32,689 nucleotides of DNA, taken from IMG/VR virus record IMGVR_UViG_3300030101_004066, positions 1 through 32,689 of that record. One strand, given 5' to 3'. The notes under the pieces are model-generated. The model had not been told where the DNA came from and searched no databases. It saw nothing but the letters and a program-made list of their open reading frames with translations. Position 1 is the first letter of the stretch; each line of letters starts with the position of its first letter. Source of the stretch: a virus. The position numbers and the translations under genes are program-made. Positions 1 through 32,689 of this stretch are shown piece by piece.

Positions 1-80
1 GCTGTAAGCATCCATACGGACATAACCCAGAGCAATCAGGCTCTGATGCCGATCTGCAAAGCAGGCGAACATCATTTTAA
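1..80 (+). CDS. 3' end of zinc-ribbon small protein (partial, duplicated by the terminal repeat)
   Basis: These bases are the last 26 codons and stop (78-80) of the gene that is complete at 32476-32670. The fragment has no start of its own and should not be counted as a second gene. It is listed because a linear reading of the window would otherwise leave this stretch unexplained. Confidence 0.85.
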   Translation, partial: CKHPYGHNPEQSGSDADLQSRRTSF

Positions 81-99
81 AAAGGAGGATTGAGCATGG
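1..99. repeat. Left copy of 99-bp terminal direct repeat
   Basis: Bases 1-99 are identical to 32591-32689. The repeat holds the 3' end of the zinc-ribbon gene, its stop, a strong ribosome site and the ATG of the next gene, so gene order continues smoothly across the junction. An exact overlap of 99 bases is what a de Bruijn assembler with k=99 leaves on a circular contig. I read this as an assembly overlap on a circular or circularly permuted molecule rather than a biological terminal repeat. Confidence 0.95.
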
Positions 100-281
100 A
101 TGACTGGTATAATAGAGAACTATTAAGGCATCAGGGATACTACGATGACGTAGATATCAACGCATCACGTCGAAGGAAGATAAAAGAACAGTTAGAAAAC
201 ACAGACAAATGTCTTGACACCTTGACAAATATGTCAGACAGTCATGACACAAATAACAAGGGAGAATGTAATGGTAAATGA
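96..281 (+). CDS. Hypothetical small early protein (61 aa)
   Basis: I do not recognise this protein. It is short, hydrophilic and charged, with an aromatic, acidic N-terminus and a basic centre (SRRRKIKEQ). The ATG at 96 is chosen because AAAGGAGGA lies seven bases upstream at 81-89; a TTG at 90 sits too close to that site. The gene follows the zinc-ribbon gene by 15 bp on the circle, so the two are probably cotranscribed. Its last 25 or so codons pass through a TTGACA/TGTCA-rich element (213-250) and the ribosome site of the next gene. The C-terminus may therefore be shaped by those DNA signals rather than by protein function. Confidence 0.7.
   Translation: MDDWYNRELLRHQGYYDDVDINASRRRKIKEQLENTDKCLDTLTNMSDSHDTNNKGECNGK
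213..250 (+). promoter_or_regulatory. TTGACA/TGTCA-rich element, possible promoter or operator (copy A)
   Basis: Two TTGACA boxes (214-219 and 222-227) are followed by ATATGTCA and GTCATGACA. The same order, CCTTGACA then ATGTCA then GTCATGACA, recurs at 32412-32439. Both copies lie just upstream of an AACAAGGGAG start module. No good -10 box sits at the usual distance, so an operator or RNA structure is as likely as a promoter. Confidence 0.35.
255..270 (+). promoter_or_regulatory. Repeated early translation-start module (copy 5)
   Basis: AACAAGGGAG here matches the leaders of four other early genes (30047, 31387, 31770 and 32457). It contains the ribosome site AAGGGAG at 258-264 and decides for the ATG at 271. 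This copy differs from the others after GGGAG, where AATGTA replaces the A-run. Confidence 0.75.
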
Positions 282-561
282 AAACAATAACATACGAGCA
301 GGTAGCACCGAGTGGTATCAGGCGGAGTTAAATAAGGACATGATTAAGTTAAGCAAGATGATGGATTGGCTAGATAAACTGGTGGAAGATGTAAAGATTG
401 AAGGGGTATCAGGATCTAGCTTTGCTCAGGCAGATGTTAGCCCAAGCGATGGCCTTGCAAGCGTTACCGAGCTTATAAGTAGGATTGCAAGCCTAGGTAT
501 AAGCATTGCCTATAATAGAAACAAGATAATAGATAAAAAGATATTTGATCTTGAGGATTGA
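271..561 (+). CDS. Hypothetical early protein (96 aa)
   Basis: The family is not recognised. The N-terminal half looks helical (WYQAELNKDMIKLSKMMDWLDKLVEDV, about residues 14-40, written here as its visible span). The middle is Ser/Gly/Ala-rich, and a further amphipathic helix ends in a basic stretch (NRNKIIDKK). The start at 271 has AAGGGAG six bases upstream; an ATG at 244 lies before that ribosome site and is rejected. It overlaps the previous gene by 11 bp, which suggests translational coupling. A 14-bp stem-loop follows directly after the stop. Confidence 0.75.
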   Translation: MVNENNNIRAGSTEWYQAELNKDMIKLSKMMDWLDKLVEDVKIEGVSGSSFAQADVSPSDGLASVTELISRIASLGISIAYNRNKIIDKKIFDLED

Positions 562-569
562 TCACTTGT

Positions 570-603
570 TTTGGGTTAAAAGCTTTAAGGCTTTTAACCC
601 AAA
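570..603. repeat. Perfect 14-bp stem-loop between early genes
   Basis: TTTGGGTTAAAAGC (570-583) pairs exactly with 590-603 around a six-base loop. It begins eight bases after the stop of the upstream gene. No U-tract follows on either strand, so it is not a standard intrinsic terminator. A second, smaller palindrome, GACGCAATGCGTC, lies at 621-633 before the next ribosome site. Confidence 0.85.
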
Positions 604-620
604 CACTAAACCAACAACAA

Positions 621-633
621 GACGCAATGCGTC
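621..633. repeat. 13-bp palindrome GACGCAATGCGTC
   Basis: The arms GACGCA and TGCGTC are complementary around a single central base. It lies in the leader of the 647 gene, right before its ribosome site AAAGGAGG (635-642). It could be a protein-binding site or a small hairpin that affects translation; nothing in the sequence decides which. Confidence 0.5.
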
Positions 634-646
634 AAAGGAGGATGAG

Positions 647-943
647 ATGGGTATCGACCCTTACAAGAAACTAGATGTCGATGAGATAAAGAGCATGAAA
701 CTTTCAGATGGCTGGCTGGCTTTACGTGCAGTGCTGGCTACTGAGAAGACCAGTATTATCCAGTCAGAGAATGCGACCGACTATCGTAATGCCCTGTATC
801 ATGAGGTAATAGCAGCGGGGGATAAGTGTAAACGAGAGGTAGGGGAATACTGCTTCGTGTTAGGTAATACGTTAAGCGCAGCAGATCCTAGCTTTAAACT
901 ATGCTTTGTGGAAGATCAAGACGTGGTGGCGTCATGGTCATAG
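647..943 (+). CDS. Hypothetical early protein (98 aa)
   Basis: I cannot assign a family. The protein is soluble and mixed in character, with a repeated Lys/Asp pattern near the start (YKKLDVDEIKSMKLSDGW), a likely helical centre and three cysteines in the C-terminal half. The ATG at 647 is preceded by AAAGGAGG (635-642); the same frame is open back to 545, but that part runs through the 570-603 hairpin and has no ribosome site. The 3' end overlaps the HTH gene at 934 by 10 bp, so the two are probably coupled. Confidence 0.75.
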   Translation: MGIDPYKKLDVDEIKSMKLSDGWLALRAVLATEKTSIIQSENATDYRNALYHEVIAAGDKCKREVGEYCFVLGNTLSAADPSFKLCFVEDQDVVASWS

Positions 944-1200
944 ATATTGAAAAGCTTTTAGCTGATGAGCATCAGATCTACACCAAGAGAACCATGTCAG
1001 AGAAACATGGCATTCATGAGAGAACTGTGGTGAGATGGGCCAGATCTGGGAGGATTACGGAGGTGTGCCTACTAGGTACGCAACTGTTTTACTTAGATAA
1101 AGAAACCGATGAAATAAAAGACCCTCTCTGCGACAAGGGGGAGAAGCGCAAAGAGGGCAAAGGTATCGAAAAATGGTTCGATCCTTTTGATTTACAATAA
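934..1200 (+). CDS. Small helix-turn-helix DNA-binding protein (88 aa)
   Basis: This is probably a transcription regulator or excisionase-like protein. Residues about 16-45 read as a MerR/excisionase-type helix-turn-helix: YTKRTMSEKHGIHERTVVRW, followed by a wing-like segment (GRITEVCLLGTQLFYLD). The rest is charged and rich in Lys and Asp. The ATG at 934 overlaps the upstream stop by 10 bp; the frame is open from 901, but no ribosome site favours that start. Its place just before the recombination genes would suit a control function for the early block. No operator can be assigned to it. Confidence 0.7.
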   Translation: MVIDIEKLLADEHQIYTKRTMSEKHGIHERTVVRWARSGRITEVCLLGTQLFYLDKETDEIKDPLCDKGEKRKEGKGIEKWFDPFDLQ

Positions 1201-1221
1201 GCCACAAGGAGGAAAAAAGCA

Positions 1222-1869
1222 ATGCTAGAAAGAATACAAGAACAGTTAGTTAAGGGATTACCCACAGGGGCAGTAGCTAAGAGAAAGCAGGGAGGCTTTG
1301 TAGTCTCCTACATCGAAGGGCACTACGCCATTGAGACCGCCAATCGAATCTTTGGATTCGATGGCTGGAATATGGCAGTCAAGTCTATGGACATCCACGA
1401 GACCGACAAGGGCTTCGAAGCTGTAGCCATTGTCCAGATCAAGGTTGACTGTGGCGAGCCCGGAGAATGGATTGTGCGCACTGATGTGGGCACTGGGTCA
1501 TCCAGTCTCAAAATGGGCCGGGACAAAGCAGTCAAAGAGGCCGTGACTGATGCGATGAAAAGGTGCTTTCGTACCTTCGGCAATCAGTTTGGTAACAGCT
1601 TGTACGACAAAGACAACCCTGTCCACAAGGGCAAGGAGGACAGTCATCAGGAGAGGGAGGAGCTGAGCCATGATGATGGTGGCAAGATAATGCAACAGTT
1701 TCTCCATGATCTGGTGAACACCCATAAGCTGCCCGAATGGTCTCAGGTCTGCGCGTTCTACGCAGACGACATCAACCGCTTGCCGGAGGACGAGAAGGTG
1801 AAGATGCGACTGGCCGCGATGGATAGAAAGCAACATATCGAGAAAACAACAAAGAAAGAGGAGGCATAA
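1222..1869 (+). CDS. Rad52-type single-strand annealing protein
   Basis: This is a DNA recombinase of the Rad52/22 group, which anneals complementary single strands during phage recombination and replication. The conserved core spans about residues 24-131. Signature segments are ANRIFGFDGW (40-49) and a C-terminal core helix running from AVKEAVTDAMKRCFRTFG (103-120) to NQFGNSLYDKD. The remaining 85 residues are charged and variable, as is usual for protein-interaction tails in the family. AAGGAGG lies upstream of the ATG at 1222. SSB starts one base after the stop, and the YqaJ exonuclease at 3941 is the natural partner, giving an exonuclease/annealase/SSB set like lambda Red in logic. Confidence 0.9.
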   Translation: MLERIQEQLVKGLPTGAVAKRKQGGFVVSYIEGHYAIETANRIFGFDGWNMAVKSMDIHETDKGFEAVAIVQIKVDCGEPGEWIVRTDVGTGSSSLKMGRDKAVKEAVTDAMKRCFRTFGNQFGNSLYDKDNPVHKGKEDSHQEREELSHDDGGKIMQQFLHDLVNTHKLPEWSQVCAFYADDINRLPEDEKVKMRLAAMDRKQHIEKTTKKEEA

Positions 1870-1870
1870 A

Positions 1871-2224
1871 ATGCTAAATGTAAGTGTAAGTGCGAGACTG
1901 ATAAAAGATCCGGAGGTCAAAGTCTTTAAGGATGACCTTTGCTTGTGTACATTCACGGTGGTAAGCAATAGGTACGACCCAAAAGCGGAAGACAAAAAGG
2001 GCTCTGACTTTTTCGACTGCAAGTTATGGGGTAAAAGGGGCGCTACCTTTGCTGAGCATTTCCGCAAGGGAGATGGCGTGATTGCTGTGGGTTCACTAGA
2101 GCAAGAAAAGTGGCAGGACAAGGAAGGCAATAATAGAAGCAAGGCTATTATTCGTGTAACCGATTGGGAGTTTCCGATTCCTAAAAAGGAAAGCAGTGAA
2201 AAAAAATCAGACGTCCCATTCTAA
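1871..2224 (+). CDS. ssb: Single-stranded DNA-binding protein
   Basis: The protein coats single-stranded DNA. The OB-fold is visible from the start: the N-terminal strand NVSVSARLIKDPEVKVF, the central segment FFDCKLWGKRGATFAEHFRKGD (written in parts: FFDCKLWGK at 47-55, AEHFRKGD at 61-68) and IAVGSLEQEKWQDKEGNNRS. The C-terminal tip, SDVPF, resembles the acidic DDIPF tip by which bacterial SSBs recruit partners. At 117 residues it is a short phage form. GAGGAGG precedes the ATG. The 3' end overlaps the sigma-like gene by 29 bp. Confidence 0.9.
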   Translation: MLNVSVSARLIKDPEVKVFKDDLCLCTFTVVSNRYDPKAEDKKGSDFFDCKLWGKRGATFAEHFRKGDGVIAVGSLEQEKWQDKEGNNRSKAIIRVTDWEFPIPKKESSEKKSDVPF

Positions 2225-2843
2225 CGAGTACCTACCAGAGAACCCTCGCCTGATACGCAGGGCTCAAGCTGGCAACAGGGAAGCAATGGGTGAGGTGATC
2301 AAGCAATATCAACATATTGCTTGGTCGCTCGCTCAAAGATTTAAAAGAAACCCAAACTATAATAACCATGACATCGAAGACATGTACCAAGATGGATTGA
2401 TTATCATTGCGAAATGCGTTCAAGAGTATGGAAAATACGTAGACGACAGCGGAAACATCTACCCATTCTGGAGAACCATTTGGTATCGCATTAGATCTGA
2501 TGCGAGTTCAAAAAGAAAAAAAAGGATAAGACAACAAGAGAACGAGCAGGTGACAAAGACGGGAGAACTTTATTTCACCGCAGAACAAGCTTTGGAAATG
2601 GACGAAGCGACAACGGAACAAGTCGATTTACAATTTAAATACAACCTAGCTTGGGAGTATGCGAGAGATAATCTTAGCCCGGAAAAATGGATAACGTGGC
2701 GACTATATTACGGCAGGGATATGCGTGAAATAGACATCGCTAAAGCATTAAACATAACAAGGCAGGCAGTAAACGTAAGACTGCAAAGTGCAAGAAAGAT
2801 TGTCAGAAAGGCATTTATCTATGAAGGGTTTAAACTTGATTGA
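2196..2843 (+). CDS. RNA polymerase sigma-70-like factor
   Basis: A phage-encoded sigma factor would redirect host RNA polymerase. Region 2 is visible at about residues 17-110: RRAQAGNREAMGEVIKQYQ, then DIEDMYQDGLIIIAKCVQEY (59-78, core-binding helix) and an aromatic/basic segment FWRTIWYRIR with SSKRKKR. Region 4 is a helix-turn-helix at about 176-207 (MREIDIAKALNITRQAVNVR). The linker contains no obvious region 3. The GTG at 2196 follows AAGGAAA and overlaps the SSB gene by 29 bp. Because the phage encodes no RNA polymerase, this factor is the best candidate for the early-to-late switch, though that role is inference. Confidence 0.85.
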   Translation: MKKNQTSHSNEYLPENPRLIRRAQAGNREAMGEVIKQYQHIAWSLAQRFKRNPNYNNHDIEDMYQDGLIIIAKCVQEYGKYVDDSGNIYPFWRTIWYRIRSDASSKRKKRIRQQENEQVTKTGELYFTAEQALEMDEATTEQVDLQFKYNLAWEYARDNLSPEKWITWRLYYGRDMREIDIAKALNITRQAVNVRLQSARKIVRKAFIYEGFKLD

Positions 2844-3771
2844 AAAAGAAGATTTATTCGGCAGAACGAAACAATACATTGATGAACTCGATCTTAATGA
2901 GGTATCACCGCCACCATTTAAAGATAAGGCGGTTGAAAATATCCAAACATCCTACACTAAAGAGTCACTAAAAATAATAGACGCCAAGGATTTCTTGGGT
3001 GCAACTCCACCACCAATAGACTGGCTGGTTGAAGGAGTGGTTGAAAAGAAGAATCTAGTAATGCTGGTCGGTGCCCCAAAGACTGCTAAGTCTTGGTTCT
3101 CTATAGAGCTAGGGCTAACCATCGCGTCGGGCGGTGACTTGTTTAACGACCCATTGCTTTTAGGCAATGGGCGCAAAGGCAGTGTTCTCTTTTGCTTTTT
3201 AGAGGATGGCAAGTACAACGTGCAAGCAAGAGTCAACGCTCTCGCTAAGTCTAAAAATATACCAGACGTTAAAGATCTCGATCTTATGTTTCGCTTTGGT
3301 GGTGGCATCGACATAGGCGACCCGCAAAAAGCCATACAGTTTGCAAATGCAATCAAGGAAATAAAACCTGATTTAGATTTACTTGTGTTTGATCCATTTA
3401 GAAATCTTCACTTTGACGACGAGAACGACTCAGCAAAAATCATTAAGATCATGGAGAACTTGAGAAACATAAGAGACATAACAGGTGCTGCGGTTCTCGT
3501 GATTCACCACACAAGAAAGCCTGCGTCAACAGACAAGGCAAACCCCGGGTTTACCATTAGGGGGAGCGGTGCAATCTTTGGAGCAGTGGATGGATTAATA
3601 TCCATGAGTAGCATTAATGATATCAACGCAGAAGGTATAACGAACAATGTTTTCGTAAGAGTAAAGGGCGGCAGAGAGGCCAAGCCTTTTAGCGTTGGCC
3701 TTCACATCATAGACGGTTCAGATGGTAGAGCTAGGTTAGCCAAGTGGAAGGTAGAGAGTGTGATATTATGA
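2821..3771 (+). CDS. RepA/DnaB-like P-loop ATPase (AAA_25 type)
   Basis: This is a RecA-fold ATPase of the RepA-like helicase group, likely to act in phage replication. Residues 84-91 are the P-loop GAPKTAKS, where the usual Gly before the Lys is Ala. LLVFD (187-191) is the Walker B strand, and VLVIHHTRKP (226-235) is the family's histidine motif. IASGG at about 101-105 and RGSG at about 247-250 also fit. I take the ATG at 2821, which overlaps the sigma gene by 23 bp, over the in-frame GTG at 2788. It ends in ATGA with the next gene. No primase or polymerase domain is present. Confidence 0.85.
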   Translation: MKGLNLIEKEDLFGRTKQYIDELDLNEVSPPPFKDKAVENIQTSYTKESLKIIDAKDFLGATPPPIDWLVEGVVEKKNLVMLVGAPKTAKSWFSIELGLTIASGGDLFNDPLLLGNGRKGSVLFCFLEDGKYNVQARVNALAKSKNIPDVKDLDLMFRFGGGIDIGDPQKAIQFANAIKEIKPDLDLLVFDPFRNLHFDDENDSAKIIKIMENLRNIRDITGAAVLVIHHTRKPASTDKANPGFTIRGSGAIFGAVDGLISMSSINDINAEGITNNVFVRVKGGREAKPFSVGLHIIDGSDGRARLAKWKVESVIL

Positions 3772-3944
3772 CAATGAAAGATCTTGAGGCTAGGATTGAG
3801 TTGATTGAAGAACAGCTTCAGGCTGTTCTTCAAAAGCAGCAAGAGCAACGGTTTTTATTATTAAAGATTGAGGGCGGGATGACTGCCCTTAAGTGGACTG
3901 GGGCTGTAGTTGGTTTCCTACTAGGCTTCTCGGAGTGTTTGTGA
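3768..3944 (+). CDS. Small coiled-coil membrane protein (58 aa, XhlA/holin-like architecture)
   Basis: The N-terminal 35 residues form a heptad-rich coiled coil (LEARIELIEEQLQAVLQKQQ). A single membrane segment follows at about 39-54 (TALKWTGAVVGFLLGF). The architecture resembles XhlA-type membrane-associated phage proteins and the late protein at 22700-22900. The ATG at 3768 overlaps the previous stop as ATGA, so it is translated in step with the ATPase; the in-frame GTG at 3744 is less likely. A membrane protein between replication ATPase and exonuclease could anchor the replication machinery or act early on the envelope. Neither role is shown by the sequence. Confidence 0.75.
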   Translation: MTMKDLEARIELIEEQLQAVLQKQQEQRFLLLKIEGGMTALKWTGAVVGFLLGFSECL

Positions 3945-4639
3945 TTATTTTTGAAGACTTAAAAGATAGGGTTGATCGCATTGGCGGCACCGATGTTAGC
4001 GCCATCATGGGAAAAAATGAGTACGCCACAAGGGAGAAGATCTTTCTGTTGAAGAGCGGTCAGATGGAGGACGACTTTGAAGGTAACAAATACACAGAGA
4101 GCGGTCTCTTGTACGAGTCTGCCGTTATTAAGTGGTATGAGTACACAACCAAAGAGTCGGTTATGGATCCAGTTAAGGAGTCCGAAGAAGACCTTCTCCC
4201 AAGTCACACATTCGTTCACCCCGAGTACCCCTTCATGGTTGGGTCTCCCGATGGCCTTGTAAGGCTTAACGGAAGGTACAAGGTTAGCCCGCACAAACTA
4301 GGCCTTGCGGTCTCTGGTATCAAGTGGGGCTTTGAGGCTAAGGTTACTCATTATTTTGGCAAAAGAAAGTGGGATTTACTGGAGCATAAAATGCCCGAGT
4401 CCTATTATTTACAGTGTCAATACTACATGATGATTACAGGCATAGATAGATGGGACTTAGCAGTCCACCACTTAACCACTGCGGACAGGGAGATTCACAG
4501 AATAGATGCAGATATATTTTTGCATGAAAAAATGAAGGCTGAGTGCCTGAAGTTCTGGAGCGAAGTTGAAGAAGCAAGAGAGAAAACAGGTTTTAATGAG
4601 AGATCACGTAGTGGAACAGGCGATGCTGAATCTCCTTGA
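3941..4639 (+). CDS. YqaJ-type phage exonuclease (PD-(D/E)XK)
   Basis: This is a lambda-exonuclease-like viral recombinase nuclease, expected to resect double-stranded ends and load the annealing protein. The motifs appear in the family order: RIGGTDVSAIMG near the start (13-24), GLLYE with E59, SPDGL with D104 (102-106), E132-x-K134 in FEAKV, and YYLQCQYYM (155-163). The GTG at 3941 has GGAG five bases upstream and overlaps the previous stop; the longer frame from 3893 would add a segment read through that gene. The 3' end overlaps the next gene by 44 bp. Length (232 aa) is normal for the family. Confidence 0.9.
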   Translation: MIIFEDLKDRVDRIGGTDVSAIMGKNEYATREKIFLLKSGQMEDDFEGNKYTESGLLYESAVIKWYEYTTKESVMDPVKESEEDLLPSHTFVHPEYPFMVGSPDGLVRLNGRYKVSPHKLGLAVSGIKWGFEAKVTHYFGKRKWDLLEHKMPESYYLQCQYYMMITGIDRWDLAVHHLTTADREIHRIDADIFLHEKMKAECLKFWSEVEEAREKTGFNERSRSGTGDAESP

Positions 4640-4916
4640 GTACCTCGAAGACGCTAAGACGGAGAACGACAAATGCGCAATCATAAAAGAGTTTGGCATA
4701 TCGGCATACATAGTAGCCATGGCATGCGAAGAGCTAGAGGAAAGCATATCGGATATGTCATCAGGAAAGTCACCAGAAGAAAGAAAACCATTACGATTGT
4801 GGCCACAAGCGCATAGGTATTTTAACCGTAAAGCAGATAGAGATTTGATTAATGAGATTTTTTTTACTACAGTGACAGACAAGATGCCAACAGACGAACC
4901 AGAAGGGGAGCAGTGA
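4596..4916 (+). CDS. Hypothetical early protein (106 aa)
   Basis: No family is recognised. The N-terminal two thirds look all-helical (VVEQAMLNLLEYLEDAK, then IIKEFGISAYIVAMACEELEES), followed by a basic, Trp-containing segment and an acidic C-terminus. The ATG at 4596 lies inside the exonuclease gene, with only a weak ACAGG upstream; the frame is open from 4566, where no better site exists. It ends in TGATG with the next gene, so the 3941-5161 genes form a tightly coupled group. Confidence 0.7.
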   Translation: MRDHVVEQAMLNLLEYLEDAKTENDKCAIIKEFGISAYIVAMACEELEESISDMSSGKSPEERKPLRLWPQAHRYFNRKADRDLINEIFFTTVTDKMPTDEPEGEQ

Positions 4917-5161
4917 TGGAAAACAAACTGATAGAGTTGATGGAAAAACGCATACAAGAATACGAAAACGCAGAGATGGGGGCCGTCGGCGAGGTGGATA
5001 CGCCTCGGCCAGACTCTCATGCCAGAGTTATTAAGTTTACTTTCTCTGAGGCCAACGTAATCCTGAGCCGTATGAAGATGATGGTTATCAGGAACCAAGA
5101 CCTGCAAGAGCAGATCGATTATGAGAACGAAGACCAGTACGGTAGGATAGACTCGGTTTGA
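4916..5161 (+). CDS. Hypothetical coiled-coil protein (81 aa)
   Basis: The protein is charged and mostly helical (KLIELMEKRIQEYENAEM, then NVILSRMKMMVIRNQDLQEQ). No known domain is visible. GGGGAG at 4905-4910 sits five bases before the ATG at 4916, which overlaps the preceding stop (TGATG); a GTG at 4913 is too near that site. Its 3' end overlaps the TTG start of the nuclease gene at 5158. It may be a partner of the neighbouring nucleases, but this is only context. Confidence 0.7.
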   Translation: MENKLIELMEKRIQEYENAEMGAVGEVDTPRPDSHARVIKFTFSEANVILSRMKMMVIRNQDLQEQIDYENEDQYGRIDSV

Positions 5162-5493
5162 CTGGCAAGAGATCACGCACCAAGGGCCACAACTTTGAAA
5201 GAGAAATGGCTAAACACTTTCAGAAGCTGGGCTTCATAAAAGCCCGGCGCGGCATACAGTATCGCGATGGCGCTGAATGCCCTGATGTTGTAAATGTTGG
5301 AGACATCTGGGTTGAATGCAAAATAGGTGCAAGGCCAAACATAAAGGCAGCAATGGAGCAGGCATCTAAAGCATGTGGTCGAATGAGGCCTATTGCTATA
5401 ACCAAGTGGAACAGGGGAGAGACCTACGTAACCATGAGGATGGATCTCTTCGATGATCTAATGAAAATGTATTATGAAGTTAACTGCTCCTGA
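5158..5493 (+). CDS. PD-(D/E)XK endonuclease, Holliday-junction-resolvase-like (111 aa)
   Basis: A small nuclease that probably resolves branched DNA. The pattern matches resolvase-type PD-(D/E)XK enzymes: basic N-terminus with KGHNFEREMAKHF (E14/E16 in the first helix), D43 in CPDVV, and E53-x-K55 in WVECK, followed by a helix with Q69 and a strand PIAITKW. The TTG at 5158 overlaps the preceding TGA; the next ATG at 5206 would remove the first motif, so the TTG is preferred. An exact biochemical class (Holliday junction or other structure) cannot be set from sequence alone. Confidence 0.75.
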   Translation: MTGKRSRTKGHNFEREMAKHFQKLGFIKARRGIQYRDGAECPDVVNVGDIWVECKIGARPNIKAAMEQASKACGRMRPIAITKWNRGETYVTMRMDLFDDLMKMYYEVNCS

Positions 5494-5770
5494 AGTCCGC
5501 ATTATTAACAACTCTGAATGTAGCTGGGATACAGCTATGAAAATGCTTAGGCCGATCAAACAGGTGTTTCCATCTTGCAGGGTTACAGCCATAGTTCCTC
5601 ATGAGCTAGATAATCACCCTGTCACCACCGTTGCTCAGATGCAGTATTACGCAGACGTTGGCCAGTACGTTTACTCCGCCAAGGCCGGGGCACCTCTTAA
5701 AAAAAAACCGAAGAGAGATCAGATGTCGCTATCATTGATATCAAAGAGCGATGGATTGAAAGAGCGATAG
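5474..5770 (+). CDS. Hypothetical protein (98 aa), possible frameshift partner of the next gene
   Basis: No domain is recognised. The segment SWDTAMKMLRPIKQVFPSCRVTAIVPHELDN is written here only by its span, residues about 17-47. The protein ends in a Lys-rich stretch (LKKKPKRD) encoded by nine consecutive A bases at 5699-5707. After that run the zero-frame tail is short and low in character (QMSLSLISKSDGLKER), while the -1 frame opens into a sequence that fits the start of the next nuclease. It overlaps the previous gene by 20 bp and has only a weak ribosome site. Confidence 0.6.
   Translation: MKLTAPEVRIINNSECSWDTAMKMLRPIKQVFPSCRVTAIVPHELDNHPVTTVAQMQYYADVGQYVYSAKAGAPLKKKPKRDQMSLSLISKSDGLKER
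5699..5707 (+). other. A9 run: candidate -1 frameshift site or homopolymer error
   Basis: The run reads CTT AAA AAA AAA CCG in the frame of the 5474 gene, which gives the heptamer A-AAA-AAA (5701-5707) in the right phase for -1 slippage. A -1 shift enters a frame open from 5701 to 6222 that contains the whole 5830 gene. That frame has no ATG, GTG or TTG start before 5830. Confidence 0.45.
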
Positions 5771-5829
5771 AAGAAGCCAGCTTTTTTAAGCACAAGCTAT
5801 CCAACAGTATAAGAAAAGGCGATGGAACA

Positions 5830-6222
5830 GTGGCTGGCATACTTGGGGAATATGCTGCTTGCGCTGCGCTTGGGGGCGCAGCTCGACATCAGAATACTTA
5901 CGATTGGGATATAGCATTTTTAAATGCAACGTTCGATGTGAAGACCAAAGTAAGAACCGTACCACCCAAGCTTAACTATGTTGGCAGCGTTAACACATTA
6001 AACGGAAAACAAAAGTGTGACTATTATATTTTTGTTTCGATTAATAAAGATTTAACAAAGGCACATGTTATGGGATATATACCTTCTGACTTATTTTTTA
6101 ACACCGCCACTCCTTTGAAGAAGGGTGACGGTGATGGTAATAATAACTTCAAAGCGAGGTGCGACGTGTTTAACATAGAGTACCGCAAGCTTTATACAGT
6201 TTTAGAGCTGGGGAGAGGCTGA
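5830..6222 (+). CDS. PD-(D/E)XK-fold nuclease-like protein
   Basis: The spacing of acidic and basic residues fits a PD-(D/E)XK nuclease: E7 in a first helix (AGILGEYAA), D27 in YDWDIAF, and D36-x-K38 in FDVKTK, followed by a strand DYYIFVSI. GTG at 5830 is the only conventional start in frame. However, the frame is open back to 5701, and the upstream codons (IKERWIERAIEE, then NSIRKGDGTVAG) read like the normal N-terminus of such phage proteins. The true protein may therefore begin further upstream, through a rare start codon or a -1 shift from the 5474 gene. Substrate is unknown. Confidence 0.65.
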   Translation: MAGILGEYAACAALGGAARHQNTYDWDIAFLNATFDVKTKVRTVPPKLNYVGSVNTLNGKQKCDYYIFVSINKDLTKAHVMGYIPSDLFFNTATPLKKGDGDGNNNFKARCDVFNIEYRKLYTVLELGRG

Positions 6223-6245
6223 TATGTGGAATCAGGTAGGAGTAT

Positions 6246-6464
6246 ATGATGGGTTCGTCACCAAGACACTTCCTAAAAATATCAATGAGCGAAAACGAGA
6301 AAAGGAAAGAGGTGATCTCCCTGTACAAGGCAGGCGTGCAGCCTCTATCGATAGCTGTGAGGTTGAACCTGAGAGCAAAACGGGTCATGAAGATACTGAG
6401 CAGGGCTAACCTTATAGATTATTACGAGCCTCAAAACTGGGGGTTGAGCGACCAGTTTATTTAA
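6246..6464 (+). CDS. Small putative helix-turn-helix protein (72 aa)
   Basis: Residues about 15-50 (NEKRKEVISLYKAGVQPLSIAVRLNLRAKRVMKIL by span) read as a resolvase/sigma-like helix-turn-helix, so DNA binding is likely. AGGAG at 6237-6241 precedes the ATG at 6246; an internal ATG at 6285 would keep the HTH and drop the poorly structured first 13 residues. It is the last + strand gene. Its stop lies inside the end of the endolysin gene on the other strand (8-bp tail overlap). A different frame open from 6224 also has a ribosome site, but its translation looks like noise. Confidence 0.6.
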   Translation: MMGSSPRHFLKISMSENEKRKEVISLYKAGVQPLSIAVRLNLRAKRVMKILSRANLIDYYEPQNWGLSDQFI

Positions 6465-6879
6465 ACTCTTTCCAGTTCTTAAGTTGAACATGCGGCACAT
6501 CAAGAAACTTCCACCGTCCGCCCCATTCAAGACCGATAGACTCAGCAAGCTCGCCAAGGCGATCATAAGCAGCCTTGGCTTCAGGTGTTTCATAGTCCCA
6601 TGCATCTGGATACATTTTGCCATTCCAAGGTCTCTCTCTTACCTTGATCTTCTTCGTGTCTAAAACAAAGTCACAGGCCAACCCATAGTTATGTGGGCTT
6701 TGACCTGCTCCCGCCTTGCTTGCTCCTGTCGCTTTTAACCTCTCTTGCCTCTCGTTGCTTCTTAGCGTCTCGAAGATGATAAAGGGCAATCCTTCTTTGT
6801 CGATCAGGCATTTTAGAGAACTGATCTGAGAGCGAAAGGGATCCTTCAGGCTGTCTATACTCTTGTTTCTCTTTGACAT
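6457..6879 (-). CDS. M15-family peptidase endolysin
   Basis: The enzyme cuts peptidoglycan cross-bridges at lysis, as in L-alanyl-D-glutamate or D-Ala-D-Ala peptidases of phages. The zinc-site pattern is complete: H63 and D70 in SPHNYGLACD (61-70), catalytic E118 in GLEWGG (116-121), and H130 in DVPHVQL. At 140 residues it is a single-domain lysin. There is no signal peptide, so release through a holin is expected, and the small membrane protein just upstream in the operon suits that task. It is the last gene of the late block. Confidence 0.92.
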   Translation of the reverse strand: MSKRNKSIDSLKDPFRSQISSLKCLIDKEGLPFIIFETLRSNERQERLKATGASKAGAGQSPHNYGLACDFVLDTKKIKVRERPWNGKMYPDAWDYETPEAKAAYDRLGELAESIGLEWGGRWKFLDVPHVQLKNWKEFK

Positions 6880-6893
6880 GGCTAACGAGAGTT

Positions 6894-7094
6894 CTAAGTA
6901 GATTTTTTTTTAGCGCCTTCGAGGGCTTCCTTTTCAGCTTTAACGCTCTTAGCTAAAAGAAGTGCCTCCTCGAAGAACTCTACAATCTTGTCGTCGTTCT
7001 TTGTCTGTGTTTTCAGTGCCAACTTTTTAGCTATTGGCAACAGGGCGTTCATTACACCAAGAATAAGTGCTGCCCATATCATTACGCTTTCCAT
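6894..7094 (-). CDS. Putative holin (66 aa)
   Basis: One hydrophobic segment at about 4-22 (VMIWAALILGVMNALLPIA) is followed by a charged, helical tail ending in Lys residues. A small membrane protein next to the endolysin is the classic position for a holin, which would open the inner membrane for the lysin. AAGGAGAT precedes the ATG. With one clear membrane segment it would be of the single-span type. No sequence signature proves the function, so the call rests mainly on size, topology and position. Confidence 0.6.
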   Translation of the reverse strand: MESVMIWAALILGVMNALLPIAKKLALKTQTKNDDKIVEFFEEALLLAKSVKAEKEALEGAKKKST

Positions 7095-7095
7095 G

Positions 7096-7374
7096 TTATC
7101 TCCTTATGTTTACAGTATCTCGTTGTTGTCCGGGCTCAATGGACCTGTGATGCCTCAGCTCTGACAATGCTTGGTGTATCTCACCTGCGTGCATTTTAAG
7201 CCTGTGTCCAACGGTGTAAATATTAAGATTTACACCGCCTGCCAAGATCATTCCTACTTTCAAAAGCTTTGCAGATGGAGACATCTCCTCCTTTAATATA
7301 TCCACCAAGTCTTTGTTGTTAAGCATAACGATCTCTTCTTTCTTTTTTGCGACCTTCTTTTTTTTAGTTGCCAT
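7096..7374 (-). CDS. Hypothetical small basic protein (92 aa)
   Basis: No family is recognised. The first 14 residues are almost all Lys and Ala. A helical middle follows, then a segment with a possible winged-helix feel (LLKVGMILAGGVNLNIYTVGHRLKM by span, about residues 37-61) and a basic C-terminus. It lies between the largest virion protein and the holin-like gene with one- and two-base gaps, so it is part of the late operon. It could be a DNA-binding or packaged protein; this is not shown. Confidence 0.65.
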   Translation of the reverse strand: MATKKKKVAKKKEEIVMLNNKDLVDILKEEMSPSAKLLKVGMILAGGVNLNIYTVGHRLKMHAGEIHQALSELRHHRSIEPGQQRDTVNIRR

Positions 7375-7376
7375 TT

Positions 7377-10300
7377 TTACCTCCCCAGCCTGTTGATAAG
7401 GCTAAGAGTATCACCCTCATGTAAAGAGTCAAACCTTTCAATAAGCTCGGCGACATTAGCCCTGTACTCCACTGTTGCCTCTTTAATGTCTCCCTTTGTT
7501 TTAGCATTTCTAATGTCCGACTCGTACGCCTTTATAAGCCTGTTAAGGTTTCTCTGGTAAGAGTATGCAATATTGTCAAGCTTTCTATTTACTTCCGACT
7601 TTGGTGTCACCTTTAAACCAAATGAGTTCATAAATAACTGCTGAACCGTAAAGCCGTTCCTGTTTTTGCCGTCTTTCGACTGAGCTGCTTCCATCATTTC
7701 TTTTGCATAGTAAAGGCTTGATGGAGACACTGAGCCAACAAGGTTTACGGCAAGATCTGATTTTGTTCTTAGTGGGTTTCCAAACCTATCAACGCCCTTT
7801 ATGGTGTTAATGATTGATTCAGTATATCCCTTGGCAAAAATATCTTCCACTCTCTGGCCAAAGTTTCCAACCTTGTCTAAAACTTGACCGCCATACATTA
7901 CAGGCCCAGTGCCGCCCATTACCAGCGACGGCAGTGCCGTCGCATCAGAAAGAAGTTGCTCTGTAAAAATTGAATACCCTATGTTTAAATAGCTATCACC
8001 ATCGAGATCAATCACAGCTCCAGCTGTGTTGATTGGGGCAAAAGTATAAAGGGCTTTTCTGTTTTCGTCGATGTTCTCCATGTGCTTTCTGTGTGCATCA
8101 GAAAAAGCTGCAAACTTTATTGGGTTCTTGCCCGGATAAGCCATCATCGCCCCTAGCGCCCTATGTGCAAACTTGATAAATGGAGTTGCTGGTACAAGCG
8201 CAGACATCTTCTCGACACCCATTGGGACATACGAGTAATCGATATTGGTATACAGGGCAAACTCACCTGCTCGCCTTACAGTCTCTGGGTCTTTAAGGGC
8301 AATGTCGACTGCTTTGTTTTTTGGTATCCTTCTCTTAGCTGCAATCGATGCAGCCTCCGTGTTAATGAACCGCTTAAAAGATGCGACCCGGCTACCTTGG
8401 TCCAGTAGCGTGGATAGGTATCGACCCCTTGGAAGGATTGCTGCTTGAGCAACGCCAAGTGCTGCGCCCGCTGGCCCCGCTAACGCGGCACCACCGCCGC
8501 CAAGAACCGCAACAAGCCCTGCGTCTCTCAGTAGCTTCTTCTTTTTGGTGTCTTTTATTTTTAGAGGATTCTCAAAATCCTCTAAAAGATTCTCAAGTGA
8601 TCTTGCTACATTTGAATACTGGTCTGCATCAACCTTGCTTTTGTATGCAGTGCCAAGCTTTTTAATCAGACTCTTGTTCCCTGTTTCCAACCCAACTAGT
8701 TCGTCTGCGTTCATTAGGAATCCTGCATCCCTCATTGGCTTGTAATACTTGCCCTTTGATGCATAGTCTTTCATTCCAAAAATAATATCTACAGGTTTAC
8801 CACCGTAGAGCCATTGAGCGAACGCGAGACCAAGTGCCGTGTTGTAGAAATACGGCGCATTCATTACGGTCTTCGTTGTCTTAAATATTTGCTGCGCCTC
8901 TCTTAAGCCTTTTAGCAGATGGCCCCATTCTCTGTCGTACCTTGTAATGTTTTCATGGATAGCTCTTGGGATGTATTTGTTCTGCATTGGACCAAACTCG
9001 ATTGCGGTTCCCTTTTTTGGTGCAGCCTTAACGTACCCTGCGCGAGCAGGTTTTTCGTTAAAGATCTGACCAGTTTCCTCCAGCATGGTGTAAAGGTCTG
9101 CCCAAGTTCTAGCTTTCTCAATGGTGTACGCATTGCCCATGAGTACGTTCTGGTAGTTACGGATTGCATCAGCGTCTTGCTTTACGTATTTAATTGCCTC
9201 CTCCAGTGTTTTCGGAGGCTTAGTGCGAAGCTCTTGCCGCCTTTCTTTTGCCATGCGAAGGTGGTCTTCGGTGATCTTGATGGCGTCATCAATACCCCTA
9301 GCAGACTTAGAGTTCTTTACTTTGTCAGCAGTCTCACCAAATGCTCTGGCAAGCTTTCCTTCTGGAAAGTATCCGGCAAGCGTATTTGCCAACAACTGCC
9401 GCTCGCTGATAAGCGGTCTGCCGTCAGGCCTTCTGATTTCAGCTAGATCTTTTGCTTGCTCTGCTGCCATCCTAACAAGATCTACGACTGCGTTCTGATG
9501 TGACACAAGAAACTCTGCCGCTTCAGGTGCTGCGTTCTTTGCCATCTTAACATTGACGCCGATTTTGTTAACATCAAAATCGCGCATTGGTCTGCTCTTG
9601 TTGATTCCATCCAAGACAAAACTCAATGGGTGAACAGGCTTGCCCTCATAAGTAATATTCATGAAAGATTCCGGCTGTTCCTCGATGGTTCTTCTTGCTG
9701 CCGTCTTCCAGTTGTCTAGATTTCTAAGCTCTTTAAACTCTATCGGTATGTTTTCTCTTGAGTACAGCAGATCTTTGTTTATTGTTCTGATATTATCTAT
9801 CTCTTCAAGATCTAGTTTTTTTATTGCCGCGTTAAGCTTTGACTGGTTTGACTGGTTCTCTCTCAGCTTAACACCAAGCTCTGCAACCGATTCCCTGTTT
9901 AAAACTTTCTTATCTATCTGCGCTCTAAGGTTATCATCAACCTTTTCAAACCTTCTATAAAGGTCCTCAATGTTTTTTACTACCTCAAAAGTTTCCGGCA
10001 TTAGCTTTTGATTGCGAGTTACAAACTCGCGCATCAAACCAAAGGCAAAAGGGCTTTGCTCCACAATGCTGTTGATGTCGTCGGCAAGCTTACCTTGCCT
10101 TCCTCTTGCCATCCTATCGCCTTGTTTGATTCTGTTTTTCTGTAACTGACTAAGTCCAGCCATGCTGTCTTTAGAGAAAACATAGGGGAGTGCTGCGGAC
10201 GCCATTGCTGTTATAGGTTGGCTTGCGCCTCTTACAACTAGACCCTCTCCTATGGGTGCGCCTCTCTGTGCGGCTAGGATGGCTTCACCCATAACGTTTA

Positions 10301-11231
10301 GGGTTGCGTTATCTTTATCTCGAAGACCCATTGCAAACGATTCAATTTTTTCCGCAGGGCTTTTAACAGCCTCTGCCTCCCTAAGCTTTTGTGCGGCCCC
10401 TTTGACTGGGGCCTTGCCGAGTGCTGCCCTGACTCTTGCTGGGGCCTTTGCTGTCCCATATAATACGGCAGTGGTTCCAACGGGATCTGTTCTAACTGTA
10501 TCAGCGAAATCCAGAGAGGCTCTTGCTATCATCGGCGCTGCGCCAAGTCCTGTCGTTGAGGCGTTAAAGTCTGCGTACGCCGCAATGTAGTCACCAACAG
10601 AGTCTGCTTTAGAAAAGTTATCGTAGGCGTTTTGCAGCACCGCTTTTGCGCCATTCCAAAAGTTGGACCCACCGTGAATGATTTTATCTAGAGCATCTCC
10701 TTGTTTTGATCTTATTCGATCCTGCTCTTCTGGTGGAAGTTGGTTGATTTCCTGCTCGGTGTAATACTTGTCCCCGGACATAGCCTCAAGCCTTCTCCGG
10801 TAAGCTGGATCATCCTTGGCTAAAGTGTCCATTGCCTCCTGCACAACAGCTGCTCCGGCACCTCCAAAAGGAGTGGCTCCGGCGAGCTGTTGAACAGCAT
10901 CATCGTCCCCCTGCCTTGCCTTCTCGGTTAAGTCAATAAGTTCTGGGATTCTTTGAGACAAAAAGTTAACAGTGTCAGAAACAGACTGCACTGTTAAAGA
11001 CTCCATGCCTTCCGGGACATACTTGTTTATTGCTGATTCAAACGTATCAGCATATTCTTCAAGCTGGTTTTGCAGTTCGCTCTTTGATGTAGAAAACTCT
11101 GCTGGAGCAGTTCGTTGCCGCTGAGCAGACTCCTGTTGTTCCGGCCCGCTGCCGTAAACATCAGGATAACGTTCCCGCATAACCTTGAAGTATTCTTCGT
11201 CAGAAAGCGAGTAAATATCTTCGGTTGACAT
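7377..11231 (-). CDS. Large internal virion (ejection) protein, 1284 aa
   Basis: This is the largest gene. The protein is mostly helical and charged, with a single marked hydrophobic Gly/Ala-rich stretch at about residues 900-930 (AGLVAVLGGGGAALAGPAG) that could insert in a membrane. Length and position match the T7 gp16 type ejection protein (about 1300 aa), which forms part of the channel for DNA entry. I see no lytic transglycosylase motif. GGAGGTG lies just before the ATG. The two genes upstream (727 and 359 aa) complete a set that resembles T7 gp14-gp15-gp16 in order and size. Function is inferred from this pattern, not from a recognised domain. Confidence 0.7.
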   Translation of the reverse strand: MSTEDIYSLSDEEYFKVMRERYPDVYGSGPEQQESAQRQRTAPAEFSTSKSELQNQLEEYADTFESAINKYVPEGMESLTVQSVSDTVNFLSQRIPELIDLTEKARQGDDDAVQQLAGATPFGGAGAAVVQEAMDTLAKDDPAYRRRLEAMSGDKYYTEQEINQLPPEEQDRIRSKQGDALDKIIHGGSNFWNGAKAVLQNAYDNFSKADSVGDYIAAYADFNASTTGLGAAPMIARASLDFADTVRTDPVGTTAVLYGTAKAPARVRAALGKAPVKGAAQKLREAEAVKSPAEKIESFAMGLRDKDNATLNVMGEAILAAQRGAPIGEGLVVRGASQPITAMASAALPYVFSKDSMAGLSQLQKNRIKQGDRMARGRQGKLADDINSIVEQSPFAFGLMREFVTRNQKLMPETFEVVKNIEDLYRRFEKVDDNLRAQIDKKVLNRESVAELGVKLRENQSNQSKLNAAIKKLDLEEIDNIRTINKDLLYSRENIPIEFKELRNLDNWKTAARRTIEEQPESFMNITYEGKPVHPLSFVLDGINKSRPMRDFDVNKIGVNVKMAKNAAPEAAEFLVSHQNAVVDLVRMAAEQAKDLAEIRRPDGRPLISERQLLANTLAGYFPEGKLARAFGETADKVKNSKSARGIDDAIKITEDHLRMAKERRQELRTKPPKTLEEAIKYVKQDADAIRNYQNVLMGNAYTIEKARTWADLYTMLEETGQIFNEKPARAGYVKAAPKKGTAIEFGPMQNKYIPRAIHENITRYDREWGHLLKGLREAQQIFKTTKTVMNAPYFYNTALGLAFAQWLYGGKPVDIIFGMKDYASKGKYYKPMRDAGFLMNADELVGLETGNKSLIKKLGTAYKSKVDADQYSNVARSLENLLEDFENPLKIKDTKKKKLLRDAGLVAVLGGGGAALAGPAGAALGVAQAAILPRGRYLSTLLDQGSRVASFKRFINTEAASIAAKRRIPKNKAVDIALKDPETVRRAGEFALYTNIDYSYVPMGVEKMSALVPATPFIKFAHRALGAMMAYPGKNPIKFAAFSDAHRKHMENIDENRKALYTFAPINTAGAVIDLDGDSYLNIGYSIFTEQLLSDATALPSLVMGGTGPVMYGGQVLDKVGNFGQRVEDIFAKGYTESIINTIKGVDRFGNPLRTKSDLAVNLVGSVSPSSLYYAKEMMEAAQSKDGKNRNGFTVQQLFMNSFGLKVTPKSEVNRKLDNIAYSYQRNLNRLIKAYESDIRNAKTKGDIKEATVEYRANVAELIERFDSLHEGDTLSLINRLGR

Positions 11232-11264
11232 TTACACCTCCGCTACAGTGTCAACTGCTTAACT

Positions 11265-13448
11265 TTAAAAATCAATCGTTTTCCCGCTAAATACCCTCAT
11301 AAGAGTTTCAAAGTGATCTCTTTGACTCTTTTGCAGCTTGGATAGCTCTGATTTTGTATAAGTCTTACCTGCGTCAACGTCGGACTTTTCCCTAAGTATA
11401 GCTCTTGCGGCATTCACCGCCTCCTTTGTAATCTTGGCATCCGTAACCAGTCTTGCCCGAATATATGGGTCGGTTAAAAACTTATTAGCCATTGATGCGG
11501 CAGAGGTTAGGCTTGCTTTGTACTGCTTAAGAGATGGTGTTTTCTTTTTTTGGATCTCAAGACCAAGCTTCTTGTTTTCAAGCATTGCTTTCTCAATAGC
11601 CAGCATTGCTTTCTGCTCGTTAAGCATATCCATTCGATCGGAAAACCTCATCCCTGCAAGAACTTTTTCTTTTTCATCAATCTCTTTTAACTTGTCCTGT
11701 ATCGCGTTGTTGTACGCAATGCGAACAGAAGGCTCTTTGTTTAGATAGTCCTCGTGGCTTTTCTCGTAACCAAGAAGCTCAACAGCGCCCATGCTGCCGA
11801 AAACCTCTTTAGCCGTTGTACCTCTTGCCTTCTCCTTGGCGTTTTCTATCCTGAAGTGAGCCTGTGCTGATCCCGCTCCAGCCTCAATAGCTCCAGTCAT
11901 ACCAGCAGCAGCCTCTCTTGCTGCCCTGTCTCTGCCGAGGTTTCTAACCTCGGCGTCCAAGGCAAACAGCTCTCGCCCTGTTCGAGTGCTTTTTAATCTT
12001 TTTTCTAGATCATCCATACTTGGATCTCTCTCAGCTGCCCTTCTTAACTGCTCATTAAACATACGGATTGAAGGCATCAAGGTTGCAAGACCTGCTCCTT
12101 GGCTTTGCTTGTCTATCAGCCTTTCGATCATGTTCTGGGCAGACTGCTCAGCAATCTCCTGTGCTTTGCTCTGGGTTGGTGCCTGCTCTCTTGGCGCACT
12201 CTCACCTGCCATCTCTTTGCCCGCCTTCTCCGCTGCTCGCTTGCGACCGGTAGGGCTAAGTGCCTTAACCTCAACACCTCTGCTTTTAGTGCTCACGTCT
12301 GGCTGATAAAGTTTTCCAAAGTTATCATCCATCATGCCAAATGGATAATAATCCTTCTTAGGAATCATGCCTGTGTCGCTAAGCTCGACATCGCCTACGA
12401 CATTGAAGTCTTTTGTTGTGCTGTTGATAGGGGGATACTCTTGAGGGATGCCGGCATCTTCCATCATGTTAAACGCCGCGTCCTTTTCCGCAGCGCCTTT
12501 GTCGATACCTTCAAGCAGTGCTAATGCCCTGTCTGATTCTCTTTTGTGGTGAGAAAACTCTGCTTGATCCCTAGGGGCGATCTGCCCAAGAACTGTTCTC
12601 GGTATGTTTCTCATTGCTTCCTCATGCATATTGTATTGCAACATGAGATCGTTTCTCTGCTCTTCCGGCGTAGCCATCGTTCCTCTTTGAGGAGCGTCTC
12701 CTGATGGCAAATCTGGAAACTCTGGCGGCAATGTTTGACCGCTAAGGTCGGCGTAGGATGTGCCCGACATCTCGTTCTCTAGCATGCCTTTCATTCTTGA
12801 AATATCTCCCCTGAAGCCTTTAAGGTCAGAGAGATCTTTTGGTGTTGGGTAGGTAAATCCGGGTGCGCCCGCTGCAGGACTACCTCTCCTTGCCTGCATT
12901 CCCCTTCTTCTTAGCTCATTAATCTGATCATAACCCTGCTGTATTCGCTCCCTGTCTGTTGCAATAATACCCCTCATTGTCGACTCGTCGTAAAACTTAT
13001 CAACCTCTCCGGTAATGCTTTGCGGTGGCTCGAAAACAGCGGTCGCTGCTGCAATGGCCTCGGGAGTTATGTCTCCATGAACAAGATCTCCAGATATTTT
13101 TGGCCGCATTGCTTCGCCAACCTCGTAGTACTCAGGGCTGTATTTTTCAACTATTGAAATGTTGTCAACATCTATCGGCCCCCCAACGGCCTTTTGCGCA
13201 GCAAGGGCTTTTGCTGCTTGCTGCACGTTGGCTGAGCCAGCCGCAGCCTTGGCTTTTTTTCTGGCCAGTGCCGCATCCATCACTTGAAAGTACCGCTCAG
13301 TAAGCATGTCCTCTTCAGGGCTAACCGTTGTCGGTGACGAACTCATAATGTCTCTTTGCTTGCTCATGTAGTCCTGAAAGAAAGCCATTTCTTCGGGCGT
13401 AAAATCTTCTGTTGTAAGACCTAAGTCGTTTTCAATAATAGTTGCCAT
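11265..13448 (-). CDS. Internal virion protein, 727 aa
   Basis: The protein is hydrophilic, Ala/Glu/Met-rich and largely helical. A long coiled-coil-like stretch lies at about residues 590-650 (KLKEIDEKEKVLAGM, then MLNEQKAMLAIEKAML). The N-terminal 300 residues are Pro/Asp-rich and less ordered. Its size is close to T7 gp15 (about 750 aa), and it precedes the gp16-sized protein, so an ejection role is likely. There are no membrane segments. The gap to the next gene is 33 bp; the upstream neighbour is one base away. Confidence 0.65.
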   Translation of the reverse strand: MATIIENDLGLTTEDFTPEEMAFFQDYMSKQRDIMSSSPTTVSPEEDMLTERYFQVMDAALARKKAKAAAGSANVQQAAKALAAQKAVGGPIDVDNISIVEKYSPEYYEVGEAMRPKISGDLVHGDITPEAIAAATAVFEPPQSITGEVDKFYDESTMRGIIATDRERIQQGYDQINELRRRGMQARRGSPAAGAPGFTYPTPKDLSDLKGFRGDISRMKGMLENEMSGTSYADLSGQTLPPEFPDLPSGDAPQRGTMATPEEQRNDLMLQYNMHEEAMRNIPRTVLGQIAPRDQAEFSHHKRESDRALALLEGIDKGAAEKDAAFNMMEDAGIPQEYPPINSTTKDFNVVGDVELSDTGMIPKKDYYPFGMMDDNFGKLYQPDVSTKSRGVEVKALSPTGRKRAAEKAGKEMAGESAPREQAPTQSKAQEIAEQSAQNMIERLIDKQSQGAGLATLMPSIRMFNEQLRRAAERDPSMDDLEKRLKSTRTGRELFALDAEVRNLGRDRAAREAAAGMTGAIEAGAGSAQAHFRIENAKEKARGTTAKEVFGSMGAVELLGYEKSHEDYLNKEPSVRIAYNNAIQDKLKEIDEKEKVLAGMRFSDRMDMLNEQKAMLAIEKAMLENKKLGLEIQKKKTPSLKQYKASLTSAASMANKFLTDPYIRARLVTDAKITKEAVNAARAILREKSDVDAGKTYTKSELSKLQKSQRDHFETLMRVFSGKTIDF

Positions 13449-13449
13449 T

Positions 13450-14529
13450 TTAAATAGTCTCCGCTCTTCCGGGTGCCCTTATGGTTCTACCTTCACTGTT
13501 TGTAAAATAAGCATATTCGTCATCATTATAGGAAAACTCGTACCCATCAGGTATTGACCCCATATCGTCAACCTGCTCATCGTAAGAACCGCTACCTCTG
13601 CCACCGCCTCTTGCTGGGGCAAGATTTCTGCCGTCCTCATCATTGCCGCCCATCAAATCATACATCAAAGTTCCGGTGCCGGAATCCATACCAAGGTAGT
13701 CCTCAAGAAACTTCTTAGCCTCAGCCTGACTTCCAAAGTCAGCAGTTTCCATATAATCAAGAAGCCCAAGTCTTTCAGCTTTATCAAGAGCCTCAAGCTG
13801 TGTGCCAATTCTCCCTGCTCCGAGCTGCTGCTGAAACAACCTGTCTTCAGCCTTAGCAATTGCGTCACCCATGATGTCTGACTGAAGGGCAAGCATACCA
13901 CCAGACATACCCATTTGGCCTCGACCAGCCTGAGCCCTTGCGGCAACAAGGGCTCTTCCTGCTTCTCTTTGTGCCCTCTCTTCGGGTGTCTCATTTAGTT
14001 TACCCATGAGAACCTCTTCAAGTCTATCCCTAAACCCTCTTTCGTCTGGCATGTTCGTAGGTTGGTAATCACTGGCTTGAGCCGGAGTGTCTACTCCGGG
14101 TGTTAGGATGAAGCCCGGACTGTATGTTGGGAGAGTTTTTCCTGTGCTGGGTCCGGCCATGTTTCCCTGCGTGGCCCCAGCTGTCGCGCCTGATCCGATA
14201 GCAGTATTTATAACAGATTCATCAGCAGAGCCTAAATTGCTAAATATCCCTGTCAGCGTTGATGATGATGTCTGCCTTGGCTGCATCATTGACTGGTTGT
14301 TTGTCAATCCTGCCGTATTTGCTGGACCAGTATTAACAAGTCCTCTTTGCGACGCTGCTGCCGTAGGCGCAGCGTCTCCGGTAGGCATTGGGCTTGGGAT
14401 GGTTGCAGCCTTAGTGTTCTGCATTACGCGGTTTGCCGCTGAAGCCCTAGCTCTCATTTCGTCTTCCTCATCCCTGATTGAGGGACGGGTTGTTGATACG
14501 GCTCTTTGTGCCAATCCTCTGTAAACCAT
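13450..14529 (-). CDS. Internal virion protein, 359 aa (gp14-like position)
   Basis: The N-terminal half is Ser/Thr/Gly/Ala-rich and probably disordered. The centre (about 165-275) is a helical region rich in Ala, Gln and Arg (RAQREAGRALVAARAQAG), of the kind found in phage ejection proteins. The C-terminus is Gly/Asp/Tyr-rich. It is the first of the three presumed internal proteins in transcription order. No domain is recognised by name. The ATG at 14529 follows a clear AGGAGAT. Confidence 0.6.
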   Translation of the reverse strand: MVYRGLAQRAVSTTRPSIRDEEDEMRARASAANRVMQNTKAATIPSPMPTGDAAPTAAASQRGLVNTGPANTAGLTNNQSMMQPRQTSSSTLTGIFSNLGSADESVINTAIGSGATAGATQGNMAGPSTGKTLPTYSPGFILTPGVDTPAQASDYQPTNMPDERGFRDRLEEVLMGKLNETPEERAQREAGRALVAARAQAGRGQMGMSGGMLALQSDIMGDAIAKAEDRLFQQQLGAGRIGTQLEALDKAERLGLLDYMETADFGSQAEAKKFLEDYLGMDSGTGTLMYDLMGGNDEDGRNLAPARGGGRGSGSYDEQVDDMGSIPDGYEFSYNDDEYAYFTNSEGRTIRAPGRAETI

Positions 14530-14539
14530 TATTATCTCC

Positions 14540-15814
14540 TTAGGTATTTAACTTGTACCATATATACATATACACTGATGCGACGTTTTCTGTCGCGCTT
14601 GTCATTGTTGGGCTGAAGTGAAGGTCTTTGGCCGGGTCTAGCGGATTTGTGCCTGCTGTTTCTGAGTGGATCTGATCTTCAAGGCCGGCACCTGAACCAT
14701 CCGCTGTTGGCCCCTGAATGTAAACCTCTTTAAACGCGCTAACCGTTGGGTCGGATATTTTGTAAAAGTTTGTTCCAGCAGCAGGTGGGGCGATTACGCC
14801 ATCAGATAATAGCTCTAGCGCCGGATTGTACCCTGCGCCGAAGGCCGCATCGCTTGACACCATAACAAAGTCAACCCTATGGAGGCCCCACTCTGTGTTC
14901 GTCTTGAGAGAGTCAGGTGCTGTAGCGTAAGGTGCGTTATCCAAGACCTTAGGAGGTCTTGGTATTCTTTGAGACAAGTCGTTGGATAAATCATCAACCG
15001 CCGCTGCAACATCAATAGGGCTTCCAACCCTTACAACATCGCATCTATGCGTTTCAGAGTTTGACGCAGAAATAGCTAATGCTGCTTGGGCGCTTAAATC
15101 ATCAATGATGTTACCAATGCCTCTAGGGTCGCCCCCTGCAGGAGGTGTCACATATGGTATATTGGAGCCATCTAAAAGCTCAATCATATCCCAACCCTCA
15201 AAGCTTCCGCGATTAGTTCTCATCCACAAGGTTAATGATGCTGGTTTTGCAGAGTTTAAAACCAATGTGCTGTCGGATGATGTCATCTCGATAACATAGT
15301 TATTATTAGCAGAGAGTCTTACAACTCTCTGCGTAATGTCTTCCGACGTAGCAAAACTCGGATTGTTTTCTATTGTTATATAATCCCAAGAAACGGTCTC
15401 GCCTCCATCAGGTAGGACAACGTTTGATGCTACCGGGGAAGCTGTACCTGCGCCACCAGTTGAAGACGCGGATACAAGTGCTATCTGACCACTTAATCCA
15501 CCACCGGCAGTTAAGTCTGCCGGTGATAGCCATCTTGCCGTTACACTTTGATCACCTGTCAACCCAACAGCAGAAAGATGACATCCGACAATTTCGCAAT
15601 CAGAAGGAGGCCTAATAATAAACCTTCTCTCTTCGGATGGTTTACTGAAATCCACACCAATCAAGTCAAACTGCATTACGCTGTACGTGTACTTGAGCGA
15701 TTGTACGTATCTTATTTTTTGCGCAGCATCTCTAAAGTTAGCATTTAGCTTTTGAGGATCTAAAGTCTCACCGTCTCTTGGGTGGTATTTTGAATCACCA
15801 GACTTTATAAACAT
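14540..15814 (-). CDS. Putative virion appendage/fibre protein, 424 aa
   Basis: No named domain is visible. The composition is typical of beta-rich structural proteins: Ser/Thr/Gly/Asn-rich, few Lys, many short strands. The N-terminus (SKYHPRDGETLDPQKLNANF) resembles the attachment ends of some fibre-like proteins. It overlaps the start of the 15814-16437 neighbour by one base, and the two may form one structure. A helical segment lies at about 240-255 (LSAQAALAISASNSE). It could be a host-recognition part, but the beta-helix protein at 17978 is the stronger candidate for that role. Confidence 0.55.
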   Translation of the reverse strand: MFIKSGDSKYHPRDGETLDPQKLNANFRDAAQKIRYVQSLKYTYSVMQFDLIGVDFSKPSEERRFIIRPPSDCEIVGCHLSAVGLTGDQSVTARWLSPADLTAGGGLSGQIALVSASSTGGAGTASPVASNVVLPDGGETVSWDYITIENNPSFATSEDITQRVVRLSANNNYVIEMTSSDSTLVLNSAKPASLTLWMRTNRGSFEGWDMIELLDGSNIPYVTPPAGGDPRGIGNIIDDLSAQAALAISASNSETHRCDVVRVGSPIDVAAAVDDLSNDLSQRIPRPPKVLDNAPYATAPDSLKTNTEWGLHRVDFVMVSSDAAFGAGYNPALELLSDGVIAPPAAGTNFYKISDPTVSAFKEVYIQGPTADGSGAGLEDQIHSETAGTNPLDPAKDLHFSPTMTSATENVASVYMYIWYKLNT

Positions 15815-16437
15815 TAGTTTCTCCTGAGCTTCGATTTAAGCACGACGAAAAAGTTTACGGTATGAGAGTTGCCGACAACCGAGGGGTCATCCAAGGCCTT
15901 GATTGTTACATCGTAGCTCGCTCCCTTTAACAGAGTATTGCATGGATTGTTTTCGTTCAACAAATAAGATCCGTACCTTACTCCATGCTGTGTAGCCGAT
16001 CCTGACTTATCGTAAGCAAGATACATTCTATCCCTAATAACCTCGCCACCAGTAGACTTTACCTCGCCAGAAACATTAGAAATAGGTTGAGTTAAAAAAA
16101 GGTTATCGTTAACAGGTAAATCGTTTTGAGCATCTCCAACAGAGCCTCTAATATGAGCAGTAACGTAAGTTAAACCAGCGCCTCCCAGAGCAGCCCTGTA
16201 CCTCATATCAATACCAGCAAGAAACACATCAAAATCATCTGTGCTTACAAACCTAGATGTGTATTCCGTTCCAGCCGCCAAGTCTTTTTGTTTAAACCTA
16301 AGAACAGTAAAAGCATTTCCCTTGATGAACTGCTCCGAAATATGAGTTCCAGTTCCATCAGGAGCGGACTCGTAACAGGCCTGCAGCCTTGTCCTCAGTG
16401 TTGACTCGTCTATTATTGTGTTGTTTGAAAATCCCAT
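15814..16437 (-). CDS. Hypothetical structural protein, 207 aa
   Basis: A soluble, beta-rich sequence without recognisable motifs; the end (HTVNFFVVLKSKLRRN) is a strand followed by a basic tail. It shares one base with each neighbour at both ends, which shows tight translational coupling with the tail-region genes. A minor virion or fibre-associated protein is the likeliest role by position. The start ATG at 16437 lies right at the stop of the 513-aa gene. Confidence 0.6.
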   Translation of the reverse strand: MGFSNNTIIDESTLRTRLQACYESAPDGTGTHISEQFIKGNAFTVLRFKQKDLAAGTEYTSRFVSTDDFDVFLAGIDMRYRAALGGAGLTYVTAHIRGSVGDAQNDLPVNDNLFLTQPISNVSGEVKSTGGEVIRDRMYLAYDKSGSATQHGVRYGSYLLNENNPCNTLLKGASYDVTIKALDDPSVVGNSHTVNFFVVLKSKLRRN

Positions 16438-17978
16438 TACGCCGTATTAACTCCATATCCCTTAATATCAAGATTTAAAACACGAACACGAGCCGTTGCT
16501 CCCTGAATACCAACCTCTAAAGATATATCATTGGTGTGCTTTGCAAAATCAAACCTAGACCTAACAAGCTCTGCTGTTTTATATCTTCTCTTATCTGTCA
16601 TTGAGTCAGCCCAGAAATCAGTACCTATTACTATTCCATTTGATTTTGTAACAACTTCTTGCAGTGTTCCGTTTCTGCGAAACTTCTCACCCCTAACAGC
16701 GCAGCTTGATTTTAGGCCACCATTGTTTGCAGACATGTAAACATATCTAACAACTGGTGACTTCTCCAAGTCTGATGCGACAATGCCGGAGACGTACCCC
16801 GTTGTCGGGGTTTCGTTCGTGTTACCTATTTTATCAAACATTGCCACTTTTGTTCTGCCTGTGAACGGCGGAGTTCCGGTTGCGCTTCTTAAAAGAAAAA
16901 CATCGTCACCCTCTCTTGATTTAAAAACGCTCTCTATTCTTGTTACCGCTCTTTCCGTCCACCAAGACTTTGTTCCCGTGTGGAAATCAATCATGCAAGC
17001 TCCACCGGTATAATCATCATCCCCATCAGAATCAATATCTCCAATAGATAAGCATAATCCTTTTTCTGTTTGAAATAACTTACCTACCCTGTAGTCTGGG
17101 TAGTTAATCATTTCTGTTAAAGATCTGATGTATGAACCATCTGATACAATGATTTCCTCTGAAGAGTCGGTGTCTATTCTTGTCACACCTCTCCTTGTTA
17201 AACCATATAACCCATTCGGGGTAAGCGCAGAGCATTCGTAAGACGATGCTCTGTACGAGCTTAGTTTCTGCAGCGACCCAATAATGTTCTGTCCTTGAGA
17301 TGCAGCTTGAGAACTTAAAGAGTAGACACCGTTACCTGTTACAGCAATAAGTTCTCCGTTTACGCCGACATGTAAGCCGTAAACAGTTCCCGGCAACGTT
17401 ACTATTCCGCCAGCAGTATAAGTTCTGGGAGCCAAGGGATCGCTAACAAACAAAGCTTCACCTTTTGCTATAACGCATCTACCTGCCCACGAAACACATA
17501 TACCATTTGGGATAGATATTGTTTCGGTTGTCACATTAACGGAGTCCTGTTTTCTGGCAAAAGTGACACCGCTTCCGGTATAACCCCACAACGTAGGAAG
17601 ATCAGGGCTTGAGATTATGAGCTGGCCATTAACCACCGCGCTCGTCAAGGCTCTAACATTTCTATATTTACCAAGATTGATAATCTGTTTTCTGTTTCTG
17701 TAATCAAGAGTTTCATCTAAAACCATCAAGAATATATCGCCACCAGAAAGAGCGCCCGCGGCATCCCTGTTTGCCCCAAGTATATAAAACCTTATATCGT
17801 CAACAAACTGAGACTTAACAGAAAATGCCTTATTTGCGTCAAAACTTAAAGATGTTAACGTGGATCCATCTGGGTTTCTTAAGTTCTGGTAATCGGTTCG
17901 TCCATGTCGAACAGCAAGCTCCCCTGCCTGATTGATTTCCATATTCCTTAAATCAAAGTCTGCAATATTTACTTTCAT
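16437..17978 (-). CDS. Propeller-like tail protein (nozzle/stabilisation-type), 513 aa
   Basis: Repeated short-strand units with turn motifs run through the whole protein, for example VNGQLIISSPDLPTLWGY, AGRCVIAKGEALFVSDPLAP and VGVNGELIAVTGNGVYSLSS. This resembles the beta-propeller of P22 gp10 and of T7-like nozzle proteins, which close the tail channel. The C-terminal strand region (RFDFAKHTNDISLEVGIQG) also matches the P22 gp10 layout. It lies between the tailspike-like gene and the appendage genes. The assignment rests on pattern and position, not on a firm signature. Confidence 0.5.
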   Translation of the reverse strand: MKVNIADFDLRNMEINQAGELAVRHGRTDYQNLRNPDGSTLTSLSFDANKAFSVKSQFVDDIRFYILGANRDAAGALSGGDIFLMVLDETLDYRNRKQIINLGKYRNVRALTSAVVNGQLIISSPDLPTLWGYTGSGVTFARKQDSVNVTTETISIPNGICVSWAGRCVIAKGEALFVSDPLAPRTYTAGGIVTLPGTVYGLHVGVNGELIAVTGNGVYSLSSQAASQGQNIIGSLQKLSSYRASSYECSALTPNGLYGLTRRGVTRIDTDSSEEIIVSDGSYIRSLTEMINYPDYRVGKLFQTEKGLCLSIGDIDSDGDDDYTGGACMIDFHTGTKSWWTERAVTRIESVFKSREGDDVFLLRSATGTPPFTGRTKVAMFDKIGNTNETPTTGYVSGIVASDLEKSPVVRYVYMSANNGGLKSSCAVRGEKFRRNGTLQEVVTKSNGIVIGTDFWADSMTDKRRYKTAELVRSRFDFAKHTNDISLEVGIQGATARVRVLNLDIKGYGVNTA

Positions 17979-19357
17979 TAGTCCATGTCCACAAAGTTAA
18001 GGTCATCGGAAACGCCCACTGCTGATATATTCATTGGAATATACGAGGCACCGGCTCTGACTGATACGGTCTCACTTGTTGTCTGCACTTTGATCTGAAA
18101 ATAAAAAGTTTTCAGATCACCTGCTGCCCAGTTTATATCTGAATCATTTCCATCAATAAACCACTCAAAGGTGTATATCGGAAAAAGCGTAGCGTTATAC
18201 AGGGCAATGTGTTCGTCGTTTATGTATGCGGCAAAGGTAGCGGGAGATGTTTCATCATCAACATCGGTAAGTCTTATATAAAACAAACCAGAGCTGCCAT
18301 CAAAATCCCTAAGAGCGGTGTTTAACCGTATAACTATTTTTTTATTAGCAGGCACATAAAAAGAAACGCTTGCTTTCTTGTTTGCATCAGTGTCGTCGTT
18401 AAGTTGCTTATATGTCGTGCTGGCTGTTTCGCACGAAAAACCAGTATTGACGCCATCGATAACGGTTTGACCGACAATCTCTCCCGGAATACTCACTCTC
18501 CCCGGAGACAATATATCTCTTTCGGTCGTGTTATCGGAGTTATTTCTACATATAAATCCCTGAGCATTGTTTATAGATAATCTTTTTTCCCAGAATTTAT
18601 TATTAGTAAATATAAATTTAACAGCAGCCGTGTTTATAACAAGATCCCTAAAAACGTTACCGTCAACAACGCTATTTGTTCCATTTAGCTCCATATCGCC
18701 AGAAGTAATATTGTTTGAAAAGTTTGTTGAGTTCATATATATGTACGAACCGCCAGACATTGTTATTGATCCAAACGTATTACCAGAGATAACTGAATAC
18801 AAAAAAATAAGAGTATTGGTTCCTGACTTGTGAAAGTCTGTATTAATAAACCTGTTATTAGTTATTTTTGCTCTGGTAAAAAACACAACGCCAGCAGACT
18901 CGAGAGACACAGCCTCCTCAACCCCTTCAAAATAACAATCCTTTATTGATACGTCTGCATGATACACGGCACCGGAAGACGGTGTGCATTGTATAAAGTA
19001 TTTAAAACGCTCTATATAAAGATTGCTAAAGGTGATACCGGACTGCTCACTGGTACCAAAAGAAAACAATGGAAAATCAGCACTAACGTTATCTTTTACG
19101 CGAAGAGATCCACCGCCGAAGCCGCTAATGATAACCTCTCTCCTGTCAACGTTTGAAGTCTTAAGAAGGGACTCGCTTTGTATGTTTACATTTATTGTTT
19201 TTGTTATATAAATGTCGTTAGCGATAACGACTCTTGTTCCCCGTTTAAGGTTTCCCATTGCTGCACGAAGGCCGTTCTCAGAGTAGACAACAATGTCATT
19301 CTGGTATCGTCTTGTGTAGTCAAATGATTGACCGTGTTGTGCGAGGCGTCCATACAC
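17978..19357 (-). CDS. Right-handed beta-helix protein, probable tailspike
   Basis: About residues 25-290 show the repeating rungs of a parallel beta-helix: short hydrophobic strands broken by Asn/Gly turns (FSNLYIERF, VSIKDCYFEGV, AKITNNRFINT, SVISGNTFGSI, STNFSNNIT, SVVDGNVFRDL). Such proteins form trimeric tailspikes that bind or cleave host surface glycans. The last 150 residues lack this pattern and may be a receptor-binding or trimerisation domain. Start is GTG at 19357. The short N-terminus (GRLAQHGQSFDY) could attach to the tail. Catalytic residues cannot be placed. Confidence 0.7.
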   Translation of the reverse strand: MYGRLAQHGQSFDYTRRYQNDIVVYSENGLRAAMGNLKRGTRVVIANDIYITKTINVNIQSESLLKTSNVDRREVIISGFGGGSLRVKDNVSADFPLFSFGTSEQSGITFSNLYIERFKYFIQCTPSSGAVYHADVSIKDCYFEGVEEAVSLESAGVVFFTRAKITNNRFINTDFHKSGTNTLIFLYSVISGNTFGSITMSGGSYIYMNSTNFSNNITSGDMELNGTNSVVDGNVFRDLVINTAAVKFIFTNNKFWEKRLSINNAQGFICRNNSDNTTERDILSPGRVSIPGEIVGQTVIDGVNTGFSCETASTTYKQLNDDTDANKKASVSFYVPANKKIVIRLNTALRDFDGSSGLFYIRLTDVDDETSPATFAAYINDEHIALYNATLFPIYTFEWFIDGNDSDINWAAGDLKTFYFQIKVQTTSETVSVRAGASYIPMNISAVGVSDDLNFVDMD

Positions 19358-19359
19358 AT

Positions 19360-20085
19360 TTACACCATCGAAATCTTATGTATTCTAATACATGATAATT
19401 TGTTAGCAACCATGTCTCTAGGAATGTAGCTCCACCTAAAATACGCAGCATTTGGGCTTCTTATTCGCCCGTTGTTTCTCGGAAAAATAACACTAAGTGG
19501 TCTTTCCGGTGATTTTACGCAAGCATCCCTAAGCATTGCAATCCTTGCATCGAGCTGATTATTTGGCTCGTTTTCTTTTGGTGCTAAATGTTTTGCGGCG
19601 ATTGCACATACCCATTGATCAAAAAGAGGCCAAGGCATCTGACCAGCGGCTACGTCCTGCGTGTACCGCAAAGGGCTGGAGCCACTTATCCCGCTAAAGT
19701 CTGGGTTAAAAACAACCCTAACCTTTATAGATGCGCTTGAGGTTGAGTCAACTTCAATATCCTGCTCCCTAATAGAGTAAAGAGAGTAGTAACTATTCCC
19801 CTCTTTAAGGGCGACAGAGCGAACCATCATCGGAACCTTAGGGGCTGAGGCTAAGCCGTCAAAGCTAAACGTTCCCTGCGTTACGCCAACATTCATGACG
19901 ACATCAAAAAAATCACCACCCATAGAGCAATACACAGCAACGCATTCGTTAGCCGCCATTTGTAGGGCAAGGTCAACCTCATTGCTTGTATCAAAAGGAT
20001 CGCCAGCGGGCACAAGCGCCCATCTCTCCCCGGTTTCATCATCTAGAAACTTTAATACCTGAGATCTTGCTTCATCTAATATCAT
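19360..20085 (-). CDS. Head-to-tail adaptor protein, 241 aa
   Basis: The protein probably joins the portal to the tail. The architecture fits adaptors of the P22 gp4/T7 gp11 type: an N-terminal helical part (EARSQVLKFLDDETGERW, then EVDLALQMAANECVAVY), a beta insert, and a C-terminal helix (LFDQWVCAIAAKHLAP, then LDARIAMLRDACVKSP) ending in RPLSVIFPRNNGR. It starts in ATGA overlap with the 122-aa gene upstream in transcription order. It follows the capsid gene region, the normal place for a connector. Confidence 0.65.
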   Translation of the reverse strand: MILDEARSQVLKFLDDETGERWALVPAGDPFDTSNEVDLALQMAANECVAVYCSMGGDFFDVVMNVGVTQGTFSFDGLASAPKVPMMVRSVALKEGNSYYSLYSIREQDIEVDSTSSASIKVRVVFNPDFSGISGSSPLRYTQDVAAGQMPWPLFDQWVCAIAAKHLAPKENEPNNQLDARIAMLRDACVKSPERPLSVIFPRNNGRIRSPNAAYFRWSYIPRDMVANKLSCIRIHKISMV

Positions 20086-20450
20086 CGCACTACAACCCTT
20101 GGGTTTTTAATATGGTTTAAAAATTCGACAAGCTCTTCGGCAGACTCATTAGCCCTCCACTTTGCCTCTCTTTGCTCATGCATCGCGGCATCGATAAGCT
20201 TTTTGCGATGGTAGTACCTAGCAATCCTGCTAACTCTGCCTGCGACAGGGAAAGTAAAATGACTATCACCTTCAAACTTGGCGATAGGAAGCTCTGTTTT
20301 GACCACAAAAGAAATGCCGTAACTAGAGCTGATCTTGATTCTTGCTGGCTCCATAAAATAAAGCTCACCGTCAACGGTGCCCGTGTGGACACCGTGACGG
20401 CTGAGCCTTTTAGCCAGTCTCTCTTTTGTTTTAAGAGATGGTTTAATCAT
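20082..20450 (-). CDS. Hypothetical small head/connector protein (122 aa)
   Basis: No family is recognised. The N-terminus is basic (KPSLKTKERLAKRLSRHG), followed by short strands and a charged helical C-terminal half (RYYHRKKLIDAAMHEQREAKW by span). It lies between the major capsid protein and the adaptor, overlapping the latter by four bases, so a head-completion role is possible. It has a net positive charge and might contact packaged DNA. No signature supports either idea directly. Confidence 0.65.
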   Translation of the reverse strand: MIKPSLKTKERLAKRLSRHGVHTGTVDGELYFMEPARIKISSSYGISFVVKTELPIAKFEGDSHFTFPVAGRVSRIARYYHRKKLIDAAMHEQREAKWRANESAEELVEFLNHIKNPRVVVR

Positions 20451-20460
20451 TCAGTACCTA

Positions 20461-21849
20461 CTATGGTCCCCAGCTTGTTGCTGTTAAGCCAGTGATCTTA
20501 CCCAAGCCGGATCGCTTGGTGCATCGCAAGTTATACATACCAAAGATCTGGGTATCATAAATGAATGAGCTGTCTGAAACCATAGCAGCCTTGCTTCCGT
20601 CAAAGTCAGGCTCGAAGTCACGCCATTGCGCAAGCTTCACGTCCGACTGGGTAAACAGTAGCCAATCTGTGTCAGGCATATTCTCATCAACGATAACAGG
20701 CTTGCCTTCAAAGGTGGCCATGCTGCCAATGGATGCATCAGCGGCTTGGTTGCCTCCAACAAATTGTCGATTGGAAACCAAGAGGTTCATGTATCGATGC
20801 ATGTTGGTGCTATTGCAAACACTATGCGTCCAAGGTGAACCGGAGCGACGTTTGATCTTCTTGGAAAGTTCATCCATTTGCTCTAGCGTCAAATTGCCAC
20901 CAACCGCACCAGCATCAACTTCGCTTCCAACAAAGTCACTAGCGCCAGATTGACCAATACCAGCATAGTTACCTGCGGCACCCAAAGTGCTTCCGGGGCC
21001 ACCCAAGTTAATGGAAGCAAGGTCAAGCAGTGAAGCAATAGTATTGTCCAAGTTATCAAATGCAGTCTGTGGTGGCGCGCCAAGAGGGGCGGTTGAGCCA
21101 TCAAGAGGTTTGACAACGGGAAACTGTGGACCATTAAGATTGCCGGGCGTGTTAGAAAGTGAATCATATGGATAAACTATTCCAGCAACACCATTTACTG
21201 CATCATACAAGTGTGCTTGGAAAGCAATTACACCACCTGCGTGATCAATTTCTTTAACAACAAGCGCCAATTGCGCAGCCCCTTGATTAGTTGGATCGTC
21301 ATCGACTGGACCAATGTATGTCGCACCAACGCGAAACCCGGAAACATCCAAGTTGGGCATACTGGGAACAATGTTTGACTCACCAGCATTTGCGCCAGTG
21401 CCAATAATAGGAGTTGGACCGTTAGGATCAAAGACAGGGTCATCGGTTACAGAGCCACCTCTGAAAACCGCACGACCAAGGGTACGACCCAAGTCAGCGC
21501 CAACGCTTTCCATCTGCTCTTTAACCAAGTTTACGCCGTCCTGCTTGCTGATAGCGGTAAGTGCCGCAATACGAGGAATGGATAAACGGCTAAATAGAGC
21601 CTTTGGATGATAAGCAAGCTGGATGGGTTGCGTGTTAGCGCCCTCGGGAAGCCTTTGCCCGTCAGCCAAGAAACCAGTGGACATCATGCCGCCTTGCTTC
21701 ACGTTAACAATACCAACAGTACCAGTATGTTTCTGTTTTTGAATAATGCCTTTACCTACGAAAGGCGCTGCCAAGTTGGCCTGCTCGGTAACAACACTGT
21801 TACCAAAACGAGCAACCAACTCAGCGATTTCATTAAATGTAATAGCCAT
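20461..21849 (-). CDS. Major capsid protein (462 aa)
   Basis: The shell protein of the head. The call rests on position directly after the scaffold gene, on size, and on sequence character: a soluble protein with an N-terminal helix and loop (VARFGNSVVTEQANL), long strand/helix alternation, a Gly/Ala-rich insert at about 290-325 and a central helix (LEQMDELSKKIKRRSG). A HK97-type fold is expected for a phage of this kind but cannot be proven by eye. A strong ribosome site (CAGGAGAT) precedes the ATG, as expected for the most highly made protein. Confidence 0.8.
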   Translation of the reverse strand: MAITFNEIAELVARFGNSVVTEQANLAAPFVGKGIIQKQKHTGTVGIVNVKQGGMMSTGFLADGQRLPEGANTQPIQLAYHPKALFSRLSIPRIAALTAISKQDGVNLVKEQMESVGADLGRTLGRAVFRGGSVTDDPVFDPNGPTPIIGTGANAGESNIVPSMPNLDVSGFRVGATYIGPVDDDPTNQGAAQLALVVKEIDHAGGVIAFQAHLYDAVNGVAGIVYPYDSLSNTPGNLNGPQFPVVKPLDGSTAPLGAPPQTAFDNLDNTIASLLDLASINLGGPGSTLGAAGNYAGIGQSGASDFVGSEVDAGAVGGNLTLEQMDELSKKIKRRSGSPWTHSVCNSTNMHRYMNLLVSNRQFVGGNQAADASIGSMATFEGKPVIVDENMPDTDWLLFTQSDVKLAQWRDFEPDFDGSKAAMVSDSSFIYDTQIFGMYNLRCTKRSGLGKITGLTATSWGP

Positions 21850-21850
21850 T

Positions 21851-22651
21851 TTAACTATCTCCTGAGATTGATTCGAGGAACGCTACCATGTCTTCGGCAG
21901 AGTGCCCCTGTGTTAGTGATCGCGCACCTTGAGTTTTCATGGGCGCTGGAGCCTTGGGAGTACCTCGGCTCTTTGATAAATGCTTCTTATAATGATCAAG
22001 ACGTGAACCATGAATGTTTTTAGCTAAGTCTTCCATTGTAATGTCATCTGTTTTAGAAAATGAAATCACAAGTTCTTCAGCACTGAACGTGCTGTATTTG
22101 TCGGAAAGCTTCCTAGCCGTAGAGATAATCTCATCAGCTCTTGAATCAATAATCTCTTGCTGTTGCTGCTGAAGACTTCGTTGCTGCGACTCAAGCTGTT
22201 GCTTGCGCTGCATTTCCGCGAGCTTGCCCTTAAGCTTAAGGGCTCTGATTTCCGCATCTCGTGGATCATGTTCATCATACTCCACCAGCTTTGTCTCGGC
22301 AGAATCAAGCCTATCTTTCATCTCCGCAAGCAACACATCATACTGCGCCATCTTTTCTTCAAGCTCTATAGCTCGGCTCTCGGCCTTGCGTCTTGAAGCC
22401 TGTAGGCTATTAATGCGCTTCGTAAACGAAGATTTTGGAATCAGCTCTTCTTGAACTTCTTCAACTTCAACTTCTTCCTCATTCTCCTGCTCGTCTTGAG
22501 CCTCGACTTCTTCAGCGTCGGAACTGACATCCTCGATAATATCGCCATCGGACGCGGAGGGTTGCGATTCCTCATTTTCGCTCAATGCTTCAAGCATCTG
22601 TTCTTCTACTGAGGCTGTCGAAACCTCTTCTACGACTTCACCACTATTCAT
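21851..22651 (-). CDS. Capsid scaffolding protein (266 aa)
   Basis: It is likely to guide capsid assembly and then leave. The N-terminal 70 residues are extremely acidic (Glu/Asp runs such as EEVEVEEVQEE). A long coiled coil follows at about 80-185 (RAIELEEKMAQYDVLLAEM, Gln-rich QQRSLQQQQQEI). The C-terminal tail is basic and then short, a common capsid-binding layout. Position one base upstream of the capsid gene is typical. A 10-bp stem-loop with a T6/A6 loop lies just before its start. GGAGAG precedes the ATG. Confidence 0.85.
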   Translation of the reverse strand: MNSGEVVEEVSTASVEEQMLEALSENEESQPSASDGDIIEDVSSDAEEVEAQDEQENEEEVEVEEVQEELIPKSSFTKRINSLQASRRKAESRAIELEEKMAQYDVLLAEMKDRLDSAETKLVEYDEHDPRDAEIRALKLKGKLAEMQRKQQLESQQRSLQQQQQEIIDSRADEIISTARKLSDKYSTFSAEELVISFSKTDDITMEDLAKNIHGSRLDHYKKHLSKSRGTPKAPAPMKTQGARSLTQGHSAEDMVAFLESISGDS

Positions 22652-22672
22652 GGGCTCTCCTTGTTAATATGA

Positions 22673-22698
22673 GATGAATGGCTTTTTTGCCATTCATC
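22673..22698. repeat. 10-bp stem-loop before the scaffold/capsid genes
   Basis: GATGAATGGC (22673-22682) pairs perfectly with 22689-22698 around six T on the + strand (six A in the late transcript). It fills most of the 48-bp gap between the 22700-22900 gene and the scaffold gene. No U-tract follows in the transcript direction, so it looks like a processing or stabilising hairpin rather than a full terminator. Confidence 0.8.
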
Positions 22699-22699
22699 G

Positions 22700-22900
22700 T
22701 TAGAGCTTGGACATTATAAACGACCCAATCCCTACTACGGTGCCAGAAACGGCACCCCAGATTCCTGCTTTGACCTTAAGCTGGGCAAGCTCCTCGCCGT
22801 GTTTTATCATCTGCTCAGACATTTTTTCAAGCCTGTCGCCATGTTTTGTTAGCTCGTTTAAGACGAGCTTTTGGTATTGCTCCCAGCCATTATCGGTCAT
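22700..22900 (-). CDS. Small coiled-coil membrane protein, XhlA-like architecture (66 aa)
   Basis: Residues 8-42 form a heptad-rich helix (YQKLVLNELTKHGDRLEKM), followed by one membrane segment at 46-64 (GIWGAVSGTVVGIGSFIM) and a short basic end. This is the layout of XhlA-type phage proteins linked to lysis and envelope contact. It starts in ATGA overlap with the gene upstream. The early protein at 3768-3944 has the same layout. It could be an extra holin/anti-holin or a membrane-bound lysis helper, though it is far from the endolysin. Confidence 0.65.
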   Translation of the reverse strand: MTDNGWEQYQKLVLNELTKHGDRLEKMSEQMIKHGEELAQLKVKAGIWGAVSGTVVGIGSFIMSKL

Positions 22901-23256
22901 GATGTCACCCTTTTTGCGGCCTCTTGTTTTTCAGCTTTTCCAAACTTTTTCTTTTGGCTCTTTGGTGGTGCTTTTTTGCTGCCGCCCTTGCCAGACCAGA
23001 AAAGCTTGTCTGCCCAGTACGCAGCAGATGTTGGCCCTTTTGCAATGTTCTTTGCATGCCTTGCTTTAAAGCTGGCTCTAGCTTCGTCACTGTAGTTGTG
23101 ACCCATGCTTTGATCTCCAAAGCGAATGATTCTAATGCTGTCGCCATCTCTTATCGCCACAATCCCTTTTTTAGTGGGATGACCCGGGGTTCTTTTAGGT
23201 TTATTTAAACCGGATAATCCATACTTAGCTAGTTTTGCTTTTTCTGCATCAGTCAT
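22897..23256 (-). CDS. Conserved marine-phage hypothetical protein (119 aa)
   Basis: The central pattern IRIIRFGDQSMG, ARASFKARHAKNIAKG and SAAYWADKLFW matches a small protein I know from many marine tailed phages, including cyanophages, whose function is not established. The N-terminus (LAKYGLSGLNKPKRTPGHP) is also part of that pattern. The C-terminal 30 residues are Lys-rich and variable. It overlaps its neighbours by 8 and 4 bp. The high positive charge suggests nucleic-acid or capsid contact, which is inference. Confidence 0.7.
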   Translation of the reverse strand: MTDAEKAKLAKYGLSGLNKPKRTPGHPTKKGIVAIRDGDSIRIIRFGDQSMGHNYSDEARASFKARHAKNIAKGPTSAAYWADKLFWSGKGGSKKAPPKSQKKKFGKAEKQEAAKRVTS

Positions 23257-23440
23257 TTGCTGTCATTTTTTCCACTGCACGTTTTTTTTCTGCGCTATCG
23301 TATTTCTTTTTTTTCTTTTTTTTCTTTTTAGGGAAACCGGCCTTCATGTTGGCATACGACTCAGCACTAATGGTTGAATCTTTCTTGCTTCTACTGGTTC
23401 CAGCTTTTTTTCTTTTGTTAATGTTTTCATATAAAGACAT
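23249..23440 (-). CDS. Conserved marine-phage small basic protein (63 aa)
   Basis: The N-terminal half, SLYENINKRKKAGTSRSKK followed by STISAESYANMKAGFPK, matches a short conserved protein often found beside the previous one in marine phages. A run of nine Lys follows. The ATG at 23440 is chosen because AGGAGAA lies just before it; a longer frame from 23581 would run inside the neighbouring gene. The poly-Lys codons make an A-rich run prone to slippage or sequencing error. Function is unknown. Confidence 0.7.
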   Translation of the reverse strand: MSLYENINKRKKAGTSRSKKDSTISAESYANMKAGFPKKKKKKKKKYDSAEKKRAVEKMTAND

Positions 23441-23889
23441 TAGTTCTCCTCTAATATGGACGCTTTTAGAGCGTCCAGCTCTGGTACATCTTGTGTGATT
23501 TGCAAGATTGGTCCATTCGAGACTGACACAGATGTATTGTTTTCTGTATTTCGGGCAGAGTCCATGGATGTCCATTCGCAATCGGGATCATCATTGCATA
23601 TAGATTCGGCGGCAGAGGACACTGCGTCCCACGCAGCCTGAACGCCTTCTGTTTGGCCTAGAACGGTGTACGGGGCAACACCTTCAATATTAGATTTTTT
23701 TTGGATAATGTATCTAGCAGCTTTTCCTTCGGACGATTGAATAAGTTTTAAACTGCTAACTTCTTCAGAGTTGTAAATATCGGCAGCGGTAGGCGTAACT
23801 GTTTGGGCCGTTTCACCATCTGGAAGCGTAACTGCAGTGCCTGCACCTATAGAAGCGCCAGCGACGAGAGTAAGTAATGTTTTCTTCAT
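23440..23889 (-). CDS. Putative exported protein (149 aa)
   Basis: The N-terminus has two Lys followed by a hydrophobic stretch (TLLTLVAGASIGAGTAVTL, 4-22), as in a Sec signal peptide, although the cleavage site is not clear. The rest is acidic and soluble with no known domain. The mature part holds exactly two cysteines close together (SICNDDPDCEW), which suits a disulfide in the periplasm. It is the last of three consecutive late genes with such N-termini. Its start shares one base with the previous gene's stop region. Confidence 0.6.
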   Translation of the reverse strand: MKKTLLTLVAGASIGAGTAVTLPDGETAQTVTPTAADIYNSEEVSSLKLIQSSEGKAARYIIQKKSNIEGVAPYTVLGQTEGVQAAWDAVSSAAESICNDDPDCEWTSMDSARNTENNTSVSVSNGPILQITQDVPELDALKASILEEN

Positions 23890-24549
23890 TTAAAGGTCCG
23901 TCCATGCTGTGCCGTTACAGTAACGTACTTTATCTGTTCCGCTGTCGTAATAAATCCGGCCTTTTTCTGCCGCATCATCACATTCTGTGGCCGCTGGGGC
24001 AGATATGGGTAAAATTTTAATCCAGTCATTTGTGGTATCAATCTCCAGTGTTGCCGTCGCTTTTGTTGAACCACCGATGCCTACATTTAAATCCGGTATA
24101 CCTTGGCCGCCAGCGATAACTATTGAGCTGGCGGGGGCAAGCCAGACTCTGCCGAGCTGTGGTTGCGCCGTAATTATCTGGGTCCCTGTTACGGCTCCGT
24201 CGTAAAGCGGGCCGCCTGCTCCGTGTATCTGAAAAAGATTTCCACCACTTATGCAAAACTCAGCATTTGATCCATCACTCGGCCCTAAACAATAAGAAGC
24301 GCGTTCTGTAGTCTGCAGTCTCATGCCTGAGTAAGTGCCTCCGGCTAAAATGTCTGGATCAACTATTTTTTGGTCTGTAATAAATGTGTTTGATGCATCG
24401 AGTTTTGCAAAAATACCAGTAATGCCATTAATGATCGCAGAGATTGACAACCCACCACCGCTGCCACCAGTAAAACTGGCAAAAGAAACGCTGCTTACAA
24501 GCACGCCACAAAGGGCAATGCCAATCAGCCAAGTTTGAAATTTTCTCAT
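23890..24549 (-). CDS. Exported fibre-like protein with signal peptide (219 aa)
   Basis: Residues 1-24 form a clear signal peptide: basic start (MRKFQ), hydrophobic core (WLIGIALCGVLVSS) and SFA cleavage motif. A Gly-rich link (TGGSGGGLS) follows. The mature part is beta-rich, and its end (AEKGRIYYDSGTDKVRYCN) resembles a short C-terminal motif seen in phage fibre-like and surface proteins. It has four cysteines after the signal. A signal peptide on a protein that looks like a virion fibre is unusual. Start overlaps the upstream stop by four bases. Confidence 0.65.
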   Translation of the reverse strand: MRKFQTWLIGIALCGVLVSSVSFASFTGGSGGGLSISAIINGITGIFAKLDASNTFITDQKIVDPDILAGGTYSGMRLQTTERASYCLGPSDGSNAEFCISGGNLFQIHGAGGPLYDGAVTGTQIITAQPQLGRVWLAPASSIVIAGGQGIPDLNVGIGGSTKATATLEIDTTNDWIKILPISAPAATECDDAAEKGRIYYDSGTDKVRYCNGTAWTDL

Positions 24550-24920
24550 TTGGTTCCACCCATACAGTTAATGTTAACAGTGCCAGCATTTGTCATGCAG
24601 TAAACAGGTGCTGCTGTATCCATGCTTAAGGCTGAATCAACGGCGGTTGCCGCAGTGCTGATCTCATATCCCTCAACAACGCTTAATGTGGCAGGGTCCC
24701 CGCTTAAGTATACCGGGGTTGCGCTTGTGTTATAGCATCGCAAAGTGTTGTACGGCGTGTTGCTTCCGTTTACGATCTTTGTTGGGCTTGTACCACATTC
24801 AACACCAAACCCAAAAACCATTCCTGATGGGCTTGCTAGAGCGTTTACTTTGTCTTGAAATAAAACAAAGATTCCGGCTGTGATAGCCATTGATAATAAG
24901 ATTACTTGATATTTTTTCAT
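24546..24920 (-). CDS. Putative exported or membrane-anchored small protein (124 aa)
   Basis: The N-terminus (MKKYQVILLSMAITAGIFVLF) is a signal peptide or signal anchor, with a possible cleavage after VNA (25-27). The mature part is Ser/Thr/Ala-rich with four cysteines (VEC, LRC, VYC, INC), even in number as for disulfide-bonded secreted proteins. No domain is recognised. It begins in ATGA overlap with the portal gene and leads the three-gene exported group. Confidence 0.6.
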   Translation of the reverse strand: MKKYQVILLSMAITAGIFVLFQDKVNALASPSGMVFGFGVECGTSPTKIVNGSNTPYNTLRCYNTSATPVYLSGDPATLSVVEGYEISTAATAVDSALSMDTAAPVYCMTNAGTVNINCMGGTK

Positions 24921-26755
24921 TGTACCATTCCTTGTGGTGGTGTTTGCATACCTTGTTGTTGATTTTGTTGTTGAACCATTTGTGCTTGCTGCGCTTGTTG
25001 CGCAGCGAGCTGATCATAAAGAGCCTTTAACTGTGTAAGCATTTGAACCTGCTGTGGCTGTGCCTGCTCTCCCATTGCATCAATAAGCTGAGTTAAAACT
25101 TGTGACGCATATGCTGGGTTTACATTGGTTAAAGGTCTTGTTTGCTGCCCTGAGGCAGCTTGACGAGCTTGATTAAGAATCTGCTCTTTAAGCTCTGCTT
25201 CTTGACCAGTTGTCTGTAGTCCCGTGATAGACCGTTCTGCCACAGACGCGGGGTCCTCCAGTCCAAGTTGTGATCTCTGGATCGCGGTTTCTCCCTTGTT
25301 GGCCGCGTACCTTTCCACACCGCTTCGGGGCTCAAGGCGAATATCAACACCATCAATATCGGCACCGCTGAAATACATAGCAGAAATCTCATTAGAAGGG
25401 CCGATGATTCGTAGCATGCGTGGGAACACATAATACTTTCTCGTTAGGTTAAGGGTTAATCTCCATAGCTGCTCTAAAAATTTTTCAACATGCCTAGCAG
25501 TGCCCGCATGCTTCATGTTATCCAGCTCACTAATATAAGCAACCTGCTTTGCAGAGGTGCCGCTCTTTGCACTTTCCGCCCCTGTTAAAAGTTCGTTTAA
25601 CCCAGCAATATCATACAATCTTTGTTCCAACCTGTTTCTATCTTCGAACAGTATCGGGTTTATTGATGGTGGCGGCAACCATTTAGTAATGTTTGCCTTT
25701 GCGGGATCATCCATCTTAATCATTGAGTTTGTGTCTTGCCAAGCATCAATCACAGAACCCGGAGCCATCAACTTCACGGCACCAGTATCGCGTCTCAACT
25801 TGGTAAGCACAGACTCAATCTCGTTAATCTGTCGCTGGATAGGAACCGCATCATTCATCCATGTGTCACCATAAGCTGTGCCACGAATATAACCCACCTT
25901 AAACAGGCAGATAGGCAGAAAGCTTTCAAACTTTCCGCCCTCGGCGTTTTCCATGTTTTGAAAAACATATGGATATTCCATGTGTTCCACGACGTTTCCA
26001 TTTACAAATAAAACATACGCGCCATCAGGTATTCTGGCATCTGGCTTGTACCATAGCTCATGCACCTGTACGCCCTGTCTGGTTTCAAGATCGTTGATCG
26101 TATAAGTCTCAGTTTCAACTTCCTTGATGCCAACTTTTTTTAACAACTCAAGAGCCTCATGCTCATCAATAAAACGCTTAAATATACACCATCTCGCGTC
26201 TTCAGGGTTTTCAACATTGTCAATATAGAAGTCGAATATACTAATAATGTCCCAGTTAACCATGTCTTTTTCTGGGTCATAATAGCACTTAATACCGCCC
26301 ATGCCGCTGCAACACGCGCTCTTCATGATGTCGTACATCATAGTGTCAATATTGTTTTCAAACTCAAAGTATTCGATCAAATGCTGTGCGGCTCTTGCGG
26401 CCTCGATGTCTTTTTCATCAGCGTTCGCAGGATACGCAGCAGCAGTTGGTCTATCTTGAAGCAACCGGGAACACCAAGTTAAGACAAGGTTTCTAAGAAG
26501 ATTGTGAACTACCTGCGGAACGTCATCATTCCAAGGTATGTCATTAAGCTTTCCGCCGCGCTGAGTAATGTCTTGGTACTGCAAGCCACGAGCAAAAAGC
26601 TCGTTGCGTTCAGCCTTTAGCAAAAACTCAGCAGAGCTTCTTTTCCCAAGCTCGGTTAACTCAAAACAAAGGTCGTTAGCAGTCAGATCTGTACCATCTC
26701 TATTCTTAGACAGATTTACGTCTGCTTTACCTGATGTCCTGTTTATTTTTGCCAT
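24917..26755 (-). CDS. Portal protein (612 aa)
   Basis: The dodecameric channel through which DNA enters and leaves the head. Supporting features are the length, the place after terminase, and portal-like segments: VVHNLLRNLVLTWCSRLLQDRP (by span, about 82-103), DIISIFDFYIDNVENPEDARW by span, and an alpha-helical stem with DAVPIQRQINEIESVLTKL. The C-terminal 80 residues are Gln-rich (AQQAQQAQMVQQQNQQQG), as in a barrel or disordered tail. It starts as TAATG on the previous stop. Confidence 0.88.
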   Translation of the reverse strand: MAKINRTSGKADVNLSKNRDGTDLTANDLCFELTELGKRSSAEFLLKAERNELFARGLQYQDITQRGGKLNDIPWNDDVPQVVHNLLRNLVLTWCSRLLQDRPTAAAYPANADEKDIEAARAAQHLIEYFEFENNIDTMMYDIMKSACCSGMGGIKCYYDPEKDMVNWDIISIFDFYIDNVENPEDARWCIFKRFIDEHEALELLKKVGIKEVETETYTINDLETRQGVQVHELWYKPDARIPDGAYVLFVNGNVVEHMEYPYVFQNMENAEGGKFESFLPICLFKVGYIRGTAYGDTWMNDAVPIQRQINEIESVLTKLRRDTGAVKLMAPGSVIDAWQDTNSMIKMDDPAKANITKWLPPPSINPILFEDRNRLEQRLYDIAGLNELLTGAESAKSGTSAKQVAYISELDNMKHAGTARHVEKFLEQLWRLTLNLTRKYYVFPRMLRIIGPSNEISAMYFSGADIDGVDIRLEPRSGVERYAANKGETAIQRSQLGLEDPASVAERSITGLQTTGQEAELKEQILNQARQAASGQQTRPLTNVNPAYASQVLTQLIDAMGEQAQPQQVQMLTQLKALYDQLAAQQAQQAQMVQQQNQQQGMQTPPQGMVQ

Positions 26756-27045
26756 TAATACTCTTCTTCCTCGTGATAGCTGCCTTCTGGCATAACCTTA
26801 TCGTGCAGATCCTCAAGATCTTTTAAGTATTCCCTACCTTCATCTGTCTTTGGGTCCCAGTTTTCGATAAGCTCCATAACCCCATCCATAAGAGTATTGT
26901 ACTCTTCGTGCTTTTCTGGGCCATGGTCTTTATCTTTTTTGCCCTTTTTAGGCTCCATGATCTCAATGCTTGCAGCCATTTTATGCTTGGCTACGTTTTT
27001 CGCTAAATCTTCTACACTTTTTTCTACGTCATCTGGAAGTTTCAT
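26755..27045 (-). CDS. Hypothetical acidic protein (96 aa)
   Basis: No domain is recognised. It is charged throughout, with a Lys/Asp-rich middle (PKKGKKDKDHGPEKHEE) and an acidic end (YHEEEEY). It overlaps the portal start (TAATG), so the two are translationally coupled. A portal-associated or head-assembly factor is possible from position alone. The ribosome site is weak (TAGGTG). Confidence 0.65.
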   Translation of the reverse strand: MKLPDDVEKSVEDLAKNVAKHKMAASIEIMEPKKGKKDKDHGPEKHEEYNTLMDGVMELIENWDPKTDEGREYLKDLEDLHDKVMPEGSYHEEEEY

Positions 27046-27052
27046 TTAACAC

Positions 27053-27442
27053 CTACGCTATGATTGATGCGGCACTTTGAGCCTGTTGTTGCATACGACG
27101 CATTGCTTCGCGTCTTGCTTGAATTCTTGCAAGTTCGTCCATTAGCTTGCCTTGCGCAAGCATTCTTCTGCGCTGCTCCTCTTGAAGTTTTCTAACGTAC
27201 TCTCTCTTTTTTTCTTCCTCTTGAGCCATAAAGGGCGCAGCAATTAAAGATCCGGCTGCTCCGCCAATCTGGCTGCCTAGCGCCATCCCAAGAGGGCCAC
27301 CCTTAAATCCCGCTGCAGTCCCAATAGCCTGACCGACGGGGTTTATGTATCCTAAAAGCTGATTTTCTTCAGGTGCTTGAGTTTGATACTTTCTAAACTC
27401 TGCCTCTCTTAACTGTCTTCTAATCTCTGCTTCTGTTGCCAT
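27053..27442 (-). CDS. Hypothetical protein with Gly-rich hydrophobic centre (129 aa)
   Basis: A charged helical N-terminus (EAEIRRQLREAEFRKYQ) leads to a Gly/Ala-rich stretch at about 30-68 (YINPVGQAIGTAAGFKGG, then GSQIGGAAGSLIAAPF) of glycine-zipper type. A second, strongly charged helix with Arg/Gln repeats follows. This layout occurs in small phage virion proteins that may contact membranes, but I do not recognise the family. GGGAG precedes the ATG. Confidence 0.6.
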   Translation of the reverse strand: MATEAEIRRQLREAEFRKYQTQAPEENQLLGYINPVGQAIGTAAGFKGGPLGMALGSQIGGAAGSLIAAPFMAQEEEKKREYVRKLQEEQRRRMLAQGKLMDELARIQARREAMRRMQQQAQSAASIIA

Positions 27443-27452
27443 ATGATCTCCC

Positions 27453-28895
27453 TTAAAATCCCTTCCACCCTGCCTTCGCGCTTCTGAGGTGCCGTGTCAT
27501 GTCGAATACATTTTTTGGTTTTTCCCTAACCACCATGACAGGATTCCTCTTTGCATCTTCGAGCGCAAACCCAATAGCCATACATAAATCTTTTTTACCT
27601 GCAAACTTCTCATTTTTATCAATATGTAAATCCGCGCATTCAAGCGCAAGCTCTTCTGGCCCACCAAGGGCTGTTCTCTCCACTGCTAACTTTGTTAGCA
27701 AAAGCGCCGTATATCTGGACGCATCAGTCGTTTTAAACTCTGACACCGGGACACCTTTATCCCTGCAAGCCTGAGAGGTTGCCTGACCAATACCGTTTGT
27801 CTCGATACAAACATGGTCCGGTGCATATAGCTCATACACCTTTCTGACCTTTTCTGCTAGTTCATCAATGGTGGATTCGTTATCATAATAGGTGCATACG
27901 AGGCTTCCGGTGTTTTTATCGATCACCGCGATAGTGCTTGCATCCTTTCCGATCCCGCCAGAGGTATCAACTCCGACAGAATAAAAGTGATTATTCTGTC
28001 GTTCCTGAAAGATCTTTATATTTATATCGTATGTCGTATGTTTTAATATTGGCGATGTCATTGCGATCCATCGGCCCTCAGCCGACTGAAACGCATGCTC
28101 GGGTTTTTGCGGATATTCACGCAGGCACTTGATTAAGTCACCGGAAAACCTATCTTCTAGCGCCCGAAAGAACCATGCCATGCCTTCTTTGGTTTCAAAG
28201 CCTAACTCTTCGCCTCTTAAAATCTGGTCTTCCGTAAGCAGCTTGGGGTCGTCCCTGTAGGCAGAATGCGACTCCACGGAAAAGAAAACCTTCTTAAAGT
28301 TGTTGGTATGCGACCATAGCTGCCAGAACAGGTCCCCCGGCCCGGAGCTTGTAGATTCAATGATAATGGGTGCTGACATCCCCGCAGACGCCGTTAGAGC
28401 GCCGAACGCATCCTGATCAGGCCAGAAGGCTATCTCTGATAGGTGGAGCATTTGAAAAGACAGAGAGCGTCCTGCCTTGGATTGCTCTTGTCCTTTTGAT
28501 GCGTTGGCAGTCAGGGCATGGATCTCTGATCCATTGGCCAGCCTTATCTTGGCCCTGTTTGATATCTCCATATGCAACCCAAGACCAATAACAAAGTCCC
28601 GTACACGGTCCAAAAGTCCGTGAACTTTTTGCTCGGTATCTGCAACCACGGCAATCTTGGTGCCCGGATTAACCACTGCATACACCGCGTCTAAAAAACA
28701 GATAACGGTAGAGCAACCAATCTGTCGCCCCTTCAAGAAGATACACATGCGGTTTTTGCACATTTCCCTTAGTATCTCTTTTTGCTCGTCTAAAAGCCTA
28801 AACGGAACAGACTTTCCTGTTTGCTGGTCGACTACAGTGCAAAGCTCAGCAAGTTTTAAAAGTTTTTTGTAATCTGGAAATATTTTTGTTTGCAC
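27453..28895 (-). CDS. Terminase large subunit (480 aa)
   Basis: The packaging motor: an ATPase that pumps DNA and a nuclease that cuts it. The ATPase half shows KGRQIGCST (55-63), a Walker A variant in which the usual Lys before Ser/Thr is Cys61 and a Lys sits at the start (K55), comparable to the shifted Lys in lambda gpA. LHLSEIAFW (150-158) is the Walker B region with E154, and ESTSSGPG (180-187) the coupling motif. The RNase H-like nuclease half has D310 (GVDTSGG), E365 (IETNGIG) and D436. Start is GTG at 28895 with no clear ribosome site; a stop two codons upstream rules out a longer form. Confidence 0.92.
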   Translation of the reverse strand: MQTKIFPDYKKLLKLAELCTVVDQQTGKSVPFRLLDEQKEILREMCKNRMCIFLKGRQIGCSTVICFLDAVYAVVNPGTKIAVVADTEQKVHGLLDRVRDFVIGLGLHMEISNRAKIRLANGSEIHALTANASKGQEQSKAGRSLSFQMLHLSEIAFWPDQDAFGALTASAGMSAPIIIESTSSGPGDLFWQLWSHTNNFKKVFFSVESHSAYRDDPKLLTEDQILRGEELGFETKEGMAWFFRALEDRFSGDLIKCLREYPQKPEHAFQSAEGRWIAMTSPILKHTTYDINIKIFQERQNNHFYSVGVDTSGGIGKDASTIAVIDKNTGSLVCTYYDNESTIDELAEKVRKVYELYAPDHVCIETNGIGQATSQACRDKGVPVSEFKTTDASRYTALLLTKLAVERTALGGPEELALECADLHIDKNEKFAGKKDLCMAIGFALEDAKRNPVMVVREKPKNVFDMTRHLRSAKAGWKGF

Positions 28896-28898
28896 TTT

Positions 28899-28955
28899 TT
28901 AGTTCTAATCTGTATTAGTTCTCTGAACTCAGAGCCCTATGGCTCTGGAAGTTCT
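28899..28955. repeat. AGTTCT repeats and stem-loop between the terminase genes
   Basis: AGTTCT occurs at 28901-28906, 28917-28922 and 28950-28955 (steps of 16 and 33 bp); the first two extend to TTAGTTCT. CAGAGCC (28930-28936) pairs with GGCTCTG (28941-28947) around CTAT between the second and third copies. They fill the leader of the large terminase gene. Possible roles are a packaging site, an operator, or RNA structure that limits translation. Confidence 0.5.
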
Positions 28956-28981
28956 GATTTGTTTTTACTATTCTAGTGAAC

Positions 28982-29001
28982 GAAAAGCCTTGAAGCTTTT
29001 C
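28982..29001. repeat. 7-bp stem-loop after the small-terminase-like gene
   Basis: GAAAAGC (28982-28988) pairs with GCTTTTC (28995-29001). It lies 25 bases past the stop at 29027 in the late direction. It could be a weak terminator or processing hairpin that lowers transcription into the large subunit; only four U follow within the arm itself. Confidence 0.5.
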
Positions 29002-29026
29002 TTTCACAATATCTGATAAGTAGATA

Positions 29027-29560
29027 TTATTCTTCATCAATAAGTATTTCTCTTAATCTATCAGCAACTGTGTCCTGCTTTATTTCTTCTTCTGGCAGGG
29101 TCTTTATGATGTGATTCACAAAAGAGGCAACAACTGATCCCGCTTTTGCGTCTAGCTCGCCGATCCTAATCTGGTGAGCGGTCTCAATGCAGAAAGTCCT
29201 AACATCATCTAAGTTCTCAATAGCAGGTGCAGTTAAAGAAGCTGGTAGGATCGATGCAGCTCGGGCTGCATCTTTCCCAATCTCAGTGCGTTGCTTATGG
29301 TAAACCTCTCTAACCTCAGCAATCTCTGGGTCATGGAAGTAGCAAAAGTAGCTACCCTGAATGCGAAGACCTTTACACAGTGTGTCGTTTTTGTTTTTCG
29401 CACAGCATTTCTTGTGATGCTCCATTTCTTGATCTGAAGCTATGCCCCATTTTATGATTTCAGGCGGATCATCCCTGTAAACCGGCATCAATGCGTCATA
29501 ATCAGTGTTTTTTACTATATGTCTAATGTGGCTTTTTAGTGTGACCTTGTTGGGTGGCAT
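29027..29560 (-). CDS. Terminase small subunit-like protein with Cys/His ribbon (177 aa)
   Basis: Position directly before the large subunit suggests a DNA-recognition subunit for packaging. The visible domain is a Cys/His cluster (C53, C62, C73, H76: CCAKNKNDTLCKG, then YFCYFHDPE), a pattern shared with phage proteins often found next to terminase. The C-terminal half is helical (IETAHQIRIGELDAKAG, VASFVNHIIKTL). The ATG at 29560 has GGAG five bases upstream; TTG at 29563 is rejected. It is the first gene of the late block. Another DNA-binding function is possible. Confidence 0.6.
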   Translation of the reverse strand: MPPNKVTLKSHIRHIVKNTDYDALMPVYRDDPPEIIKWGIASDQEMEHHKKCCAKNKNDTLCKGLRIQGSYFCYFHDPEIAEVREVYHKQRTEIGKDAARAASILPASLTAPAIENLDDVRTFCIETAHQIRIGELDAKAGSVVASFVNHIIKTLPEEEIKQDTVADRLREILIDEE

Positions 29561-29655
29561 CAAAACTCCAAAATTTTTCCGGGGGTGTGATTTGGTAATC
29601 TAGTATTAATCATATATGTAGATCTCCACCTTTAGTCAATCCGCCGTACAATTAC

Positions 29656-29664
29656 ATTATAGCA
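29656..29664 (-). promoter_or_regulatory. Extended -10 promoter facing the late genes
   Basis: On the - strand the sequence reads TGCTATAAT: a perfect TATAAT with the TGn extension. The -35 position (29679-29684) is a poor match, which extended -10 promoters tolerate. Transcription would start near 29649 and give a leader of about 90 bases before the ATG at 29560. A second TATAAT on the same strand lies at 29698-29703 without the extension. Whether host sigma-70 or the phage sigma-like factor reads it is unknown. Confidence 0.5.
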
Positions 29665-29693
29665 AAAATCCAGTCCCATCCGCTCCCGATCCG

Positions 29694-29746
29694 ATTTATT
29701 ATACAATATCAAATCCCTAGAGCCTCAGCTATTTATTATATAATAA
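29694..29746. repeat. ATTTATTATA direct repeat and AT palindrome
   Basis: ATTTATTATA occurs at 29694-29703 and 29731-29740. The second copy is part of the perfect palindrome TTATTATATAATAA (29733-29746), which also contains TATAAT on both strands. It could be an unwinding element of an origin or a two-way promoter core. Confidence 0.5.
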
Positions 29747-29795
29747 TGAATACACCAAACCCCCATCAAGCCTGAACCCTAGAACCCCGTCCCCC

Positions 29796-29814
29796 GGTGG
29801 GCGTGGGAGGGGGG
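29796..29814 (+). repeat. G-rich block with quadruplex potential
   Basis: The + strand reads GGTGGGCGTGGGAGGGGGG, preceded by a C-run that could pair with part of it. With three or more G-tracts it may fold as a two-layer quadruplex or, with the upstream CCCC-tracts, as a hairpin. It is the only strong G cluster in an otherwise G-poor stretch of this strand. Confidence 0.4.
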
Positions 29815-29868
29815 ATACATTTCTACCCCATACCATCCACCATAACCCCACAACCCACAATCCCTAAA

Positions 29869-29913
29869 GATCCACAACCTGATCCCATTGATCCACTTGA
29901 TCAAAAAAAGATC
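29869..29913. repeat. Cluster of five GATC sites
   Basis: GATC begins at 29869, 29881, 29890, 29899 and 29910, spaced 12, 9, 9 and 11 bp, with A-runs between the last ones. More GATC sites lie at 29621, 29688, 30005 and 30030. Such clusters occur at methylation-controlled origins and promoters in hosts with Dam methylase; whether this host has Dam is not known. Confidence 0.55.
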
Positions 29914-29987
29914 AAAAAAGATTCGCAATGATTTCAATGACTTAATAATAAAACGACATAAAAACAAAAAAAACATGTCAATAAGAC

Positions 29988-30016
29988 TTGACACACGCAG
30001 GGCAAGATCTTAAGTC
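29988..30016 (+). promoter_or_regulatory. Candidate early promoter (TTGACA box)
   Basis: A perfect TTGACA lies at 29988-29993, in the context CTTGACAC that recurs at 213-220. Seventeen bases on, TAAGTC (30011-30016) is only a weak -10. The box is 70 bp before the first early start. It may be a promoter using an activator, or the binding site shared with copies at 213-250 and 32403-32438. Confidence 0.3.
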
Positions 30017-30046
30017 ACCCCTACACGTCAAGATCACTTGGCACTT

Positions 30047-30062
30047 AACAAGGGAGAAAAAA
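30047..30062 (+). promoter_or_regulatory. Repeated early translation-start module (copy 1)
   Basis: AACAAGGGAGAAAAAA directly before the ATG at 30063. With the preceding GCACTTA it matches the leader at 32450-32475 over a longer stretch than the other copies. Confidence 0.8.
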
Positions 30063-30422
30063 ATGAAGACAAAAACTAAGGCAACCTTCCCCACTGGAGA
30101 AGAGTATACCGAAAAATATAAGTGTAAAATGTCAAGAGCTGAAAAGCTCAACAATGATAGATTATGGAAAGTGGACTCTTTGTTTTCATCATTGAAGCAC
30201 ACACGGTCCGAACTTGGAAAGCTTGTTTATAATGAGACGTACGAATCCTTGAGTGATGCATCAACCGCAATGCATAAAAAAGAAGAGGAATCAATCCAGA
30301 AAGCCGGAACCGCACTTAAAGAGATTAGCCATTGTATGCACTCTTTGACAGTTTATAGAAACGTTTTACTTGATAACAATAGAGAAATCAGAGAACGCAA
30401 GATCAAACTTGAAATAGCCTAA
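30063..30422 (+). CDS. Hypothetical first early protein (119 aa)
   Basis: No family is recognised. The protein is basic, hydrophilic and helical, with Lys/Arg in the first 35 residues and an acidic-basic coiled-coil-like second half (MHKKEEESIQKAGTALKEIS). AAGGGAG at 30050-30056 decides for the ATG at 30063; the frame is open from 29988 but that start lies on the TTGACA box. Being the first gene after the control region, it is probably made early in infection and may act on the host. Function unknown. Confidence 0.7.
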   Translation: MKTKTKATFPTGEEYTEKYKCKMSRAEKLNNDRLWKVDSLFSSLKHTRSELGKLVYNETYESLSDASTAMHKKEEESIQKAGTALKEISHCMHSLTVYRNVLLDNNREIRERKIKLEIA

Positions 30423-30435
30423 GACAATCTAATCT

Positions 30436-30463
30436 TAACCGTCTGTAATAGTGCAGACGGTTA
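30436..30463. repeat. 10-bp stem-loop between early genes
   Basis: TAACCGTCTG (30436-30445) pairs with CAGACGGTTA (30454-30463) around an eight-base loop. It lies 13 bases after a stop and before the ribosome site of the 30493 gene. There is no U-tract after it. Confidence 0.8.
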
Positions 30464-30492
30464 TAACTAACACGCAAAAAACGAGGTATGAA

Positions 30493-30720
30493 ATGATTTT
30501 AAAACACAAAGCCACCAAGGGCAAAAAATGGGAGATCTTATTAATCAAAGAGAGTGACGGATCTTTGACCATAGAAGAACGGAAACATGGAAGGACACAA
30601 GCGAGGTCTATAGGATACAATCTTGATCTAGGTTATGCTAGTTTTGCTCGCAAGTGCCATAACTCGAGAGACTGGGACGGCATAAACTACAGCGTTAACA
30701 TGTTAGACACTGTCGCTTAA
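30493..30720 (+). CDS. Hypothetical small early protein (75 aa)
   Basis: A small, basic, probably beta-rich protein (KKWEILLIKESDGSLTIEERKHG) with a likely C-terminal helix. No family is recognised. GAGG at 30483-30486 lies six bases before the ATG at 30493; a frame open from 30451 runs through the hairpin and is not used. It sits between two other takeover-type genes, with a hairpin before and a 32-bp gap after. Confidence 0.65.
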   Translation: MILKHKATKGKKWEILLIKESDGSLTIEERKHGRTQARSIGYNLDLGYASFARKCHNSRDWDGINYSVNMLDTVA

Positions 30721-30752
30721 ACACACAACACACAAAGAAACGAGGGAACAAA

Positions 30753-31346
30753 ATGACAATGACATTCTCTAATAAGACAAACACTGAAATAACCTTATCA
30801 ACTTACGGCATCTATAATGATGGATCTTTACGCGGTTTCACTCTTGACCTTTCAGACTGCTACGATCAAGAAGACATTGATGACGCAATAAAAAAAGGAT
30901 TGGAAGAAATAGGCGATAAAAACGGGGAGCTGATGATTCAAGACATTGAAGGCCCCTATATTATGCGGAAGCTGTTAGAGCGTAATGGTATCTGTGAATG
31001 GCTGTTCAATCTCCATGAGTTCATAACAGAAAATGAATATGAGATTGACAAAATCAACTTAGCTTTTGATGACGGAGTTTCTAATCTAAGCAATGATTTG
31101 AACAGCAATCCAGATTATGATTTGAAAGCTTGGCTAGAAAACTATAATGTATCAATCTATAATGCTGATGATATCGGCAAGGCTTACGAGCAACACATTG
31201 AAGAAACAGATCCGGAAAGATATGACGCTATCCAATCACTTGGCTTACATATTGATTGGGTATCCTCAGCAAATGCACCCGAATCTATTATGAGAAAACG
31301 AGATATTGACGGTTGCAGAATCTACTATGCCGATTATAGCCTATAG
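30753..31346 (+). CDS. ArdA-like antirestriction protein (197 aa)
   Basis: ArdA proteins are acidic DNA mimics that block type I restriction-modification enzymes. The N-terminal signature is visible: TLSTYGIYNDGSLRGFTLDL (14-33), then ELMIQDIEGPY at about 59-69, where the family has a similar E-F-Q-D-E-G element. The protein is strongly acidic along its length (for example DCYDQEDIDD) and ends in RIYYADYSL, like the family's end. At 197 aa it is slightly longer than usual ArdA. GAGGGA precedes the ATG. An early place fits, because protection is needed as DNA enters. Confidence 0.75.
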   Translation: MTMTFSNKTNTEITLSTYGIYNDGSLRGFTLDLSDCYDQEDIDDAIKKGLEEIGDKNGELMIQDIEGPYIMRKLLERNGICEWLFNLHEFITENEYEIDKINLAFDDGVSNLSNDLNSNPDYDLKAWLENYNVSIYNADDIGKAYEQHIEETDPERYDAIQSLGLHIDWVSSANAPESIMRKRDIDGCRIYYADYSL

Positions 31347-31363
31347 CAAGCTATAGTAATACG

Positions 31364-31385
31364 GGCTAGGGCTTAGGCCCTAGCC
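31364..31385. repeat. 9-bp stem-loop with TTAG loop
   Basis: GGCTAGGGC (31364-31372) pairs with GCCCTAGCC (31377-31385) around TTAG. It ends one base before the AACAAGGGAG module (31387). A related stem-loop with the same TTAG loop lies at 31744-31764. A smaller palindrome (CTATAGC, GCTATAG) lies at 31341-31356 over the ArdA stop. Confidence 0.85.
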
Positions 31386-31386
31386 T

Positions 31387-31402
31387 AACAAGGGAGAAAA
31401 AA
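31387..31402 (+). promoter_or_regulatory. Repeated early translation-start module (copy 2)
   Basis: AACAAGGGAGAAAAAA directly before the ATG at 31403, identical to the copies at 30047 and 31770. Confidence 0.8.
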
Positions 31403-31621
31403 ATGAGAGTATTGAAAAGCAATAGGTTTTTAGAGTTAGTGGAGGACACGTGGCGTGCCTATGGTAAGCCGATGTTTATATCATGGGAAAATATAGGGAT
31501 TGACGATAGAAACCGCCTATTAGAAGCCACAAAAGGCCATGAGTTAACCGCTCAAGCTTTTGAGCGTGAGGCTTCGGACCTTTACCAGATTATAACACTC
31601 GAAGAAATAGGAGCGTTCTAA
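31403..31621 (+). CDS. Hypothetical small early protein (72 aa)
   Basis: No family is recognised. It is helical and acidic, with aromatic residues early (EDTWRAYGKPMFISWENIG). The start is fixed by the AACAAGGGAG module. Its stop TAA is followed at once by GTG of the next small gene (TAAGTG), so the two are likely coupled. Confidence 0.7.
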   Translation: MRVLKSNRFLELVEDTWRAYGKPMFISWENIGIDDRNRLLEATKGHELTAQAFEREASDLYQIITLEEIGAF

Positions 31622-31756
31622 GTGATCAGAATCGAATATTCAAAAGTGAATCAAGCCTATTTTATTTTGTGGAACGGATCTATCTTGACCGTCCAACCAA
31701 CTCGGGCAGATGTAGAATCTTGGCTGAGTGATCACAATCTACAGGTTAGGGCTTAG
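31622..31756 (+). CDS. Very small early protein (44 aa)
   Basis: A 44-codon frame starts with GTG right after the previous stop and ends at TAG (31754-31756). The translation (VIRIEYSKVNQAYFILWNG, then ILTVQPTRADVESWLSDHN) has the composition of a real folded protein: strands first, then a helix. No own ribosome site is seen, so it depends on coupling. Its last codons overlap the 31744-31764 stem-loop. Function unknown. Confidence 0.55.
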   Translation: MIRIEYSKVNQAYFILWNGSILTVQPTRADVESWLSDHNLQVRA

Positions 31757-31764
31757 GCTCTACC
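31744..31764. repeat. Second TTAG-loop stem-loop (imperfect)
   Basis: GGTTAGGGC (31744-31752) pairs with GCTCTACC (31757-31764) around TTAG, with one bulged T and one G-U pair. It is a diverged copy of the hairpin at 31364-31385 and, like it, stands before an AACAAGGGAG module. Confidence 0.65.
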
Positions 31765-31769
31765 ATTTA

Positions 31770-31785
31770 AACAAGGGAGAAAAAA
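31770..31785 (+). promoter_or_regulatory. Repeated early translation-start module (copy 3)
   Basis: AACAAGGGAGAAAAAA directly before the ATG at 31786. Confidence 0.8.
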
Positions 31786-32394
31786 ATGTTTTTAGATTTA
31801 AACAATATTGACAGTGTAAGAAAATCGTTAGAGTCATCACGGTTAGAAGTGGCACAGATGCACAATGAAAAGATCTACCCATCGGGCATCTACTGTAGGA
31901 TAGACCCATTCGATGTAACGGATGAGGCAAATAAGGAACGCCGAATGGTTGAGCAATCATACAAAAGAACGATGGAGATACAGGTAGAACAGATGTCAGA
32001 CAGGCTTGTCTCGATGTTGGAAAAAGAGACAATTGAAAAATATGGTGAACATGTTCTAACATCCGAGGAGCTGTTAACCGATTGGGGTCGCGACTGCCCC
32101 ACGTATCCGGAACACTGGACAGACCGAGGAATATTTAAATACCTGTTAACAGATGAGGAATATGGTTGGGTTAAGTTTATCGGTGGGCGGTATGCTATTG
32201 CCAATGTGATCAGCGATAACAGCATAGCAACCGATGACGGATTGCTATGGCAAGTCGATACCTGCGAGGTATCTAAGGCCCTACACGATGACGCGGTAGA
32301 CCGCGCTCCGTGTTTGGATGATGGTACAGCACTAGCGAAGCTTATTTGGTTTATAGGACCAGATGAGGCGGAGCATGATGACGCACAGCGTTAA
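31786..32394 (+). CDS. Hypothetical acidic early protein (202 aa)
   Basis: No family is recognised. The first part looks helical with many charged residues (RMVEQSYKRTMEIQVEQM). The middle is mixed alpha/beta with Trp and Tyr (ELLTDWGRDCPTYPEHW), and the end is very acidic (IGPDEAEHDDAQR). Overall charge is negative, like the ArdA-like neighbour, which could point to another DNA-mimic or inhibitor, but no motif supports this. The start module at 31770 sets the ATG. Confidence 0.7.
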   Translation: MFLDLNNIDSVRKSLESSRLEVAQMHNEKIYPSGIYCRIDPFDVTDEANKERRMVEQSYKRTMEIQVEQMSDRLVSMLEKETIEKYGEHVLTSEELLTDWGRDCPTYPEHWTDRGIFKYLLTDEEYGWVKFIGGRYAIANVISDNSIATDDGLLWQVDTCEVSKALHDDAVDRAPCLDDGTALAKLIWFIGPDEAEHDDAQR

Positions 32395-32402
32395 TCAAAC
32401 AA

Positions 32403-32438
32403 GTCAAGACCCCTTGACATATGTCACGGGGTCATGAC
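32403..32438. repeat. 36-bp imperfect palindrome with TTGACA (copy B)
   Basis: GTCAAGACCCC (32403-32413) pairs with GGGGTCATGAC (32428-32438) with one mismatch. The core TGACATATGTCA (32415-32426) is a perfect 12-bp palindrome. TTGACA (32414-32419) followed 18 bases later by CATAAC (32438-32443) could be a weak promoter. The order of half sites repeats copy A at 213-250. Confidence 0.6.
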
Positions 32439-32456
32439 ATAACAGGGCAGCACTTA

Positions 32457-32475
32457 AACAAGGGAGAAAATAATC
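32457..32475 (+). promoter_or_regulatory. Repeated early translation-start module (copy 4)
   Basis: AACAAGGGAGAAAA followed by TAATC before the ATG at 32476. The preceding GCACTTAA also matches copy 1. Confidence 0.75.
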
Positions 32476-32670
32476 ATGACATATGAGCTATTAGAGATGA
32501 GAACCTGTAGTTACTGCTCAAGGGAATACAGATCAGACAGACACGGATTAAGCCCGGATGACGGGTCAGGGGGAAGCTATCACTGCGGAGGCTGTAAGCA
32601 TCCATACGGACATAACCCAGAGCAATCAGGCTCTGATGCCGATCTGCAAAGCAGGCGAACATCATTTTAA
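32476..32670 (+). CDS. Zinc-ribbon small protein (64 aa)
   Basis: Two CxxC knuckles are visible: C11-x2-C14 (CSYC) and C37-x2-C40 (CGGC), with His residues nearby, which together suit a single zinc site. The rest is Ser/Gly/Asp-rich and probably flexible. Small zinc-ribbon proteins in phage early regions can bind DNA, RNA or host polymerase; nothing here sets which. The last 26 codons lie in the terminal repeat. On the circle the next gene follows after 15 bp. Confidence 0.7.
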   Translation: MTYELLEMRTCSYCSREYRSDRHGLSPDDGSGGSYHCGGCKHPYGHNPEQSGSDADLQSRRTSF

Positions 32671-32689
32671 AAAGGAGGATTGAGCATGG
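32591..32689. repeat. Right copy of 99-bp terminal direct repeat
   Basis: Identical to bases 1-99. It ends just after the ATG (32686-32688) of the gene that is complete at 96-281. Removing one copy gives a 32,590-bp circle. Confidence 0.95.

Follow-up and report, generated by a model that had tools for sequence, protein, structure and literature searches.

Three consecutive genes between the portal gene and the scaffold-like gene of an uncultured, short-genome tailed phage encode small proteins that begin with signal-peptide-like segments and carry even numbers of cysteines. The cassette is a real, non-random feature, and the best reading of its three genes is that of an accessory cassette inside the late operon. 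Judged from their sequences, proteins 1 and 2 are very probably exported. By analogy with characterised phage proteins, the cassette products are best read, tentatively, as late-made proteins that may act on the host envelope, for example in receptor shielding or superinfection exclusion.

Setting and coupling of the three genes

The window, the whole stretch of DNA analysed, is the entire linear IMG/VR virus record IMGVR_UViG_3300030101_004066 (32,689 bases). The terminase and portal genes, together with those for the scaffold-like protein, the major capsid protein and the tail, lie on its minus strand; Rad52-like and SSB genes and genes for a helicase-like AAA ATPase and a YqaJ exonuclease lie on its plus strand. 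The window portal shares no more than 29% identity with portal-like proteins from isolate phages, with the best match in Arthrobacter phages, and the phage appears only distantly related to sequenced isolates. An ArdA antirestriction protein lies at the right end of the record (30753-31346, plus strand; Pfam E=4e-6). A sigma-factor-like protein among the early genes (2196-2843, plus strand; PHROG 351, E=3e-17) could be a switch for the late operon.

The coordinates, order and coupling of the cassette genes were correctly given by an earlier, sequence-only reading (Table 1). ATGA overlaps join the portal gene to gene 1 and gene 1 to gene 2, the start of gene 3 abuts the stop of gene 2 (TAA-ATG), and the gene after gene 3 overlaps it through TAATG. 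All three genes are co-directional with the portal, scaffold and capsid genes. The GC content of the cassette is ordinary and no promoter consensus match above chance was found in it, which is consistent with membership of the late operon; from their position, the genes would be expressed late. The scaffold function of the downstream acidic protein is likewise suggested by position and composition, and the 66-aa protein encoded next to it is a possible holin-like or membrane protein.

A recount of cysteines after the putative signals gives four in protein 1, four in protein 2 and two in protein 3, in agreement with the counts reported before; the fifth cysteine of protein 2 sits within its signal peptide. 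Profile searches of PHROGs, Pfam and NCBIfam assign no family to proteins 1-3, in keeping with the first impression that they held no recognisable domain, and a PDB sequence search with proteins 1 and 2 returned nothing useful. Searches of isolate phages with protein 2 and with several cassette proteins of related phages found no relative, and protein 1 gave chance-level matches only.

Table 1. Cassette genes, their flanks and the alternative occupants of the same slot (window coordinates unless a phage is named).
Feature	Position	Strand	Basis
Portal protein, upstream flank of cassette	24917..26755	-	PHROG 156 E=3e-34, Pfam P22_portal
Exported protein 1 (predicted), 124 aa, signal peptide, mature part with 4 cysteines	24546..24920	-	Relatives in same slot, conserved cysteines, fold model
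Exported protein 2 (predicted), 219 aa, signal peptide, GIGG-type repeat region, C-terminal two-cysteine CNGT module	23890..24549	-	Signal score 22.4; module common to L055/L056 exported proteins
Putative exported protein 3, 149 aa, one close cysteine pair (CNDDPDC)	23440..23889	-	Signal score 15.9
Small lysine-rich protein without signal, conserved downstream flank	23249..23440	-	Homologous small ORF in L048, L050, L051, L057
66-aa protein, one C-terminal hydrophobic segment, conserved flank	22700..22900	-	40-79% identity in relatives carrying it; weak hemolysin/XhlA-like PHROG 1193
Scaffold-like acidic coiled protein, downstream limit of variable interval	21851..22651	-	Kept before major capsid gene in relatives
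Signal-less small proteins in portal-adjacent slot	L050:7841-8329, L051:7830-8219, L052:7864-8232, L012:3772-4137, L058:3132-3509, L061:4657-5091		

Predicted export signals, disulfides and folds

Signal peptides were called by our own rule-based score, which combines a positive n-region, a charge-free hydrophobic core and the -3/-1 rule, with cut-offs of at least 15 (loose) and at least 18 (strong). Five of seven well-known E. coli signals used as controls pass at the loose cut-off, so the score is conservative. In the window, only the three mutually adjacent cassette genes pass among 44 called ORFs. The signal-peptide-like N-termini noticed in the sequence-only reading were recovered on all three products, strongly for proteins 1 and 2 and at the borderline for protein 3. 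A survey with a simple greedy ORF caller covered 444 ORFs in nine related phages: the portal-scaffold interval takes in 15 of the 16 matches at the loose cut-off and all 13 at the strong one. Shuffled N-termini give 2.8 passes per survey at the loose cut-off. The clustering in the portal-scaffold interval far exceeds chance, although protein 3 taken alone is borderline. The exported proteins of this nine-phage survey are also richer in cysteine than the other ORFs (p=5e-4).

Protein 1 begins with MKKYQVILLSMAITAGIFVLFQDKVNALA followed by SPSG, and its clearest predicted cleavage site, absent from the sequence-only reading, lies between ALA and SP after residue 29. Protein 2 begins with MRKFQTWLIGIALCGVLVSSVSFA followed by SFTG; the SFA cleavage motif previously pointed out in this protein holds, with cleavage predicted between SFA and SF. 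Protein 3 begins with MKKTLLTLVAGASIGAGTA followed by VTLP and, with its borderline signal, is the weakest export case of the three. No relative of it was found.

Relatives of protein 1 occupy the same place in four other phages, intact in L055, L056 and L057 (26-36% identity) and frameshifted in L053. In the four intact copies, including that of the window, four cysteines and A27 are invariant, and an AxA-type cleavage region is kept (ALA or ALS before S/N-P, or VA before Q) while the hydrophobic core drifts freely. The L055 and L056 relatives have an extra close cysteine pair in common (CTAATC and CTSSDC), and such paired gain or loss fits disulfides, which are predicted in the cassette proteins from even, conserved cysteine counts. 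The conservation of cysteines and cleavage site in relatives, together with the clustering of signals, supports the earlier suggestion that these proteins may be exported and disulfide-bonded.

Structure prediction, proposed with that suggestion, was run for protein 1 with AlphaFold2 on four sequences. The model comprises an N-terminal helix and a beta-sandwich, with a mean pLDDT of ~67-88 over most of the mature part that drops below 50 for the signal, and resembles small beta-rich phage proteins. The BFVD entry A0A516LWE0 is identical to protein 1, so public databases already contain the window genome or one close to it. Besides this entry, the best viral fold matches in BFVD are phage proteins that have not been characterised, many of them 85-100 aa long. 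They include I2FLS9 and I2FLT0 from Pseudomonas phage tf, which fit tf_60/tf_61 of the tail gene block of that phage in length and consecutive naming, and are equated with them by length only. These ~90-aa beta-rich proteins share the predicted fold of mature protein 1, whereas tf_60 and tf_61, so equated, have a single cysteine each and no signal peptide, and protein 1 has a signal and four cysteines. The small phage proteins matched by the mature fold may be virion parts. PDB fold matches are weak and beta-sandwich or cupin-like only, so no function is read from them. The model is suggestive of a phage beta-sandwich with an acquired signal and disulfides.

The C-terminal motif of protein 2 had been described as fibre-like. 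The motif itself stands, as a two-cysteine module that also occurs in exported cassette proteins of L055 and L056, and protein 2 is therefore placed in the cassette family rather than regarded as a stray tail fibre. Its use as a tail-fibre mark was dropped, since a pattern search found the module in no tail protein of the window or its relatives.

A variable slot between portal and scaffold

In IMG/VR, scans with the terminase and the portal found about 16 relatives whose portal-scaffold interval is readable. Comparison of this interval, a check that the sequence-only reading had put forward, reveals exported proteins in five phages (the window, L055, L056, L057 and L053), in cassettes of one to five genes, and signal-less proteins or nothing elsewhere. 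Signal-less small proteins occupy the slot in L048, L050, L051, L052, L012, L058 and L061, and it is empty in L007, L010, L031/L062 and L054. The signal-less proteins are candidates for capsid decoration. Profile comparison of protein 1 with them, and with the phage tf proteins, detected no relation, and the model of the signal-less family is too poor for a fold search (pLDDT 47).

G004 (L053) and G005 (L052) have portals that are 94% identical, scaffold-like proteins 88% and capsids 86%, and nothing in common in the stretch from the portal to the small conserved genes. Because these near-identical flanks enclose a wholly different interval, the slot is an accessory hot spot; its genes are presumably expressed together with those of the head. 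The cassette is wholly different in two phages whose tail genes are similar, and is thus not tightly tied to the tail. Like moron-type genes, the cassette is replaceable, being missing from relatives with conserved flanks; an own promoter and terminator, the other mark of such genes, are not apparent, with no consensus site above chance and with gene ends that overlap or abut. In L053, the protein 1 relative (7863-8256) is split by a frameshift, by sequencing error or decay, and is followed by a 314-aa exported protein.

L055 and L056 contain five successive exported genes. The four that follow the protein 1 relative (L055:8192-10357 and L056:8091-10391) encode a protein 2-like product, two more proteins built of a signal, NVGLG and the C...YD...C module, which is the one at the end of protein 2, and a 183-aa protein that bears both a VAGC lipobox and an HExxH motif. 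One of the two NVGLG proteins has a cysteine-rich tail with CC-type repeats and 28-32 cysteines in all. The 183-aa product of the last gene is a predicted lipoprotein metallopeptidase, weakly SprT-like (Pfam E=0.08, below the cut-off). The dN/dS of the L055 and L056 cassette genes is 0.07-0.30 where dS is estimable, which indicates real genes under selection. Scans of the genome collection with the terminase and with this metallopeptidase as queries found no host and no prophage.

Possible function of the cassette products

Most known exported phage proteins are encoded by single genes. Lom/Bor-type proteins of lambda are exported envelope proteins encoded, like the cassette, in or beside the late operon; they are prophage-expressed single genes with other folds, whereas the cassette lies within the head operon with overlapping or abutting starts. 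In T5, llp adjoins the receptor-binding gene. Llp of T5 and Rtp45 are small, exported, disulfide-bonded phage proteins that engage outer-membrane receptors on the periplasmic side and prevent phages from binding to infected cells and debris (PMC9586334, PMC12685063). Llp is a lipoprotein with a Cys11-Cys58 disulfide (PMC9586334), and Rtp45 of phage Rtp, with a Cys30-Cys38 disulfide, blocks the phage receptor LptD (PMC12685063). The cassette proteins resemble the T5 Llp/Cor type, of which Llp is disulfide-bonded and envelope-acting, in being small, phage-encoded and, by the rule-based score, equipped with an export signal, and they resemble Rtp45, also disulfide-bonded, in being small and exported. 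In contrast to the Llp/Cor type, they have signal peptidase I sites, are larger and beta-rich, and are encoded by several genes in a row at a portal-scaffold position; Rtp45 is a ~6 kDa lipoprotein, whereas no lipid anchor is predicted for proteins 1-3. Direct reading of proteins 1-3 finds no lipobox ([LVI][ASTVI][GAS]C). Lacking a lipobox, differing in size and having no apparent sequence relation to the Llp/Rtp45 group, proteins 1-3 stand outside it, although they plausibly act like its members.

In such a scheme, the cassette proteins would be late products that are exported, lose their signals to signal peptidase I and become oxidised in the periplasm; they would then stay within the host envelope or at the cell surface, where they would most likely bind or mask surface structures. 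Masking could keep superinfecting phages and released progeny off the doomed cell and debris, as with T5 Llp and Rtp45. Protein 1 would be a compact disulfide-stapled beta-sandwich and protein 2 an elongated fibre-like surface protein.

The clustered signals, the kept cysteines and cleavage region, the cysteine-rich neighbours, the HExxH lipoprotein and the low dN/dS argue for this envelope role. Against it, proteins 1-3 have no lipobox; the cassette, unlike llp and the Rtp45 gene, is not beside a receptor-binding gene; the protein 1 fold resembles signal-less small phage proteins that are possibly virion parts; the cassette differs completely between two phages with similar tail genes; and the signal peptides were called by a home-made score. 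A somewhat less probable alternative is that the exported accessory proteins do something else outside the cytoplasm, being released at lysis or acting on the envelope or on neighbours as protease, adhesin-like or cysteine-rich effectors, with no receptor blocking. For such a role speak the neighbours of the protein 1 relative in L055 and L056, an HExxH lipoprotein and cysteine-rich repeat proteins, which are more varied than one receptor blocker needs, and the swapping of the cassette between close relatives; against it, the metallopeptidase match lies below the Pfam cut-off, and the window itself contains neither protease nor cysteine-rich repeat genes.

It appears improbable that the proteins, once exported and oxidised in the periplasm, come to coat virions when the cell has lysed, as an outer decoration never present in the cytoplasm. 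The fold of protein 1 is that of small phage proteins, of which two match tf_60/tf_61 of the tail gene block in length, and signal-less small beta-rich proteins occupy the same slot in other relatives; however, no sequence relation between these and protein 1 was detected, the model of one of them is too poor to compare, and we know of no tailed phage that recruits virion proteins after export. Cytoplasmic assembly without a Sec signal, as in virion decoration and fibre proteins, does not fit the cassette proteins.

A replaceable multi-gene export cassette within the head operon would be an unusual layout, a variation on exported phage accessory genes in a new form, and no precedent for it turned up in a literature search on phage export cassettes. 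On a bolder and rather doubtful view, a tailed-phage family may reserve the gap between portal and scaffold for an export island, a run of one to five late genes whose products are all Sec substrates. Such an island would combine exchanged cysteine-rich modules and a lipoprotein protease with virion-type folds made secreted and disulfide-stapled, and its products would remodel the host surface or decorate virions from the outside after lysis. The cassette raises the question of whether a tailed phage can send virion-type folds through the Sec pathway, and it is a place to seek new receptor-blocking or envelope-acting proteins in uncultured phages. Least likely, proteins 1-3 are ordinary virion or ejection proteins whose hydrophobic N-termini are not export signals: the position among head genes, the weak signal of protein 3 and the N-terminal processing of P22-type ejection proteins point that way, but the signal-peptidase site is conserved while the hydrophobic core drifts, the paired cysteines are conserved, neighbouring proteins carry 28-32 cysteines, and such N-termini are confined to the portal-scaffold interval.
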